From Sphingobium yanoikuyae (lineage in GTDB: Bacteria; Pseudomonadota; Alphaproteobacteria; Sphingomonadales; Sphingomonadaceae), in contig NZ_CP053021.1 of NCBI RefSeq assembly GCF_013001025.1, forward strand, positions 4,409,001-4,473,000: 64,000 nucleotides of DNA, written 5' to 3'. A program made the position numbers and the translations under genes. Shown here in pieces: positions 1 through 64,000 of the stretch. How positions within the stretch are numbered: position 1 is the first letter of the stretch; the number at the start of each line of letters is the position of its first letter. The notes beneath the pieces are model-generated. The model did no database searches. It worked only from the letters and a program-made list of their open reading frames with translations, and was not told the DNA's origin.

Positions 1-1
1 A

Positions 2-397
2 GGGGCGCGGCTGTATCCGGGGCGGTGGAACACGCCCGCCAGCCCCATCATCTACACGTCGGAACATTATTCGACGGCGATGCTGGAAAAGCTGGTCCAT
101 GCGGGCAGCGTGCTGCCACCCAACCAGCATCATATCCGCATCACCATCCCCAACGGCATCAGCTATGAAATATTCCAGACCGCCGCGCATCCGGGATGGG
201 ACGGAAAGGATGAGGGACTGTGCAAGGCGTTCGGGCAGGCATGGTATGCGCAGCGGCGCAGCGCCATATTGATCGTGCCGTCCATGCCCGCGCGGGTGGA
301 GCGCAATATCCTGATCAACCCGCTGCACCCCGACGCTGCCGGGATCGCCCATGACCTGCCGGAACCGGTATGGTGGGATGATCGACTGTACGGGTGA
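2..397 (+). CDS. RES-domain protein, C-terminal part (toxin of a Xre/RES-type system)
   Basis: The reading frame is open from the first bases of the window, so the gene starts upstream. The visible 131 residues begin with RLYPGRWNTP, followed by IIYTSEHYSTAMLEKL and a C-terminal WDDRLYG. The GRW-N-x-P and Y-T-S-E pattern is that of RES domains, whose characterised members are toxins that consume NAD+ and are paired with an upstream Xre-like antitoxin. The antitoxin would lie before base 1 and cannot be checked. The family assignment rests on motif recognition; toxin activity is inferred from family knowledge. Confidence 0.75.
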   Translation, partial: GARLYPGRWNTPASPIIYTSEHYSTAMLEKLVHAGSVLPPNQHHIRITIPNGISYEIFQTAAHPGWDGKDEGLCKAFGQAWYAQRRSAILIVPSMPARVERNILINPLHPDAAGIAHDLPEPVWWDDRLYG

Positions 398-654
398 TGG
401 GCGATCCTGACAGGTCGTGTTCGCGCTTGACCTGCCAGAATCCACTACTCCTTAAAAAAGAATGGAATGCAGCGCAAGCGGACGACTTCAGTCATATGCA
501 GATATGTCCCGTTCATACGCGATGGCCGAAAGACGATGCCAAGGCGACCTAGTGACGTATCTGCATCGGAGCTCCGAGGGTCTCCCTGTATCGCTTTCAC
601 TCTCAAGTGTAGCAAGGCATCGTCAGGAAAAATTGAGCGGTTCACGGAGGTATC

Positions 655-2058
655 ATGACGACGCGCCATTTTCTTGCAGTTTCTGCTACGCCCATTTTCT
701 TCATTATATCATATGGCGCTGCGCTGTGTCAGTCTCCTCCCCCCTTGCAAGAGACTGCGACCACATCAGAGGGGTTGCGCCTTTCCCGTACATCTGGCGG
801 CTCAGTTCATGGCGCCACGGTAGACCATAGCCTCGCCTGCATTGACACACAGGCTATTGTCGCAACATTTCCGATTAAAAACTGCCTGAAGGTGGAGCAG
901 ACTTATGGGGGGTCGGCTGCATCCGGTATTCGCCAGGCAATTGAAGGATATTCAATTCTCCAAAAACCTACAGCACCATCAAATAAGCTACGATTCTATG
1001 TCGGGGGTTCTTTTACCGCAGAAGCAATTGCAGGGGATGGAGGATTTTCAACATCAATCAGCGATGACGCTAGCGCCGGAGCAACGAGCATCCGTGTGAC
1101 GGATGTGTCAGGCATCGGCAAGGGCGACATGTTGACGATCGCTCTGATCGACAGCGTTTCAGGCACCGCATATCAGCAAGTTGTAGCGGACGGGATACGC
1201 GGGAGTATCATTCAATTTTCTCCGCCACTTACCCGTCCCGCAACTGAAGGAGCCACTGTCATTATCAGCAGAGGAGAGTTGCAGGGCGCAATCGCCCAGG
1301 GGGTCAACAGAAACAAAAGCCGACACATGGATGCCGTAATAGGTATTGAATCGAACATAACGGTCGAGGCTGGCGCAGCCCCACGCATCAAAATCTGGAA
1401 CAGTAATGTAAACAACGCAGACGATCGGGCCGCCGGTCTTCAATGGGATGCCGCGATCGGCCTGTCCTCATCTTCACCCCAGATTCACAGTCGTACAGGA
1501 ATTTTATTTTCTCCCTATGGCGGCTATTTTCCTGTCGAACGCAATGGCACGTTGATTGGTGCTTATTCCGGCGCTCAGGGCACACAATATAGTATTTCGC
1601 GTGGGATAGATTTTTCGGGCGTAGAGATCACCGGCAGCGCCTTCGCTGCACAGGTCAACACGGCGGAAGGCATCGCCCCCAGCACACCACAGCCCGGCTT
1701 TGCCATTCAAGGCAATCTGAGCGGTGGAGCAGCTGAAATAAATCTGGTCAATACCTATGAAAATGCTCCGACAGCGTTGACCGTATTACAAAAGACAGGG
1801 AAAAGCGCGAGTATACCGGTGCTGACATTGAGCGGCGTTGGCGATCTATCTTCCACGGGAATTATGCAGCCGGCACAAGGTGTGAAGCTTCCTTCCGCCA
1901 AAGTAGCCGAGTTGCCGACATGCCAATCTGAACGGTCGGGCCTGATGTTCTTTGCTGTCGATGCTGCAGATAATCCGACGTATCGCGCCATAGCCGCGAG
2001 CGGTGGAACAACCCGTGTAAATGTGACATGTGACGGCAAGAATTGGCGATATATGTGA
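655..2058 (+). CDS. Secreted phage-tail-fibre-like hypothetical protein
   Basis: A 467-residue protein with a hydrophobic N-terminus ending near ALCQS that resembles a signal peptide. A clear GGAGG lies 5 bases before the ATG. The body is rich in Gly, Ser, Ala and Thr. It contains a segment of the form AGATSIRVTDVSGIGKGD and a C-terminus (GVKLPSAKVAELPTC ... SGLMFFAVDA ... NPTY ... VTCDGKNW) that resembles the C-terminal tip of tail-fibre or tailspike-like proteins often annotated as hypothetical. No other phage gene is nearby. It could be a surface or polysaccharide-interacting protein next to the capsule locus. The function is unknown. The surrounding DNA is less GC-rich than the core genes. 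Confidence 0.6.
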   Translation: MTTRHFLAVSATPIFFIISYGAALCQSPPPLQETATTSEGLRLSRTSGGSVHGATVDHSLACIDTQAIVATFPIKNCLKVEQTYGGSAASGIRQAIEGYSILQKPTAPSNKLRFYVGGSFTAEAIAGDGGFSTSISDDASAGATSIRVTDVSGIGKGDMLTIALIDSVSGTAYQQVVADGIRGSIIQFSPPLTRPATEGATVIISRGELQGAIAQGVNRNKSRHMDAVIGIESNITVEAGAAPRIKIWNSNVNNADDRAAGLQWDAAIGLSSSSPQIHSRTGILFSPYGGYFPVERNGTLIGAYSGAQGTQYSISRGIDFSGVEITGSAFAAQVNTAEGIAPSTPQPGFAIQGNLSGGAAEINLVNTYENAPTALTVLQKTGKSASIPVLTLSGVGDLSSTGIMQPAQGVKLPSAKVAELPTCQSERSGLMFFAVDAADNPTYRAIAASGGTTRVNVTCDGKNWRYM

Positions 2059-2212
2059 TGTCAACACGCGATTGGCTTAAGCCTGAGTATAAGCAAAAAT
2101 CACATATCGCTGAAAGCATAACCAAAGAGAATTTACATATGTAATTATCTATCAATATTATTCCGATTTTTCATATGGAAGAAATTTACGCAAATATTCC
2201 ATTATGCTCTTA

Positions 2213-3117
2213 GAGTCCGTTTGGAAAATCAGGGATGAGCGTTTCGGCGTAGTAGGTTTCCACCCATGGCGACGAGGATCATCGCCTGTGAGACGTCGAT
2301 GCGCTTTTCGTAGTCGCGGACCAGACGGCGCCATCGGGTCATCCATCCGAAGGTGCGTTCGACGACCCAGCGGCGCGGAAGCACCTTGAAGCCCTGCTGG
2401 CGATCGCTTCGACGGATGACCTCCACGACAAAGTCGAGGTAGCTGGCCTTGTCCATGAGCTTGAGGCGATCATAGGCGCCATCGGCAAAGAGATGCTTCA
2501 CCCACGGCCAGCGCTTGCGGATGCCATCGAGGATCGCCTGAGCGCCTGCACTATCGGAGATATCGGCGGTAGTGAGGTTGACCATCAGCAAGCGTCCATC
2601 GGTGTCGACTGCGATATGCCGCTTGCGACCGACGATCTTCTTGCCTGCGTCAAAACCGCGCTTTTCTGCGGAAGGCGCCTTGACCGACTGGCTGTCGATG
2701 ACCGCCGCACTGGGGCTGGCTTCTCGCCCCTCACGTTCTCGGTCCAACATCAATTCGATGTCGTGGATCGTCTGGAACAGGAACCTGCGTGCCAGCTCCC
2801 GAAACCAGCCATAGACCGTCTGCCAGGCGCCAAAATGGATCGGCAGCATCCGCCAACCACACCCCGATCGCACCAGATAGCGGACCGCGTTGATCACTTC
2901 GCGGAAATCCACCTCGCGGGGACGGCCTCGACGACCCGGCTTGGGCATCAACGGCGCAAGGCGATCCCATTCCTCATCGGTCAGGTCACTGGGATAACGC
3001 TTCGTCTTCTTCGCAATCTGGGCCATCCGCCCCCGGCTCTGCTGCGTCCACATCCAGAGCCTGAATCACGCAGATACGCCTATGACAACCCCTGCCGCCG
3101 ATTTCCCAAACAGCCTC
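2213..3117 (-). mobile_element. IS5-family insertion sequence, 905 bp, with TTA target duplication
   Basis: The ends are imperfect inverted repeats (GAGTCCGTTTGGAAAATC on the left; GAGGCTGTTTGGGAAATC on the complement of the right end, 15 of 18 matching). TTA is duplicated at 2210-2212 and 3118-3120, matching the TNA target used by part of the IS5 family. One transposase gene fills the element. It is inserted in the 3' end of the sulfatase pseudogene. Confidence 0.9.
2229..3053 (-). CDS. IS5-family transposase
   Basis: A 274-residue DDE transposase. The N-terminal YPSDLTDEEWDRLAPLMP and RYLVRSGCGWRMLP are typical of single-ORF IS5 relatives (IS1031-like). The catalytic regions are visible as VIDSQSVK (first Asp), LFADGAYD (second Asp) and VVERTFGWMTRWRRL (Glu in the Y/R/E-type region). 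The frame is intact, so the element may be active. An internal ATG at 3026 (MAQIAKK) is an alternative start. The gene lies wholly between the inverted repeats and is read in the same direction as the broken host gene. Confidence 0.92.
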   Translation of the reverse strand: MWTQQSRGRMAQIAKKTKRYPSDLTDEEWDRLAPLMPKPGRRGRPREVDFREVINAVRYLVRSGCGWRMLPIHFGAWQTVYGWFRELARRFLFQTIHDIELMLDREREGREASPSAAVIDSQSVKAPSAEKRGFDAGKKIVGRKRHIAVDTDGRLLMVNLTTADISDSAGAQAILDGIRKRWPWVKHLFADGAYDRLKLMDKASYLDFVVEVIRRSDRQQGFKVLPRRWVVERTFGWMTRWRRLVRDYEKRIDVSQAMILVAMGGNLLRRNAHP

Positions 3118-3131
3118 TTAAATCGCGGTTC

Positions 3132-4394
3132 GGACACCTCGAAGAACCGTCTGATTTCGGCATGATGGCGGCTTGAAGGCTCAAGAGGGAAGTATGAGCC
3201 TCGGTTTCGGGGGCTGATCTGCTGATTTTCGTCGGTGCGGCGCCTTCACAGGCCGTCTTTGGCGTCACGCGGGCGCAATTCGCCCCTCGAGCCAGGCCAG
3301 GCGCTGGAAGTTATAGGCAAGGTTGGTCATGCCGATCTTGATACGGGCACGAGCAATGCCGATGGTGCGCACCACCAGACCCATGCGGTGCTTTTGCCCG
3401 GCAAAGACGTGCTCGACGGCGGAGCGGACCGCGGACCGCTTGGCATTGGCGCGTGCAATACGCTCAGGCATCGCTCGGCGGTGCGGCTTGCGCTGGTGGA
3501 TGTGGCTGGTGAACATGCCTGTGGCGAGGAAGGCCTCGTTCTTCTTCGAGCGGTAGGCCGTATCGGCCCATACGCCCGAAGCCGTGTTGCCCCGGCTGAT
3601 CAGCGTCGGCAATCGCGCGCCGTCGTGGGCATTGGCAGCGCTGGCATCCCAGGTGCGGATCAGGCCATGCGCCCGGTCGATGCCGATATGGTTCTTGTAG
3701 CCGAACATCGGGATGGCCAGATCGACCGGCTTAAAGGCCTTGGGGTCCGCGCCTTCCTTCACCTTGGCCTTGGCGTACTTCACGCTCCAGCGGGCATCGC
3801 GATCCTTTTGCCGGATCTTCGCAGGGTTATTCTGCCAGCGCTCGGGTATCCGGCCCTCCTTGATGGCCGCCTTCTCCTCCTCGGTGTTCCGCTGCTTCGG
3901 GGCGGGTACAACGGTGGCATCGATGATCTGCCCGCCCATGGCGAGGTAGCCCCGGTCCGTGAGGGCGGCATCGAAGCGGGCAAAGAGCCTGTCGATGGCC
4001 CTGGCCTTCACCAGACGCTCCCGGAACAGCCACACTGTCGTCGCATCGGGCACCGTGCCATCCAGGCCTAGCCCCAGAAAGCGCTGGAACGAGAGGCGGT
4101 CCTTGATCTGAAACTCGGTCGCTTCGTCAGAAAGCGAGTAGAGCGCCTGCAGCACGAGGATCTTGAACATGAGGACCGGGTCGAATGGCGGGCGGCCACC
4201 CTTGCCGCGAGGATTACGGCGCAGCGCGGCGACGGCCGCCAGACGCTCCAGCGGATCGCCCGCAGCGCTCAATGCCTCATATCGGTCCGAAAGATCGAAG
4301 AAACCCGGCTGCCCTGCCATCATCGCCTCCGCTATCGCGCAAAGGCAGTGAATCACTTCAGGCCCTCAGGCGCCACGGGTTTTTCGAGGTGTCC
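3132..4394 (-). mobile_element. IS5-family insertion sequence, 1263 bp, with GTTC target duplication
   Basis: The terminal inverted repeats are GGACACCTCGAAGAACCG (left) and GGACACCTCGAAAAACCC (complement of the right end). GTTC is duplicated at 3128-3131 and 4395-4398. Only 7 bp (3121-3127) of host sequence separates its duplication from that of the neighbouring IS5 element. Both lie in the sulfatase pseudogene. Confidence 0.9.
3265..4323 (-). CDS. IS5-family (IS5-group) transposase
   Basis: A 352-residue transposase if started at the tandem ATGs at 4323/4320 (MMAGQPGFFDLSDRYEAL); an in-frame ATG at 4356 would add 11 residues of poor similarity. FKILVLQALYSLSDEATEFQIKDR and QRFLGLGLDGTVPDATTVW are typical of the DUF772/IS5-group N-terminus. 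IDATVVPAPKQRN carries the first catalytic Asp, WADTAYRS the second, and SAVEHVFAGQKHRMGL the Glu region. The frame is intact and the gene is bounded by the inverted repeats. Confidence 0.92.
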   Translation of the reverse strand: MMAGQPGFFDLSDRYEALSAAGDPLERLAAVAALRRNPRGKGGRPPFDPVLMFKILVLQALYSLSDEATEFQIKDRLSFQRFLGLGLDGTVPDATTVWLFRERLVKARAIDRLFARFDAALTDRGYLAMGGQIIDATVVPAPKQRNTEEEKAAIKEGRIPERWQNNPAKIRQKDRDARWSVKYAKAKVKEGADPKAFKPVDLAIPMFGYKNHIGIDRAHGLIRTWDASAANAHDGARLPTLISRGNTASGVWADTAYRSKKNEAFLATGMFTSHIHQRKPHRRAMPERIARANAKRSAVRSAVEHVFAGQKHRMGLVVRTIGIARARIKIGMTNLAYNFQRLAWLEGRIAPA

Positions 4395-6575
4395 GTTCTT
4401 CTGCCAAATTCGTCCATTCTTTTGGATCGGATGGGTGATGGTAAAGTTCTTCGCCACCAGATGCGTAGGTGGAATAACGCCATGGCCCATGGCGTAACGA
4501 ATGATTGCCACGGCCCCAAGTGCTAACCACGGGCCTCCCGTGAAAGCGGCCTTTTTCGATCGCATCAAGCAGACTGCGAGATTCCATCGCAGCTGGCATC
4601 TCCATTCCACAATATGCGAAGATAGTAGGAAAAAGGTCAATCAGGGTAACGGGTTCATCGCAATAGGGTGCGCGATATGTCCCTTGGGCGGCACAATCAG
4701 CATCGGCACGTGGGTCGCTTCTTCCCACAATACGAATTTGCGCCAATGAAGTTTTTCACCGAGGTGAAAGCCCTTGTCGCCCCAAAGCGCGATGATCGTG
4801 TTATCGGCATGTTCGCTACGCTCCAGCGTCTGGACGATCCGGCCAACGATCCAGTCGCAATAGGAAATCGCTGCCAGATAGCCCTGCACAGCATCACGCC
4901 AGACCCCGTTGGAGGTGACCAGTTCATGATCCCTTGGCGATAGTGCCCATGCACGCGCCTGGTCTGGCACATCATCGAGATCGCCGTCCTTGACCAGAGG
5001 CAGCGCGATGCGTTCCTTGTCATACATATCGAAAAACCGCCGCGGCAAATGCCAAGGCAAATGAGGCTTGTAGATCCCGGCGGCGCAAAAAAATGGCTTG
5101 TCCGGTGCGCTCAGCAGGAAATCCGATACCGATTGACAGACCTTCTCATCAGGCATCAGCGCTTCCTGATCGTCAGCGAGAGGCCCCCAGTCGAAATGGT
5201 GATAGAAGGGCGGAACCTCATCAAACTTGCTGAAGTCATGCAGTTTGTTGAGTGGCCTTTCCGTCGGTAAAGGCTCCGCAACACATGATGTAAACTGGTC
5301 CCACAGATGATCGCGTTCTTCCACGCCATTCCAGGCAGCGCGCTTCAAGATATCCCGCCCGGCCGTGGCGTAATCGAACATGCCGTGAAATACCTTGCCC
5401 GCGCCGAAGGTGTGATATCCGGCGGCTTTAAGTAGTTCGATTGCGGTTTGCGGACGCTGGGCTCGCTCCCAAAAATTCTCGTTGTGATAAATGCCGGTGG
5501 TCGACGGCAGGCAAGCTGTGAAGGTCGCCATGCGGCTGGCGTTGCAATAAGGGGCGGCGCAATAGGCCTTCGTAAACAAAGTACCCTGTCCGGCAAGCTT
5601 ATCTATGGCTGGTGTTCTAACGTCGGGATGCCTTCCCAGTGCGCCAATCCAGCTGTTCAGATCGTCAGCCACGATCATCAGGATATTCGGCCGCTTGTCT
5701 TTCTGCCTGATCATATTCACGACCGGCTTTGAGATAGTCGAACTCTGCGTAGGCCATTTTGAAATATCCAGGCCAGACAATTGCTTGAAACATTCCATGT
5801 CGGCTGCAACAAAATTCGCGACATGCTCCAGATCTTCAGCGTCAGCCCCTTTGGCTCCAGGCGTTGCATAACGGCCATGCTCCCGCTTTGGCCCAGTGTC
5901 AGGAAACGGTGAAATCCCAAGAAAAAGACGAATATGCTCCAGTGTGGCTGCATGATCGTCGCGCAGATCCTCTGCGCGCAGAAATAACAGTTGTTGGCGT
6001 GAAAATAACCGCAATGCGGCGGTGACCTGCTGTCCGTAAAGGCCACGTTCCAAGTAGGAGAATACGCGCCAAGCAGGTGCGTTTCGTGGCAGGTCGCGTA
6101 ACCTTTCACGCCCATCACGGATCGCCTGCCTGAAATCGAGATGCTCATCATTCCGCGCAAATTCCATAGCCCAGTGCGACAAAGCTCGTTCGAAGGGATC
6201 ACGGAACAGGAAAATCAGTTTGGCATCGGGATTATACGCCGCGATCCGGTCAAGCGCGTCGGGCCAGAACTGGTAAATTGGCGTTATATCGTAGCGCAGT
6301 CTCCCATTCGCCGGTCCGGCAAAATGGTCATGCAACCGCTCATAATCGGGCTCTGCCCAATTGGTCGCCTCATCATCAAAGAAATGGATTTCCTTACGAT
6401 CCGGAGACTGTAGCTCGGGATGCTCCAGAAAATGGGCGTAGAGGCTCGTGGTACCACTCTTTTGCGCGCCACAGACGAATACCGAAACCTTGTCGCATTG
6501 CGTTCCGTCCACGTTGCTATCCTTATACCCACTTCGCCTCGAGGCGGGGTTTGCGCGCCGAAGCATGACAGTCAA

Positions 6576-6918
6576 GTGGCCGCTGCCGGTTTGGCGGATG
6601 ATGCAGCATTATGTACAGGTGTCTGCCAGAACTGACGCCGCATTCTAGGATCTCAGGCATAACCAAGATCCGATTGATGGAGGCTATGGCGACTGAAGGA
6701 TAGAAGCGGAATTGGGTTCTCATATGAGCCCGATCACCCGTAAATTTCTTGACGCCGCTGCCATGATGACATTGTGGTCTATCGCTTGGAATCGTTCGAA
6801 TTGATATCCATCAACAGGATCGGCATTGCCATTCCGTACGCAATGGCAGACTTTATAGCTCCATATTCCGCGTTTAAGATAGTTCATCTTTGCGCCGCAA
6901 CTGAACAGCCGGGGGGTC
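6576..6918. other. Divergent intergenic region (343 bp)
   Basis: This is the gap between the leftward sulfotransferase-sulfatase pseudogene and the rightward phosphohexomutase gene, so promoters for both are expected here. It is more AT-rich than the flanking mutase gene. I see no recognisable small gene, RNA or convincing repeat in it. Confidence 0.4.
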
Positions 6919-8412
6919 ATGACGCAGCATATTTCCATCGCCGACCTGATGGCGCAGTCAGGCGTCGCGTTCGGGACCAGTGGCGCGCGCGGGCTGGTGA
7001 GCGCCATGACGGATCGGGTCTGCTTCGCCTATACCGCCGCCTTCCTGCAACATATGGCCGATATCGGCCAGTTCGCGCCGGGCACCCATGTCGCCATCGC
7101 CGGCGATCTGCGGCCGTCCAGCCCGCGCATCATGGCGGCCTGCGCCGCGGCGGTGCGGCATAGGGGCGGGGTAGTCGATCATTGCGGCTTCGTGCCGTCA
7201 CCTGCCGTGGCCGCCCATGGCTTTGCAAAGGGCATCCCGTCGCTGATGGTAACGGGCAGCCATATCCCCGACGACCGCAACGGCATCAAGTTCAACCGCA
7301 CCGACGGCGAAGTGCTGAAGCCCGACGAAATGGCGATCCGCGCGCAGCATGTGGCCTTGCCCGACCTGTTCGACGATGAAGGCATGTTGAGGGACGCAGC
7401 GTCTGCGCAGCCGGTGGTGGATGTCGCCACCCCCTATATCGCGCGCTATGTCGATGCCTTTGGCGCCGACGCGCTGCGCGGCATGACACTGGGCATCTAC
7501 GAACATTCTGCGGTGGGGCGCGACATATTGGTCGCGCTGGTCACTGCGCTGGGCGGCACGGCCATGTCGCTGGGCCGCGCCGATCGCTTCATCCCGGTCG
7601 ATACCGAGGCGGTCCGGCCAAAGGATCAGGTGCTGGCGCGGCAATGGGCGGCGGAGCTGAAGCTGGACGCGATCTTGTCCACCGACGGGGACAGCGACCG
7701 CCCGCTGCTGGCCGACGAAAACGGCACATGGATGCGTGGCGACGTGCTGGGCATATTGTGCGCGCGGGCGCTGGGCATCGCGGCGATCGCGACGCCAGTC
7801 AGCTGCAACAGCGCGGTCGAACTGTCGGGCCTGTTCAGCGCTGTCGAGCGGACGCGGATCGGGTCGCCCTTCGTCATCGAGGCGATGAACGCGCTGGTCG
7901 ACGAGGGGCAGGGCAGCGTGTGCGGCTATGAAGCCAATGGCGGCTTCCTGCTGGCGACGCCGGTGGTGCTGGACGGGCGGACATTGGGCGCGCTGCCGAC
8001 GCGGGACGCGGTATTGCCGATCCTGTCGGTGCTGGTCGATGCGAAGCGGCGCGGGGTCACGCTGTCGGCGCTTCAGGCGCAATTGCCCGGACGCTATACG
8101 TTCAGCGAGCGGTTGCAGAATTATCCCACGGCACAGAGCCAGGCGCTGATCGCGCATCTGGAGCAGGGGGAAGAGGATGCGATCCTGGCGCGGCTGACGG
8201 CGATGTTTGGCGATCTGGCGGGCGCCGCGGACGGCATCGACCGGACCGACGGGCTTCGCATCCATTTTGCGGGCGGCGACATCATCCATCTGCGGCCGAG
8301 CGGCAATGCGCCGGAGCTGCGCTGCTACACCGAAAGCGACAGTGTTGAGCGGGCAGTGACGCTCAATGGGCAGGCGCTGGCGCTGGTGCGGGATTACAGC
8401 GTGCCGGCCTGA
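6919..8412 (+). CDS. manB: Phosphomannomutase / alpha-phosphohexomutase
   Basis: A 497-residue cytoplasmic alpha-D-phosphohexomutase, which moves phosphate between C6 and C1 of a hexose (mannose-6-P to mannose-1-P, or the glucose equivalent). Visible are the N-terminal FGTSGARGLVSAM, the phosphoserine loop VTGSHIPDDRNGIKF (Ser114), the Mg-binding DGDSDRP (256-262), the sugar-specificity loop region YEANGG, and the C-terminal phosphate-binding RPSGNAPELRCY. It stands at the edge of the polysaccharide locus and pairs in function with manA downstream. YEANGG in place of the more common GEMSGH is a family-level variation, so the substrate (mannose versus glucose) is not certain. Confidence 0.85.
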   Translation: MTQHISIADLMAQSGVAFGTSGARGLVSAMTDRVCFAYTAAFLQHMADIGQFAPGTHVAIAGDLRPSSPRIMAACAAAVRHRGGVVDHCGFVPSPAVAAHGFAKGIPSLMVTGSHIPDDRNGIKFNRTDGEVLKPDEMAIRAQHVALPDLFDDEGMLRDAASAQPVVDVATPYIARYVDAFGADALRGMTLGIYEHSAVGRDILVALVTALGGTAMSLGRADRFIPVDTEAVRPKDQVLARQWAAELKLDAILSTDGDSDRPLLADENGTWMRGDVLGILCARALGIAAIATPVSCNSAVELSGLFSAVERTRIGSPFVIEAMNALVDEGQGSVCGYEANGGFLLATPVVLDGRTLGALPTRDAVLPILSVLVDAKRRGVTLSALQAQLPGRYTFSERLQNYPTAQSQALIAHLEQGEEDAILARLTAMFGDLAGAADGIDRTDGLRIHFAGGDIIHLRPSGNAPELRCYTESDSVERAVTLNGQALALVRDYSVPA

Positions 8413-8434
8413 TGGCAGGCGGGATATGCTGTTA

Positions 8435-8455
8435 GTGAGACAGCGAGTTGGACAG
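8435..8455 (+). repeat. 21-bp exact repeat, copy 1 (intergenic)
   Basis: The 21 bases starting GTGAGACAGCGAGTT, 22 bases after the phosphohexomutase stop, recur exactly at 32005-32025 inside a coding sequence. The meaning is unknown. Confidence 0.7.
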
Positions 8456-8607
8456 ATAGGTATTTTTGACCATCTGTAACATGTTGAGAACCCTTGTATT
8501 TTTTGGATAATTGTGTTCGGTTTGAACGGGGAGTATCCTATTTCCCTTTGTAATCAGCTACTTGCTGCTGATATTTTTGCGTGAAAATGATGTAGTTATT
8601 ATGCGTC

Positions 8608-8627
8608 ATGCCAGCGCAAGCTGGCAT
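8608..8627. repeat. REP-like palindrome (left member)
   Basis: A perfect 8-bp stem with a GCAA loop (ATGCCAGC-GCAA-GCTGGCAT), preceded by CGTC. It resembles sphingomonad REP sequences and faces a second palindrome at 9719-9738 across the IS30 element. Confidence 0.65.
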
Positions 8628-8667
8628 TTCAGTGGGGCTGGCGCGTCATTGCCTGAGATCCCCTGAG

Positions 8668-9713
8668 TTCACGGAACAAGTGCAACACCTGCTAGGATGG
8701 TGTTGCGATGGGAGACGATTACGGCCAGCACAGCCTTGAGGAGCGGATCGAGATATACCGGCTGCATGCAGCCGGTATATCTCGACGGTCAATCGCGGTG
8801 CATCTGGGCCGCTCAGCGTCCACGATCAGCCGAGAATTGCGGCGGAACAGTGTGAAGACCAAGGTCTGGCCCGGCGGCTATGAACCTGTTCGCGCCCAGC
8901 AACTGGCTCAGCGACGAAGGCGGTGGGACTGTTGCTTCAAGTTGGAACGCCAACCGGGCCTGCGCGACCGAGTGAGAGACGGCCTTGCGATGGGATGGTC
9001 CCCCGAACAGATCGCCGGCCGATTGGCGCGCGAACATGGTCGCACCCTCATCAGTCATGAGGCAATATACCGCTTCATCTATCATCGTGTCGCGCAGAAA
9101 GATTACTGGCATCGCCTGCTGCCCCGCGCCAAGCACCGGCGAGGTCGCTACGCCCGTCAAGGCGGCAGCATGGTCGATATCATCAAGAACCGCCGGTCTT
9201 TGCGGGAACGGCCCGCCCAGGCTGACGACCGCGCGAGCCCGGGGCATTGGGAGGCAGACTTCATGCTCTTTGCCCAATATGGCCAATCTATCCTCGTCGC
9301 CCACGAACGAACCTCACGCTTCACCCTCATCCATCGACTGCAGGATCGAAAGGCGGAACGAACCGCAAATCATCTTGCCGATATGCTGGGATCATTGGCA
9401 CCGGCCATGCGGCGAACCATCACCTTCGACAACGGCCCGGAATTTGCCCTGCATCACAAACTCGCAGCCCAGATCGATATTCAAACCTTCTTCTGCGACG
9501 TTCGCGCTCCATGGCAAAAAGGCGGCATCGAGAATGCTATCGGCCGATTGCGACGAAACCTCCCCCGCAAAACCAACCTTGATGCAACCGATCAGGCCAT
9601 CATCATCAATGCACTCCAGCGCTACAATCATACACCTCGCAAATGTCTCGACTTCCAAACACCTGCTGAGGCATTCTCTCGACATCAATCACATGTTGCA
9701 CTTCAAACGTGAA
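8668..9713 (+). mobile_element. IS30-family insertion sequence
   Basis: Inverted ends: TTCACGGAACAAGTGCAACA at 8668 and, on the complement of the right end, TTCACGTTTGAAGTGCAACA. They share TTCACG and AAGTGCAACA. The transposase stop codon lies inside the right repeat. The target duplication is not clear. The element sits between two REP-like palindromes. Confidence 0.85.
8708..9712 (+). CDS. IS30-family transposase
   Basis: A 334-residue transposase. The N-terminal helix-turn-helix (LEERIEIYRLHAAGISRRSI, then HLGRSASTISRELRRN) is diagnostic of IS30. WSPEQIAGRLAREH and ISHEAIYRFIYH follow. The integrase-like DDE core shows GHWEADFM (first Asp), ITFDNGPEF (second Asp) and APWQKGGIENAIGRLRRNLP (Glu). 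The frame is intact. Confidence 0.94.
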   Translation: MGDDYGQHSLEERIEIYRLHAAGISRRSIAVHLGRSASTISRELRRNSVKTKVWPGGYEPVRAQQLAQRRRRWDCCFKLERQPGLRDRVRDGLAMGWSPEQIAGRLAREHGRTLISHEAIYRFIYHRVAQKDYWHRLLPRAKHRRGRYARQGGSMVDIIKNRRSLRERPAQADDRASPGHWEADFMLFAQYGQSILVAHERTSRFTLIHRLQDRKAERTANHLADMLGSLAPAMRRTITFDNGPEFALHHKLAAQIDIQTFFCDVRAPWQKGGIENAIGRLRRNLPRKTNLDATDQAIIINALQRYNHTPRKCLDFQTPAEAFSRHQSHVALQT

Positions 9714-9718
9714 TCTAC

Positions 9719-9738
9719 ATCCCAGCCTCCGCTGGGAT
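9719..9738. repeat. REP-like palindrome (right member)
   Basis: A perfect 8-bp stem with loop CTCC (ATCCCAGC-CTCC-GCTGGGAT), followed by AACGATGA. With the left palindrome at 8608 it forms a divergent pair, now split by the IS30 element. Confidence 0.65.
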
Positions 9739-9794
9739 AACGATGAAATTTGGGGGGGGAGCTCGCCCCCACCCATGGCGTCGCCGCCCGCCTT

Positions 9795-10607
9795 TCAGCG
9801 CGGGATTGCGAGGAGCGCCAAGATTGGCCCTGCCGTCAGGGTGAAGGCGCAGTCGCCCTCCAGCAGCAGACAGTCGCCCTTTTCCCATGCCAGACCATTG
9901 ACCGTGCCCGCACCGCTCAAGGGCGTGAACCAAAGTTGCTTGCCGTCGGGAACGGTGACGCTCTGGTCCTCCGTCCACTGGACGAGGTCGAGTGAGAAGG
10001 GGGCTTCATCGGCGCCGATCAGGCGGCCCTCGCTGCCAAGCGGCGCTTCGCTCAGGGCGCGGTCATAGGGGGTAAGGCGGCTGACCGCGACGCCATCGTC
10101 CAGATGCAGTTCGCGCGGGCGGCCATAATCATAGAGGCGATAGGTGACATCGACATTCTGCTGGATTTCCGCCAGCGTGATGCCCGCGCCGATGGCATGA
10201 ACGGTGCCCGCCGGGATGAAATAGCAGTCGCCCGGCTTCACCGGCTTCCAGTCGATCCATTGTTCCAGCGACCCGTCCTGCGCCGCGGCGCGGAACTGGT
10301 CGGGGGTCATGGGGGCGGTCAGGCCGATGCCCAGCGTGGCGCCGGGTTCGCAGTCGAGGATATACCAGATTTCCTCTTTCCCGCGCGGCAGCCCCTTTGC
10401 CACCGCCTGCGCATCGTTGGGATGCACCTGAATGGACAGGCGGTCGCTGGTGAAGATATATTTGACCAGCAAGGGCAGGTCGCGGCCGTCAGCATCTTCA
10501 AACCAGACCTCGCCAATCTGTCGCCCCGCGCCGGCAGCGGCAAAGATCGGCGGAAGGTCGGTCCGGCCCCATGGTTTTTCGACATAATGGGGGGTGAATT
10601 TTTGCAT
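9795..10607 (-). CDS. manA: Mannose-6-phosphate isomerase, class I
   Basis: A zinc enzyme that converts fructose-6-P to mannose-6-P, feeding mannose precursors. The 270-residue form starting MQKFTPHYVEKPWGR at 10607 fits the family; in-frame ATGs at 10634 and 10652 would add poorly conserved residues. Motifs seen: VEKPWGRTDLP, SIQVHPNDAQA (metal-binding His), KEEIWYIL, FIPAGTVHAIGAG and EIQQNVDVTYRLYDYGRPRELH. It is the last gene of the leftward operon OPX-rfbC-rfbB-rfbD-rfbA-manA, 47 bases after rfbA. The short form is of the type found in bacterial polysaccharide operons. Confidence 0.9.
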   Translation of the reverse strand: MQKFTPHYVEKPWGRTDLPPIFAAAGAGRQIGEVWFEDADGRDLPLLVKYIFTSDRLSIQVHPNDAQAVAKGLPRGKEEIWYILDCEPGATLGIGLTAPMTPDQFRAAAQDGSLEQWIDWKPVKPGDCYFIPAGTVHAIGAGITLAEIQQNVDVTYRLYDYGRPRELHLDDGVAVSRLTPYDRALSEAPLGSEGRLIGADEAPFSLDLVQWTEDQSVTVPDGKQLWFTPLSGAGTVNGLAWEKGDCLLLEGDCAFTLTAGPILALLAIPR

Positions 10608-10654
10608 CAGTATCCCGTCACTATCCGTCGCCATGGGGCAGGGGTCAAGCAAGC

Positions 10655-11524
10655 TCAGCCTTGGGTCAGCACCGCACGCAGATAGCGGCCGTAATCCGAC
10701 TTGCCGAGCTTGACGATTGCCTGTTCGAGTTGCGGCCCATCAATGAAGCCCTGACGATAGGCGATCTCTTCGGGCGCGGCGATCTTGAAGCCCTGACGCT
10801 TTTCGAGGACGCGAACGAAATCGGCGGCGTCGAGCAGGCTGTCGGGCGTGCCGGTGTCAAGCCAGGCATAGCCGCGGCCCATGATTTCGACGTTGAGTTC
10901 GCCGCGTTCCAGATACACCTTGTTGACGTCGGTGATTTCCAGTTCGCCGCGCGGCGAGGGCTTCAGGTTCGCGGCGATATCCACGACCTGCGCATCATAG
11001 AAATAGAGGCCGGTGACCGCCCAATTGGATTGCGGCTTTTCCGGCTTTTCCTCGATCGTCAGCGCCTTCATCTGGTCATCGAAGCTGACCACGCCATAGC
11101 GTTCGGGATCGTTGACATGATAGGCGAAGACGCTGGCGCCGCTGGTCCGCGACGCAGCGCTGGACAGGATTTCGGGCAGGCCATGGCCATGATAGATATT
11201 GTCGCCCAGGATCAGCGCCGACGGTTCGTTGCCGACGAAATCCGCACCAATGATATAGGCCTGCGCCAGACCGTCGGGGCTGGGCTGTTCTGCATATTCG
11301 ATGGTCATGCCCCAGGCCGAACCGTCGCCCAGCAGCGACTGGAACGCCGGCAGGTCGCGCGGTGTGGAGATGATGAGCACTTCGCGGATGCCCGCCAGCA
11401 TCAGCGTGCTGAGCGGGTAATAGATCATCGGCTTGTCATAGACCGGCATGAGCTGCTTCGAGGTGGACAGCGTCATCGGATAGAGGCGCGTGCCGCTGCC
11501 CCCGGCAAGAATGATACCCCTCAT
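10655..11524 (-). CDS. rfbA: Glucose-1-phosphate thymidylyltransferase
   Basis: The first step of dTDP-L-rhamnose synthesis: dTTP + glucose-1-P to dTDP-glucose. The conserved N-terminus [18 protein letters not shown] fixes the start at 11524; the longer open frame to 11602 overlaps rfbD and lacks similarity. A purine-rich GAGGGA lies about 10 bases upstream. Also visible are [33 protein letters not shown] (metal-binding Asp) and the C-terminal [14 protein letters not shown]. At 289 residues the length is normal. It is in the rfbCBDA block, 23 bases after rfbD. Confidence 0.95.
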
Positions 11525-11547
11525 GCTCTTATAGTCCCTCAAGATAA

Positions 11548-12435
11548 TCAGTTGGTGGCCGGTTGCAGGCGATCCATCACATCGTCCAGCGACGTGCGCC
11601 AATCCGGCAGCGTGACGCCATGGACGCGGGCGATGCGGCCGCAGTCGAGCCGCGAATTGGCGGGCCGGGTGGCGGGCGTGGCATAATCGGCCGTGCCGAT
11701 CGGCCGCACCAATGCCGTCGGGCCGCCGCGCGCCGCCGAAGCCGCGAAGATCGCCTGCGCGAAATCGGCCCAGCTGGCTTCGCCCGGTGCGGTCATGTGG
11801 AAGGTGCCGCGCAGTTCGGGGCTACTATCGGCTACCATATTGATAGCTACCTGAATGATGCCGTCCGCGATGGCAAGCGCGCTGGTCGGATTGCCGACCT
11901 GATCGCCGACCACGCCCAACTCGTCGCGGTCACCCGCGAGGCGCAGCATGGTCTTGACGAAATTGCCGCCGAACGGGCTGTAGACCCATGCCACGCGCAG
12001 GATGGCGCTATCGTCATGGCCGTCCAGCACCGCTTGTTCGCCCGCCAGTTTCGACGCGCCATAGACGCCCGTCGGGCCGGTCGGATCGCTTTCCACATAG
12101 GGGCGGTCCAGCGTCCCGTCGAACACATAGTCGGTCGAGATATGGATGAGCGGCACGCCCAACGCCTTGGCCGCCTGCGCCACCGCGCCCGGACCCGCGC
12201 CGTTGACGGCATGGGCGAGATCGCTCTCACCCTCGGCCTTGTCCACCGCCGTATAGGCGGCGGCGGAGACGATGACGTCGGGCGCCGCTGCCGACAGCGT
12301 GCGCACGACCGAGGCCGGGTCGGCCAGGTCGAGATCGGGACGACCTATCGCGATCACCTCATGCCCAGCGGCCGTTCCCCGTTCGATGAGGCTGGTGACG
12401 ACCTGCCCCGTCGTGCCGGTGACGGCGATCTTCAT
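11548..12435 (-). CDS. rfbD: dTDP-4-dehydrorhamnose reductase
   Basis: The last step of dTDP-L-rhamnose synthesis, an NAD(P)H-dependent reduction. This is a 295-residue SDR-type protein with the N-terminal nucleotide-binding [35 protein letters not shown], the [12 protein letters not shown] catalytic Tyr/Lys pair and [19 protein letters not shown]. Its ATG overlaps the rfbB stop by 4 bases (12432-12435), indicating translational coupling. Confidence 0.95.
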
Positions 12436-13496
12436 GCGGGCACCTTCGCAGTCTTGTCGAGGCCGAGGCGCTCTCCGTCATACTGCTCGCGCAGCGGCTG
12501 CCACCACCACTCGTTCTCCAGATACCAGCGCACGGTCTTTTCGATGCCGCTGTCGAAATTCTCCTGCGCCTTCCAGCCCAGTTCATCTTCCAGCTTGGTC
12601 GCGTCAATTGCATAGCGGGCATCATGGCCCGGACGGTCGGTGACATATTCGATCAGATCGGCGCGCGGGCTGTCGGTCGGGACCAGTTCGTCCAGCACCG
12701 CGCAGATGCGCAGCACGACGTCGATATTCTTGCGCTCGTTACGGCCGCCGACATTGTAGGTTTCGCCCGGCTCACCCCGTTCGATGATGATGTCCAGCGC
12801 GCGGGCATGATCGTCGACATAGAGCCAGTCGCGAATATTCTCGCCCTTGCCGTATACCGGCAGCTTGCGGCCCGCCAGCGCATTGAGGATCGTCAGCGGA
12901 ATGAGCTTTTCGGGGAAGTGGTACGGCCCATAATTGTTCGAGCAGTTGGACACCACCACCGGCAGTCCATAGGTGCGCTGCCACGCCTTGGCGAGGTGAT
13001 CGGACGCCGCCTTCGACGCCGAATAGGGCGAGGAGGGATCGTAGGGCGTGGTTTCCTCGAACAGGCCTTCGTCGCCCAGCGAGCCATAGACTTCGTCGGT
13101 CGAGACATGGAGGAAGCGGAAGGCGGCCTTCGCGTCGCCCTCAAGGCCGTTCCAATAGGCGCGCGCGGCCTCCAGCAGGGTGAAGCTGCCGACCACATTG
13201 GTCTGGATGAAATCGGCCGCGCCGGTGATCGAGCGGTCGACATGGCTCTCGGCGGCCAGATGCATGATGCGGTCAGGCTTGAAGCCAATGATCGCGGCAT
13301 CCATGGCGGCGCGATCGCAGATATTGGCGTGCAGGAACTGGTGGGTGTTCTTGCCTTCCACTTCCTTGAGCGACGCTTCGCAGCCCGCATAGGTCAGCGC
13401 GTCGATGGTCAGGACGTCATAGCCCTTTTCCAGCACCAGATAGCGGACGAGGGCAGAGCCGATGAAGCCGGCGCCGCCGGTGACGATTACGCGCAT
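12432..13496 (-). CDS. rfbB: dTDP-glucose 4,6-dehydratase
   Basis: Converts dTDP-glucose to dTDP-4-keto-6-deoxyglucose using bound NAD+. It is 354 residues, the usual length. [16 protein letters not shown] is the Rossmann motif, [12 protein letters not shown] and [12 protein letters not shown] follow, and [10 protein letters not shown] holds the catalytic Tyr and Lys. Also seen are [15 protein letters not shown] and the C-terminal [14 protein letters not shown]. The second-gene position after rfbC (3-base gap) fits the operon. Confidence 0.96.
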
Positions 13497-13499
13497 GGG

Positions 13500-14066
13500 T
13501 CAGTTGCTCCAGCTGAAATAGGCAGGAAGGTCGGCCAGGACCGGCTGCTTGCGGTCCTTGGCGGAAAGGGTGTCGGCGTCGGCCACGTCGGGCCACTTGA
13601 TACCGATCGCCGGATCGTCCCAGGCGAGGCCCTTGTCACATTCGGGGCTGTAGTAGCTGCCCGTCACCTTGTAGCAGATGACGGTATCGGGTTCGAGCGA
13701 GCAGAAGCCGTGCGCGAAGCCCGGAGGCACCCACAACTGCTTGCCATTTTCGGGGGTGAGCTTCTCGCCGACCCACTGTCCATAGGTGGGCGACCCGGCG
13801 CAGATATCGACCGCCACGTCGAACAGCGCGCCCGCGGTGCAGCGCACCAGCTTCCCCTGCGCATGAGGCTCGCTCTGGAAATGCAAACCGCGGATCGTGC
13901 CGACCCGCGCACTGCGGGATTCATTGTCCTGCACGAAGCTGTAGTCGCCGATATGCTTGGCGAAGATATCCGCGCGGAAGGTTTCCGCAAAATAGCCGCG
14001 TTCGTCGCCGATATGGCGAGGTGTCAACAACGTGACGCCCGCGATATCGTAGGTCTGGACTTCCAT
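13500..14066 (-). CDS. rfbC: dTDP-4-dehydrorhamnose 3,5-epimerase
   Basis: Epimerises dTDP-4-keto-6-deoxyglucose at C3 and C5. It is 188 residues with GYFAETFRADIF, FVQDNESRSARVGTIRGLHF (catalytic His), QGKLVRCTAGALFDVAVDI, LWVPPGFAHGFCSL and YYSPECDKGLAWDDP. An AGGAG lies 6 bases before the ATG. It is the first sugar gene after the export lipoprotein in the leftward operon. Confidence 0.95.
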   Translation of the reverse strand: MEVQTYDIAGVTLLTPRHIGDERGYFAETFRADIFAKHIGDYSFVQDNESRSARVGTIRGLHFQSEPHAQGKLVRCTAGALFDVAVDICAGSPTYGQWVGEKLTPENGKQLWVPPGFAHGFCSLEPDTVICYKVTGSYYSPECDKGLAWDDPAIGIKWPDVADADTLSAKDRKQPVLADLPAYFSWSN

Positions 14067-14100
14067 ATATTCTCCTGAAAGGTGCGACCCTGTTTTTCGA

Positions 14101-15246
14101 TCAATTGTTGCTGTTCTGGATCACCGAAACCGCGCTCGTCACGGTGAAGATCGGCGAAAAGAGCTGGCTGATCAGCTGAATGGCCTTGCTGGGCTGATTG
14201 GCGGCGGCATTGCCGAAATAGAGGACGTCCTTGTCCTGCATCACGAATTTCTGGGCGAGGAAATAAGAGCCGGTCTGCATCATGTTGAGATGGTAGACCT
14301 GGGGCACTTCCTTGCCTTCGGCATCCTTGATGTAACGGAACAGGAAGATGGCGGCGGGGTCGCCCAGATTGGGATTGGTGCCGCCAGCGGTCGCCACGGC
14401 TTCGGCCAGCGATACGGACGAACGACGGAAGGGCACCTGCTCCACCCGACCCGATGCGCCCAAAATGGAATAGGTGCGCGGATCGTCCACCAGCATCAGC
14501 CGGTCGCCCGGACGGATGCGCACGTCCAGCGCCGGATTTTCGACCATGTCGTTGACGCGCACGTCCACGCTGTTGGTCCCGCGCATGATGCGGACCATCA
14601 AATCCTTCGAATTGCCGCGATAACCACCGGCAAGGGCGATGACGTCGGACAGGCTTTCACGGTTGGTCTGAAGAACGAGGCGGCCCGGCCTGGCGACCTC
14701 TCCCCCGACGATGACCGAATTCGTGATGGCCTGTGCCATGGTCACGATAACCTGCGGATTTTGCGAGAGGCTCTTGAGCGCCTTGCGAATCGTCGCTTCA
14801 ATCTCTCCGGTCGTCTGGCCTGCGACGTGCAGCGCGCCAGCATAGGGAATGGCGATGTCGCCATTATCATCCACGCGGGTCGGCGGCAGTTTCTGCACCT
14901 GGACACCGGGATTGCTGGTCATCTGCGTCAGCGCGCTGTTGGTGGCGGTGCTGGCAAACAGCGTGACGCCCGCTTCGTAGATATTGATGTCCAATATATC
15001 ACCCGGCCCCACCATGTCGGTCGGCGAAGGCGCCTGTTCCGATTGCAGGGATGTCGGCGACGCTATTTCCGCTGCGGCGGGGATGTCGGCCACGGCGTGG
15101 ATCTGTACCAGCTGAATGGGTGGCCCATTGACCGGCGCAGTCGCGCTTTTTTCGATCTGTCGGCCGGTGGGGCCGCTGGAAGGCAGCGTGGCGCAGCCTG
15201 CGAGGCTCGCGAGCAGAGCCAGATATATGCTATTCTTGATTTGCAT
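14101..15246 (-). CDS. Outer-membrane polysaccharide export lipoprotein (OPX, Wza/KpsD-like)
   Basis: A 381-residue protein. The N-terminal MQIKNSIYLALLASLAGC is a lipoprotein signal with lipobox LAGC (Cys at residue 18). VGPGDILDINIYEAG starts the Poly_export domain. Two later segments (VIVGGEVARPGRLVLQ and ILGASGRVEQVPFRR) fit SLBB-type domains. It would form the outer-membrane channel for the polysaccharide, working with the KpsE-like protein encoded divergently 177 bases away. The intergenic region 15247-15422 probably holds promoters for both operons. It heads the leftward operon that supplies rhamnose and mannose precursors. Confidence 0.9.
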   Translation of the reverse strand: MQIKNSIYLALLASLAGCATLPSSGPTGRQIEKSATAPVNGPPIQLVQIHAVADIPAAAEIASPTSLQSEQAPSPTDMVGPGDILDINIYEAGVTLFASTATNSALTQMTSNPGVQVQKLPPTRVDDNGDIAIPYAGALHVAGQTTGEIEATIRKALKSLSQNPQVIVTMAQAITNSVIVGGEVARPGRLVLQTNRESLSDVIALAGGYRGNSKDLMVRIMRGTNSVDVRVNDMVENPALDVRIRPGDRLMLVDDPRTYSILGASGRVEQVPFRRSSVSLAEAVATAGGTNPNLGDPAAIFLFRYIKDAEGKEVPQVYHLNMMQTGSYFLAQKFVMQDKDVLYFGNAAANQPSKAIQLISQLFSPIFTVTSAVSVIQNSNN

Positions 15247-15422
15247 CGATGATATTCTCGAAAGGCTGGCGGCTTGTCAGCGCAACGCCTTAGCATCGTG
15301 ATGGAAGGGTGGACAATAGTTCCTCTCGCAGTCGCACCACTCTGTACCGCTTGGCCTTGCACGTTGGCCCATGTTCGCCTAGCGCAAGTCAGCCTAGGTT
15401 CCTCAAGGTGCTGCACAGACTT

Positions 15423-16586
15423 ATGAACGCCAATCCCCCGATCCCCGTGGAAACAGAAGAGCCGGTAAGCCATTCCGCACTCGCGCGATGGCTGAGAAAA
15501 CGGCGTTGGTTTCTGTTGTTCGTTATTCTGCCAACGCTGCTTTCGGCGATCTATTACGGCTTAATCGCGGCAGATATCTATATTTCGGAGTCACGCTTCG
15601 TCATAAAAAGTCCGGATCAGAAACGATCGCAGGTATCGACCCTGGCCAATCTGGTACAGACCACTGGCCTGTCGGGCGGGCAGGAGCAGACCAACGAGGT
15701 ACTGACCTATGTCCGCTCGCGCGACGCGCTCAAGGCGCTGGAGCGCAACATTGCCGTTCGCGACAAGTTCGCCAGTTCGCAGGCGGATATTTTGTCCCGC
15801 TTCCCGCAGCCATTGGCCGGCGACAGCTTTGAAAGCCTGTTCCGCTATTATGGCAAGATGGTCGAAGCGCGCATGGACAGCGAAACCGGCACCGCGACCA
15901 TCAAGGTCAAAGCCTACACGCCGCAGGACGCATTCACCATCAACAAGCAATTGCTGGATCTGAGCGAAGGCCTGGTCAATCGGCTCAGCGGCCGCGCGCA
16001 AAGCAAGGCCATCGTGGAAGCCCAGAAGCAGGTCGACCTTGCCATGCAGCGGGCAACCGCATCACGCGTTGCGCTGGCGCAGTATCGTAATGCCCAGTCG
16101 CTGATAGATCCCAGCAAGCAGGCGGTGGGCGTGCTGGAAATCGCGAACACCATGATCGGCGAACGCGCTGCGCTTCAGGCCCAGTTGGATCTGATGCAGC
16201 GCCTGACCCCGAATAACCCCTCCATTCCCGCGCTGCGCAATCGCATCAATGCGATATCCGTGCAGATCGCATCGCAGGACAGCCGTGTCGTGGGCAATGG
16301 CCGCGGCATCGCATCCAAGCTTGGTGGTTATGAAAACCTGCTTGTCGAGCAGGAGTTTTCGACCGAAAGCCTGAAAGCGGCCAATGCCGCCCTGGTACAG
16401 GCTCGTGCCGAAGCGCAACGCCAGCAATTCTATCTGGAACGGGTCGTCGGTCCCAACACCCCCGACATGCCGTTGCTGCCCAAACGTCTGATGAATATCC
16501 TGATCGTGTTTGCGGCAGTAACCTGCCTCTATTTCATCGCCTGGATGTTCCTGGTCGGTGTTCTAGAACACGCGCCGGAAGACTGA
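15423..16586 (+). CDS. kpsE: Capsule polysaccharide export inner-membrane protein (KpsE/BexC-like)
   Basis: 387 residues from ATG 15423 (MNANPPIPVETEEP). The open frame extends to 15309, but that part looks non-conserved and runs into the divergent promoter region. A transmembrane segment near the N-terminus (WFLLFVILPTLLSAIYYGL) is followed by periplasmic ADIYISESRFVIKSP, a long helical region (residues ~190-340), and a second membrane segment (LMNILIVFAAVTCLYFIAWMF) near the C-terminus. This topology is typical of PCP-3 proteins that link the ABC transporter to the OPX channel. kpsM follows after 2 bases. Confidence 0.88.
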   Translation: MNANPPIPVETEEPVSHSALARWLRKRRWFLLFVILPTLLSAIYYGLIAADIYISESRFVIKSPDQKRSQVSTLANLVQTTGLSGGQEQTNEVLTYVRSRDALKALERNIAVRDKFASSQADILSRFPQPLAGDSFESLFRYYGKMVEARMDSETGTATIKVKAYTPQDAFTINKQLLDLSEGLVNRLSGRAQSKAIVEAQKQVDLAMQRATASRVALAQYRNAQSLIDPSKQAVGVLEIANTMIGERAALQAQLDLMQRLTPNNPSIPALRNRINAISVQIASQDSRVVGNGRGIASKLGGYENLLVEQEFSTESLKAANAALVQARAEAQRQQFYLERVVGPNTPDMPLLPKRLMNILIVFAAVTCLYFIAWMFLVGVLEHAPED

Positions 16587-16588
16587 CC

Positions 16589-17386
16589 ATGGCTAAAACC
16601 ACCTTGCAGGATTTGCGCGATGGATGGTCGGTTCAACTGCGCGTGATCCATGCGCTGATGATCCGCGAATTGACGACCCGTTTCGGTCGGGAAAATATCG
16701 GCTTCCTGTGGGTCATGGTTGAACCGCTGCTTTTTGCCGGTCTGGTTGCGACCATATGGCGCCTGACCAAGGGACCGGAAGAACATGGCGTAGGTATCGT
16801 CGCCTTTGTCGTGACCGGATATATCCCGATCACGATGTTCCGGCACAGCATTACCAGAAGTATTTCTGTTTTCACGGTCAACAGCAGTCTTCTATATCAC
16901 AAACAAATAAAGATTGTAGATTTCATATTCACGCGGTTTGCCATTGAATTTCTAGGAAGTTTGATGGCCTATGTTCTAGTTGCAGCCGTATTGATCGTTT
17001 TCGATGAATTTCCAGTGCCGACGGACATTGGACTCTTTATTGCGGGCTGGATGATATACGCCTTTTTTTGTCTGTCTTTGTGCCTGGTCATCGCTCCGCT
17101 TTCCGAAATGTCCGAAGTGGTCGAAAAATTTGTGCCGGCCACCCTCTATGTGATGATCCCATTTTCCGGTCTGTTCACCATGTCGTCATGGTTGACGCCC
17201 GATATGCGGGAGTTTCTGGCTTGGTCGCCATTTGTGAATGGTATGGAAATGATGCGAAAAGGCATTTGGGGCGAAGAAGTCACAGCCTACTATAACATCT
17301 GGAATCCGATCGCCTGTTCGCTCATCGCATCTGCCGTGGGCCTTGGATTATGTCGTCGGGTAAGGCGGAAACTGTCGGTCGAATGA
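16589..17386 (+). CDS. kpsM: Capsule polysaccharide ABC transporter permease (KpsM-like)
   Basis: A 265-residue ABC-2-type permease. MIRELTTRFGRENIGFLWVM is the typical N-terminal segment before the first membrane helix. ITMFRHSITRSI and several hydrophobic helices follow, with a C-terminal WNGME-like region (FVNGMEMMRKGIWGEEV). It exports the finished or lipid-linked chain across the inner membrane together with the KpsT-like ATPase, whose start overlaps its stop. Confidence 0.93.
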   Translation: MAKTTLQDLRDGWSVQLRVIHALMIRELTTRFGRENIGFLWVMVEPLLFAGLVATIWRLTKGPEEHGVGIVAFVVTGYIPITMFRHSITRSISVFTVNSSLLYHKQIKIVDFIFTRFAIEFLGSLMAYVLVAAVLIVFDEFPVPTDIGLFIAGWMIYAFFCLSLCLVIAPLSEMSEVVEKFVPATLYVMIPFSGLFTMSSWLTPDMREFLAWSPFVNGMEMMRKGIWGEEVTAYYNIWNPIACSLIASAVGLGLCRRVRRKLSVE

Positions 17387-18030
17387 TTATCTGTCGCAAC
17401 GTCTGTAAAAGTTACAAACATGGTTCGGAACAAAAGCACGTTCTGAAAAATGTAAACTTGGACATCGCTCCCGGCGACCGCGTGGCGTTGCTGGGCCGCA
17501 ATGGCGCGGGCAAAACCACTTTGATCAAGCTGATCGGTGGCGTCGAAATGCCCACATCCGGCAAAGTGACGCGTCAAATGGCCGTTTCATGGCCGCTGGG
17601 TTTTGCTGGAGGATTTCAGGGTAGCCTGACGGGCTACGACAACGCCCGCTTCATAGCTCGAATCTATCAGCGTGATTATGCTGATATGAAAATGTTCATT
17701 GAAGATTTCACTGAATTGGGGCGGCAATTGCGCATGCCGGTCAAGACCTATTCTTCAGGCATGCGAGCACGCCTAGCTTTTGCGCTGTCGCTGGCCATCG
17801 AGTTCGATTGCTATCTGATCGACGAAATCATCCTTGTCGGGGATCAGAATTTCCAACGCAAATGTCATTATGAATTGTTCGAAAAACGTGCCGATCGCAC
17901 ACTTGTTCTTGCATCCCATAGCCCGGAAGTCATTCAAAGTCTGTGCAACAGAGCTGTCATTTTGCACAAGGGTGATGCAACAATATATGATGATGTCAAC
18001 TCAGCATTGGAATTGTATAATAATCTATAG
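17383..18030 (+). CDS. kpsT: Capsule polysaccharide ABC transporter ATP-binding protein (KpsT-like)
   Basis: 215 residues from ATG 17383 (MIICRNVCKSYKHG), which overlaps the kpsM stop by 4 bases; an upstream in-frame ATG at 17350 lies inside kpsM. Walker A is GRNGAGKTT, the signature is YSSGMRARLAFALS, Walker B is CYLIDEII followed by GDQNFQRKC, and the switch His is in LASHSPEVIQ. The short length and IDEI-LVGD form match capsule and O-antigen exporters. Confidence 0.94.
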   Translation: MIICRNVCKSYKHGSEQKHVLKNVNLDIAPGDRVALLGRNGAGKTTLIKLIGGVEMPTSGKVTRQMAVSWPLGFAGGFQGSLTGYDNARFIARIYQRDYADMKMFIEDFTELGRQLRMPVKTYSSGMRARLAFALSLAIEFDCYLIDEIILVGDQNFQRKCHYELFEKRADRTLVLASHSPEVIQSLCNRAVILHKGDATIYDDVNSALELYNNL

Positions 18031-18069
18031 GCTTAATCAATCACACGATCCTAAAACGGTAGAATATTG

Positions 18070-20997
18070 ATGAACCGCCACACATATCGTATTCGTCGTT
18101 TCATTGGAAAGCACATAAAGAAACATGCTTTCCTTCGTAAATCATTGGGACTTTATTCGAAATCGCTTACAGAGGTGCGTCCATCGATGAAATGGCCATA
18201 TTTCGATATTACCGAATATCTTAATCGCTACCCTGACGTAGCAGCTGCCGAAATGGACGCTTTCGAGCATTTTTCGCGTCATGGCTGGCGCGAAGGCCGT
18301 TGGGCATCCGCCTATTTCGATGCACTATGGTATGCCAATGCCTATCTGGACACGAACGATGGCATCGACCCCATTTCGCACTACGCCAACGGCGGTTGGC
18401 GGCAAGGAACGAGGCCCAACCCCTATTTTGATGCGGAATGGTATTTGAACACCTATCTGGATGTCAAGGAAGCAGGGGTCGAACCACTCGACCATTATGT
18501 AAACTGGGGCTGGAAGGAAGGACGCAACCCCTCCCCCTATTTCGATGTCCGCTACTATTTGCAGCATAATGGCGATGTGCGGGAAACCGGGATGGAGCCG
18601 CTGATGCACTTCATCCTGTGTGGATGGCGTGAACAGGGACGCAATCCCAATCCTTATTTCTCCGGCGACTGGTATCGTCAGAAATATCAGGACAGGTTCG
18701 ATACGGACACGTGCCCGTTGCGCCACTATCTCGCTTCCGGTTCGGCGCTGGGATTGCAGCCCGGTCCGAATTTCGACCCCTTGTTCTACCGCAAGAAATA
18801 TTCCGATATCGCCCCGGATAGTGAACCGTTGGCTCATTTCCTGCAATATGGTCGCAGTGAGCGACGGGTTCCACACCCGGACGCAGAACCGGACGCCGAC
18901 ATAGCAGTCGCCGATTGGGCCGGCGCCAATGCCCTGAACGAACAGCGTATCGCGTTGTTGTCCCGCGAACTCGGCACCCCGCTCGCGCTCAGCAGCCCGT
19001 CGGAGGTCGCACAGGGAACGATCCGCAAATATCTGCCCAACGTCAAAGCGGTGACATTCGACATATTTGATACATTGGTCGAGCGCCGGTCAGGCAGGCC
19101 GGAAACCATCTTTGCACTTTTAGATGTCGTTGCGCGGCAAAAGGCGCCGCAGATTTCCAACTTTGTCGCAGTCCGCAAACAGGCCGAACGCAATGCCCGT
19201 GAGATCGCGGGTATGCGGGAAATCACCATGGTGGAAATCTGGGATCATTTTTCACAATTAACCGGCCTTTCCGCTGCCGTTTGCACCGACTTGGCACGGC
19301 ATGAATGTGAACTGGAAATCACTTTCTGCGAAGCCAAACCGATCGGAATCGATTTGTTGCGCACCGCGCTGGAGGAAGGTCGCGCCGTCTATCTGCTGTC
19401 CGACATTTATTTCGACCGCGACACCGTGGAAGCCATTCTGGCCAAGGCTGGCGTGATCGGGTATAGTAAACTTTATATTTCCTCTGAAATCGGTGGTACC
19501 AAACATTATGGCGGCATGTTCAAACTGCTGCTGAGCGAAAATGATCTGATAGCTGGCGAAGTCCTTCATATAGGCGACAACCCGCATTCGGACGTCGCCA
19601 TGCCGAAAAGCGTCGGCATGCTTGCGCTTCAAATCGAGAAGAGTGACGCGATGTCGCCTTCCGACACGCTGCGCGCGTGGTTCAACAGCGATATATCGAA
19701 CCCGACCGGCCTCTGGCAGTCCATCATCGCGGGTGAACTGATACATCGCGACGCCCTTCTCCATGTCAGTACGCCTTCTACTCTCGATATCGTGCGGACA
19801 GCGGGGGCACAGGCTCTGGGTCCGGTACTGCTTGCTTTTGCTCAGTATCTTGCAAAAAAATCGCGGCAATTTGGTCATGGTTGCCTGTATTTCGCATCAA
19901 GAGACGGTTTCTACCTGCGTGAAGCCTATGAAGCACTACGCCCTGTCTGCCCCGACCTGCCGCCGTCCCGTTATGTGCTGGCGTCCCGCCGGGTATGCCG
20001 CGCCGCCGGCATCAGCAACCTGGACGACATCCTGGCTGTCGCGAGCGTCGATCATTTTCCAATGCCCCTGCGCCAGTTCATGGCTGCGCGGTTTCTTTTG
20101 TCGGATGCCGAAATCGATGCTCTGCCGGTTAGCGCGCAGGATCTGGACCGGGTCATTACCAATGCCCGCTCCGACAAGGAGATGCATCGACTGCTGGAAT
20201 CATGTTCCGGCGCAATCCTGGCCCGATGCATGGCACATGCCGCCGCCTACCGGGATTACCTGGCCGATACCGGCATCACGTCGCCGGGCGCAGCCCTGGT
20301 CGATATAGGCTATCGCGGCACAACCCAGCGCGCCATCGCCGACATGACAGGCAACAAACTGGATGGCCTGTATATGGTTACTTGGCCCGAAGTGTCAGGT
20401 CTGCTGGATCGGGGTCTTCGCTATGACGCTTTTCTGCCCAGTAAGGGAGCGTCGAGCGATCCCATCGTCAAATATGTTCAAATGTTGGAACTACTCTGTT
20501 CGGCAACTCATGGCAGCATCGCCTCGTTCGAACATGAGAACGGCGTCGCACGCCCGGTCATGCTACCGGGCGACATCTCTGCGCGCACAGGCCATACATT
20601 GAATGCCCTGCGCGAAGGCGCGCTTGATTTCGTGCATGCGATTGCAAGCAGCTATCCTGAACTGCTGGATTGGCAACCGCCTCATTCTGCCGAAGTCATC
20701 GGAACGCTAGTTGAATTTTGCGCAACACCTCGGCTTGAAGTCGTCGATGGGCTGCGCGAACATCTGTTCGAGGACGTGTTTGGCGGCGCGGTCAAGCCAC
20801 TGATCGGCCGACAAGGCAGTAATCTGGGCGAAGCCCTGGAAGACGGATGCTGGACGGAAGGCAGCGTATCCCTATGGCGCGCCACCGCCCTGGGCTTTTC
20901 CAGCCTGAGCTGGCCTGAAGGAGACGCGCAACCTGACCGTTTCGACAGGGAGGGCATGACCTTTCCCGGTTATCAAACCGCGGAGGTGCTGGCATGA
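18070..20997 (+). CDS. Polysaccharide-locus protein: six aromatic repeats plus HAD-type domain
   Basis: 975 residues from ATG 18070. Residues ~43-270 are six tandem ~38-residue repeats of the form PYFD-xx-WY-xxx-Y-x-D-V ... PL-x-HY-xx-GW-x-EGR. Residues ~328-530 are a HAD-like phosphatase domain: AVTFDIFDTLVERR (motif I), VYLLSDIYFDRD (motif II) and HIGDNPHSDV (motif IV). Such HAD domains occur in polysaccharide loci (COG5610-like). The C-terminal ~440 residues (YFASRDGFYLREAYEAL, ALVDIGYRGTTQRAI) have no assignment I can name. It probably acts in the cytoplasm on the polysaccharide or its lipid carrier, but this is inferred from context. Its stop overlaps the next start by 4 bases. Confidence 0.75.
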   Translation: MNRHTYRIRRFIGKHIKKHAFLRKSLGLYSKSLTEVRPSMKWPYFDITEYLNRYPDVAAAEMDAFEHFSRHGWREGRWASAYFDALWYANAYLDTNDGIDPISHYANGGWRQGTRPNPYFDAEWYLNTYLDVKEAGVEPLDHYVNWGWKEGRNPSPYFDVRYYLQHNGDVRETGMEPLMHFILCGWREQGRNPNPYFSGDWYRQKYQDRFDTDTCPLRHYLASGSALGLQPGPNFDPLFYRKKYSDIAPDSEPLAHFLQYGRSERRVPHPDAEPDADIAVADWAGANALNEQRIALLSRELGTPLALSSPSEVAQGTIRKYLPNVKAVTFDIFDTLVERRSGRPETIFALLDVVARQKAPQISNFVAVRKQAERNAREIAGMREITMVEIWDHFSQLTGLSAAVCTDLARHECELEITFCEAKPIGIDLLRTALEEGRAVYLLSDIYFDRDTVEAILAKAGVIGYSKLYISSEIGGTKHYGGMFKLLLSENDLIAGEVLHIGDNPHSDVAMPKSVGMLALQIEKSDAMSPSDTLRAWFNSDISNPTGLWQSIIAGELIHRDALLHVSTPSTLDIVRTAGAQALGPVLLAFAQYLAKKSRQFGHGCLYFASRDGFYLREAYEALRPVCPDLPPSRYVLASRRVCRAAGISNLDDILAVASVDHFPMPLRQFMAARFLLSDAEIDALPVSAQDLDRVITNARSDKEMHRLLESCSGAILARCMAHAAAYRDYLADTGITSPGAALVDIGYRGTTQRAIADMTGNKLDGLYMVTWPEVSGLLDRGLRYDAFLPSKGASSDPIVKYVQMLELLCSATHGSIASFEHENGVARPVMLPGDISARTGHTLNALREGALDFVHAIASSYPELLDWQPPHSAEVIGTLVEFCATPRLEVVDGLREHLFEDVFGGAVKPLIGRQGSNLGEALEDGCWTEGSVSLWRATALGFSSLSWPEGDAQPDRFDREGMTFPGYQTAEVLA

Positions 20998-23822
20998 GCC
21001 TGCCCTTTTTCCATATTCTGGTGCCCGCTGGCGCCTCACCGCAAATCATCGTCACTCTGACCAGCCTGCGTTTGCAAATTTATCCGAATTGGCAGGTAGC
21101 TATACTGGGCGACGATGTCGATTCAGATGCGCAAGCCGCATTCCAGCGCCAGCTTGGACAGAAGCCTATCCAGTGGTTGGATGGCGAAGACCTGACCCAA
21201 CTGGCCAGATCAGGCAATGACTATGTCTTCCCGCTCTTGCCCGGAGACGAGTTGACGCCGGATGCTTTGGCGGAAATGGCCTTGGCTGCAAAAGCCAATA
21301 AATCATGTGATCTGGTCTATGCGGACCAGGCCGAACGCTTTAGCGAAGCAGATCCGCTGACGCCTTTTTTCAAGCCTGGCTGGTCACCCGAAACATTGAT
21401 TGCAAATGACTATATCGGTCGTGCCGCAGTCAAATTCGCCTGTCTGCCCAATGATTTCCCCGTAAGAACATTCGATGCAGTCGACCTTTGGTCCGTCTGG
21501 CTGAATCTTTCCCGCAAACCCGCATTGTCCACGGGGCGTTGCGAACGGGTACTCTATCGGATTGCGGCAGTCGATGCAGACGACATCGGTCGACTAGAAT
21601 CCCGTGCCGTTGCGATGATCCACAATCATCTGTCTGCTTTGGGCATCAAGGGTAAGCCTTTCCGGCCCGAATGGGCAAAGCGATTGGCTGTTCTTGCATT
21701 TCATATCGACTTCCCGGACACGGGACCAAAAGTATCGATCCTGATCCCGACCAAGAATAATTTCGCGGTTTTCAAGCGCTGCATCGAATCCCTGCCGTTG
21801 ACGACCTATGACAATTACGAGGTCATAGTCATCGACAATGCCAGCGACGAACCTCAGACCATTGCCTATCTGAACGAAATTCGCGGCAGGGATAAGATCA
21901 GGATATTGCGGATACCGTCACTGCTATCAGGTTTCAGCTATTCCTATGTAAACAACGCCGCCGCCAAGGAGGCCGATGGCGACTATCTTCTGTTTTTGAA
22001 TGACGACACAGAAGTGATCGCACCCAAATGGCTGTCGCATATGGTAGGATGGGGCCAATTTCCGGGCATAGGGTCGGTTGGCGCAAAATTATATTTCGCC
22101 AATGATCAGGTCCAGCACAGCGGATTGATCCACAACCTGCTGGACGGTGTTCTGCCGGCGCCCGCCTTCAAGCTGACAGGGCGCACCTCCATCGGTGACC
22201 ATGCGCAGGACCATATCGTGCGGAACTATGCTGCGGTCACGGCTGCGTGCATGCTGACCCCCCGTGACCTGTTCCTGAAGGATGGTGGGTTCGACGACGT
22301 CGATTTTTCCGTCGCCTATAATGATTGCGACTATGGTTTTCGCCTAAGCCGCCGTGGGTTGCGGCATGTTTGCGTTCCGACAGCCGAACTATATCATTAT
22401 GAAGGCATTACTCGCGGGCGCGGGCGCGGCAACGACAAAATATCCGAAGAAGTTTCCTTCATCCGTCGTTATGCGGACTGGACCGATCCCTATTTCAACC
22501 GCAACCTGTCCCAGGATAGTTTCGAATTCCAGCCAGTCAGGCATACCGTCCTTCCAGATCTACCCATCAGGGCGCCTTTGACCATAGCGTTGTTCAGTCA
22601 CAATCTGAACTATGAAGGCGCGCCCTATGTACTGCTCGACATCGCACGCGGACTGGCGCGTGGCGGATTGATGCACGTCGTCATATTCAGTCTGGTCGAA
22701 GGTCCGCTCCGAGCCGAGTTCGAGGCTGCCGGATGTCAGGTCATCGTCAAAACCAATGTCGGGGTGTTTGGCGCCAAAAGCGAAGAAGAACTGCAATCGG
22801 TCCTGACCCCTATCATCGACGAGATGCGTCGCCTGGGTGTCAATGTGGCACTTGCCAATACCGTGGTTGCGCATTGGGGCGTTGTGGCAGCGCAGATGCT
22901 CGATTTGCCTGCGCTGTGGGTCATTCATGAAAGCGAAGCCCCGTTCAGCCATCTGGAAGGATATGGGGCTGCCCATGTAGATCTCGCGCGGCGAGCATTT
23001 GCGAAAAGCTATCGAAATATTTTCGTTGCCCGATCGACGCGTGATTTATACGCGCCTTATTCTCCTCGGGACAATCTTTCGGTCATCTATAATGGCTTCA
23101 ACGCCAAGCATGCGGCCGATGAATTGCGCCGTTACGACCGGCAGGAGGAGCGGGCGAAGCTTGGCGTGGGACCGGGCGACCTGTTATTTGTGCTGCCGGG
23201 CACGGTTTGCGAACGCAAGTCGCAACAGGATCTGGTCGCCGCGTTGCAATTGCTGCCCGCTTCCGCATCCGCTTGCCGGTTCGTGATCGTCGGCGATCGC
23301 GATGGCAATTACAGCCGTGCCCTGCACGCCATGGCCGATCGTCTGCCTGAACATCTGAGGAACAGGCTCTCCATCATCAAAGAGACGCCGGAAGTCTGGC
23401 GCTATTATGGTGCGGCAGACGGTATGGTATTCACATCGCGTCTGGAAAGCTTCCCTCGCGTCATTCAGGAGGCGATGTATTCCGGCCTGGCAATCGTAAC
23501 GACCCCTGTCTTTGGCATATCCGAACAATTACGAGACCAACAAAGCGGCCTGTTCTTCGAGCCCGGTGATGTCCATGCTCTGGCAGCGGCTTTGGGCCGT
23601 GTAGCCGGCGACCTTTCACTAAGGCAGAAGCTTGCCCATAACGCACGGATTTCCCTTGGGCGCTTCCCAACGATTACGGCGATGCAGGAAAAATATGTCG
23701 CCCTGGTGCAGGAAGCCGCGCTTTCCCATGCACGCCCCAACCCAAGTCGACCACAACGTGCATGGATACAGGCGCATCAAGTCAATCACAGTCGCTGGTG
23801 GAATATTTTCTGCGGCAACTAA
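20994..23822 (+). CDS. Multidomain glycosyltransferase (GT2-like + GT2 + GT4)
   Basis: 942 residues. Residues 1-230 look like a degenerate GT2-type domain (PFFHILVPAGASPQII, DLVYADQAERF). Residues ~245-520 are a good GT2 domain (VSILIPTKNNFAVFKRC, YLLFLNDDTEV with the DxD-like pair, VAYNDCDYGFRLSRRG). Residues ~530-920 are a GT4 domain (LSVIYNGFN, RFVIVGDRDG, SRLESFPRVIQEAMYSGLAI with the E-x7-E pattern). One protein may therefore add two different sugars. It is translationally coupled to the repeat/HAD gene and ends the rightward kps operon; a hairpin follows at 23855. Confidence 0.88.
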   Translation: MSLPFFHILVPAGASPQIIVTLTSLRLQIYPNWQVAILGDDVDSDAQAAFQRQLGQKPIQWLDGEDLTQLARSGNDYVFPLLPGDELTPDALAEMALAAKANKSCDLVYADQAERFSEADPLTPFFKPGWSPETLIANDYIGRAAVKFACLPNDFPVRTFDAVDLWSVWLNLSRKPALSTGRCERVLYRIAAVDADDIGRLESRAVAMIHNHLSALGIKGKPFRPEWAKRLAVLAFHIDFPDTGPKVSILIPTKNNFAVFKRCIESLPLTTYDNYEVIVIDNASDEPQTIAYLNEIRGRDKIRILRIPSLLSGFSYSYVNNAAAKEADGDYLLFLNDDTEVIAPKWLSHMVGWGQFPGIGSVGAKLYFANDQVQHSGLIHNLLDGVLPAPAFKLTGRTSIGDHAQDHIVRNYAAVTAACMLTPRDLFLKDGGFDDVDFSVAYNDCDYGFRLSRRGLRHVCVPTAELYHYEGITRGRGRGNDKISEEVSFIRRYADWTDPYFNRNLSQDSFEFQPVRHTVLPDLPIRAPLTIALFSHNLNYEGAPYVLLDIARGLARGGLMHVVIFSLVEGPLRAEFEAAGCQVIVKTNVGVFGAKSEEELQSVLTPIIDEMRRLGVNVALANTVVAHWGVVAAQMLDLPALWVIHESEAPFSHLEGYGAAHVDLARRAFAKSYRNIFVARSTRDLYAPYSPRDNLSVIYNGFNAKHAADELRRYDRQEERAKLGVGPGDLLFVLPGTVCERKSQQDLVAALQLLPASASACRFVIVGDRDGNYSRALHAMADRLPEHLRNRLSIIKETPEVWRYYGAADGMVFTSRLESFPRVIQEAMYSGLAIVTTPVFGISEQLRDQQSGLFFEPGDVHALAAALGRVAGDLSLRQKLAHNARISLGRFPTITAMQEKYVALVQEAALSHARPNPSRPQRAWIQAHQVNHSRWWNIFCGN

Positions 23823-23854
23823 TCTACAGTAATTTGGATAAAATCGATCAGATG

Positions 23855-23886
23855 TTAGAGGAGATGGTTCACATCTTCTCCTCTAA
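23855..23886 (+). terminator. Hairpin after the kps/glycosyltransferase operon
   Basis: TTAGAGGAG and CTCCTCTAA arms, with ATG/CAT pairing further in, lie 33 bases after the glycosyltransferase stop. There is no T-run, so it may be a weak terminator or a processing hairpin. Confidence 0.45.
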
Positions 23887-23925
23887 CTAGAGAAGATTAT
23901 AACGCAGGCCATGGGGGGCTTGAGG

Positions 23926-24846
23926 ATGTCGATATTCACGGACAACAGGTTCGATCAAAACCTATTTGATCATGAAATTGCCAATCTGCATGATTATGAA
24001 AAAAATTCTCTCAATTCCATGCGCTATGGTCAATCCAGTGCCGATGGAAGTGCCATTATTGGGCGAGACAATCATATTTTCATACAAGGCGGCTCAAATA
24101 GATGGAGCCAACAGATTACGGGTAACGCCGTGATTGCCGATGTCGACTTTGATCGAACACGCAGGGTCATAGATTCATACACAACGGAATGTCACAATAG
24201 GGACATCGATCTTTCGGTAATTATAATTCCTGAAAAAGATGTAATTTACCCAGAGCACAGCCCAAATTGTCATGATATTATATTACAGGACAGAACCATT
24301 CATAAAATTATGAATGAATATCCGTCCGTGCACTACCCATGGGAAAATATCATAAGGCACAAACATTGTGGCCTTACATATCATAGGCTGGATAGCCATT
24401 ATAACACGTTTGGCGGATTTATTGTCTTTAATGCCGTCCTTGATTCGTTGAACATCTCTAATGTGTCTTGGGATGATATATATTTTGCTCATAGGGAATG
24501 GCAGGATGATCTGTCGATCAAATGGTTTGCCAAAAAGTTCACAAGAAGAACATTGCTGGAAAATTATCGCGAGACATCCATTGCTCAGGGCAACCCCCTG
24601 ACCGGCACACATATCAAATTTGAATCAAATATGGCAAGGAATGACGATACTATCGTCGTTTTTGGAGATTCCTATTCATGGAATCCCGATGCAGGTTTGA
24701 GCAGATTTCTATTATACCGCTTCAAGACCGTTCATTTTATTTGGAATAGAAATATAAACTGGTCGTTTGTCGACCGGGTAAAACCGAAAGCAATCGTCGT
24801 TCAGTCGGCAGAGCGATTTCTGATAGGTGGCCTGGTAAGGTCATAA
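23926..24846 (+). CDS. SGNH-hydrolase-like protein of the AlgX/AlgJ type (putative polysaccharide O-acetyltransferase)
   Basis: 306 residues from ATG 23926, chosen because a GGGGGG run stands at ribosome-site distance; an in-frame ATG at 23911 lacks one. IIIPEKDVIYPEH, the Asp-x-His pair in YHRLDSHYNTFGG and the nucleophile Ser in VVFGDSYSW match the order seen in AlgJ/AlgX-type SGNH domains, which acetylate alginate. No signal peptide or membrane helix is obvious, unlike the classical periplasmic members. The gene is clearly AT-richer than its neighbours, suggesting separate acquisition. Acetyl-transfer activity is inferred. Confidence 0.65.
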   Translation: MSIFTDNRFDQNLFDHEIANLHDYEKNSLNSMRYGQSSADGSAIIGRDNHIFIQGGSNRWSQQITGNAVIADVDFDRTRRVIDSYTTECHNRDIDLSVIIIPEKDVIYPEHSPNCHDIILQDRTIHKIMNEYPSVHYPWENIIRHKHCGLTYHRLDSHYNTFGGFIVFNAVLDSLNISNVSWDDIYFAHREWQDDLSIKWFAKKFTRRTLLENYRETSIAQGNPLTGTHIKFESNMARNDDTIVVFGDSYSWNPDAGLSRFLLYRFKTVHFIWNRNINWSFVDRVKPKAIVVQSAERFLIGGLVRS

Positions 24847-24869
24847 GCCAGGTCGAGACAAGATCGATG

Positions 24870-24906
24870 CCAACTTTGCCCCGTTTTTATCATGAGGCAA
24901 AGTTGG
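24870..24906. terminator. Bidirectional terminator between convergent genes
   Basis: A perfect 11-bp inverted repeat, CCAACTTTGCC / GGCAAAGTTGG, with a 15-nt loop containing TTTTT. A T-rich tail (ATCGGATATTTTT) follows on the + strand. It lies between the SGNH gene (stop 24846) and the leftward sulfotransferase gene (stop 24918), the right place to end both transcripts. Confidence 0.75.
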
Positions 24907-24917
24907 ATCGGATATTT

Positions 24918-27524
24918 TTACAATCTGGTACGGCCTTCCTGCATACCGTGACGGATATAATGTTCGAGCGGATTCATCCCTGATCGGGCAACATCGTCAT
25001 AACGGTTCAGATAGGCCTCACTATCGAACAATTCCCTGCGCGACAGTCGCCGAAGCAACAGTCGCTCACGGCGAGCAGGTGACAGAAACCTGACCCACCA
25101 GCGTCCTGGTTCAAGTAGCGCCTTGTTGACTGACAACAGCCATTGCTGCTGTTCGATCGTAGCCTGTGCCAGTCGCTTTTCGTCAAACAGTTGCTGGTTG
25201 ATAAAATGATAGGCCTGGTCCTGTTGATCCACCTTGCGCTGCAATTCATCCGTTTGTGCCCGCAGATTGCGAACGATCAATTCATTCTCGTCCCGCTGCC
25301 GCGCCAAGTCGCTATTCAATCGCTGGCTATGTTCCACATTACGAGCGACTTCGACTTCCATCTTTGCGCGCAACTGATCCAGTTCGGCCACAAGTTCGGC
25401 ATTTGCCTGTTCGGTCGCGCGCTCAGCCTGACGAGCCCGCATCATATCGTTTCGCAGATATGCCATTTCTTCGGAAAACTGTCGCTTTTCGTCTGAAAAC
25501 GCTTGCAGTTCCTGCTCTTGCTCAACGGCTTTGCGTTGAGCCGTGTCCGCCTGTTTGCGGACGTTTTGCAATTCTTCTATCAGCCGCGCGAGGCGCATGT
25601 CCTGCACATGCAGGGTATCTGCCATACGATCATAACCAAGGCTGCGCTGATTGGCTTCATCCCGCGCGGCTTCAGCAAGGCTGATGCGTTGCTGCGCAGA
25701 CAGGATGTTTTGGTTGAGGCGGTCATTGATAGCCGTGCTTTCATTCAGCCTAGCCCTGACATCAGCCAATTCCGCATTGGCAGCTTCTGCATCGGCAATC
25801 CTGCTCTCCAGGGATAGAACCGCCTCTTTCAATTCAGCGCTTTTGTCTTGCTGACGTTTCTCGGCATTGCGGGCCTGCTCGGCTGCTTCATGCGCCATAT
25901 CCATTTCATGTCGCACATGATCGAGTTCGGCATAACGCTGACGCAAGTTACTTTCCGTCGTAGCCAATCTGGCCTGCAATTCCTCGCACCGTTCAGCCAG
26001 CTTGTCCCGATCTGCTTCTGCCGTCCTTGAGAAAGCTTCAGCAGCCGCGATAGCTTTATGTCCCTTTTCAACATCTTCAGAAAGAATTTGATTGTCGGCG
26101 GTCACCTTGTCGGCTCTGGCACGGGCGTCATCCAGTTCCGTCGTTAGTGTGGTAATGGACTCTTCCATTTGCTGCTTGGCAAGGTCAGCTTGCGCCATGT
26201 CCTGTCTGGCCTGAAGAACGGCCTGCTCCTTCTCCTCCATCGCGAACTGAAGAACGGACAGCTCATTTTTGAGCTCGTCCAGCTCGATTTCCAATATCTG
26301 TCGGCCAGAATCCGACGAAGCCGTTTTTTCCTGCAACGCCTGCAAGGTAAGATCGCGATCAGCCATGGTGATACGCAACTGTTCCAATTGCCTTGCAGTT
26401 TCAGTCGCTTTTGCTGCGGCAGCGGTCAACCGTTCCTCATTATCGCCTAGTTCGCGACGCAAAGCGATGATATCCGCCTGCTTTTCTTCACGATCTTCGA
26501 TCGCGCTGGTAAGTTTACCCTGCTGATCCTCCAACTTGGCTCGAACATCGGACAATTGCCCGATCAGTTCGTTTACATTTTCTTCCTTCTCGCGAAGCAG
26601 CCAATTTGTATTCATGCCGGTCGTAATCGCTTCACCCACGATTTCTCCGGCCCGGTTCAGTTGATCATGCAGCCCGTCCAGCAGGATATGATCCTCAGCC
26701 ACCTCCCCTGTCTTGGACCATCTATCGAAAATGTCCCAAGCCTGGAAAATGGCATCGGGCATATTCCGGCTAGTCGGACGATTTTGTAGCGCGATTTCCG
26801 AATGGGCCATTTCGGGATTGATGAAATCCGCCTGCTCTGCGCGGCTGACCTGATTGGATCGAGGCCATTGAATTCCAAGATCGGCACTCATGCGGTTGGG
26901 CAAGTCATGCCATTCTTCCAGAAGCTGGTTGAAGGTTAAAAATGTGCGATTTAGTCCTCTGGTCGAAGCTTCAGCGTCAAGAACATGACGCAGCCATAGC
27001 AATTGACCCACGGAATCCTGGATGCCGTCGCGCAATGTCAGGGAACGGGAAACCAACGCAGGGTGTCGGACCGGCACCACGATCGCTGGAGAAATACCCT
27101 CCTGCTCGAGGGCCTCCAGCCAGAAAGGCGTCAGTCGGCAAATGCGCGGATCTTTCAAAACGAAAAGACCCGAATTCCCAAATTCCTGCTTTAGGACCGA
27201 AGATGCTCGATCAAGATATTCATCTTTACGCGGGCTGTCATACCAGCCCGGATTGAAACTGAGCCAATCATGCCATTTCGATCCGCCCGACGCCAGCAAC
27301 TGGTCGTTGAATTCGAGTATCGTTGCCGACTCCCAATAGCCTGCACTATTGCTTCCATTTGCAGGTAGAAGATTTTCAGGAAGATCGCATCCATGTAAGC
27401 TTAGCAAACGGGATAGCAGGCTGGTTCCAGAGCGATGCATGCCCAGAACCAAGACCCCTACACGTTGCCTATTCTTCTTCCTAGAAGTCACGGCATCCGC
27501 TTCTTTTTGATATGATTGAGTCAA
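24918..27524 (-). CDS. Sulfotransferase-like protein with long coiled coil and C-terminal aromatic repeat
   Basis: 868 residues from a TTG at 27524; GTG at 27491 is an alternative, and neither has an ideal ribosome site. Residues ~22-230 are a sulfotransferase-family domain (GVLVLGMHRSGTSLLSRLL for the 5'-phosphosulfate loop, FVLKDPRICRL, and VVPVRHPALVSRSL for the 3'-phosphate region). Residues ~310-790 are an almost unbroken heptad-rich coiled coil. After LLEPGRWWVRFLSPARRERLL, the last 40 residues hold one copy of the repeat found six times in the 18070-20997 protein (FDSEAYLNRYDDVARSGMNP, LEHYIRHGMQEGR). It probably sulfates the surface polysaccharide, with the coil as a spacer or scaffold; that role is inferred. 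Confidence 0.75.
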   Translation of the reverse strand: MTQSYQKEADAVTSRKKNRQRVGVLVLGMHRSGTSLLSRLLSLHGCDLPENLLPANGSNSAGYWESATILEFNDQLLASGGSKWHDWLSFNPGWYDSPRKDEYLDRASSVLKQEFGNSGLFVLKDPRICRLTPFWLEALEQEGISPAIVVPVRHPALVSRSLTLRDGIQDSVGQLLWLRHVLDAEASTRGLNRTFLTFNQLLEEWHDLPNRMSADLGIQWPRSNQVSRAEQADFINPEMAHSEIALQNRPTSRNMPDAIFQAWDIFDRWSKTGEVAEDHILLDGLHDQLNRAGEIVGEAITTGMNTNWLLREKEENVNELIGQLSDVRAKLEDQQGKLTSAIEDREEKQADIIALRRELGDNEERLTAAAAKATETARQLEQLRITMADRDLTLQALQEKTASSDSGRQILEIELDELKNELSVLQFAMEEKEQAVLQARQDMAQADLAKQQMEESITTLTTELDDARARADKVTADNQILSEDVEKGHKAIAAAEAFSRTAEADRDKLAERCEELQARLATTESNLRQRYAELDHVRHEMDMAHEAAEQARNAEKRQQDKSAELKEAVLSLESRIADAEAANAELADVRARLNESTAINDRLNQNILSAQQRISLAEAARDEANQRSLGYDRMADTLHVQDMRLARLIEELQNVRKQADTAQRKAVEQEQELQAFSDEKRQFSEEMAYLRNDMMRARQAERATEQANAELVAELDQLRAKMEVEVARNVEHSQRLNSDLARQRDENELIVRNLRAQTDELQRKVDQQDQAYHFINQQLFDEKRLAQATIEQQQWLLSVNKALLEPGRWWVRFLSPARRERLLLRRLSRRELFDSEAYLNRYDDVARSGMNPLEHYIRHGMQEGRTRL

Positions 27525-27644
27525 TTTCCTGTCTCTACCTATTTACGCATGTTCATCTAAATGTGAACGATCCGCATTATCGAATATTTCCAGTCAACGA
27601 TATCTCAATTCCCAATAAATTCCTTGATTATGGAATCAATAATA

Positions 27645-28604
27645 TTATCGCAACTGTCGAAAACGCTTAAGCAATTTTCTTTGCCATGCAGGTCGCCGTG
27701 GCGAATTTGGAATGATTGCCGGCTGTTTCACCTCTTCCCCCATATAGCGATTGGGTCGCGCTTCCCCGTCGCCGATCGACACCAGATTGCGCAGGGCCAG
27801 CTTGCCGATCGCCTCGTCCGAAAAAGCGGGCGTATAATAGATGCAGTCGTCGAAATAATAATGCGTCACCTGCGACCAGCGGGTGAGCGTGGGGTCATTC
27901 TGGCGACTGCCGCCGTGGAGCAGGTTCGCGCACCAGATCAGCGCCTGCCCTTTTTTCGGGAGAAACCGTTCTTCCTGCGCGCCATGGACTTCGCGCAGCG
28001 CCTGCCAGGCCGGGGCATAGGGATCCTGTGCGGAGGCGAGATCGCTGCCATAGCCGCGGCGGCCAATCAGCGCATTGGTCATGATCGGCCATTTATGCGA
28101 ACCGGGATAGTAAAAGAGCGGCCCGGCGTCCGGCCCGATATCCTCCATCGCCAGCCATACGCCGCACATGAACCGTTCGGGCAGGCTGGAAAAATGGACG
28201 GAATCCGAATGGGCATCCTGTTGCGTGCCGACCGGGAAGTTGAGCGTCTGGAACGGAAAGGCGCGACGGCCGTAAAGCTTGCTGAGGAGGTCCAGCACCG
28301 CCTGATTGGCGGCGATGGCGCGGACATCCTCGTCAAACTGCCAGGCATCCTGCACGCGGCGTTCGCGCGTCGTCTTGTCGCTTTGTGGATCGGCGAAGTC
28401 GATGCCGTAGCGCGGCCCCAGATGGCTCTGAATACGGTCGATGCGGCCGTCCAGATCCGCGTCGGGGAAATCGAAGACGGCATAGCCCTTTTCATGCAGA
28501 TCGGTGGCGATCCGCTCTTCCTCCGCGCTCAGCCCCCATTCCGCCTTGAGCGCCGGGAATAGCGGGGATTCGATCAGAGGCAGGCCGGGAAAGATGTTGG
28601 TCAA
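27645..28604 (-). CDS. Phytanoyl-CoA dioxygenase (PhyH) family protein
   Basis: 319 residues. It looks like an Fe(II)/2-oxoglutarate oxygenase of the PhyH type: HSDSVHFSSLPERF carries the His-x-Asp metal pair, MEDIGPDAGPLFYYPGSHKW is the typical strand after it, and WCANLLHGGSRQN carries the distal His with the following Arg-containing segment. The start is a TTG at 28604 with weak ribosome-site support. It is in the leftward group with the DUF5672 and GT2 genes, so it may hydroxylate a sugar or lipid component of the polysaccharide. The substrate cannot be told from sequence. Confidence 0.8.
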   Translation of the reverse strand: MTNIFPGLPLIESPLFPALKAEWGLSAEEERIATDLHEKGYAVFDFPDADLDGRIDRIQSHLGPRYGIDFADPQSDKTTRERRVQDAWQFDEDVRAIAANQAVLDLLSKLYGRRAFPFQTLNFPVGTQQDAHSDSVHFSSLPERFMCGVWLAMEDIGPDAGPLFYYPGSHKWPIMTNALIGRRGYGSDLASAQDPYAPAWQALREVHGAQEERFLPKKGQALIWCANLLHGGSRQNDPTLTRWSQVTHYYFDDCIYYTPAFSDEAIGKLALRNLVSIGDGEARPNRYMGEEVKQPAIIPNSPRRPAWQRKLLKRFRQLR

Positions 28605-28644
28605 GCGCGTCGGTCCCTTTGCGGGCGTGAATGATGGGGCGGCG

Positions 28645-29403
28645 TTACCGCCTGAACTGGTCCAGCGTCAGGCGCAGGGCGCGGCTCCATCCTCCCCGCC
28701 CCTGCCCTATCTGTTTCAATATCGAAGAAAAGTCATGCCGGATCGTGCCGCGATCGTCCAGTTCGCGATACAGGGTCCAGAAGGGTTCGATCCCCACCGC
28801 CCGCGGCATCAGCCAGGCGCCATGATAGCCAAAGCTGGCCGTGATGTCCCCTGCCCGTTCGGCGGCGAAGCGGTCGGCGAGCGCGCGCGGCGCAAAGCGC
28901 ATGCCCTGCCGCTCCAGCCAGTCACGGTTGATCCGGGCGATCGCGACATCTTCGGGATGGGAAGGATGAAAGGCCGGATCGCGGCACAACTGCATCAGGC
29001 GACGGCTGCGCAGCGAAAAGCCGCCATTGCCGACATCATGCCCATCGGTGAACTGGGGCCAACTGGCGCCGATATAGTCATAAGTCAGAAAGTCGGGATG
29101 CCAACGCGATGCGTCCAGCACATGGCCGTCCCATTGGATGGTCAGGCAATGGCTGGTCTGGACATGATCGACCAACTGCGTCAGGAGAAAATCGGAATAG
29201 GCCCGCGATGATGTGATGGGCGCGATCGACACGACGGTGATGCCGGGATGATCGGGCTTCACCGGTTTGTCGGTCAGCAGCAGCGCGGCCGCAGCATCGA
29301 CCTGCGACAGGCTGGTTTCCAGCGCCCGGAGGGTCGCCGCAACATTGACCGAGCTGACCGCGCACAGCGTCACCTGCGGCAGAGGGAGGCGGGCAGCCAT
29401 CAT
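28645..29403 (-). CDS. DUF5672-type protein (putative sugar-modifying enzyme)
   Basis: 252 residues from the tandem ATGs at 29403/29400, which overlap the stop of the preceding glycosyltransferase gene; the open frame upstream of this lies inside that gene. LTIQWDGHVLDASRWHPDFL, YDYIGASWPQ and VGNGGFSLRSRRLM are the conserved pattern of DUF5672, a family found in glycosyltransferase-rich loci. The overlap indicates co-translation with the GT2 gene. Confidence 0.72.
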   Translation of the reverse strand: MMAARLPLPQVTLCAVSSVNVAATLRALETSLSQVDAAAALLLTDKPVKPDHPGITVVSIAPITSSRAYSDFLLTQLVDHVQTSHCLTIQWDGHVLDASRWHPDFLTYDYIGASWPQFTDGHDVGNGGFSLRSRRLMQLCRDPAFHPSHPEDVAIARINRDWLERQGMRFAPRALADRFAAERAGDITASFGYHGAWLMPRAVGIEPFWTLYRELDDRGTIRHDFSSILKQIGQGRGGWSRALRLTLDQFRR

Positions 29404-31037
29404 AGCGCGACCGCAAACTGTTCGCTGGCGCGGCTGAGTGCAGGATGGTGGTAGGGATCGTAGATTTCGTCGGTCTGCCACAGGCGCTTGAGCGCAGCCA
29501 GTTCGCCCGCGAAGCGCGCCGCGCCCACCGGATCGCGATCCAGCCCGCGCGACACCGATTCATGATGGATCAGGGTCGCACGCGGCTCATAGAGCGACTG
29601 CCAGCCCCGTTTGTTGAGGCGCAGACAGAAATCGACATCGTTGAAGGCGACAGCGAAATCCCGTTCGTTAAGGCCGTCCACGGCCATGAACTTGTCGCGT
29701 TCCACCACCAGACAGGCGGCGGTCACCGCCATGGTGAATTGCGGCAGGCTGTGGCGGTGGAAATAGCCTTCCTCATCAGGGCGCAGGAAACGATGGGCAT
29801 GGCCCGCTGCATTGCCGACGCCGATCACGACGCCGGCATGCTGGATACGCCCATCAGGGTATAGCAGCCGCGCGCCCACCGCGCCGACTTCAGGGCGCAG
29901 CGCCTGCGTCGCCAATATGGCGAGCCAGTGCGGATCAGTCATTTCGATGTCATTGTTGAGCAGGCAAAGCAGCCTGCCCTGCGCCTGCGCCGCGGCGCGA
30001 TTGTTGATCGCCGAATAGTTGAACGCGCCACTGTGGCGCAGTACTTGGTGCCGGGCAGGATCGAGCGCGGCGAGATAGGCCAGCGTTTCGGGATCGTCGC
30101 TGTCATTGTCCATGACGATGACATTGGCCTGCGGATAATGGGCTGCTGCAACACCGTCGAGGCAGGTGCGCAGCAGGTCCACCCGGTTGCGGGTCGGTAC
30201 GATGACCGACAGCGGCGGAAGGTCGTGGGCGATGGCGATCGGGCGGGCGGGCAGACGCGGTGACGGGCGGTGGCGGCGGTGATGCAGCATTTCGCGCAGA
30301 TGGACGGGAGCGCCCTGCCCCGCAATAGACGCGACTAGCTCCGTGGCCCAATCGGCCCCATCATCTGCGCTGTCGACGGTCACGGCCTCCAGATCGGCGC
30401 GTGTCGCATGGATGATGCAGGCGCCGGTCAGATAATCCTGATGCCGGAACAATTCGCCATTCCAGTCGGGCTTGAAATAGGGTCTGGCGCGACGACGGCC
30501 GATCAGCTGGTCGTCGTCGGCATAGATGATGCGCGCCGCCGTGCTGGCCATGGCAGCGCGATAGGCGTCTGCCGCACTGGGTGCGATCCTGTCGCCGGGA
30601 CGGACCGGCATCAGCCAGGGATTGGCGGTCCAGTCGATATGCGCAATGGCGGCGGCAAGCGTGGGTGTTTCCGGGCTGCCGATCACCAGCGGCGTCAGAC
30701 CTTCCATCGTCAGGTTTTGCTGCGTGAGCGCCAAGGATTTTGGATCAGTGCCACCGTGGAGGTCGATAAGTGCGATGATCGGGCAAACGGCGTCAGGCCT
30801 GCTGTACGACCGTTCCTCTTGTTCCTGTCGCAATGCCCAAAGCGTATAGGCACGCGGCGACTGGCTGAGCAGCGGTGCGAACTGTCCGCGGGCACGCACG
30901 CGCTTGCGCTTGATCCACCATTTCGTCGCGGTCAGATAGGCGCGGGGTTCTGCACGGAAAGCATCGAAATGGACAGACGCCATCAGCCATACGTCGGCGA
31001 TCCGCTTGAAATGATGAACTATCGACGACGATCGCAT
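29400..31037 (-). CDS. GT2-family glycosyltransferase
   Basis: 545 residues. The N-terminal ~250 residues hold a weak GT2-like half (IIALIDLHGG, AARIIYADDDQLIGRRR, FKPDWNGELFRHQDY). Residues ~275-520 are a well-formed GT2 domain: LSVIVPTRNRVDLLRTCLDG, VIVMDNDSDDPET, LLCLLNNDIEM and VAFNDVDFCLRLNKRGW. The arrangement resembles rhamnosyltransferase-like proteins and the first two thirds of the 942-residue transferase in this locus. It starts the leftward GT2-DUF5672-PhyH-sulfotransferase group, with an ATG at 31037. Confidence 0.9.
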   Translation of the reverse strand: MRSSSIVHHFKRIADVWLMASVHFDAFRAEPRAYLTATKWWIKRKRVRARGQFAPLLSQSPRAYTLWALRQEQEERSYSRPDAVCPIIALIDLHGGTDPKSLALTQQNLTMEGLTPLVIGSPETPTLAAAIAHIDWTANPWLMPVRPGDRIAPSAADAYRAAMASTAARIIYADDDQLIGRRRARPYFKPDWNGELFRHQDYLTGACIIHATRADLEAVTVDSADDGADWATELVASIAGQGAPVHLREMLHHRRHRPSPRLPARPIAIAHDLPPLSVIVPTRNRVDLLRTCLDGVAAAHYPQANVIVMDNDSDDPETLAYLAALDPARHQVLRHSGAFNYSAINNRAAAQAQGRLLCLLNNDIEMTDPHWLAILATQALRPEVGAVGARLLYPDGRIQHAGVVIGVGNAAGHAHRFLRPDEEGYFHRHSLPQFTMAVTAACLVVERDKFMAVDGLNERDFAVAFNDVDFCLRLNKRGWQSLYEPRATLIHHESVSRGLDRDPVGAARFAGELAALKRLWQTDEIYDPYHHPALSRASEQFAVAL

Positions 31038-31101
31038 GGGCCTTTTGCGAATAACGGCTTTAACTCGGATCGCAAAGGAAATCCTTGTAAATCGTTATGA
31101 A

Positions 31102-31168
31102 AAGATACCTATAGGATACCAAATAGCTATCGGATTTCCTGACGGTAGCGGATAGCTATACAGATAGT
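31102..31168. repeat. AT-rich repeat cluster A, upstream of parA
   Basis: Contains two GATACC motifs, TAGCTATCGGAT and GGATAGCTATACAGATAG, ending 3 bases before the parA start codon. Similar GATAGCTAT, GGTATC and GATACC motifs recur at 32255-32305 and 33487-33540. The position fits an operator and/or centromere-like site for the ParA partner protein. No ribosome site separates the cluster from the parA ATG. Confidence 0.6.
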
Positions 31169-31170
31169 CT

Positions 31171-31869
31171 ATGCCTACCATCGCTTTCATCAGTCCCAAG
31201 GGGGTCGTCGGGAAAACCACCGCTGCCTTGCGTCTGGCGTCGCAGCTGGCGCGCGGCGCCAAAGTGTCGGTGATCGACGCCGATCCCAATCACCCCATCG
31301 CCGCCTGGGGTCGCGATGCGCAGCTGCCTGAAAATCTGTCTATCGTCGCTAATGTCGATGAGGATAATATCGTCGATCGGATCGAGGAAGCGGCGGCGAA
31401 AACGCCCTTCGTCATCGTCGATCTGGAAGGGACGGCGGCCAAGATCGTGCTGCTGGCAGTCAGCCAGGCCGATCTGGTGGTGATCCCCATGCAGGGGTCG
31501 CAACTGGACGCCGAACGGGCGAGCCGGGCGATCCGCGTGCTGAAACAGCATGAGAAGATGACCGGCAGGGCCGTGCCCTATGGCGTGCTGCTGTCGCGGA
31601 CCAGCCCAATCATCCGCACCCGGACCATGGGGCATATCCAGGACGGGCTGGTCGACGCGGGCGTACCGATGTTCACGACGCAACTGCATGAGCGCGAGGC
31701 GTTTCGCGCAATCTTTTCCTTCCGCCAGACGCTGGAGGAACTGGACCCCAGGGACGTGTCCAATCTGGACAAGGCGATCGCCAATGCCGAACAGTTCGCG
31801 GTGGAAGTGATCGAGCAGCTGCGCGCCAATCGCAAGAGCGCGGCGACGGCGGATGAGGTGGCAGGATGA
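31171..31869 (+). CDS. parA: ParA-family ATPase
   Basis: 232 residues. The deviant Walker A loop is SPKGVVGKTTAALRLA (Gly-Val replaces the usual Gly-Gly), the A' region is VSVIDADPNHPIAAW, and FVIVDLEGTAA is the Walker B region. The short form without an N-terminal HTH matches type Ib plasmid partition ATPases and VirC1-like proteins. No Shine-Dalgarno is visible, so translation may be leaderless. Its stop overlaps the start of the next gene (ATGA, 31866-31869), a typical partition pair. The chromosomal setting inside a capsule locus is unusual. Confidence 0.88.
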   Translation: MPTIAFISPKGVVGKTTAALRLASQLARGAKVSVIDADPNHPIAAWGRDAQLPENLSIVANVDEDNIVDRIEEAAAKTPFVIVDLEGTAAKIVLLAVSQADLVVIPMQGSQLDAERASRAIRVLKQHEKMTGRAVPYGVLLSRTSPIIRTRTMGHIQDGLVDAGVPMFTTQLHEREAFRAIFSFRQTLEELDPRDVSNLDKAIANAEQFAVEVIEQLRANRKSAATADEVAG

Positions 31870-32255
31870 GCAGGGCCAATCCCTTCGGCGATCTGGACGA
31901 TTTCGGATCGGACAACAGCGCCAAGCCGGTGCCCGCCGACGCGATCGAGAAAATCGCGCAAAGCAGCGGTTTTCCGAGCCGCAAGGCGGGCGCCGCCAAG
32001 GCCGGTGAGACAGCGAGTTGGACAGGTGAAGCCACATCGCCCTCCCCTGCCCCGATCCCGACCACGCCAGCGACCGCTTCACAGCCCGTCCGGCAGCCGC
32101 GCCGCCATGTGACCGGGCGCAATCGGCAGATCAATATCAAGGCGACCGAAGAAACGATCGAGGAACTGTACCGCATCGCCGACGCGATGAAACTGCCGCT
32201 GGGCGCGGTGCTGGAACAGGCGCTGGCGGCGCTGGAGCGGCAGCGCGAAGAATGA
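31866..32255 (+). CDS. Small partition/stability partner protein
   Basis: 129 residues. The first ~85 are low-complexity and Pro/Ala/Ser-rich. The C-terminal ~45 (NRQINIKATEETIEELYRIA, then MKLPLGAVLEQALAALERQ) look like a ribbon-helix-helix-type DNA-binding and dimerisation segment, as in small proteins annotated as stability/partitioning determinants. It is translationally coupled to parA. Part of its linker is encoded by a 21-bp sequence repeated exactly at 8435-8455. By analogy with other ParA/RHH pairs it should bind the flanking repeat clusters and repress the operon. Confidence 0.65.
   Translation: MSRANPFGDLDDFGSDNSAKPVPADAIEKIAQSSGFPSRKAGAAKAGETASWTGEATSPSPAPIPTTPATASQPVRQPRRHVTGRNRQINIKATEETIEELYRIADAMKLPLGAVLEQALAALERQREE
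32005..32025 (+). repeat. 21-bp exact repeat, copy 2 (inside coding sequence)
   Basis: Identical to 8435-8455. Here it is read in frame as part of GETASWTG in the disordered linker of the partition partner. Confidence 0.7.
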
Positions 32256-32305
32256 GATACTGGATAGCTATCTGATAGCTAATTGGTATCCCTTGAGTAT
32301 CCAGT
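32255..32305. repeat. AT-rich repeat cluster B, downstream of the par pair
   Basis: Contains GGATAGCTATC (palindromic GATAGCTATC), GATAGCTAA, GGTATC and TATCC. An ACTGGATA (32259) and TATCCAGT (32298) inverted pair brackets them. The motifs are shared with clusters A and C. It starts at the stop codon of the partition partner. Confidence 0.6.
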
Positions 32306-32485
32306 TTGCTTCAACTTTGGTGCACAAGATCACTCCATATGATGTAGGGCTGCGCGCGATTTGAGGGAAATCATGACAATTCCCTACAAGCCATTCCTCC
32401 TATCGCAGAACTTCGCTCTCTCTTCTCGCCTAAAAAACAAGGCCGTTCCCAACTGACGGATGTATCCTCTCTGAGAAGGAAATTC

Positions 32486-33484
32486 ATGACGACCTCTCTT
32501 CCAACAATACTGGTCACGGGCGGCGCGGGTTATATCGGCAGCCATGCTGTGCTGGCGCTGAAAGATGCGGGCTATGGCGTGGTGGTGATCGACAATCTGG
32601 TCACCGGGTTCGATTGGGCCGTGCCGTCCGACGTGCCGCTGGTCCGCGGCGACATTGCCGACCAGCCTCTGGTGGAAGCCACGCTGCGCGCGCATGACAT
32701 CAAGGCGATCATGCACTTCGCCGGGTCCGTGGTGGTGCCGGAATCGGTCGAGAACCCGCTGAAATATTATCATAACAACAGCGCCAAGACCCGCGACCTG
32801 ATCGAAAGCGCGGTACGGGTCGGCGTGCGGCATTTCATCTTTTCCTCGACCGCCGCGACCTATGGCACGCCCGATGTCGCCGCCGTGCGGGAGGATACGC
32901 CGCAGCGGCCGATCAACCCCTATGGCATGTCGAAGCTGATGACCGAATATATGCTGCGCGACGTTGCGGCGGCGCATCCGATGAATTTCTGTGCGCTGCG
33001 CTATTTCAACGTCGCGGGCGCGGACCCGCAGGGGCGCACCGGCCAGTCGACGGCGGGCGCCACCCACCTGATCAAGGTGGCGGTCGAAGCAGCGCTGGGC
33101 AAGCGCAGCCATGTGGGCGTGTTCGGCACCGATTTCGACACGCCGGACGGTACGGGCGTGCGCGACTATATCCATGTCAGCGATCTGGCCGCCGCCCATG
33201 TGCTGGCGCTGGAGGCGCTGATGGCCAAGCCCGACGAGAATTATCTGCTCAACTGCGGCTATGGTCGAGGCTTTTCGGTGCTGGAGGTGCTGGACGCGGT
33301 GGACCGCGTGACCAACATGACGATCGAGCGCCGACTGGAAGGGCGGCGCGCGGGCGATCCGCCATCGCTGATTTCCGACAACAGCGCGATCATGGCGCAA
33401 TTCCCCTGGGAACCGCGCCACGCCGACCTGACGCAGATCGTCACCCATGCGCTGGCCTGGGAACGCAAGCTGAGCGAGCGCTAA
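32486..33484 (+). CDS. galE: UDP-glucose 4-epimerase
   Basis: A 332-residue NAD-dependent SDR enzyme interconverting UDP-glucose and UDP-galactose, supplying galactose for the polysaccharide. VTGGAGYIGSHAVLAL is the NAD-binding motif. Also visible are IMHFAGSVVVPESVENPLKYY, FSSTAATYG, the catalytic pair in PINPYGMSKLMTEYM, LRYFNVAGADPQGRTGQ and DYIHVSDLAAAHVLAL. GAGAAGGAAA lies just upstream of the ATG. It is separated from the par pair by 230 bases, so probably has its own promoter. Confidence 0.95.
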   Translation: MTTSLPTILVTGGAGYIGSHAVLALKDAGYGVVVIDNLVTGFDWAVPSDVPLVRGDIADQPLVEATLRAHDIKAIMHFAGSVVVPESVENPLKYYHNNSAKTRDLIESAVRVGVRHFIFSSTAATYGTPDVAAVREDTPQRPINPYGMSKLMTEYMLRDVAAAHPMNFCALRYFNVAGADPQGRTGQSTAGATHLIKVAVEAALGKRSHVGVFGTDFDTPDGTGVRDYIHVSDLAAAHVLALEALMAKPDENYLLNCGYGRGFSVLEVLDAVDRVTNMTIERRLEGRRAGDPPSLISDNSAIMAQFPWEPRHADLTQIVTHALAWERKLSER

Positions 33485-33486
33485 TA

Positions 33487-33540
33487 GGATATGCTCTATA
33501 TGGTATCTAAAGGATATCTTATAGTTATCTTTTAGATACC
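33487..33540. repeat. AT-rich repeat cluster C with large hairpin, after galE
   Basis: GGATAT and GGTATC/GATACC motifs like those of clusters A and B. Arms 33502-33517 and 33525-33540 pair at 14 of 16 positions around a 7-nt loop. It could end galE transcription, though no T-run follows, or be a third binding site for the par proteins. Confidence 0.6.
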
Positions 33541-33552
33541 ATTACCCTGATC

Positions 33553-33846
33553 TCAGTTTTTATGCGCTTTCCAATTGCCATTCGACCGGCACAGCATATC
33601 AATCATGAAACGCCACACATTGGCTGCGTCGCTTTCATGGCCCATGCTGGATTCTTCACTGCCAACATGACGAATGATTTCGGATCCAGCCTCTTTCATG
33701 GCCTGGCTCGGTTCACGCAAAGCTTCGACCAGCAGCAACACTTGCGCTCGATAGTGCGTCCATCGAGGTGATCCGGCCATTACGTCATCCCCATCTTCCC
33801 CCTGAAGCTGACATAAGGCGCGGGCGGCTTTTTCAATCGGATCCAT
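33553..33846 (-). CDS. Small hypothetical protein next to the IS110 element
   Basis: 97 residues starting MDPIEKAARALCQLQGEDGD at 33846. The open frame continues upstream to 33963 but that part runs into the IS element. The sequence is soluble and helical-looking, with WTHYRAQVLLLVEALREPSQ and VWRFMIDMLCRSNG. Short proteins beginning with ARALC...W..Y...V..L..AL are common hypotheticals in sphingomonads. The left end of the IS element lies about 35 bases upstream of the start codon, so the native promoter is probably lost. Confidence 0.6.
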   Translation of the reverse strand: MDPIEKAARALCQLQGEDGDDVMAGSPRWTHYRAQVLLLVEALREPSQAMKEAGSEIIRHVGSEESSMGHESDAANVWRFMIDMLCRSNGNWKAHKN

Positions 33847-33946
33847 ATTGGGGGCATCGCAGAATCTGGTCGTAAACGATGGAGTGGATGGCTCCCGCTC
33901 ACCGGCTGAGGCAGACTGCCTCGGCTGAAGAGCGAGGAGACGGACG

Positions 33947-34981
33947 ATGAGTGAGATTGTCACGATTGGGCTGGATATCGCGAAGTCGGTGTTCCAGGTC
34001 CATGGTGTAGACGCGGCGGGTCAGGTGGTTGTGACCCGGCAATTGAAGCGCGGACAGATGTTGAAGTTTTTCGCGGCATTGCCTCCGGTTCTGATCGGGA
34101 TCGAAGCCTGCGGAACGGCGCATCACTGGGGTCGGCAGCTCCAGAACCTGGGCCACGACGTAAAACTCATCCCGCCGATCTACGTGAAACCTTACGTCAA
34201 GCGGCAGAAGAACGATGCCGCCGATGCCGAAGCGATTTGCGAGGCGGTGACGCGGCCGACAATGCGGTTCGTCGAAATCAAGTCAGTTGACCAGCAGGCT
34301 GGCGGCGTGCTGCACAAAACGCGGGCACTGCTGATCAAGCAGCGGACGATGATGTTCAATGCCGTGCGCAGCCATCTGGCCGAATTCGGTCTTGTGACGG
34401 GTACCGGCGTGGCGCAGGTGGTGCGCATGGTCGATCGGCTTGCGAAAGGGGACGAACTCGATCTTCCGGAACTGGCGCGCGAGACACTCGGCGTCTTAGC
34501 GCGCCACATTCAGGAACTGCAGGACAAGCTCACCGGGATCGATAAGCAGTTGACCCGCTGGCATTATCGCAACGACGTCAGCAACATCCTTGAAACCATC
34601 CCCGGCGTTGGTGTGATCACCGCCTCGGCGCTCGCGTCGATGGTGACCAACGCGCAGAGCTTCAGGTCGGCCCGCCATTTCGCCGCCTGGCTTGGACTCG
34701 TGCCCCGGCAAAACTCGTCAGGTGGCAAGACCCGCCTGGGCAAGATTACCAAGGGCGGCAATCGCTACCTGCGACAATTGCTGGTCGTCGGTGCGACTTC
34801 AGTGCTGCGGCATGTCCGGGCGGGCAGCGTCAAAGGCTTTGAATGGGCCAAAGCCTTGCTTGATCGCCGTCCGCCCAAGGTCGTGGCCGTTGCTCTGGCC
34901 AACAAGATGGCGCGTATTGCATGGGTGGTGATGACGCGCGGCGTCGAGTATGAAAGAAAGGAATTGGCGATCGCAGCCTGA
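33947..34981 (+). CDS. IS110-family (IS1111-type) transposase
   Basis: A 344-residue DEDD recombinase. The N-terminal RuvC-like part starts IGLDIAKSVFQVHGVD (first Asp), with GIEACGTAHHWGRQL (Glu) and VKRQKNDAADAEAICEA (Asp pair). The C-terminal Transposase_20 part has ILETIPGVGVITASALAS, FAAWLGLVPRQNSSGGK and GGNRYLRQLLVVGA, with the conserved Ser in the NSSGGK region. The frame is intact. A GAGGAGACGG ribosome site precedes the ATG. Confidence 0.94.
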   Translation: MSEIVTIGLDIAKSVFQVHGVDAAGQVVVTRQLKRGQMLKFFAALPPVLIGIEACGTAHHWGRQLQNLGHDVKLIPPIYVKPYVKRQKNDAADAEAICEAVTRPTMRFVEIKSVDQQAGGVLHKTRALLIKQRTMMFNAVRSHLAEFGLVTGTGVAQVVRMVDRLAKGDELDLPELARETLGVLARHIQELQDKLTGIDKQLTRWHYRNDVSNILETIPGVGVITASALASMVTNAQSFRSARHFAAWLGLVPRQNSSGGKTRLGKITKGGNRYLRQLLVVGATSVLRHVRAGSVKGFEWAKALLDRRPPKVVAVALANKMARIAWVVMTRGVEYERKELAIAA

Positions 34982-34984
34982 TTG

Positions 34985-35222
34985 GCAGGCGATGGCAAAA
35001 CAAGGTTGAGGTGTGAAGACCGACTGAAGGCAAGCCATTCGATCCACCGAGCTTCGGCAAACCTGCTTAGCGTACAGGACTTCGAGTCCGCGTAAACGAT
35101 GAGGAGGCCAGGGCTGGCGGAATCCTTCAAGGCCAGCAGCCGTATAAAGGCTGCACATAAAGGCCGGACACGCGACTGCACTCGATATGGCATGTCAGAA
35201 CGTCAGAAAATCGCACCGCAAC
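34985..35222 (+). ncRNA. Candidate bridge/seek RNA of the IS110 element
   Basis: This is the non-coding 3' end of an IS1111-type element, where the guide RNA of this group is encoded. Hairpin GGACT-TCG-AGTCC (35077-35089) is flanked by AGCGTAC (35069-35075), complementary to GTACGCT at 35242-35248 just right of the element, and by CGTAAACGATG (35091-35101), identical to 33871-33881 just left of it. A further stem GCTGGC/GCCAGC follows. The layout fits a target-binding loop. RNA ends and expression are not known. Confidence 0.55.
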
Positions 35223-35290
35223 GCGGGAGCCATCCACACGCGTACGCTCTCATGACTGCCATCTGAGATGCTGACCGAGTTTACCTCTTC

Positions 35291-35308
35291 GCTGGCCGCA
35301 AGGCCAGC
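35291..35308. repeat. Perfect hairpin, 7-bp stem with GCAA loop
   Basis: GCTGGCC-GCAA-GGCCAGC followed by GTTTGC. It could be a weak terminator or a REP-like palindrome; the loop is the same as in the palindrome at 8608. Confidence 0.5.
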
Positions 35309-35563
35309 GTTTGCATTGACCTTGGCGGGTGTGCCGCGGACGCCTGATCGACGACGATTGATCGTGCTCTCATCCGCGGGTTGGTTACCGCACTACCCGT
35401 ATCCGTCGCTGGGCCTATCCTCCGTCTAAGTTCGGGCGTCGGACGAACCTGCCCCACCGTACACCGTGGATTGCCCATCACAGTCGGGTGCCCGCGGCAC
35501 GCCGGCCAAGGCTATGCAGATGGTGCGCTGGCGCCTCCTGTTGTCGTAATCGTTGTACGTGGA

Positions 35564-35728
35564 TCAGCCAGCCATCGCCGGTGACACCCGACGTGCAATG
35601 TCCCAGGCATAGCCGACCAATTCACGCGCGATTGCAGTAGTCACTTTCGGCTGCGGCTTGCCAGTGGATGCCAGGCGTCGGTAGCGCTGACCCCAACAGA
35701 GATGCCCCGCGGCCTTGGAAGAGGTCGA
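35564..35728 (-). pseudogene. C-terminal relic of an IS110-family transposase
   Basis: The minus-strand frame reads GHLCWGQRYRRLASTGKPQP, then KVTTAIARELVGYAWDIARR, a typical C-terminal segment of IS110-family transposases, before a stop at 35564. The frame is closed by a TAG just upstream of 35728 and no N-terminal part is present. It differs from the intact IS110 element 0.3 kb away, so it is a remnant of another copy type. Confidence 0.7.
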
Positions 35729-36199
35729 CTAGCGCTACGACGCTTCCGGAGCCGCGACCATGATTATCAATCAATCCGTGGCCAAGGACGCCAGTTTCGT
35801 CTGCTCGTCGGTCTGGTCCCAAGCTGATCGAGCGCATCAAGATTGTCGCACCCCCATGCATAAAGCAATTCGACGAGAGGTGATCGGCATGGATCAGACG
35901 GGATCGTCGACTTCCGCGCTTGAGATTCCAAGCATGACGAATGGCGCGCCCCCGTTTCTTCGCATCGAAGGCGGCACGGGCATTGGCCGTCAGCGGGCCG
36001 GAATGACGCCATCGATCACCATGAGGTAACAAACTGCGAGTGCGATTTGCCGCCCCAACATGGCGCCAGACAGGGGCCGGTCGCTGGGGACCGCGAGGAG
36101 ATGCCTCGCGATACCAGCGATGCCCTGACGCCTTAGCCGTGCCTTTGCGATCCTGTGTCCTAGCCCGCGGTCATTTCCCAGACCTGGGCGGAGGCCCGC

Positions 36200-38242
36200 A
36201 TGACCCCGACAAAACTACTCATTGGACAACTCATCATAGTGCTGGCGATCATCATCGCGGGCATTTGGACAGCGACACAATGGGCGGCAGCGCAGCTCGC
36301 TTATCAGCCGGAGCTTGGCGCCCCCTGGTTCGTCTTGCTGGGCCAGCCGATCTATCATCCCTGGTCGATCTTTCCCTGGTGGTTTTCGTTCGACGCCTAT
36401 GCGCCCGTCGTCTTCGACAAGGCCGGTGCCATCGCAGCCGCTGGCGGCTTCGTTGCCTGCGGCGCGGCGATCTTCGGTTCGGTATGGCGTGCGCGCCAGT
36501 CCAAAAACCTGACCACCTATGGCTCGGCCCGCTGGGCAACGCGCCGGGACATCAAGGGTGCCGGGCTCCTCGACCAGCGCGGCGTCGTGCTGGGGAGGAT
36601 CGACCGCGATGACTTGCGCCACGATGGGCCCGAACATGTCATGGCGTTTGCGCCCACCCGGTCGGGCAAGGGGGTCGGCCTTGTCATTCCAACCCTGCTG
36701 TCCTGGACCGGCTCGACAGTCGTCCACGACATCAAGGGCGAGAACTGGCAGCTGACCGCCGGCTGGCGCGCGCGCTTCTCGCACTGCCTGCTGTTCAATC
36801 CGACCGACGCTCGCTCGGCGCGCTACAATCCGCTGCTCGAGGTCCGGCGCGGGGTGAATGAAGTCCGCGACGTCCAGAATATCGCCGACATCCTGGTGGA
36901 TCCTGAAGGGGCGCTTGAACGTCGCAACCACTGGGAGAAGACCAGCCATTCGCTGCTGGTCGGCGCAATCCTCCATGTCCTCTACGCCGAGGAAGAGAAG
37001 ACGCTCGCGCGCGTCGCGACTTTCCTCTCCGACCCGCAACGCAGCTTTGCCACCACCCTGCGCCGAATGATGGCCACCAACCATCTCGGTACGCCAGATG
37101 TACCGCAGGTCCACCCGGTGGTCGCCTCTGCCGCCCGTGAACTACTCAACAAGAGCGAGAACGAGCGCTCCGGGGTGCTGTCGACCGCCATGTCGTTTCT
37201 TGGCCTCTATCGAGACCCGACCGTCGCAGCGGTAACTGCCGCCTCCGACTGGCGCATCGCCGATCTCGTCGGAGCGGCGCATCCGATCTCGCTTTACCTC
37301 GTCGTGCCGCCGTCCGACATCAGCCGCACCAAGCCGCTGGTTCGCCTCATCCTCAACCAGATCGGCCGCCGGCTGACCGAGGAATTGCAAGGCGTCGGCA
37401 AGGACGGCGAGACCGCACAAGGCCGACATCGGTTGCTGATGATGCTCGACGAATTCCCGGCGCTGGGAAGGCTCGACTTCTTCGAGACGAGTCTCGCTTT
37501 CCTGGCAGGCTACGGGGTGCGCGCCTTCCTGATCGCGCAGAGCCTGAACCAGATCGAGAAGGCCTATGGCGAGCACAACGCCATTCTCGACAATTGCCAT
37601 GTCCGCGTCGCCTTTGCGACCAACGACGAGCGAACCGCCAAGCGGATCTCGGACGCGCTTGGTACGGCGACCGAACAGCGCGCGATGCGCAACTATGCGG
37701 GGCATCGGCTCGCGCCCTGGCTCGCGCACGTCATGGTCAGCCGCCAGGAGACGGCGCGGGCTCTGCTGACGCCCGGCGAGGTGATGCAGCTTGCGCCCAC
37801 CGATGGGCTGGTCCTGATCTCCGGGCACCCCCCGATACGCGTGAAGAAGCTGCGCTATTACGAGGATCGCCGGTTCAAGGAGCGGCTCTTGCCTGCACCG
37901 ACACTGGATGGCGCTGCCTATCGTGACCTTCCGGCAGCTCGCCCGGATGACTGGGCTGGGCAGGTTCGCGGTGCTGACATTCGCCTCTCCGAAGGCAATG
38001 ACGCCGATGAAGGCACCGACGCCGGCGGCCTCGAACAGGCTCGTCACCCCGCGCACGACATCGAACCTGCGGTCGTCCTCGAGCCGGAGGTCGCCGACCC
38101 ACTGGGCCTTGGCGAAGACGATGACGATCAGGCTGCCGAGCGCCGCGCCATGGATCGGGTGCAGCAGCTCGGCACCGTGCGCACGGTCTACGGCCTCGAT
38201 GCCGCCTCCAGTCGCCCCGACGACCTCCAGCTGGGATTTTGA
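36200..38242 (+). CDS. traG: Type IV coupling protein TraG/VirD4
   Basis: A 680-residue inner-membrane ATPase that would link the relaxosome to the mating channel. Two N-terminal membrane segments (LIIVLAIIIAGIWTATQW and ~residues 78-96) come first. Then come NLTTYGSARWATRRDIKGAG, Walker A FAPTRSGKGVGLVIPTLLSW, VVHDIKGENW and Walker B LLMMLDEFPALGRLDFF. The acidic C-terminal ~110 residues (EDDDDQAAERR) are variable. GGCGGAGG precedes the ATG. It heads the transfer operon and overlaps the next frame. The relaxase gene normally found nearby is absent. Confidence 0.95.
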   Translation: MTPTKLLIGQLIIVLAIIIAGIWTATQWAAAQLAYQPELGAPWFVLLGQPIYHPWSIFPWWFSFDAYAPVVFDKAGAIAAAGGFVACGAAIFGSVWRARQSKNLTTYGSARWATRRDIKGAGLLDQRGVVLGRIDRDDLRHDGPEHVMAFAPTRSGKGVGLVIPTLLSWTGSTVVHDIKGENWQLTAGWRARFSHCLLFNPTDARSARYNPLLEVRRGVNEVRDVQNIADILVDPEGALERRNHWEKTSHSLLVGAILHVLYAEEEKTLARVATFLSDPQRSFATTLRRMMATNHLGTPDVPQVHPVVASAARELLNKSENERSGVLSTAMSFLGLYRDPTVAAVTAASDWRIADLVGAAHPISLYLVVPPSDISRTKPLVRLILNQIGRRLTEELQGVGKDGETAQGRHRLLMMLDEFPALGRLDFFETSLAFLAGYGVRAFLIAQSLNQIEKAYGEHNAILDNCHVRVAFATNDERTAKRISDALGTATEQRAMRNYAGHRLAPWLAHVMVSRQETARALLTPGEVMQLAPTDGLVLISGHPPIRVKKLRYYEDRRFKERLLPAPTLDGAAYRDLPAARPDDWAGQVRGADIRLSEGNDADEGTDAGGLEQARHPAHDIEPAVVLEPEVADPLGLGEDDDDQAAERRAMDRVQQLGTVRTVYGLDAASSRPDDLQLGF

Positions 38243-38244
38243 TC

Positions 38245-38646
38245 ATGGAAAAGATCCGCCATCAGCTGTTCCTGCCCAAGTCGGTGTCCGATCGGCTGGA
38301 AGCGCTTGCCGCCAGGCCCGGCGCCAGCAAGTCGGCCATCCTCGTCGATGCAGTCACGGCTTGGCTCAATCGCCGGGGGGCATCGGAGCTGGAGGATCGG
38401 TTCGCGATTCGCCTCGACCGGCTTACGCAGGCGATCGGCCGGGTCGATCGCGACACCTATGTGATCCTCGAGACGCTCGCCCTCTTCATCCGGTTCGAAC
38501 TCGCGATCCAGACGCCGCTGGCCGAAAACGACCAGGCGGGCCGGGCGCTCGGAGCCAAGAGGTTCGAAGCCTTCGTGACCCAGGTCGGTCGGCAAGTGTC
38601 GACCGGGCGGCGCACCCTGGCTGGTTCTTCGGAGAATGGCGAATGA
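38245..38646 (+). CDS. Ribbon-helix-helix (CopG-type) conjugal transfer regulator
   Basis: 133 residues from ATG 38245. The N-terminal ~45 (MEKIRHQLFLPKSVSDRLEA, ASKSAILVDAVTAWL) have the RHH pattern: a short strand, then two helices. The rest is helical. A gene of this type between traG and trbB is usual in trb clusters of alphaproteobacterial ICEs and probably controls transfer. It overlaps trbB by 4 bases (ATGA). Confidence 0.82.
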   Translation: MEKIRHQLFLPKSVSDRLEALAARPGASKSAILVDAVTAWLNRRGASELEDRFAIRLDRLTQAIGRVDRDTYVILETLALFIRFELAIQTPLAENDQAGRALGAKRFEAFVTQVGRQVSTGRRTLAGSSENGE

Positions 38647-39692
38647 GCGGCCGCCCAGCCACCGCAGGGCCGGTAATCTCGGCTGAGCGCCGTCGCCGGA
38701 TGCTGATTACGGCGCTGGGCAGCGACATTGCTGCGGCGATGCGCGACAGCCAAGTCACCGAGATCATGGTGAACCCCGACGGGGCGCTGCGGCTCGATCG
38801 TCTTGGCGAAGGCCGTATCGATACCGAGGTCCGCATCGAGCCCGATCAGGTCGAGCGGATCATTCGACTGGTGGCGAGCCATGTCCGGGCCGAGGTCCAT
38901 GCCGATCACCCGATCCTATCGACAGAGTTGCCGCCGCATATCGAGGGCCGCGCCGGCGAGCGCTTCGAAGGCGTGCTGCCCCCCGTGTCGTCGGCACCCT
39001 GCTTCTCGATCCGCAAGCCTGCCACGAGGCTGCACACGCTCGACGACTATATCGCCGATGGGCTGATGTCGGAGGTCCAGGCGGACGCCCTGCGTGCCGC
39101 GGTCGCCCAGCGCTGCAACATCCTCGTCGCCGGAGGTACCAGCTCGGGCAAGACGACCCTCGCCAATGCGCTGCTCGCCGAGATGGCCCCAAAACATTCG
39201 GGGCTCGATAGCCGCGTGATCCTCATCGAGGACACGCGCGAGCTGCAGTGCCCGCTGCCCGACACCGTCGCGCTCCGCACCCGCCCGCCGCACGTGTCGA
39301 TGACCGAGCTGGTGCGCTCGACCATGCGCCTGCGTCCCGACCGCATCGTGGTCGGCGAGGTCCGCGGTCCCGAAGCGCTCGACATGCTCAAGGCCTGGAA
39401 CACCGGTCACCCCGGCGGGATCGCGACCGTCCACGCCAACAGCGCCATCGCCGCGCTCTACCGCATAGAACAGCTATGCCAAGAGACGGTCGTCACCGTG
39501 CCGCGCCAGCTGATCGCCGAGGCCATCGACATCATCGTCTTTATCTCCGGGCGCGGCATCGACCGCCGCGTCTCCATGATCGCGCGTGTCGCCGGGCTCG
39601 ACCCCGACACAGGCGCCTACGCGCTCGCCGATCTTCCCAAGCCCAATCCCCCAAAGCCCAATCTGCCCCAGTCTAGCCCGAAGGAGACCTGA
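38643..39692 (+). CDS. trbB: Conjugal transfer ATPase TrbB (VirB11-like)
   Basis: 349 residues from ATG 38643, which overlaps the preceding stop; the longer open frame to 37908 lies inside traG. A secretion NTPase: VTEIMVNPDGALRLDRLGEG in the N-terminal domain, Walker A LVAGGTSSGKTTLANALLAE, the Asp box RVILIEDTRELQC, Walker B MRLRPDRIVVGEVRGPEAL and the His box HPGGIATVHANS. It powers pilus and channel assembly at the inner membrane. The C-terminus is Pro/Lys-rich. Confidence 0.95.
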   Translation: MSGRPATAGPVISAERRRRMLITALGSDIAAAMRDSQVTEIMVNPDGALRLDRLGEGRIDTEVRIEPDQVERIIRLVASHVRAEVHADHPILSTELPPHIEGRAGERFEGVLPPVSSAPCFSIRKPATRLHTLDDYIADGLMSEVQADALRAAVAQRCNILVAGGTSSGKTTLANALLAEMAPKHSGLDSRVILIEDTRELQCPLPDTVALRTRPPHVSMTELVRSTMRLRPDRIVVGEVRGPEALDMLKAWNTGHPGGIATVHANSAIAALYRIEQLCQETVVTVPRQLIAEAIDIIVFISGRGIDRRVSMIARVAGLDPDTGAYALADLPKPNPPKPNLPQSSPKET

Positions 39693-39695
39693 CCC

Positions 39696-40037
39696 ATGAC
39701 TTTTGCCCGCATTCCCCGCCGCATCGCCAACCGCTCGTCGCTTCTCGGCGGCGCGATCAGCCTCGCGCTGACGCTCGCCACCCAGGTCCAGGCGGCCGGA
39801 TCCGGCATGCCGTGGGAAGAACCACTGCAACAGGTGTTGGAATCCGTGCAGGGCCCGGTAGCCAAGATCGTCGCCGTTATCATCATTATCGTGACCGGCC
39901 TGACGCTCGCTTTCGGCGAGAGTGCGGGCGGGTTCCGGCGGCTGATCCAGATCGTCTTCGGCCTCTCCATCGCCTTCGCCGCCTCGAGTTTCTTCCTGTC
40001 CTTCTTCAGCTTCGGCGGCGGAGCATTGATCTCGTGA
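39696..40037 (+). CDS. trbC: TrbC/VirB2-family pilin
   Basis: A 113-residue pilin precursor. The long signal region (RSSLLGGAISLALTLATQVQA) is followed by GSGMPWEEPLQQVLESVQGP and two hydrophobic segments (VAKIVAVIIIIVTGLTLAF and IQIVFGLSIAFAASSFFLSF), the normal VirB2 layout. It is 3 bases after trbB. The stop overlaps the GTG start of trbD. Confidence 0.9.
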   Translation: MTFARIPRRIANRSSLLGGAISLALTLATQVQAAGSGMPWEEPLQQVLESVQGPVAKIVAVIIIIVTGLTLAFGESAGGFRRLIQIVFGLSIAFAASSFFLSFFSFGGGALIS

Positions 40038-40318
40038 CCGGCCCCATGTCCTCCGGAGCTCAGCATATCGCCGGCTACGAAGTGCCGATCCATGGCTCGC
40101 TGGGTTCGCCGCTACTGCTCGGCGGCGCACCGCGGGGCCTCGCGATCGTCAACGGGACGCTTGCGGCGGCGGTCGGTCTCGGCCTCCAGCAATGGCTGGC
40201 CGGGCTGCTGCTCTGGGCCGTTGGGCACAGCATCGCCGTGATGGCCGCGCGCCGCGACCCGAGCTTCGCGCCCGTCCTGCTCCGCCACATCCGCCAGAAG
40301 GGATATTTTGCATGCTGA
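40034..40318 (+). CDS. trbD: TrbD (VirB3-like) membrane protein
   Basis: 94 residues from a GTG at 40034 that overlaps the trbC stop; ATG 40046 is the alternative. YEVPIHGSLGSPLLLGGAPR is the conserved N-terminal segment, followed by two hydrophobic helices (GLAIVNGTLAAAVGLGLQ and WLAGLLLWAVGHSIAVM). RRDPSFAPVLLRHIRQKGYF ends the protein. It overlaps trbE by 7 bases. Confidence 0.9.
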   Translation: MTGPMSSGAQHIAGYEVPIHGSLGSPLLLGGAPRGLAIVNGTLAAAVGLGLQQWLAGLLLWAVGHSIAVMAARRDPSFAPVLLRHIRQKGYFAC

Positions 40319-42777
40319 GCCTGCGCGAATATCGCGACCGCGCCGAACGCCTTGCCGACCATCTGCCGTGGGCGGCGCTGGTGGCGCCGGGTGTCGTGCT
40401 GAACAAGGATGGCAGCTTCCTTCGGGTGCTGGCCTTCCGTGGTCCGGATCTCGAATCCGCGACCGAAGCCGAACTGGTCGCCGCCTGCGCGCGGGCGAAT
40501 AATGCGCTGAAGCGCTTCGGCAGCGGCTGGGCCTTGTTCTTCGACGCGGAACGTCGCGAGGCGCTGGCCTATCCCGACAGTGATTTCCCCGATGCGGCGA
40601 GCTGGCTGGTCGATGGCGAGCGGCAGGCGGCGTTCGAGGCCGAAGGCACGCATTTCGAGAGCCGCTACCACCTGACCCTGACCTGGTTGCCGCCTGCGGA
40701 CACCACCGATCGCGCTGGCCGCTCGCTCGTCGAGCGCCCCGACGGTGATCGGACACGCGACTGGCGCGGTGCGCTGCAAAGCTTCATCGCCGAAACCGAC
40801 CGCATGCTCGACCTGCTCTCGGGTTTCATGGCCGATGTGCGCCCGCTCGACGACGGCGAGACGCTGACCTTCCTCCACGGCACGATCTCGGATCGTCGAC
40901 ACCCGGTCGTGGCGCCCGAGACGCCGATGTATCTCGACGGCATCCTTGCCGACACACCACTGGTCGGCGGATTGGAGCCGAAGCTCGGTGAGCTGCAAGT
41001 CCGGACGCTCACTATCCTCGGATTCCCGAGCCTGAGCCGTCCCGGCATCCTCGACGCGCTCAACCATCAGGATTTCGGCTATCGCTGGGTCACGCGCTTC
41101 ATCGCGCTGGACAAGACGCTGGCGACCAAGACGCTGACCTCTCTCCGGCGACAGTGGTTCAACAAGCGCAAGTCGGTCACCGCGCTGCTGCGCGAGGTGC
41201 TCTACAACTCGCCGGCGCAACTGTTAGACAGCGACGCCGACAATAAGGTGGTCGATGCCGACCTCGCGCTTCAGGCGCTCGGCGGCGACCATGTCGCCTT
41301 TGGCTATCTGACTACCACGATCACTGTGACGGATCGGAACCGCGCTGCAGTCGAGGACAAGGTTCGCGCCGTCGAGCGGGTCGTCAACGGCCTCGGCTTC
41401 ATCTGCGTGCGCGAAACCGTGAACGCGGTCGAGGCATGGCTCTCGTCGCTCCCGGGGCATGTCTATGCCAATGTCCGGCAGCCGCTGGTCCATACCCTCA
41501 ACCTCGCCCACCTAATGCCGCTATCGTCGGTATGGGCAGGGCCGGTGCGCAACGGGCATCTCGACGGCCCGCCGCTGCTGGTCGCCAAGACGGCTGGCTC
41601 GACCCCATTCCGGCTTTCCACCCATGTCGGCGACGTCGGTCATATGATGGTCGTGGGGCCGACGGGCGCGGGCAAATCGGTGCTGCTCAGCCTGATCGCG
41701 TTCCAGTTTCGCCGTTACCCTGGCGCGCAGGTTTACATCTTCGACAAGGGGAACAGCGCTCGGGCTGCGGTGCTGGCAATGGGCGGGGCGCATCATGCCT
41801 TGGGCTCGGCGGATACTGATGTCGAAGCACTGGCCTTCCAGCCGCTCGCCAATATCGACGATGCGGCCGAGCGTAGCTGGGCGGCGGAGTGGATCGCGGC
41901 GCTGCTCACCCGTGAGAACGTGCCCGTCACGCCCGAAGTGAAGGACGCGGTCTGGACTGCGCTCGGCAGCCTCGCATCGGCACCGCGCGAGGAGCGGACA
42001 ATGACCGGGCTCGCGCTGCTGCTCCAGTCGAACGCGCTGCGGATCGCGCTCCAGCCCTACACGCTCGAAGGGCCGCACGGCAGACTGCTCGATGCAGCCG
42101 AACAACAACTCGCCCTGGCCGATGTCCAGTGTTTCGAAACCGAGGCGCTGATGGGCCAGACCGGAGCGGTCGCGCCGGTGCTGACCTATCTCTTCCACCG
42201 GCTGGAGGAGCGGTTCGACGGCCGGCCGACCCTGCTCATCCTCGACGAAGCCTGGATCTTCCTCGACCACCCGCTGTTCGCCGCACGCATCCGCGAGTGG
42301 CTGAAGGTGCTGCGCAAGAAGAACGTCGCGGTGCTGTTCGCAACGCAGAGTCTTGCCGACATTGCCGGATCGGCGATCGCGCCCGCCATCATCGAGAGCT
42401 GCCCGCAACGCATCCTGCTGCCCAATGATCGCGCGATCGAGCCGCAGGGCCATGACATCTATGCGCGCTTCGGCCTCAACGACCGGCAGATCGAGCTGAT
42501 CGCGAGAGCCAACCCCAAGCGGCACTATTACCTCCAGTCCGCGCGCGGCAACCGGCTGTTCGAACTGGGGCTCGGCCCCGTCGCCCTGACGCTGTGCGGT
42601 TCTTCCGATCCGGCCGCGCAGGCGCGGATCGATGCCGCGCTCGCCGAACATGGCCGCAAGCATTTCGCCGAAGCCTTCCTGCGCGACGCGGGTCTCGCCT
42701 GGGCTGCCGATCTCGCCGCCGATTTCCCCGCTCCAACTGCTCCCGTTCCCTCAGCCCCTCAAGAAGGAGAAGAGTAA
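40312..42777 (+). CDS. trbE: Conjugal transfer ATPase TrbE (VirB4-like)
   Basis: 821 residues from ATG 40312 (MLSLREYRDRAERLADHLPW); the upstream open frame overlaps trbD and is not conserved. The N-terminal VirB4 domain is followed by Walker A MMVVGPTGAGKSVLLSLIAF and Walker B PTLLILDEAWIFLDH, then VLFATQSLADIAGSAIAPAI. It is the main assembly ATPase of the channel. Length is normal for TrbE, and the TAA shares one base with the trbJ ATG. Confidence 0.95.
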   Translation: MLSLREYRDRAERLADHLPWAALVAPGVVLNKDGSFLRVLAFRGPDLESATEAELVAACARANNALKRFGSGWALFFDAERREALAYPDSDFPDAASWLVDGERQAAFEAEGTHFESRYHLTLTWLPPADTTDRAGRSLVERPDGDRTRDWRGALQSFIAETDRMLDLLSGFMADVRPLDDGETLTFLHGTISDRRHPVVAPETPMYLDGILADTPLVGGLEPKLGELQVRTLTILGFPSLSRPGILDALNHQDFGYRWVTRFIALDKTLATKTLTSLRRQWFNKRKSVTALLREVLYNSPAQLLDSDADNKVVDADLALQALGGDHVAFGYLTTTITVTDRNRAAVEDKVRAVERVVNGLGFICVRETVNAVEAWLSSLPGHVYANVRQPLVHTLNLAHLMPLSSVWAGPVRNGHLDGPPLLVAKTAGSTPFRLSTHVGDVGHMMVVGPTGAGKSVLLSLIAFQFRRYPGAQVYIFDKGNSARAAVLAMGGAHHALGSADTDVEALAFQPLANIDDAAERSWAAEWIAALLTRENVPVTPEVKDAVWTALGSLASAPREERTMTGLALLLQSNALRIALQPYTLEGPHGRLLDAAEQQLALADVQCFETEALMGQTGAVAPVLTYLFHRLEERFDGRPTLLILDEAWIFLDHPLFAARIREWLKVLRKKNVAVLFATQSLADIAGSAIAPAIIESCPQRILLPNDRAIEPQGHDIYARFGLNDRQIELIARANPKRHYYLQSARGNRLFELGLGPVALTLCGSSDPAAQARIDAALAEHGRKHFAEAFLRDAGLAWAADLAADFPAPTAPVPSAPQEGEE

Positions 42778-43532
42778 TGCGTATCCCCACCCGAAAGCAC
42801 CTGATTGCGGCCGTTCTCGGCCTCGGTTCCGTCGCCTCGTTCGGCATGGGCGTGGTCACGATGACGGCGACGCCGGCCCATGCGCAGTTTGGCGGCGTTG
42901 TGTTCGATCCGAGCAACTATGCGCAGAACATCCTGACCGCCGCGCGCACCCTGCAGAGCGTCAACCAGCAGATCCAGCAGCTTCAGAACGAGGCGCAGAT
43001 GCTGGTCAACATGGGCAAGAACCTCACCCGCATCGACTTCCCGCAGCTCGAAGCCCTCAAGCAGAAGCTGGCCGAGATCGACCGGCTGATGGGCCGCGCG
43101 CAGGCGATCGACTTCCGGGTCGATCAGCTCGACGACAAGTTCCAGTCGCTGTTCCCGCAGGATTTCTCGTCAGCGCTGCGGACCGATGCCCGCGTCCGAG
43201 ATGCCCGCGCTCGGCTCGATGCCAGCATGGGCGCGTTCCGCCAGACGATGACGGTGCAGGCACAGGTCGTCGAGAACATCCAGACCGACACCGAAGCCCT
43301 CGCTGACATCGTCGCGCGCAGCCAGGGCGCAGAAGGGTTGCTTCAGGCACAGCAGGCGACCAACCAGATTCTCGCCCTGACGGCCAAGCAGCAGTTCCAG
43401 CTCCAGCACATGATGGCCGCGCAGTTCCGCAGCGAGGCGATCGAACAGACGCGGCGCGCGACGCAGGCTGCGGAAGCCCGCGCGGCTACGAAGAAGTTCC
43501 TCGGTTCCGGATCGGCCTACACGCCGCGCTAG
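42777..43532 (+). CDS. trbJ: TrbJ (VirB5-like) conjugal transfer protein
   Basis: 251 residues from ATG 42777 with AAGGAGAAGAG just before it. The N-terminal signal ends near ATPAHAQ. FDPSNYAQNILTAARTLQSV and QQIQQLQNEAQMLVNMGKNL are typical TrbJ, and the rest is coiled and helical (LAEIDRLMGRAQAIDFRVDQ). It is exported to the periplasm as a minor pilus component. The usual trbK lipoprotein gene is not found after it; a strong hairpin stands there instead. Confidence 0.92.
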   Translation: MRIPTRKHLIAAVLGLGSVASFGMGVVTMTATPAHAQFGGVVFDPSNYAQNILTAARTLQSVNQQIQQLQNEAQMLVNMGKNLTRIDFPQLEALKQKLAEIDRLMGRAQAIDFRVDQLDDKFQSLFPQDFSSALRTDARVRDARARLDASMGAFRQTMTVQAQVVENIQTDTEALADIVARSQGAEGLLQAQQATNQILALTAKQQFQLQHMMAAQFRSEAIEQTRRATQAAEARAATKKFLGSGSAYTPR

Positions 43533-43597
43533 CCCCCAGCGGCCGCAAGCCGATCCGGTCAGCGGTCGTCGGCATCCCCCTCTAGCCGTCGATTGCC

Positions 43598-43638
43598 GTC
43601 GCGGGGCGTGGCGCCGCTCCCCAGCTGCGCCCCGCGAC
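43598..43638 (+). promoter_or_regulatory. Strong GC hairpin between trbJ and trbL
   Basis: A perfect 11-bp inverted repeat, GTCGCGGGGCG / CGCCCCGCGAC, with a 19-nt loop in the only sizeable gap (134 bases) of the trb operon. There is no T-run. It could stabilise upstream mRNA ends or reduce downstream expression. trbK, expected here, is missing. Confidence 0.5.
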
Positions 43639-43666
43639 ACCCCTTCGCTCCAGCAGGAAATCGCAC

Positions 43667-44989
43667 TTGAACGACCTCAATGTCATCGATCGCTTCCTGC
43701 AGGCGTTCATCACCTACATCGACAGCGGGTTCGGCCTGCTCGGTCCGGATGTCGGATTTCTCACCGCGACGCTGATTGGCATCGACATCACGCTTGCCGG
43801 CCTGTTCTGGGCGATGGGCGGCGAGGACAATGTCATCGGCCGCTTCCTCAAGAAGATCCTCTACGTCGGCGCGTTCGCGTTCATCCTGAACAGCTTTTCG
43901 ACGCTGGCCGACATCATCTTCCGCTCCTTCGCACAGGCGGGTCTGACCGCGGGCGGCGGCACGCTGTCGGCTGACGACTTGCTCAAACCGGGACGACTCG
44001 CGGGCACGGGCTTTTCAGCGGCGTGGCCGCTGCTCGAACAGGCGAGCGAGATGGTCGGGTTCACGACCTTCTTCGACAACTTCCTGACGATCATGATCCT
44101 ACTGTTCGCCTGGGCGCTGGTGATCGTCGCCTTCTTCATCCTCGCGGTGCAGATGTTCATCTGCATCCTCGAGTTCAAGCTGACGAGCCTTGCTGGGTTC
44201 ATCCTCGTGCCGTTCGCCTTGTGGAACCGCACCAGCTTCCTCGCCGAGCGGGTGCTCGGCAACGTGGTCAGCTCCGGCATCAAGGTCATGGTGCTCGCCG
44301 TCATCGTCGGCATAGGCTCCAACTTCTTCACCGACTTCACCGACGCGCTCCAGGGCCAGGAGCCGGACATCGGGCAGGCAATGAGCCTCGTCCTCGCCAG
44401 CCTGTCGCTGTTCGGTCTCGGCATCTTCGGACCGGCGATAGCATCAGGGCTGGTCTCCGGCGCCCCGCAGCTTGGTGCCGGCGCTGCGCTCGGCACAGCG
44501 GTTGGCGCGGCCGGCATCACCATGCTGGCTGGCGGCGCTGCCGCTGGCGGTGCCCGCGCACTTGGCGGCGCGGCGCTGGGCGCGGTCCGATCGGGGACGG
44601 CGATGGGGTCGGCGGCATCGACCGCCTACCAACTTGGCAAGGAAACCGCCGCATCCCCATCGGTCGGCGCCGGCCTCGGCGGCGTTGCGCGCGCTGCCGG
44701 GAATGCCGCGCGGTCGCGTGTCAGCGGATCGTTGATTCTTGGTGAAGCCGCAGCCGGCGGCCGGCAAGCAGCATGGAGCGCGCTCAACCAGAACTCGACC
44801 CAAGGTTCTTCGGCGCCGTCTTCGGGTGGACCGGGCGGCGGCGGGGAGACCGGCGGCACGCCCGCATGGGCACGCGCGATGAGAGCCGAGCAGTCCAGCC
44901 GCCACCGTCGCCAGCTCGCGATCCACACGCTCCAGCAAGGTGATCGCGGCGGCGCGTCCGCCACCCCCGACATCAAGGAAAGGGACTAA
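43667..44989 (+). CDS. trbL: TrbL (VirB6-like) membrane protein
   Basis: 440 residues from a TTG at 43667 with AGGAAA upstream (NDLNVIDRFLQAFITYIDSG). Residues ~25-270 carry about six hydrophobic helices, among them FLTATLIGIDITLAGLFWAM, FLTIMILLFAWALVIVAFFI and LTSLAGFILVPFALWNRTSF. The C-terminal 170 residues are Gly/Ala/Ser-rich and hydrophilic, as in other TrbL proteins. It forms part of the inner-membrane channel. Confidence 0.92.
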   Translation: MNDLNVIDRFLQAFITYIDSGFGLLGPDVGFLTATLIGIDITLAGLFWAMGGEDNVIGRFLKKILYVGAFAFILNSFSTLADIIFRSFAQAGLTAGGGTLSADDLLKPGRLAGTGFSAAWPLLEQASEMVGFTTFFDNFLTIMILLFAWALVIVAFFILAVQMFICILEFKLTSLAGFILVPFALWNRTSFLAERVLGNVVSSGIKVMVLAVIVGIGSNFFTDFTDALQGQEPDIGQAMSLVLASLSLFGLGIFGPAIASGLVSGAPQLGAGAALGTAVGAAGITMLAGGAAAGGARALGGAALGAVRSGTAMGSAASTAYQLGKETAASPSVGAGLGGVARAAGNAARSRVSGSLILGEAAAGGRQAAWSALNQNSTQGSSAPSSGGPGGGGETGGTPAWARAMRAEQSSRHRRQLAIHTLQQGDRGGASATPDIKERD

Positions 44990-44992
44990 TCC

Positions 44993-45820
44993 ATGTTTTT
45001 CAAGCGAAGTGCGCAGCGCTATGGGCGCACCCCACCACCCGAGACGCCCTACCAGCGCGCAGGCCAGCTCTGGGACGACCGGATCGGCGCGGCCCGGGTG
45101 CAGGCACGCAACTGGCGGCTGATGGCATTCGGCTGTCTCGCGCTCACCGCAGGCACGTCGGCGGGGCTTGCATGGCAATCCTTGCAGAGCCGCGTCATGC
45201 CCTATGTGGTCGAGGTCGATCGACTTGGGGAGGCCCGCGCCATCGAGGCTGCCGATGTCGAATACCGGCCGACCGATCCGCAAGTCGCGTGGCATCTCTC
45301 GCACTTCATCACGAACGTCCGATCGGTGTCGCTCGACCCCGTGCTGATGCGCCGTGACTGGCTCGAAGCCTATGACTTCACGACCAAGCGTGGCGCGCAG
45401 TTCCTAGGAGAATATGCCCGATCGGCATCGCCGTTCGCCAATGTCGGCGAGCGCACAGTCTCGGTGCAGGTCACCAGCGTCGTTCGCGCCTCGGACAAGT
45501 CATTCCAGGTAAAGTGGACGGAGACGGCGTTTGAGCGCGGGTCGCAGGCTGGAACCAGCCGCTGGACGGCCATCCTCACGACCGTCACGCGCCCGCCGGC
45601 CTCGGCCGATGTGTTGCGCAAGAACCCGCTCGGCATCTACGTCGACGCAATCGACTGGAGCCGCGAACTCGACACGGCATCGCCCCCGCCCCCGCCGCCA
45701 GCGATCAAGCCGGCACCGCAACCAGACCCGAACCTTCCGCTCGGATCCCCGCTCGATCCCACGCTGGGCAGCAAGTCGGACGCACCAAGTCTGTCCAATT
45801 CGCAGGAGAAGAACCCATGA
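44993..45820 (+). CDS. trbF: TrbF (VirB8-like) conjugal transfer protein
   Basis: 275 residues. ETPYQRAGQLWDDRIGAARV precedes a membrane segment (LMAFGCLALTAGTSAGLAW). The periplasmic VirB8 domain follows (VMPYVVEVDRLGEARAIEAA, SFQVKWTETAFERGS, RKNPLGIYVDAIDWSREL). The C-terminal tail is Pro-rich. It overlaps trbG by 4 bases. Confidence 0.94.
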   Translation: MFFKRSAQRYGRTPPPETPYQRAGQLWDDRIGAARVQARNWRLMAFGCLALTAGTSAGLAWQSLQSRVMPYVVEVDRLGEARAIEAADVEYRPTDPQVAWHLSHFITNVRSVSLDPVLMRRDWLEAYDFTTKRGAQFLGEYARSASPFANVGERTVSVQVTSVVRASDKSFQVKWTETAFERGSQAGTSRWTAILTTVTRPPASADVLRKNPLGIYVDAIDWSRELDTASPPPPPPAIKPAPQPDPNLPLGSPLDPTLGSKSDAPSLSNSQEKNP

Positions 45821-46653
45821 AGGCTACCATTTTGCCGGCGATCGCCGGAATGCTCCTCGCGTACCCTGCGCTCGCTCAGGAGCGCCCTGTATCACCGCTC
45901 AAGACCGTCCGCTCGGCAACACGCAACGCCACGATCGAGCCGGCGTCCACCGGGTTCGTAAGCGGGGCGCAGGTCTACCCGTTCAGTGAGGGCACGATCT
46001 TTCAGGTCTATGCCGCGCCCGGGTTGGTCACCGACATCATGCTCCAGCCTGGCGAGAATCTCGTAGCGGTCGCAAGCGGCGATACCGCGCGCTGGGTGAT
46101 CGGCGATACCACCAGCGGCTCCGGCGAGACCAAGCGGACGCATCTCTTGGTGAAGCCCTTCTCGGGCGGTCTCGTCACCAATCTTGTCGTGACGACGGAC
46201 CGTCGCACCTACCATGTCCGGCTGGTCAGCACCGCGGCGACTGCGCTGTCGTCGATGCGCTGGACCTATCCGCAGGACGAGTTGCTCGCGCTCCGACGCA
46301 AGGCGGAAGCCGATCGAGCTGCCGCGCCGGTCGCCACGGGACTTTCGGTCGAAACGCTTCACTTCAACTACGCAATCAGCGGCGACAGGCCGGGATGGCG
46401 TCCGCTGCGTGCTTTCGACGACGGCCAGCGGACCTATGTCGAGTTTCCCGCATCGCTGGCGAGCAACGAGGCTCCGCCGCTGTTTCTCGTCGATCGCGAG
46501 GGCAAGGCCGAACTGGTGAACTACCGGCTGAGCGGCCGCTTCTACGTCGTCGACCGGATCTTCGACGCCGCCGAACTTCGGCTCGGTCTCAAGAAGCAGC
46601 AGATCGTGCGCATCGACCGGATCGCGCCATCGGCTAAGCGGAGGGGCGCATGA
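45817..46653 (+). CDS. trbG: TrbG (VirB9-like) conjugal transfer protein
   Basis: 278 residues with a signal peptide ending near YPALAQE. TGFVSGAQVYPFSEGTIFQV, PGLVTDIMLQPGENL, THLLVKPFSGGLVTNLVVTT and DRRTYHVRLVST form the N-terminal domain. The C-terminal LHFNYAISGD, GQRTYVEFP and VNYRLSGRFYVVDRIF form the CagX/VirB9 domain. It is an outer-membrane-associated core component. It overlaps trbI by 4 bases. Confidence 0.94.
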   Translation: MKATILPAIAGMLLAYPALAQERPVSPLKTVRSATRNATIEPASTGFVSGAQVYPFSEGTIFQVYAAPGLVTDIMLQPGENLVAVASGDTARWVIGDTTSGSGETKRTHLLVKPFSGGLVTNLVVTTDRRTYHVRLVSTAATALSSMRWTYPQDELLALRRKAEADRAAAPVATGLSVETLHFNYAISGDRPGWRPLRAFDDGQRTYVEFPASLASNEAPPLFLVDREGKAELVNYRLSGRFYVVDRIFDAAELRLGLKKQQIVRIDRIAPSAKRRGA

Positions 46654-47852
46654 CCGACGCCACCGCAACCGCGTCAGCCGCATCGGGCTCTCCGCCCCAG
46701 TCCGGTCCGGCAAAGCTCGATCCCGAGACTTTGGCCATTCGCTCACGGCCGGCGCGTGCGATCCGCTTCCGCAAGGGTGCGATCATCGGTATCGCGGCGC
46801 TTGGATCGGTCAGCCTGATGGGGATCGCCTGGATGGCGCTCAAGCCGCAGGTGTTCCGGCAGGTCGCCCAGGAAAGCGAACTGTCGCAACCGACGTCGAA
46901 GTCGGCGTCCGACGCGCTCTCCGGCCTGCCGTCCAGTTACGGCGACGCGCCGAAGCTCGGACCACCACTTCCCGGCGATCTCGGTCGACCGATCCTTCGG
47001 GCGCAGCAGCAAGCGGAGGGCGTGGTCCGGCCCGCGCGGGTCGATACCGCCGAAGCCGAACGTCAGCAGCGCCTCGCCGATCTAAAGTCCGCGCGGGAAT
47101 CGGGATTGATGGCGCAGGTGCAATCGAGCCGTGCTGCTCCCGTCTCGCCGGCCGTCGATCCGTCTGCAGGCGGTCCCGGCACGCCGCCAGCGCCCACCGC
47201 AACCGGCACCCGCAAGGAGCAATTCGCGTCCGCGCGCGACAGGGACGGCGACCTCAATTCCGGCAGTTTGGTCGCGCAGGTCTCGCCGAACAGCCTGCTC
47301 GCCGGCAGCGTCATCGCGGCAAGCCTGATCACCGGGCTGAACTCCGACCTGCCCGGCATGGTCACGGCGCAGGTGACGAAGAACGTCTTCGACACGGTGA
47401 CGGGGAATATTCTGCTCGTACCGCAAGGTGCCCGCCTGATCGGCAAATATGATTCCGTCGTCGCGTTCGGACAGCGTCGCGCATTGGTCGTGTGGCAGCG
47501 CCTGATCCTGCCCGATGGCGGTTCGATCCGGCTCGACAACATGCCCGCGACTGATCCTGCGGGCTACGCGGGTCTGACCGACAAGGTCGACTTCCACACC
47601 TGGACGCTGCTCAAAGGCGTCGCGATCGCCACTCTGCTCGGGGTCGGCTCGGAACTGTCGATCTCAGGTGAAAGCGATCTCGTCCAGGCGATTCGCGAAT
47701 CCGCCCAATCGAACACGGCGCGGGCCGGCGACCAGATCACCCAGCGCAATCTGGATATCCAGCCCACCATCACGATCCGGCCGGGTGCGCCGGTTCGCGT
47801 GCTGGTGATCCGCGACCTAATCCTTGCGCCGTGGCGCGGAAAGGCAAGCTGA
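46650..47852 (+). CDS. trbI: TrbI (VirB10-like) conjugal transfer protein
   Basis: 400 residues. A cytoplasmic Ala/Ser/Pro-rich N-terminus leads to one membrane helix (GAIIGIAALGSVSLMGIAWM) and a Pro-rich periplasmic linker. The conserved C-terminal TrbI domain follows: GSVIAASLITGLNSDLPGMV, TAQVTKNVFDTVTGNILLVP, GARLIGKYDSVVAFGQRRAL and NLDIQPTITIRPGAPVRVLV. It spans both membranes in the core complex. Confidence 0.95.
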   Translation: MTDATATASAASGSPPQSGPAKLDPETLAIRSRPARAIRFRKGAIIGIAALGSVSLMGIAWMALKPQVFRQVAQESELSQPTSKSASDALSGLPSSYGDAPKLGPPLPGDLGRPILRAQQQAEGVVRPARVDTAEAERQQRLADLKSARESGLMAQVQSSRAAPVSPAVDPSAGGPGTPPAPTATGTRKEQFASARDRDGDLNSGSLVAQVSPNSLLAGSVIAASLITGLNSDLPGMVTAQVTKNVFDTVTGNILLVPQGARLIGKYDSVVAFGQRRALVVWQRLILPDGGSIRLDNMPATDPAGYAGLTDKVDFHTWTLLKGVAIATLLGVGSELSISGESDLVQAIRESAQSNTARAGDQITQRNLDIQPTITIRPGAPVRVLVIRDLILAPWRGKAS

Positions 47853-47853
47853 C

Positions 47854-48084
47854 ATGGCCGACCTCAAGCTGGGCAAGCTGCCCGACCGAACGCCGGTGAA
47901 ACTGGCGATCACGATCACTTCCGATTTGCAGGCAGCTCTTCAGAGCTACGCTGCGATCTACGCCCAGACCTATGGCGTCGAAGAGCCGGTCGCCGATCTC
48001 GTACCAGCAATGCTGGCTGCATTCCTCGAAAGCGACCGCGTGTTCGTGCGGGAACGCGATGCGCGCGGGTGGGGTCAGAAATGA
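47854..48084 (+). CDS. DUF2274 protein
   Basis: 76 residues from ATG 47854, one base after the trbI stop (MADLKLGKLPDRTPVKLAIT). ITSDLQAALQSYAAIYAQTY and EEPVADLVPAMLAAFLESDR match DUF2274, a small family almost always found right after trbI in this kind of cluster. The RHH-like pattern suggests DNA binding; the function is not established. It overlaps the next gene by 4 bases. Confidence 0.85.
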   Translation: MADLKLGKLPDRTPVKLAITITSDLQAALQSYAAIYAQTYGVEEPVADLVPAMLAAFLESDRVFVRERDARGWGQK

Positions 48085-48332
48085 TCGAGCGCGCATGGGA
48101 GAAGAAGATCGAGCCGCTGACGGTTCGGGTCTCCACCGCCGTTCGGATCACGGGCCTTAGTCGCTCACGAATCTATGAGCTTATTCAGTCCGGCGATCTC
48201 GAGACCGTCAAGGTGGGGCGCGCGACGCTGGTGCAGTATCGCAGCCTCAAGTTGCTGACGGGCAATGTTATCCCGGGCGCTGGCGAGACGGCCGACCTGC
48301 GTCAGAGTCCGGCCGGCACGCCGTCGACATAG
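48081..48332 (+). CDS. AlpA/excisionase-like helix-turn-helix protein
   Basis: 83 residues from ATG 48081. VRVSTAVRITGLSRSRIYEL, IQSGDLETVKVGRATLVQY is the compact winged-HTH pattern of MerR-like excisionase/AlpA proteins (HTH_17). As the last gene of the trb operon in an element with a P4-type integrase, it may act in excision or transfer control; this is inferred. Its end overlaps the 3' end of hipA on the other strand by 31 bases. Confidence 0.78.
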   Translation: MIERAWEKKIEPLTVRVSTAVRITGLSRSRIYELIQSGDLETVKVGRATLVQYRSLKLLTGNVIPGAGETADLRQSPAGTPST

Positions 48333-49594
48333 CCCTCGAACGCATAATCGTTGAGAAACTGGCGTCGCCAGAGAAAGGCGCGATCGATCTCTCCCAACTC
48401 GGCTTCGTCGCAAACCGCGGCCCACCCGGCGATGATCTCGCTGGTCTGCCGCTCGACGATCTCGCGTGCATCCTTGTCGCTTAGCAGGAAGGATGAAGCC
48501 GAAAGGCGACAATGCTCGAGTAGGCTGCGCCGATCCTCCGCGATCACCGCCATCGCCTGATTCACTTCGCGACCGTTTCGGGCCTGCGGGCAGATGTCAT
48601 AAGCAGGCGTCAGCGTGAGTGCCTTGCCGTCCCAGAGGGCAGCATGATTGCGCGCGTGATCGTCTGTGTTCCCGACGAGAACGTTGAACACCATTCGCGA
48701 GAACAGCTCGCGCAGCGTTTCGCGAGGCTCGACGAAACGCGCACGCACGATCTGCGCGAGTTCGACATAGCTCGCATAATGGGCTTGAAGCTCGGTTAGT
48801 TCCAGCATGGTGAGCGCCGACACCATGGCGTTGCGGGTCCAACCTCCCTCGATCTTCGCGCGATCAAAGCGCTGGACGAGAAGAACATCCCTGCCGTTGG
48901 CCTGCGTCCGGAGGACCGGCGCGACATTGAGGCCGACCTTTTCAGCGAGACGCATCGCCACATATTCGGATTTGACGACCGCATAGGTATCGTTCGAGGC
49001 CGAAAACTTGGCGATGAACTTCGTGCCGTCGTCCTCGATCAGCGCCTTGGGACGTGCGCCACCGATCGAGCTGCCGTGGAACAGCGCCTTTTCCAGACCG
49101 GGGGGAATGGGCTCGCCACGCTCGACATGGCCCGCCGCGTCCTGCAGCTCTTCCAGCGTCGCATTGTCCTGCTCGCGCGGCTCATACTTGTCAGCCGACC
49201 GCTGGAAGTCGAGCGCGCCGATGCGATCGGATCCGGAGTTGAGCATGAAGGTGAGTTCATCGAAATCGATATCGTTGGCTGCGGCGCCTTGCAGGCCCGT
49301 GAGACGATTGATGATGACCCGCCGCCCCCAGGCATCCGGTGCGCCATCACGAAGGCAATTGGCCATGTCGAGCGGCAGGTCAGGCGCGATCGCGCCGCGC
49401 TTGAGGTCCAGCTCCGGGGAATAGATCGGGATCGCACCATCGCGCTCCAGATAGGATCGGCCGTATGTGAATATATGGGCGTTGCCATCCCGTTCGATCC
49501 TGCCGGCGATGACGGGTTGCACTTCTCCGGGAAGCCAGATCCAGACGAATGCTTCCTTTGCCGCAGGGAGGCCGGCATCCTCTTCAGAAGTCAT
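48302..49594 (-). CDS. hipA: HipA-family serine/threonine kinase toxin
   Basis: 430 residues from ATG 49594 (MTSEEDAGLPAAKEAF); the open frame beyond it lies inside the antitoxin gene. FHGSSIGGARPKALIEDDGT carries the Gly-rich and Lys region, VLLVQRFDRAKIEGGWTRNA follows, and FNVLVGNTDDHARNHALW is the catalytic loop with Asp and Asn. LTPAYDICPQ holds the Mg-binding Asp. Family knowledge: HipA toxins phosphorylate tRNA synthetases and induce dormancy. Here the toxin would stabilise the integrated element. It is co-transcribed with hipB, overlapping it by 11 bases. Confidence 0.92.
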   Translation of the reverse strand: MTSEEDAGLPAAKEAFVWIWLPGEVQPVIAGRIERDGNAHIFTYGRSYLERDGAIPIYSPELDLKRGAIAPDLPLDMANCLRDGAPDAWGRRVIINRLTGLQGAAANDIDFDELTFMLNSGSDRIGALDFQRSADKYEPREQDNATLEELQDAAGHVERGEPIPPGLEKALFHGSSIGGARPKALIEDDGTKFIAKFSASNDTYAVVKSEYVAMRLAEKVGLNVAPVLRTQANGRDVLLVQRFDRAKIEGGWTRNAMVSALTMLELTELQAHYASYVELAQIVRARFVEPRETLRELFSRMVFNVLVGNTDDHARNHAALWDGKALTLTPAYDICPQARNGREVNQAMAVIAEDRRSLLEHCRLSASSFLLSDKDAREIVERQTSEIIAGWAAVCDEAELGEIDRAFLWRRQFLNDYAFEGYVDGVPAGL

Positions 49595-49919
49595 CGCGCG
49601 GCTCCGACCGGGGCTTGCGGACCGATTGCGGCAGCAAAGCCAGTTTGTCGTCGAGGCGCGATATTTCGGGTGCGAGCCGTGAAGGTTCATCCACGAACAG
49701 CGGCACCCCCAGCAAAGCGGCGGCTTCGAATACCAGCCCGATCTCGACCTTGGGCTGGCCTTTTTCGATCGACTGGAGCGTGCTGCGCGCGATCCCGATG
49801 CGCGCGGCAAGGTCGGTTTCGGTCATCCGGCGCTGCTTGCGCGCGAGGCGGATCGTGCGGCCCAGCAACGCCAGTGCTTCACCCGTGGTGCGCGAATATG
49901 TTCGCAGATGCTCTGCCAT
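49584..49919 (-). CDS. hipB: HipB-like Xre-family antitoxin
   Basis: 111 residues. TGEALALLGRTIRLARKQRR, MTETDLAARIGIARSTLQSI, EKGQPKVEIGLVFEAAALLG is a clear Xre helix-turn-helix. The C-terminal ~35 residues would contact HipA. It is first in the operon, as usual, and should repress its own promoter through the repeated half-sites at 49931-50029. Confidence 0.9.
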   Translation of the reverse strand: MAEHLRTYSRTTGEALALLGRTIRLARKQRRMTETDLAARIGIARSTLQSIEKGQPKVEIGLVFEAAALLGVPLFVDEPSRLAPEISRLDDKLALLPQSVRKPRSEPRDDF

Positions 49920-49930
49920 ATTGAACTCCG

Positions 49931-50029
49931 ATGACCGTTACATCAGGCATGAATGCTGTCCACGCCCGATATAACGGTCATTATCCCAATGCGCCTCGCT
50001 TTGCAAGCTATGACTGATATAACCGCCAC
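49931..50029. promoter_or_regulatory. hipBA operator: three related half-sites
   Basis: ATGACCGTTACATCAG (49931-49946, inverted), CCGATATAACGGTCAT (49966-49981) and CTGATATAACCGCCAC (50014-50029) share the pattern C-Y-GAT-R-TAAC-S-G-Y-CA. The first two form a perfect 10-bp inverted pair, ATGACCGTTA / TAACGGTCAT. They lie directly upstream of hipB, where the Xre protein should bind. Confidence 0.65.
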
Positions 50030-50084
50030 GAAGGCCCTTCGTGACTTCCACAACAGCCATTAAAAGCGTCGAGTGAAAGCCACC

Positions 50085-51314
50085 TCATCCTACCCGCCTA
50101 GCACTCGGGAAATTGCCCTGCAACACCTTGCCCCCGTCTCGTAGGATATCGAGATAGTCGGACCAGTGCTGCATCATAACCACGCGCTCATCCCAATATT
50201 CGCCGCGTGCGTAGGCGCGCCGGACTTGATTGGTGTCCACATGTGCAAGCTGGCGCTCGATCGCATCGGGATTCCACTGGCCCATCTCGTTGAGCAGGGT
50301 AGCCGCCATCGCCCGAAAGCCATGCGCGGTCATCTCGTTGGTTGTGTAGCCAAGCTTGCGGAGGCCCTGGTTGACCGCATTCTCCGACATCGCCTTGCGC
50401 GGCTTGCCGAGGCACGGAAACAGGTATTTCCACCAGTGGGTGTGCTCGTGGAGTTCCTTGAGCATCGCGATTACCTGTCGTGACAACGGTACTCGATGCG
50501 GCCGGCGCATCTTCATCCGATCGGCCGGGATGAACCAGACCGCCTCTTCCCAGTCGATGTCGGTCCATTCGGCCTGCCTGAGTTCGCCGGGGCGGAGAAG
50601 AACATGCGGCGACAGCCGCATGGCCATGACCGTCACCTTGTGCCCGCTGTAGCCGTCGATCGCCCGGAGCAGCTTGCCGACCTCGGACGGCCTCGTGATC
50701 GCGGCGAAATGCTTGACCTTCGGCGCTGCGATAGCGCCGCGCAGATCGGCCGCCACGTCCTTGTCGCAGCGAACCGTCGCCACGCCATAGCGGAAGACGC
50801 GGCTCAGCACGCTTCGCATCCGCCGCGCGCTTTCATAGGCTCCGGTAGCCTCGACCTTCCGCAGAACCGCGAGCGCCTCGTGCGGTGTGATCTGCGCGAT
50901 AGGGATGCTGCCGATCACGGGGTACGCTTTCGCAAGTAGCCACGCGATCTTTTCGATCGTCACCTTCGCAAGGCCGTCCCGCTCGCATTTGACGAGCCAT
51001 TCCTCGGCCACCGCCTGGAAGGTGTTGGCCGCAGCATACTTGGCAGCGATGCGAGAGCGCTTCTTCTCCAGTGCAGGATCGATCCCGTTCGCCACGAGCT
51101 TCTTGGCATCGTCGCGCCGGACGCGGGCATCCGCCAAGCTTATGGTCGGCCACCCTCCGAGATGAAGCGTCTTCTGCTTGTCCAAGAAACGGTACTTGAA
51201 GCGCCACAGCTTCGAGCCATTTGGCCGGACGGTGAGATAGAGGCCTTGAGAATCGGAGAGGGCGTACTCCTTGTCCCTCGGCTTGGCGGCGTTGATCTGG
51301 ATGTAGGTCAGCAT
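50085..51314 (-). CDS. int: P4-type tyrosine recombinase (integrase)
   Basis: 409 residues from ATG 51314 (MLTYIQINAAKPRDKEYALS); the open frame to 51368 adds unconserved residues. The N-terminal DUF4102-type arm-binding domain (SDSQGLYLTVRPNGSKLWRF) and the core domain are followed by the catalytic domain: LLRPGELRQAEW (Arg), TAHGFRAMAATLLNE (His-x-x-Arg), LAHVDTNQVRRAYARGEYW (His, then the Tyr nucleophile). It is read away from tRNA-Leu, whose 3' end is 178 bases from the start codon, the normal layout for tRNA-targeting islands. Confidence 0.94.
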   Translation of the reverse strand: MLTYIQINAAKPRDKEYALSDSQGLYLTVRPNGSKLWRFKYRFLDKQKTLHLGGWPTISLADARVRRDDAKKLVANGIDPALEKKRSRIAAKYAAANTFQAVAEEWLVKCERDGLAKVTIEKIAWLLAKAYPVIGSIPIAQITPHEALAVLRKVEATGAYESARRMRSVLSRVFRYGVATVRCDKDVAADLRGAIAAPKVKHFAAITRPSEVGKLLRAIDGYSGHKVTVMAMRLSPHVLLRPGELRQAEWTDIDWEEAVWFIPADRMKMRRPHRVPLSRQVIAMLKELHEHTHWWKYLFPCLGKPRKAMSENAVNQGLRKLGYTTNEMTAHGFRAMAATLLNEMGQWNPDAIERQLAHVDTNQVRRAYARGEYWDERVVMMQHWSDYLDILRDGGKVLQGNFPSARRVG

Positions 51315-51359
51315 GGTCGTTTTCCCAGCAAAGCCGGGTCGATCCGTGGACCACAAAAG

Positions 51360-51380
51360 AACCACCAAAGGGGGGTGGTT
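51360..51380. repeat. Inverted repeat upstream of the integrase gene
   Basis: AACCACC / GGTGGTT arms around a 7-nt loop, between the integrase start and the tRNA. It may be an operator or a recombinase/excisionase binding site. Confidence 0.4.
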
Positions 51381-51467
51381 TCTGGTGCTCTCAGCCGGAC
51401 GTCGCCGGACGGTGTCTGGCGATTCTCGGTCTAGAAATGCTGTGAAACCAGCCGCTTACTGGACTTA

Positions 51468-51483
51468 TCTGGACGTATCCAGA
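51468..51483. repeat. Palindrome next to the attachment site
   Basis: TCTGGACGTATCCAGA, a perfect 16-nt palindrome with a related CTGGACTTA just before it, 8 bases from the tRNA 3' end. It is a candidate integrase arm or core-flanking site. Confidence 0.45.
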
Positions 51484-51491
51484 GCCAGTAT

Positions 51492-51578
51492 TGGTGCCCA
51501 GAAGAGGACTCGAACCTCCACGACCTTGCGATCGCCAGCACCTGAAGCTGGTGCGTCTACCAATTCCGCCATCTGGGC
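51492..51578 (-). tRNA. tRNA-Leu (anticodon CAG)
   Basis: The minus strand reads GCCCAGATGGCGGAATTGGT ... and ends TCTGGGCACCA. The acceptor stem GCCCAGA/TCTGGGC is perfect, the anticodon arm is CCAGC-TTCAGGT-GCTGG giving CAG, there is a long variable arm (class II tRNA), and the T arm contains GGTTCGAGTCC. CCA is encoded. The integrase gene lies next to its 3' end, so this is the attachment site of the conjugative element; the gene is intact. Confidence 0.96.
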
Positions 51579-51595
51579 ACGGGGTAGGAGTGCGC

Positions 51596-51623
51596 CTCTA
51601 ACGGCGGCCTCCAGACCTGTCAA
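51596..51623 (-). promoter_or_regulatory. Predicted tRNA-Leu promoter
   Basis: On the minus strand TTGACA (51618-51623) is followed after 16 bases by TTAGAG (51596-51601), 17 bases before the tRNA 5' end. Confidence 0.5.
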
Positions 51624-51736
51624 CGCGGCAATGCGTTTTTTTTGAACTTTCACGGGAAAGGGCTATTTTTGCCGTCAAAACATGGCAATCCGGGGCCATG
51701 CCGTGCCCCGGTCCACAGCGATGGAGCCTTTGAAAC

Positions 51737-52489
51737 TTGAACGCGCCCGAATCTTCCCTCCAATTTCTCGCGCGTGCCGACGGGTTGCGCCTCGCCTATC
51801 GCCATCGTCCGGGCCGGGGGCCGACCATCCTCTTCCTGCCGGGCTACATGTCCGACATGGAGAGCAGCAAGGCGATCGCGCTCGACGCGTGGGCGGGCGA
51901 ACAGGGCAGGGCGATGCTGCGGCTCGACTATGCCGGTTGCGGCGCCAGCGATGGCCGGTTCGAGGAGGGCACGCTCGCCAGCTGGCGTGACGATGCGCTG
52001 GCCCTGATCGACGGGCTGACGCAGGGGGCGCTGCTGCTGGCCGGATCGTCGATGGGCGGCTGGCTGGCGCTGCTGATCGCGCTGGCGCGCCCGGAACGGG
52101 TCATGGGACTGGTCGGCATCGCCGCCGCGCCCGACTTCACGGAGTGGGGCTTTACCGACGCCGACAAGGCGCTGCTGGCGACCGAGGGGCGGATCGAGGA
52201 ACCCACGCCCTATGGCGACCATCCCTATGTAACGACGCTGGCCTTCTGGCAGTCCGGCCAGGCGCATAGGCTGCTGGACGATGCAATCGCGATCGACTGC
52301 CCGGTCCGGCTGCTCCAGGGCCAGTGCGATACGGATGTCCCCTGGGAGATCGCGTTGCGTACGGCCGATCGGCTGCGTTCATCCGATGTGCAGACGCTGC
52401 TCATTAAGGATGGCGACCATCGCCTTTCCCGCGACGGCGACGTCGCCCTGCTGATCCGCACCGTCGCCGCTCTTCTGGACAATCGCTGA
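51737..52489 (+). CDS. Alpha/beta hydrolase
   Basis: 250 residues from a TTG at 51737 with ATGGAG at ribosome-site distance. TILFLPGYMSDMESSKAIAL is the oxyanion-strand region, LLAGSSMGGWLALLIALARP is the nucleophile elbow (G-x-S-x-G), QGQCDTDVPWE holds the acid and LIKDGDHRLSRDGD the His. It resembles short esterase/palmitoyl-hydrolase-like proteins; the substrate is unknown. Its stop shares a base with the next ATG, so the two are co-translated. Confidence 0.85.
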   Translation: MNAPESSLQFLARADGLRLAYRHRPGRGPTILFLPGYMSDMESSKAIALDAWAGEQGRAMLRLDYAGCGASDGRFEEGTLASWRDDALALIDGLTQGALLLAGSSMGGWLALLIALARPERVMGLVGIAAAPDFTEWGFTDADKALLATEGRIEEPTPYGDHPYVTTLAFWQSGQAHRLLDDAIAIDCPVRLLQGQCDTDVPWEIALRTADRLRSSDVQTLLIKDGDHRLSRDGDVALLIRTVAALLDNR

Positions 52490-53388
52490 TGCCCGTCATC
52501 CTCCCCCTCCTGATGTTCATGCAGGCCTATGATCCCGAGATCGAGGCGGTGATGCGCAACAGCCGCAAGAAGAAGGAGGATGCTGCAGCGGCGGCCGCCT
52601 CCGCAGCGTCGGTACAGCAGGCCGCGGCCGCCCGTTCGGCGCCCGATGCCGACGGCCGCATCCCGGTCCCGGCTAAATTTGCCGGGCCGTTCCAGGCCTG
52701 CCTCGACCAGGCGCTGGAATCGCCCGACAAGGCAATCACCTTCGCCCAGAATTGGCGGATCGACGGCGGCAGCTTCTACGCCCGCCACTGCATGGGCTTT
52801 GCCCTGTCGCGGGCGGAGCGCTGGGGGCCGGCGATCGTCGCCTTCGAACAGGCAGCTGAGGAAGCCGAGCGCGGCGGCGAGATCGTGCAGAGCGCACGCC
52901 TCTGGGGCCAGGCCGGCAATGCCGCCCTTGCCAGCGGCGACGCGAAGAAGGCGCGGGAGGATTTCGACGCGGCACTGGCGCGTGGCCTGCCCGACGGCAT
53001 GGAAAAGGGCGAACTGCATCTCGATCGCGCCCGTGCGCTGGTGGCGCTGGGCGATGTCGATGGCGCGCGCGGTTCGCTCGACACCGCGCTTGCCCAGGCG
53101 CCCAAGGATCCGCTCGCCTGGCTGTTGTCGGCCACGCTGGCGCGCCGCACCGGCGAACTGTCACTGGCCCAGGCGCATATCGCTCGCGCCGTGCAATTGT
53201 CGCCCGATGATGCCTCGGTCGCGCTGGAGGAGGGCAATATCGCTGTCCTGACCGACCATGCCGACATCGCCCGCTCGGCCTGGCAGCGGGCGGTGAAGCT
53301 GGCGCCGGATGCACCGGCCGGCAAGGCAGCGGCGGAAAATCTGGGACGTCTGGAACCGGCGGCAACGGCACCCAAGCCGGCGGGCTGA
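52489..53388 (+). CDS. Tetratricopeptide-repeat protein
   Basis: 299 residues. An Ala-rich N-terminal part (residues ~30-60) is followed by several TPR-like helical hairpins: WGPAIVAFEQAAEEAERGG, LWGQAGNAALASGDAKKARE, LHLDRARALVALGDVDGARG, LAWLLSATLARRTGELSLAQ. It is coupled to the alpha/beta hydrolase. Probably a protein-interaction role; nothing more specific can be read. Confidence 0.8.
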   Translation: MPVILPLLMFMQAYDPEIEAVMRNSRKKKEDAAAAAASAASVQQAAAARSAPDADGRIPVPAKFAGPFQACLDQALESPDKAITFAQNWRIDGGSFYARHCMGFALSRAERWGPAIVAFEQAAEEAERGGEIVQSARLWGQAGNAALASGDAKKAREDFDAALARGLPDGMEKGELHLDRARALVALGDVDGARGSLDTALAQAPKDPLAWLLSATLARRTGELSLAQAHIARAVQLSPDDASVALEEGNIAVLTDHADIARSAWQRAVKLAPDAPAGKAAAENLGRLEPAATAPKPAG

Positions 53389-53474
53389 TTGATCAGCAAG
53401 ACTTTGTCACGGAACCCTCGTCCGATCCCGCCCGTTCGCCGACCGAGCGGGATAACGGAACGGATGGTGATGAT

Positions 53475-53717
53475 ATGACTGGCAAATTTTCCCGCATGAT
53501 AGCGCTTGGCCTGTTGCTGGCTGGCGCGACCTCGCTCACGGCCTGCTCGCGCGGCGCAACCCGTGGCGGCCTGATCGGTGGCGCAGGCGGCGCGGTGATC
53601 GGCAGCGCGACCGGTCTCGGCACCACCGAGGGCGCTGTCATCGGTGGCACTGCCGGCGCGATCATCGGCGACAAGAGCGACTGTTCGAAGAAGGACCGCC
53701 GCCGGGGCCGCTGCTGA
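53475..53717 (+). CDS. Small glycine-zipper lipoprotein
   Basis: 80 residues. MTGKFSRMIALGLLLAGATS then LTAC is a lipoprotein signal. The mature part is a glycine zipper (RGGLIGGAGGAVIGSATG, GAVIGGTAGAIIGDK), as in 17-kDa-antigen-like and OsmB-like envelope proteins, ending in a basic Cys-containing tail. It is convergent with the SIMPL gene. Confidence 0.8.
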   Translation: MTGKFSRMIALGLLLAGATSLTACSRGATRGGLIGGAGGAVIGSATGLGTTEGAVIGGTAGAIIGDKSDCSKKDRRRGRC

Positions 53718-53719
53718 CC

Positions 53720-54427
53720 CTATTTCAGGTAGAAATCCACGGTCGTGACGACGCGCACCTTCTTGTAGGGCGTGTCGCTCGATCCGTCGCCGCCCTCGCC
53801 ATCGCGCGGATCGATCGAGAAATAGCCCTGGGTCGCGCTCTTGATGCCGCCCACGCCGGACCCTGAATCCTTGGCGAACTGCTCGGCCGCCGCGCGCGCA
53901 TCCCGCGTCGCCGCCGCCACCATCGGGGGTTTGAGGTCGTTGAGCCTGGTGAAGCTGTAGCGCATCCCCGATCCTTCCTGCAGCGTCACGCCGCGCCGGA
54001 CCAGGTCGAACTGCTGCGCGACGGCGCGCTGGGCGCGGGCAATGTCGGTGGTGCGCAGCAGCATCCGCTGGGTGATGGTGATATTGTTGATGCCATTGTT
54101 GAGATATTGGTTCACGCCCGCGCCGACCGGGGTCAGCGCATCGGGCTTGAACCCCAGGCTGGAGAAATAGGCCTTCAGTTCCTGGGTATTGGCATCGATT
54201 TCCGCCCGTACCGTCGGCAGGTCGGTGCCGGTCGCCGAATAGCTGATCGACCAGGTGGCAAGGTCGGCGGTCACGTCCTTCTCGGCCAGGCCCCGCACCG
54301 TGACCGACCGGTCCGCCGCCCTGGCGCGCTTGAGGCCGTCACCCAGCAGGTAGCCGCCTGCGATCACGCCGATCGCCAGTACCGCCGCCGAACCCAGAAG
54401 CACCTTGTCCCGCATTTCCAGAGCCAT
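53720..54427 (-). CDS. SIMPL (DUF541) domain protein
   Basis: 235 residues. One N-terminal membrane or signal segment (VLLGSAAVLAIGVIAGGYLL) precedes SVTVRGLAEKDVTADLATWS, typical of the SIMPL domain. TQRMLLRTTDIARAQRAVAQ and AATRDARAAAEQFAKDSGSG, VGGIKSATQGYFSI follow. It is probably a periplasmic or membrane-anchored oligomer-forming protein. AGAGGAAAGCG precedes the ATG. Confidence 0.88.
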   Translation of the reverse strand: MALEMRDKVLLGSAAVLAIGVIAGGYLLGDGLKRARAADRSVTVRGLAEKDVTADLATWSISYSATGTDLPTVRAEIDANTQELKAYFSSLGFKPDALTPVGAGVNQYLNNGINNITITQRMLLRTTDIARAQRAVAQQFDLVRRGVTLQEGSGMRYSFTRLNDLKPPMVAAATRDARAAAEQFAKDSGSGVGGIKSATQGYFSIDPRDGEGGDGSSDTPYKKVRVVTTVDFYLK

Positions 54428-54529
54428 GATCGCTTTCCTCTTCCGCCGGGCCGGTCCCGGTCCTATCTAGGGAACTATCTGCCAATCTACCGATGAACCG
54501 TTGCTTTATGGCGACGAACGGAGAAAGCC

Positions 54530-54964
54530 TTGCTCAAATATCTGCACACGATGATCCGCGTCACGGATCTCGACAAGACTATCGGCTTTTTCGAGCTGCT
54601 CGGCCTCAAGGAGGTCAAGCGGTTCGACAGCGAGGCGGGCCGCTTCACCCTCGTTTACCTGGCCGCGCCGGGTGACGAGGACGCGCAGGTGGAACTCACC
54701 TACAACTGGCCGCCGCAGGATGGCAGCCCGGTGGAAGTCTATGATGGCGGCCGCAATTTCGGCCATCTCGCCTATCAGGTCGACAATATCTACGAGACCT
54801 GCCAGCGGCTGATGGACGCCGGCATCACCATCAACCGCCCGCCGCGCGATGGCCACATGGCCTTCATCCGCACCCCCGACAATATCTCGGTCGAACTGCT
54901 GCAGGACGGCCGGCTCGACCCGGCCGAACCCTGGGTGTCGATGCCCAATATCGGGGCCTGGTAA
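54530..54964 (+). CDS. gloA: Lactoylglutathione lyase (glyoxalase I)
   Basis: 144 residues from a TTG at 54530, after CGGAG. It turns the hemithioacetal of methylglyoxal and glutathione into lactoylglutathione. HTMIRVTDLDKTIGFFELLG carries the first metal His, VELTYNW the Glu, FGHLAYQVDNIYETC the second His and NISVELLQDG the last Glu. gloB follows after 4 bases, so both methylglyoxal steps are in one operon. Confidence 0.94.
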   Translation: MLKYLHTMIRVTDLDKTIGFFELLGLKEVKRFDSEAGRFTLVYLAAPGDEDAQVELTYNWPPQDGSPVEVYDGGRNFGHLAYQVDNIYETCQRLMDAGITINRPPRDGHMAFIRTPDNISVELLQDGRLDPAEPWVSMPNIGAW

Positions 54965-54968
54965 GCCG

Positions 54969-55691
54969 ATGCTGCAGGTCGTCCGCGTCCCCGTCCTCTC
55001 GGACAATTATGTCTGGCTGCTGCATGATGATGCCAGCGGCCAGACGGTCGCGGTCGACCCGTCGGTCGCCGACCCCGTGCTGGCGGCGGCTGCGGAACGC
55101 GGCTGGACCATCGACCAGATCTGGAACACCCATTGGCACCCCGATCATGTCGGCGGCAATGCCGGTATCAAGGCGGAGACCGGCTGCATCATCACCGGCC
55201 CGGCGGCCGAAGCGGCTAAGATCGACACGCTCGACCGGCAAGTGGGGGAGGGGGACAGCGTCCGCATCGGCGATCATGTCGCCATGGTGATGGCCGTTCC
55301 CGCCCATACCGCCGGCCATATCGCCTATCATCTGGCCGATGACGCGATCCTCTTCGTTGGCGACACGCTCTTTGCCATGGGCTGCGGCCGCCTGTTCGAA
55401 GGGACGGCGGCGCAGATGTTCGCCAATATGCAGCGGTTCAAGGCGCTGCCGGGCGATACCATCGTCTATTGCGCCCATGAATATACGGAGAGCAACGGCC
55501 GCTTCGCGCTGACGGTGGAGCCGGACAATGCCGCGCTTCAGGCACGCATGGCGGACGTCGTTGCAGCCCGTGCGCATGGCGAGCCGACAGTGCCCACGAC
55601 GATCGCGCTGGAACGCGACACCAACATCTTCATGCGCGCGCGGGACGTCGCCCAACTGGCGGAACGGCGCGCCGGCAAGGACGCATTTTAG
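54969..55691 (+). CDS. gloB: Hydroxyacylglutathione hydrolase (glyoxalase II)
   Basis: 240 residues from ATG 54969 (MLQVVRVPVLSDNYVWLLHD). A metallo-beta-lactamase fold enzyme that hydrolyses lactoylglutathione to lactate and glutathione: IWNTHWHPDHVGGN (HxHxDH), MVMAVPAHTAGHIAYHL, LFVGDTLFAMGCGRLFEGTA and YCAHEYTESNGRFAL. The length is slightly short but the core is complete. Confidence 0.95.
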   Translation: MLQVVRVPVLSDNYVWLLHDDASGQTVAVDPSVADPVLAAAAERGWTIDQIWNTHWHPDHVGGNAGIKAETGCIITGPAAEAAKIDTLDRQVGEGDSVRIGDHVAMVMAVPAHTAGHIAYHLADDAILFVGDTLFAMGCGRLFEGTAAQMFANMQRFKALPGDTIVYCAHEYTESNGRFALTVEPDNAALQARMADVVAARAHGEPTVPTTIALERDTNIFMRARDVAQLAERRAGKDAF

Positions 55692-55759
55692 GCGCGGTCC
55701 TCGACGGATTCCGCGTTATCATGGCGTCCTGTTTGCAAGGACATGGATGGAGAGAGGCG

Positions 55760-56161
55760 ATGCGCGCATGGATATGTCTGGCCCCGCTCGCGCTGGCGGC
55801 CTGCAGCGGCACTTATGAGCCCACGCCGCTGACCGAGAAGCAGGCGGCCAAGATGGACAAGGCGCTGGCCGGCCTGGTGCCGGGCGACAAGGTGACCTGC
55901 GTCAATCGCGAGCCGCAGACCAATTTCACCGTCATCAGCGGCAATACGCTGCTCTATCGGGTCAGCCGCAAGCTCATCTACAAGAATGAACTGATCGGCA
56001 GCTGTAATGGCCTGGCGAGGGGCGACACGATGATCGTGCGCACCTTCGGCTCGCAATATTGCCGGGGCGACATCACGAGCAGCGCGGATCTGACGATCGG
56101 CATTCCGACCGGCAATTGCGCGCTGGGCGATTTCATTCCCTATCGTCCGCCGGCCCCATAA
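55760..56161 (+). CDS. Small hypothetical lipoprotein
   Basis: 133 residues from ATG 55760, which has GAGAGGCG just upstream; the frame upstream of it is not convincing. MRAWICLAPLALAAC is a lipoprotein signal peptide. LVPGDKVTCVNREPQTNFTV, YRVSRKLIYKNELIGSCNGL and RTFGSQYCRGDITSS are a pattern seen in conserved sphingomonad hypotheticals. The three extra cysteines could form disulfides. The function is unknown. Confidence 0.75.
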   Translation: MRAWICLAPLALAACSGTYEPTPLTEKQAAKMDKALAGLVPGDKVTCVNREPQTNFTVISGNTLLYRVSRKLIYKNELIGSCNGLARGDTMIVRTFGSQYCRGDITSSADLTIGIPTGNCALGDFIPYRPPAP

Positions 56162-56177
56162 GCCCGATTGGACGCGC

Positions 56178-57956
56178 CTACCCCTTGTAGAGCGCGTCCA
56201 GCCGGTCCTGATAGCGTTTGCGGATGACATGGCGCCGGATCTTCATCGACGGCGTCAGTTCCTCATTTTCGATCGCGAACGGCTCATCCGCCAGGATGAA
56301 GCGGCGCACCCGCTCGATCACCGACAGATCGTCATTGACCCGATCGACCGCCGCGCGCAGCGCCGCCAGATAGGTCGGATCATCGGTGATGCCCTTGATC
56401 GGCCGGCCATTGGCGGCCGCCCATTCCATCGTCCATTCCGAATCCGGCACCAGCAGGCCGACCAGATGCGGGCGACGATCGCCATAGACCATCGCCTGGC
56501 CGATCTCCGGTTGCAGCGTCAGCATGCCCTCGACTTTCTGCGGCGACACATTGTCGCCCTTGTCGTTGACGATCAGATCCTTCTTGCGGTCAGTGATGCG
56601 AATGCGGCCGCGATCGTCGATCTCGCCAATGTCGCCGGTGTGCAGCCAGCCATCCTTCAGCACCTTCTCGGTCTCGGCCGGGTTGCGCCAATAGCCGTGC
56701 ATCACCAGCTCGCCGCGCACCAATATCTCGCCATCCTCGGCGATCTTGACCTCGACCCCGTCCAGCGGCGGGCCGACCGTGTCCATCGCGATGCCGGCGG
56801 CGGGGCGGTTGCAGCTGATCACCGGGCCGGCCTCGGTCTGGCCATAGCCCTGCAGCAGCATCAACCCCATCGCCTCGAAGAACAGGCCGACATCCGGGTT
56901 CAGCGGCGCGCCGCCCGACACCAGCGCCTTCATCCGCCCGCCGAAACGGGCACGAATCTTGGGGATCAGGGTGCGCGATAGCAGCGCCTTCATCGGCAGG
57001 TCGACGATCGACGACTTGCCATGCTGCTCCTTGGCGGCGATGCGTAGCGCCTGGTTGAGCAGATAGGTGGGGAATTTGCCCTGCTTCTCGATCGACTTGA
57101 TGATGCGGGTGCGCAGCACCTCGAACAGGCGCGGCACCACGACCATGATGGTCGGCCGGGCTTCCTCGATATTGCTGGCCAGCTTCTCCAGCCCTTCGGC
57201 ATAATAGATCTGCCCGCCCAGCAGCATCGGCAGGAACTGGCCGCCGCTATGCTCATAGGCGTGGCTCAGGGGCAGGAAGGACAGGAAAACCTCGTCGCCC
57301 CAGCCGAAATCCTCCAGCACCACCTGTCCAGCGCCTTCGACATTGGCCAGGATCGCGCCATGATGCTGCATCACGCCGCGCGGGGCGCCGCCGGTACCGC
57401 TGGTATAGATGATGCAAGCCTGGTCGCTGCGCGCGGCGGTCTGGGCCAGCGCACAGGCATCGACATCGGCCGGATGGGCGGCGATCAGGTCGGACCACAG
57501 GCGGCACGTATAATTGCCCTGCGCACCGCGGATCGGCTCCATCGGAATCACCAGGCTGACCTGCGATCGCAGCACCGCCGGCATCAGCGTCGTCGCCAGC
57601 TTGGCGGTCGACACGATCACCGCGCGTGCGCCGCTGTCGGTCAGGATATGCTGATGGTCGCGCGTCGTATTGGTGGTGTAGGTCGGCACCGTGATGCAGC
57701 CGGCCGCCATGATGGCGAGGTCGGCGATGCAGAATTCCGGGCGATTTTCGCTGACCAGCATCACCGGGTCGCCGGGCTTCAGCCCTTCCGCCTTCAGCCC
57801 GGCCGCCATCGCTGCCACCTGGCGCGCGACTTCGGCCCAGCTCAGCGACTGCCATGTCCCCTGTGTCTTGCGCCACAGGAAGGGCGCGTCGCCCTTTTCC
57901 TTGGCGCGGGCAAAGAACATGGTGACCAGATTGGGGAAACGTTCGATCGCCCTCAC
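56178..57956 (-). CDS. Long-chain acyl-CoA synthetase (AMP-binding)
   Basis: 592 residues from a GTG at 57956 (VRAIERFPNLVTMFFARAKE), supported by GAGGAG 9 bases upstream; the open frame to 58121 adds unconserved residues. An ANL-family ligase: IIYTSGTGGAPRGVMQHHG is the P-loop, GYGQTEAGPVISCNRPAAG, GWLHTGDIGEIDDRGRIRIT and DRKKDLIVNDKGDNVSPQKV follow, with the catalytic Lys near MKIRRHVIRKRY. It activates fatty acids to acyl-CoA, probably at the membrane. Confidence 0.92.
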   Translation of the reverse strand: MRAIERFPNLVTMFFARAKEKGDAPFLWRKTQGTWQSLSWAEVARQVAAMAAGLKAEGLKPGDPVMLVSENRPEFCIADLAIMAAGCITVPTYTTNTTRDHQHILTDSGARAVIVSTAKLATTLMPAVLRSQVSLVIPMEPIRGAQGNYTCRLWSDLIAAHPADVDACALAQTAARSDQACIIYTSGTGGAPRGVMQHHGAILANVEGAGQVVLEDFGWGDEVFLSFLPLSHAYEHSGGQFLPMLLGGQIYYAEGLEKLASNIEEARPTIMVVVPRLFEVLRTRIIKSIEKQGKFPTYLLNQALRIAAKEQHGKSSIVDLPMKALLSRTLIPKIRARFGGRMKALVSGGAPLNPDVGLFFEAMGLMLLQGYGQTEAGPVISCNRPAAGIAMDTVGPPLDGVEVKIAEDGEILVRGELVMHGYWRNPAETEKVLKDGWLHTGDIGEIDDRGRIRITDRKKDLIVNDKGDNVSPQKVEGMLTLQPEIGQAMVYGDRRPHLVGLLVPDSEWTMEWAAANGRPIKGITDDPTYLAALRAAVDRVNDDLSVIERVRRFILADEPFAIENEELTPSMKIRRHVIRKRYQDRLDALYKG

Positions 57957-58133
57957 AGGCTCAACTCCTCTTACATCGGCGCGTCTGCCGCGCGCCTGCA
58001 GCGCCAGCTGGCTATAGCCCGGCCTTGCCGTAACGGCCATGCACAATAACCGGTTTCGGCGCATATCGCTGCGTCGAATCGGGAAAGCGCGCGCTCTAGA
58101 AAGGCTGGCCGAATGGCGCAAGCGCCAATGGGA

Positions 58134-59156
58134 TCAGTCGAACAGCCCGTCCTGCGACCCGGCCGGGGGATTGAGGCCCAGATGTTTCCAGCCCGGCCCG
58201 TTGAGACAACGGCCCCGCGCGGTGCGGGCGATCAGCCCCAACTGGATCAGATAGGGTTCGACCACTTCCTCGATCGTGTCGCGCGCTTCGGACAGACCGG
58301 CCGCCAGCGTCTCGACCCCCACCGGCCCGCCACGATAAATGTCGGCGATCATGTGCAGATAGCGCCGGTCCATCAGGTCGAGGCCGAGATGATCGACCTC
58401 CAGCCGCTGCAGGGCGGCGTCCGCCACCTTGGCATCGACGGTCGGCGCGCCGGCGACATTTGCAAAGTCGCGCACCCGGCGCAGCAGCCGCCCGGCGATG
58501 CGCGGCGTCCCGCGCGACCGGCGGGCGATCTCGATCGCGCCGTCCGACGTGATCGCCAGGTCCAGCAGCCGCGCCGCGCGCCGGACCACCAGTTCCAGCT
58601 CGTCAACGGTATAGAATTGCAGCCGCACCGGAATGCCGAACCGATCGCGCAGCGGCGTCGTCAGCAGACCCTGGCGCGTGGTCGCGCCGACCAGGGTGAA
58701 GCGCGGCAGGTCGATGCGCACCGATCGGGCCGACGGTCCCTCGCCGATCATCAGGTCGAGCGCCCGGTCCTCCATCGCGGGATAGAGCACTTCCTCGACC
58801 GCCGGATTGAGCCGGTGAATCTCGTCGACGAACAGGACATCGCCCTCGTCCAGATTGGTGAGCAAGGCGGCCAGGTCGCCGGACTTGGCGATCACCGGGC
58901 CGGACGTGGCGCGGAAACCCACGCCCATTTCCTTGGCGACGATCTGCGCCAGCGTCGTCTTGCCAAGCCCCGGCGGGCCGAAGAACAGCACATGGTCCAG
59001 CGCCTCGCCACGGGTGCGCGCCGCCTGGATGAAGATACGCAGATTCTCGCGCGCCGCCTGCTGCCCGACAAATTCGTCGAGCGACTTGGGCCGCAGCGCC
59101 GCATCGACATCCTCCGCCCGGCGGGCCGGGGTGATCAGGCGATCCTCTTCGCTCAT
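58134..59156 (-). CDS. ruvB: Holliday junction branch-migration ATPase RuvB
   Basis: 340 residues, the normal length. [20 protein letters not shown], Walker [41 protein letters not shown], Walker [21 protein letters not shown], and the C-terminal winged-helix part with [20 protein letters not shown] and [20 protein letters not shown]. It works with RuvA, whose gene lies upstream on the same strand but separated by a repeat-flanked GIY-YIG gene. Confidence 0.97.
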
Positions 59157-59176
59157 CAGCGGATATCACTCATTTC

Positions 59177-59205
59177 GTCATGCTGAACTTGTTTCAGCAT
59201 CCATC
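59177..59205 (+). repeat. 29-bp palindromic repeat, copy 1 (ruvB side)
   Basis: Starts CGTCATGCTGAACTTG and ends TTTCAGCATCCAT; the inner TGCTGAA / TTCAGCA arms form a hairpin. An exact inverted copy is at 59550-59578. This is a well-known kind of sphingomonad intergenic repeat. Confidence 0.9.
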
Positions 59206-59214
59206 CTGCCCCCG

Positions 59215-59520
59215 TCACGGACTTAAGGGGGGCAATCCCAATTCCATCGCCAGATCGCTCCATTGCGGATTGTCGGCTTCGATGAGATTGATTTTCCATT
59301 GGCGATGCCACCGTTTCAGCTGCTTTTCGCGAAGGATGGCCTGTTCCATCGTATCGCAGGCTTCGTAACGGACAAGCCGATGCACGCCATATCGAGCGGT
59401 AAAGCTCGGCATCCTGCTTGCGCGATGCTGCATCATCCGGCCCAGCAAGTTGGAGGTCACGCCGATGTAGAGCGTGCCGTATGGCTGACTCGCCAAAATA
59501 TAGACGCACGGCTGCTTCAT
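59215..59520 (-). CDS. GIY-YIG nuclease family protein
   Basis: 101 residues from ATG 59520, preceded by CGGAGG; the longer frame to 59574 is translated repeat. The GIY-YIG motif is CVYILASQPYGTLYIGVTSN, followed by LLGRMMQHRASRMPSFTARY, VHRLVRYEACDTMEQAILRE (catalytic Glu region) and KQLKRWHRQWKINLIEADNP. This is the YhbQ-like small single-domain type. It is exactly enclosed by inverted 29-bp repeats and placed between ruvA and ruvB. Confidence 0.9.
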   Translation of the reverse strand: MKQPCVYILASQPYGTLYIGVTSNLLGRMMQHRASRMPSFTARYGVHRLVRYEACDTMEQAILREKQLKRWHRQWKINLIEADNPQWSDLAMELGLPPLSP

Positions 59521-59549
59521 TGATGCCTCCGTTCGGTGCAGCCGGCGCC

Positions 59550-59578
59550 ATGGATGCTGAAACAAGTTCAGCATGACG
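59550..59578 (-). repeat. 29-bp palindromic repeat, copy 2 (ruvA side)
   Basis: The inverted exact copy of 59177-59205, 18 bases before the ruvA stop codon. Confidence 0.9.
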
Positions 59579-59595
59579 GCCTTGGCGGAAGGCCG

Positions 59596-60201
59596 TCACT
59601 TCGCCGCCTTCCGCAGCGCCAGGCGGACCAGCGCGTCAAGGCTGGCGCCGTCGCCCAGTTCCTCTTCGGCGGCCGCCACTGCGCCGCTCGCCTCGGCCGG
59701 CTTGAAGCCCAGATTCTGCAGCGCCGACAGCGCATCGGCGGCAAAGCTGCCGGTCGGCAGCGCGACCACGCCCGGCATGCCCGGCGCACCGGCCGGGGCG
59801 GCGCCGATCTTGTCCTTCAGCTCATTGACGATGCGCTGGGCCAGCTTGGGGCCGACGCCATTGGCGCGCGCGATCATCGCCTTGTCGCCCATCATGATCG
59901 CACGATGCAGCTCCAGCGGCTCCAGCGCCGACAATATCGCCAGCGCCACGCGCGATCCCACGCCCTGCACATGGGTCAGCAGCCGGTACCAGTCGCGCTC
60001 CTCGGCACGGGCAAAGCCGACCAGCCGGATCGAATCCTCGGCCACCAGCATCTCGGTATGGATGGTCACCGCTTCGCCCACCGGGCCGAGCGCCGCCAGC
60101 GTCCGCGACGACGCGCCGACCAGATAGCCGACCCCGCCGACATCGATGATGGCATGGTCGATGCCCGTGCTGTCCAGCCGTCCTTTGAGTTTCGCGATCA
60201 T
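59596..60201 (-). CDS. ruvA: Holliday junction DNA-binding protein RuvA
   Basis: 201 residues from ATG 60201, chosen for the family N-terminus [14 protein letters not shown] 60207 is two codons longer. Two helix-hairpin-helix motifs are visible ([40 protein letters not shown]) and the C-terminal RuvB-binding domain ([20 protein letters not shown]). No ruvC is adjacent; the upstream neighbour is a divergent ClpP-like gene. Confidence 0.96.
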
Positions 60202-60342
60202 CGCCATTGCCCCATGGTCATGATCTGTTCTTTACAGCCTCTTGCGCCCCGCGCCAGACAAAAGCGCATGCCGGATCGGGCACCAAATGGCGGCCCGTGC
60301 GTAATGCCGGTCGATTGCCATCCGCCAGAGGACCATGAGACG

Positions 60343-60918
60343 ATGCTGATGACCGCGCCGATGCTGACCCCGAAGGATTTCGAATTTCCCGCGATCATGC
60401 TGTCGGGCGTGGTCGACCATGGCATGTATCTGCATTTCAAGAATTGCCTGTCCACCGCGCCGCAGCAGGGGCTGGTGGTGGTGGAAATCTCCACTTTGGG
60501 TGGCGATCCGGAGATTGCGCGGATGATGGGGGAGGATATCCGCTTCCATTCGGATCTCTATCCCGAACGGCGGCTGGTCTTCCTCGGCAAGACCGCCGTC
60601 TATTCGGCCGGCGCCACCTTCATGAGCTTCTTCGCCACCGAGAACCGCTATCTGACGCGCGGCACCCGGCTGATGATCCATGAGCGGCTCATCACCAAGA
60701 ATATCCATCTCGAAGGGCCGCTCTCCACCTGCATCGCGACATTGAAGGCCTCGCTGCACGAGATCGAGGCATCGATCGCGATCCAGAATGAGGGCTTCGC
60801 CAATCTCATCCTGGGATCGCAGGTGACGATGGAGGAGGTGCTGCAGCGCGCGCCGGAAAACTGGTATCTGGAAGCCAATGAGGCCGCCGCGCTCGGCCTG
60901 GTGGCGACCGTGCTCTAA
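60343..60918 (+). CDS. ClpP-like serine peptidase
   Basis: 191 residues from ATG 60343, with GAGGA at proper distance; the open frame upstream runs through ruvA on the other strand. VVVEISTLGGDPEIARMMGE, FLGKTAVYSAGATFMSFFAT (probable nucleophile Ser in YSAG) and RGTRLMIHERLITKNI (His) follow the ClpP/crotonase fold order. It is a stand-alone S14-type relative rather than the housekeeping ClpP, with no ClpX nearby. The target is unknown. Confidence 0.75.
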   Translation: MLMTAPMLTPKDFEFPAIMLSGVVDHGMYLHFKNCLSTAPQQGLVVVEISTLGGDPEIARMMGEDIRFHSDLYPERRLVFLGKTAVYSAGATFMSFFATENRYLTRGTRLMIHERLITKNIHLEGPLSTCIATLKASLHEIEASIAIQNEGFANLILGSQVTMEEVLQRAPENWYLEANEAAALGLVATVL

Positions 60919-60956
60919 ACGCTTGCACGGCGGCATTTTCGGGCCTTTGATGCGCC

Positions 60957-61592
60957 ATGGCCAAGACGCAGAAGCGATCCACCCTCTTCCCCTGGCGCTA
61001 TGGCATGTTCCTCATGCTGCTGCTGTCGATCGCGCCATTGATGCTGTGGCTGCCCTGGCATGAGGCGGTGATGGGCGGGTTCGACCTTGCCGCCATCGCC
61101 TTCTGCCTCGCCGCCGTGCCGCTCATCGATTCCGATCCGGCCCAGATGCGGCGCAAGGCCGTGCTCAATGACGCGAACCGGCAACTGATGCTGCTGCTGA
61201 CCGGGGTGGTGTGCATCGTCATCCTAGTCGCGGTCGGTGTCGCCGCCAGCGCGCCGGGCCATCCCGATGCGGAAAGCATCATATTGCTGCTGGCGACGCT
61301 CGTCATCGCCTGGCTCTTTTCCAACCTCGTCTATGCGATGCACTATGCCCATGCCTTCTACCTCGCCGATGAGAAGGGCAAGGATGCGGGCGGCCTGGAT
61401 TTCCCGGACACGGACGAGCCGGTCTATTGGGACTTCCTCTATTTCGGCTTCACCCTGGGCATGACCTTCCAGACCTCCGACGTGTCGATCACCTCGACCG
61501 GGATGCGCCGCACGGTGACGCTCCATTGCCTCGCGGCCTTCGTCTTCAACCTCGGCATCCTCGCCTTCACCATCAACGTACTGGGCGGTTGA
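60957..61592 (+). CDS. DUF1345 membrane protein
   Basis: 211 residues with about five hydrophobic helices (YGMFLMLLLSIAPLMLWLPW, LMLLLTGVVCIVILVAVGV, SIILLLATLVIAWLFSNLVY, LHCLAAFVFNLGILAFTINV). The signature FGFTLGMTFQTSDVSITST between helices is the DUF1345 hallmark. An inner-membrane protein of unknown function. Confidence 0.9.
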   Translation: MAKTQKRSTLFPWRYGMFLMLLLSIAPLMLWLPWHEAVMGGFDLAAIAFCLAAVPLIDSDPAQMRRKAVLNDANRQLMLLLTGVVCIVILVAVGVAASAPGHPDAESIILLLATLVIAWLFSNLVYAMHYAHAFYLADEKGKDAGGLDFPDTDEPVYWDFLYFGFTLGMTFQTSDVSITSTGMRRTVTLHCLAAFVFNLGILAFTINVLGG

Positions 61593-61642
61593 GGCGATGG
61601 CTTCATGGCTTGCTTACCAATATCGGCTATAAGCCCGATCCC

Positions 61643-62944
61643 ATGAGCAAGAGCGCCGATCCCTGCCCCAAATCCGCCGTCAGCCATGGTGTCGGCATTG
61701 CCGGCCTCGTCGGCCTCGGCCTGTGGACCCTGGTGGCGCGCCATTATGGCATGAACGGTCCCAATGCGGGTCTGGCCGCGGTGGTCGCCTGTGGCATACC
61801 GATGGTGCTCTGGTCGCTGCTGGTGGACAAGGTGCATCGCAACCCCAGCACCGGCGTCGACTGGAACGCGCCGGCCCGCTCGGTCCGCAGCATGCTCGAC
61901 ATCAGCCTGGTGAAGATTGCGGGCCTGTGGGCCACATGGCTGGCGATTGCCGTCTGCTACTGCATTGGCCGCTGGTATTGGACCGGCAGCTATCGCTTCG
62001 CCATGGACCTGCTGATGGCGGCGGCGCCCTGGCTGCTCTTGCTGTCCATCCCCTATGTCATCTGGCTCGACCGCCGGCTGGTCGAACCGCGCGATGCCTG
62101 TTTCGCCTTCGGCCAATGGGTCATTGGCGGCGCGGCCGGCAAGGCGGACATGGCGCAGGTCGCCAATCATGCCCGCGCCTGGGCGGTGAAGGGCTTTTTC
62201 ACCGCCTTCATGATCAGCATCGTGCCGGGCAATTTTTCCAGCGTCATCGACTGGCGGCTCGACGACCTGCTGCACAATCCGGTCGCGCTGACCGGTTTCC
62301 TGATCGGCATCATGTTCATGATCGACGTCTGCATGGCGACGGTCGGCTATCTGCTGACGATGAAACCGCTGGATTCGCATATTCGCACCGCCAATCCCTA
62401 TCTGGGCGGCTGGCTCGCGGCTTTGCTTTGCTATCCGCCCTTCGTCATGATGGGAGCGGGCGGCCCGTTCGACTATCATGGTGGCGGCGCCGAATGGGAT
62501 GTCTGGACGCGGGGCATGCCGGCGCTGCAATGGGGGCTGGGCGCCTTGCTGGTGCTGCTGACCGCCATCTATGCCTGGGCGACGGTCGTCTTCGGCATCC
62601 GCTTCTCCAACCTCACCCATCGCGGCATATTGACCCATGGGCCCTATCGCTGGACCCGTCACCCGGCCTATCTGACCAAGAATCTCTTCTGGTGGTTCTC
62701 GTCGCTGCCCTTCCTCACCACCACCGGCAGCCTGACCGACATGGTGCGCAATTGCGCGCTGCTGGGGGTCACCAACGCTGTCTATTATTGGCGGGCCAAG
62801 ACGGAGGAGCAGCATCTGTCCGCCGATCCCGCCTATCAGGCCTATAGCGACTGGATGGCGCGCAATGCGCCGGTGCCGCGCTTCTTCGCCTGGGTCGTCG
62901 GCCGCAAGCCGGACGCGCCACGGGAAACCCAGCCCGCCGAATGA
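61643..62944 (+). CDS. Isoprenylcysteine carboxyl methyltransferase-like membrane protein
   Basis: 433 residues from ATG 61643; the longer frame overlaps the DUF1345 gene. About ten hydrophobic helices. The C-terminal part carries the ICMT/PEMT-type S-adenosylmethionine motif: HRGILTHGPYRWTRHPAYLT, KNLFWWFSSLPFL and YYWRAKTEEQHLSADPAYQA (Glu-Glu). It probably methylates a small molecule or lipid at the membrane; the long N-terminal half is not assigned. Confidence 0.82.
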   Translation: MSKSADPCPKSAVSHGVGIAGLVGLGLWTLVARHYGMNGPNAGLAAVVACGIPMVLWSLLVDKVHRNPSTGVDWNAPARSVRSMLDISLVKIAGLWATWLAIAVCYCIGRWYWTGSYRFAMDLLMAAAPWLLLLSIPYVIWLDRRLVEPRDACFAFGQWVIGGAAGKADMAQVANHARAWAVKGFFTAFMISIVPGNFSSVIDWRLDDLLHNPVALTGFLIGIMFMIDVCMATVGYLLTMKPLDSHIRTANPYLGGWLAALLCYPPFVMMGAGGPFDYHGGGAEWDVWTRGMPALQWGLGALLVLLTAIYAWATVVFGIRFSNLTHRGILTHGPYRWTRHPAYLTKNLFWWFSSLPFLTTTGSLTDMVRNCALLGVTNAVYYWRAKTEEQHLSADPAYQAYSDWMARNAPVPRFFAWVVGRKPDAPRETQPAE

Positions 62945-62962
62945 CCGGCGGGCCGGGTAGGA

Positions 62963-64000
62963 TCAGAAGCTTTCCTCGGCATAGACGCGGCTGACATCGC
63001 CGCCCCATTCGCCATGATAGCGGTCGAGCAGCCGCTCGGCCGGGGTCTTGCCGGTGGCGATCACTTCATCGAGGGCCGACAGATAGCCGGTCTCATTGTC
63101 GCCTGCAGCGTTGAACCGCTGACGCGCGGCCAGACCGGAGCGGGCGATATCCAGCACCTGCGGCGCAATGTCACGCAGCGTGCGCCCGCCCGACACCGGC
63201 GCGTCGAGGCCCAGCTTCGGCACGGAATCGCGCAGTATCTGCCGCTCCTCCATGCTCCAGTCCTTGACCAGATCCCAGGCGGCGTCGAGCGCGCCCTGGT
63301 CATAGAGCAGGCCGACCCACAGGGCCGGCAGCGCGCAGATGCGATTCCACGGTCCGCCGTCGGACCCGCGCATTTCCAGGAAGCTCTTGAGGCGCACTTC
63401 GGGGAAGGCGGTGGAGAGATGATCCTCCCAATCCTTCTCGGTCGGCTTCTCGCCCGGCAGCACCGACAGCTTGCCGTCCAGGAAGTCGCGGAAGGAAAGC
63501 CCCGCCGCATCGATATATTTGCCGTCGCGGTAGACGAAATACATCGGCACATCGAGCGCATAGTCGGCATAGCGCTCGTAACCAAAGCCATCCTCGAACA
63601 CGAAGGGCAGCATGCCGGTGCGCTGCGGGTCGGTGTCCGACCAGATATGGCTGCGATAGGACAGGAAGCCGTTGGGCTTGCCCTCGGTGAAGGGCGAATT
63701 GGCGAACAGCGCGGTGCCGAGCGGCTGCAGCGCCAGCGAGACGCGGAACTTCTGCACCATGTCCGCCTCGCTGCCATAATCGAGGTTGGTCTGGATGGTG
63801 CAGGTGCGCAGCATCATGTCCAGGCCCATCGATCCCACGCGCGGCATGTGCCGCAGCATGATGTCGTACCGACCCTTGGGCATGATCGGCAGCTCGGCGC
63901 GGGTCTTGTCCGGCCACATGCCCAGGCCCAGGAAGCCCAGCCCCAGCATGTCGCCGACATATTTCACCTGTTCCAGATGGCGGCCGGTCTCGGCGCAGGT
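62963..64000 (-). CDS. gshA: Glutamate-cysteine ligase, C-terminal part (alphaproteobacterial/plant type)
   Basis: The frame is open to the window end, so the N-terminus is missing (345 residues visible). It makes gamma-glutamylcysteine, the first step of glutathione synthesis. [80 protein letters not shown] and [20 protein letters not shown] are close to the plant-like GCS2 enzymes of alphaproteobacteria. Functionally it fits the glyoxalase genes 8 kb away, which use glutathione. Confidence 0.94.

Follow-up and report, generated by a model that had tools for sequence, protein, structure and literature searches.

An insertion sequence (IS) is found in the window, the whole 64-kb stretch of Sphingobium yanoikuyae DNA that was analysed. 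This raises the question of how its site of insertion was selected. The original prediction proposed that the element is of the IS1111 type and that an RNA encoded 3' of the transposase carries two arms matching both sides of the target. In our best explanation, held as a whole with high confidence, it would be an RNA-guided IS1111 element programmed for the ends of Tn3-family transposons.

The ends of the element were set at 33877 and 35240 because empty and occupied sites, when compared, put them 7 bp and 3 bp outside the subterminal inverted repeats (sTIRs; Table 1). One junction base is shared, which leaves these two positions ambiguous by that base. In the IS1111 family, the ends lie 7 and 3 bp outside the sTIRs, and the transposases, of 330-350 aa, carry a GL-P----S(t)G motif (PMC11187229, available text). 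The window transposase falls inside this length range, contains the motif as GLVPRQNSSG and, at the profile level, matches PF01548 and PF02371 above the cut-offs, corresponding to a DEDD (RuvC-like) N-terminal domain and a Transposase_20 C-terminal domain. Further hallmarks of the family are a long non-coding region (NCR) downstream of tnp, whose structure is conserved and covarying over relatives, and arms that match the top and then the bottom strand of the target, in the window element as in its relatives. The two profiles, the sTIRs and the 7/3-bp ends bear out the proposed IS1111 type, and the structured NCR of 256 nt agrees with the proposed RNA 3' of the transposase. Jointly with the explanation given above, it is very probable that the element is an IS1111-family insertion sequence whose 3' non-coding end encodes a predicted seekRNA-type guide. 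As a separate observation, the left terminal extension and the right half-site begin with the same base (C or T) in 62/65 elements, the exceptions being L041, L052 and L112; this is consistent with a core of one or two bases common to both.

Table 1. Features of the insertion sequence and of its target site in the window.
Feature	Coordinates	Strand	Basis
Outer 27 bp of a Tn3-family terminal inverted repeat (IR), left of the IS	33850..33876	+	joined flanks equal an uninterrupted site
Left 7-bp terminal extension, CGATGGA	33877..33883	+	empty/occupied comparison
Left sTIR, GTGGATGGCTCCCGC	33884..33898	+	repeat pair, 15/15 with right sTIR
IS1111-type transposase, 344 aa	33947..34981	+	PF01548 and PF02371
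3' NCR, 256 nt, right sTIR at its end	34982..35237	+	coordinates; equal length in near-identical copy L036
Predicted target-guide internal loop, closing stem 35062-35064 with 35102-35104	35062..35104	+	consensus structure, window and 33 relatives
Putative right-target arm CTTAGCGTAC, complementary to GTACGCTAAG of the Tn3 IR	35066..35075	+	sequence match
Apical hairpin GGACT-TCG-AGTCC	35077..35089	+	helix 4: 97.1% of cells paired, compensatory changes in 3/4 pairs
Putative left-target arm CGTAAACG, then ATG as in the IS's own left end	35091..35098	+	sequence match
Right sTIR, GTGGATGGCTCCCGC	35223..35237	+	repeat pair, 15/15 with left sTIR
Right 3-bp terminal extension, ACG	35238..35240	+	empty/occupied comparison
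Inner part of the same Tn3 IR, CGTACGCT	35241..35248	+	empty-site comparison
IS_B relic: 3' NCR and last 48 aa of a 371-aa transposase, abutting the Tn3 IR	35249..35716	-	tblastn, blastn

Once joined, the flanks of the element (33850-33876 and 35241-35248) are identical at 35/35 positions to uninterrupted sites in NZ_CP029988 (Sphingomonas sp. FARSPH p03) and NZ_CP063841 (a Sphingopyxis granuli plasmid), and at 34/35 to a site in Sphingobium sp. MI1205 pMI1. An annotated resolvase-type recombinase and a Tn3 transposase lie beside the FARSPH p03 site, where the repeat is a 38-bp end, GGGGG..ACGCTAAG; near the pMI1 site, a Tn3-family transposase is annotated. Eight uninterrupted plasmid Tn3 ends were read. 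Six have the sequence ..GCTAAA-CAACGCTAAG (L116-L119, L121, L122), L123 has the same sequence with a single change and L120 has ..GCCAGA-CAACGCTAAG. Occupied sites of the same type consist of ..GCTAAA followed by CGATGGA-sTIR at one end of the element, and of sTIR-ACG followed by CAACGCTAAG at the other.

When the window site is restored to its empty state, 8 of its bases (CGTAAACG) match the left arm and 7 (GTACGCT) the right arm, one G being common to both; the target matches of the two arms also overlap in ISEc11 (PMC11187229, available text). The heptamer AGCGTAC (35069-35075), the hairpin GGACT-TCG-AGTCC (35077-35089) and GTACGCT (35242-35248) are all present where the original prediction had placed them, and the limits of both arms had to be redrawn. 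The identity of CGTAAACGATG (35091-35101) with 33871-33881 holds, but CGATG, 5 of the 11 bases, belongs to the IS's own end and not to the left flank. The proposed right arm, AGCGTAC, is present but too short, since the arm extends to CTTAGCGTAC (35066-35075). Neither the Tn3-end character of the target nor the share of the IS terminus in the left match had been recognised. The last three letters of the right-arm target, AAG, are present in an intact IR of the same type (L150) and absent from the window flank, which has CTC instead because another element interrupts the repeat. Therefore, the right arm is not simply read off the local flank. It can also be observed that the left arm (35091-35101) often does not stop with the target but continues with bases of the left IS end (CGATG here, TGAT in several relatives), as though the left junction were being read by the RNA.

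Taken on its own, the window element gives only a suggestive arm score, 15/20, and the best of 60 shuffles also reaches 15. A score at the shuffle maximum is what speaks for an explanation by chance or ancestral likeness, with a transposase that reads its target by protein contacts alone. The relatives of the element make this explanation extremely unlikely. Eighty relative loci were fetched, 65 of which have both sTIRs; with the window this makes 66, and the 61 with full flanks were scored. When arm matches were searched for over the entire NCR, the top-scoring one for the right arm lies 160-175 nt before the right sTIR end in 44/61 elements and that for the left arm 134-152 nt before it in 36/61, with both falling in these zones in 34/61. 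Fixed zones were chosen after the 61 elements had been scored, and the permuted control used identical zones. After removal of NCRs at least 90% alike, 42 distinct NCRs were left, the window's type being represented by L036. Against the element's own flanks, the right arm scores 6.95/9 versus 5.01 when permuted, and the left arm 6.40/9 versus 5.02. This own-flank agreement was reached by 0/20000 permutations of the flanks among the 42 NCRs, a permutation that ignores relatedness. The result is unchanged when L041 and L044 are left out (40 NCRs; again 0/20000 permutations) and when the entire Tn3-targeting clade is removed (36 NCRs). The right flanks of L041 and L044 look composite; both were kept in the 42-NCR test, in which L041's own flanks rank top. 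For 23 of the 42 NCRs, no other element's flanks outscore the own ones. The poor fits are L071, L049, L044 and L070, for which the flanks of 20, 8, 7 and 6 other elements, respectively, outscore their own. Several relatives match at 9-10/10 in one arm, and L083 at 10/10 on both. Arms thus follow their own flanks over 42 distinct NCRs with different targets. This, together with the RNA-dependent targeting of other IS1111 elements (PMC11187229, available text), argues against chance and protein contacts and supports the proposal that the arms explain the flanks. About 40 natural relatives with different arms also constitute a ready-made reprogramming series. Among the relatives, L087, L095, L107 and L110, which are from Bradyrhizobium or other Hyphomicrobiales, are flanked by TCCGCTT-like sequences on the left and by TGGC(A/C)C on the right, and the L095 site is near-palindromic (TCCGCTTTTGGCACAAAGCGGA); their target is possibly a repeated intergenic sequence, unlike Tn3 ends.

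The target of both arms, as read from the RNA, is the 17-mer CGTAAACGTACGCTAAG, which was searched for in 397 genomes of the window's family. Seven exact matches were obtained, in 4 of the 397 genomes, and none with the reversed control. In 7/7 matches, a GGGG run begins 21 bp upstream (22 in L167), which delineates a 38-bp repeat with the layout of a Tn3 IR; a TnpA match was found in the flanks examined of 1/7 loci (L173). The test is strong but neither fully blind nor fully independent, because the one-base arm overlap in the 17-mer was set knowing the window's empty site and because L172 and L173 have a common outside flank. Once the relatives and this search are added to the window element, the match of the arms with the target appears strong. 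What was a reading of raw sequence becomes a computationally tested guide-target pair, in which Tn3 ends of other genomes can be predicted from the RNA.

The consensus structure places both arms inside an internal loop, between a CCC/GGG stem and the apical hairpin. The original prediction of two target-guide arms flanking a hairpin in such a loop is therefore supported by this structure and by the agreement of arms and flanks in the relatives. The alignment comprises 34 NCR segments, from the window and 33 of the 42 distinct NCRs; L036 (of the window's type), L041, L043, L044, L073, L074, L087, L094 and L100 were omitted. The consensus contains 13 pairs, 10 of which show compensatory changes. 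Paired cells amount to 91.8% versus 75.1% in shuffles, and the covariation score is 0.504 versus 0.192 shuffled and at most 0.111 in slid versions, for a structure predicted from the very alignment used for scoring. The count of pair types in the 34 segments is not above shuffles (25 versus 23.1; 81/500 shuffles). Folded as a single sequence, the 106-nt window RNA is no better than shuffles (z -0.48); its 49-nt loop region is better (z -2.06), with 8/200 shuffles equally good. In the local fold of the window alone, 35062-35064 pairs with 35105-35107 instead of with the consensus partner. No Rfam family matched the NCR, the one sub-threshold match lying outside it. At the level of the aligned sequences, the stems of the guide-loop region covary across relatives, and the conservation of the 3'-end structure, which had been put forward as a check of the original prediction, is observed.

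A full bridge-RNA model would add a donor guide to the same RNA. AGCCAT..TCCAC (35033-35047) had been proposed for this role, and the window element scores 8/11 against its left end, versus a shuffle mean of 6.15. Over 42 elements, matches of the NCR upstream of the target loop to the element ends are near the shuffle level (6.31 versus 6.24 and 6.43 versus 6.17), and no clear excess over shuffles was seen on either side of the loop, although donor sites in multi-loops might escape such a comparison. In many IS1111 elements, the predicted donor nucleotides sit in multi-loops (Durrant et al., PMC11208160, available text). In view of the values over 42 elements, the donor guide is not supported and the full bridge-RNA model is considered unlikely.

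Ten further copies or fragments of the element were compared with the window copy: L002, on a smaller contig of the same genome; L004 and L005, from PLSDB; L036-L040, from other genomes; and the fragments L007 (92% over 238 bp) and L021 (100% over 92 bp), which are those read among the IS fragments found, so that the counts cover these two plus the full copies. The left flank is available in 9/11 copies, window counted, and all 9 resemble by eye an outer Tn3 IR. The right flank, also available in 9/11, has ACGCT in 9/9 and ACGCTAAG in 7/9. Hence, all 11 copies or fragments have Tn3-IR-like flanks on every available side. TnpA matches are present in the flanks examined of 7/11 copies (in L002 and L004 by fragments only) and absent from those of 4/11, among them the window copy with its 64 kb. 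A check for identical arms between unrelated flanks gave a result in line with the original prediction: the nine copies in which the region was read share the arms, apart from one base in L039, and are flanked by Tn3-type IRs, with imperfect matches. More generally, comparison of occupied and empty sites shows that many natural sites fit the arms imperfectly.

Related Tn3 ends recur among these sites, and some may descend from one insertion. This raises the possibility that the copies sit in Tn3 ends through riding inside the copies of one transposon, without targeting. Such hitch-hiking is very unlikely as the explanation. The IS lies at one and the same offset in Tn3-type IRs that differ clearly in sequence and in their outside flanks (L001, L002 and the L004/L005/L036-L039 type). 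In further Tn3-like IRs, L042 and L043 also lie at this offset and L045 two bases further in, with no TnpA in the flanks examined of these three. Moreover, the RNA encodes IR bases absent from the window site.

From the anatomy, the ends, the empty site, the arm-flank agreement, the stem covariation and the Tn3 character of the sites, all of which are read in the sequence, a mechanism of targeted insertion can be proposed. A transposase-RNA complex would present the two arms in one internal loop. In the right half-site, the top strand would pair with the right arm CTTAGCGTAC; in the left half-site, the bottom strand would pair with the left arm CGTAAACG. The target programmed in this way would be the inner part of the 38-bp Tn3-family terminal IR, ..CGTAAA^CGTACGCTAAG, 27 bp from the outer tip of the transposon. 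The IS would travel from one Tn3 end to another, carried along by these transposons and by their plasmids. Production of the RNA, its binding to the transposase and its role in directing insertion are inferred from other IS1111 elements, in which RNA-dependent targeting was demonstrated experimentally (PMC11187229, available text).

The Tn3 end occupied by the window copy has also been entered by a second IS110-type element, IS_B. Its transposase is of the WP_004206949 type (371 aa; copies L152-L159 and L161-L165), and the window relic is detected by tblastn (86% over 50 aligned positions at 35716-35567) and by blastn (91.5% at 35241-35689). TACGCT precedes IS_B in 13/14 junctions, window included, and 12/14 have a GGGG run 34-36 bp ahead of it, in a junction set that includes the likely non-independent pairs L162/L164 and L155/L157. 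Given these junction bases and this spacing, the repeat entered by IS_B is of the same kind as that of the window IS, and its insertion point lies eight bases further in. On its far side, TAAG is found in 7/8 ends seen and TGAG in 1, giving the layout ..TACGCT, IS_B, TAAG. In the IS_B NCR, GTACG.T and CTTAGA surround a possible hairpin, and these are possible candidate arms for its Tn3 site. A relative of IS_B, IS_C (380 aa), has seven copies in the window's genome, one of them truncated (L144-L149). The left flank ends with TTAG in 7/7 and the right flank begins with AGCGTA in 5/7; the IS_C NCR has CGTACG and CTTAGA around a possible hairpin. Three of the seven copies abut a Tn3-like IR, all with the same surroundings, and perhaps represent one event copied. 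As to the wider neighbourhood, genes for TraG, TrbE, TrbL, VirB8 and TrbI and for a tyrosine integrase are located to the right of the IS (36200-47852 and 50085-51368, on the largest contig), which suggests an integrative conjugative element.

The class of mechanism, seekRNA or bridge RNA, is already published, as is the targeting of Tn3 ends by IS4321/IS5075. The matches listed, with most subscription papers and ISfinder outside their scope, contain no report of the window element nor of an alphaproteobacterial IS110/IS1111 element at Tn3 ends. Partridge and Hall, in 2003, are said to be the source for the insertion of IS4321/IS5075 in Tn3-family terminal IRs. IS5075 and IS4321, of the IS1111 family, target Tn21-type terminal inverted repeats (PMC8269217, available text). 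They resemble the window IS in their IS1111 anatomy and in their insertion inside Tn3-family terminal IRs. However, the IS5075 transposase has 39% aa identity to that of the window, and the one IS5075 copy read has the opposite orientation in the IR and an offset of 23 bp from the outer tip, versus 27 bp for the window IS, if the 7/3 rule is assumed. In a tree of 37 rows, with relatives hand-picked from those fetched and the Tn3-targeting label taken from reading the flanks, the window IS and L041-L045 form a well-supported clade (100/99). L048, the transposase translation of which is broken (10 X in 336 aa, branch length 10), was omitted. Holding the window clade together with IS5075 is rejected (p-AU 0.012), for a sample consisting of the relatives fetched and a long IS5075 branch. 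A single origin of Tn3 targeting for the window clade and IS5075 is thus disfavoured by these sequences. The 39% identity, the p-AU value and the other offset and orientation speak against membership of the window IS in the IS4321/IS5075 subgroup.

On balance, we lean slightly towards the view that at least three separate IS110/IS1111 lineages were independently reprogrammed onto the 38-bp Tn3 repeat, at three offsets and in both orientations. They would be RNA-guided hyperparasites riding on Tn3 transposons, which may be immobilised by the breaking of their ends. These lineages would be the IS1111 clade of the window (found in sphingomonads and rhizobia), the enteric IS4321/IS5075 and the IS110-type IS_B/IS_C group (371-380 aa). 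IS_B/IS_C stand outside the tree; they are considered separate on account of the length of their transposase and of its weak similarity to that of the window (26% over 244 aa). If the three lineages did converge, the terminal repeats of Tn3 transposons act as an evolutionary attractor for RNA-guided transposition, and two such elements occupy one repeat in the window. Tn3 ends used by IS5075 are termed a "safe harbour" (PMC8269217, available text), and the apparent convergence makes both this use and the shutdown of carrier transposons testable. The window IS is an unusually well-resolved case, and convergence on Tn3 ends is possibly general.

With regard to RNA-guided systems, a seekRNA was demonstrated for the IS1111 elements ISEc11, ISPa11, ISKpn4 and ISPst6 (PMC11187229, available text). 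Like the window IS, these have a downstream NCR with two short target matches, and the arm order of the window IS, the top-strand match being 5' of the bottom-strand match, agrees with that given in the same text. They differ in having other targets and in that their RNA is demonstrated, whereas that of the window IS is predicted from sequence. As for the IS110 group, the bridge RNA of IS621 reportedly has a left/right guide layout. Its internal loop carries the target guides, and IS110-group RNAs are found in the left end of the element, with a donor loop (PMC11208160, available text). In contrast, the RNA of the window IS would be encoded in the right end, with no donor loop detectable by element-end matching.
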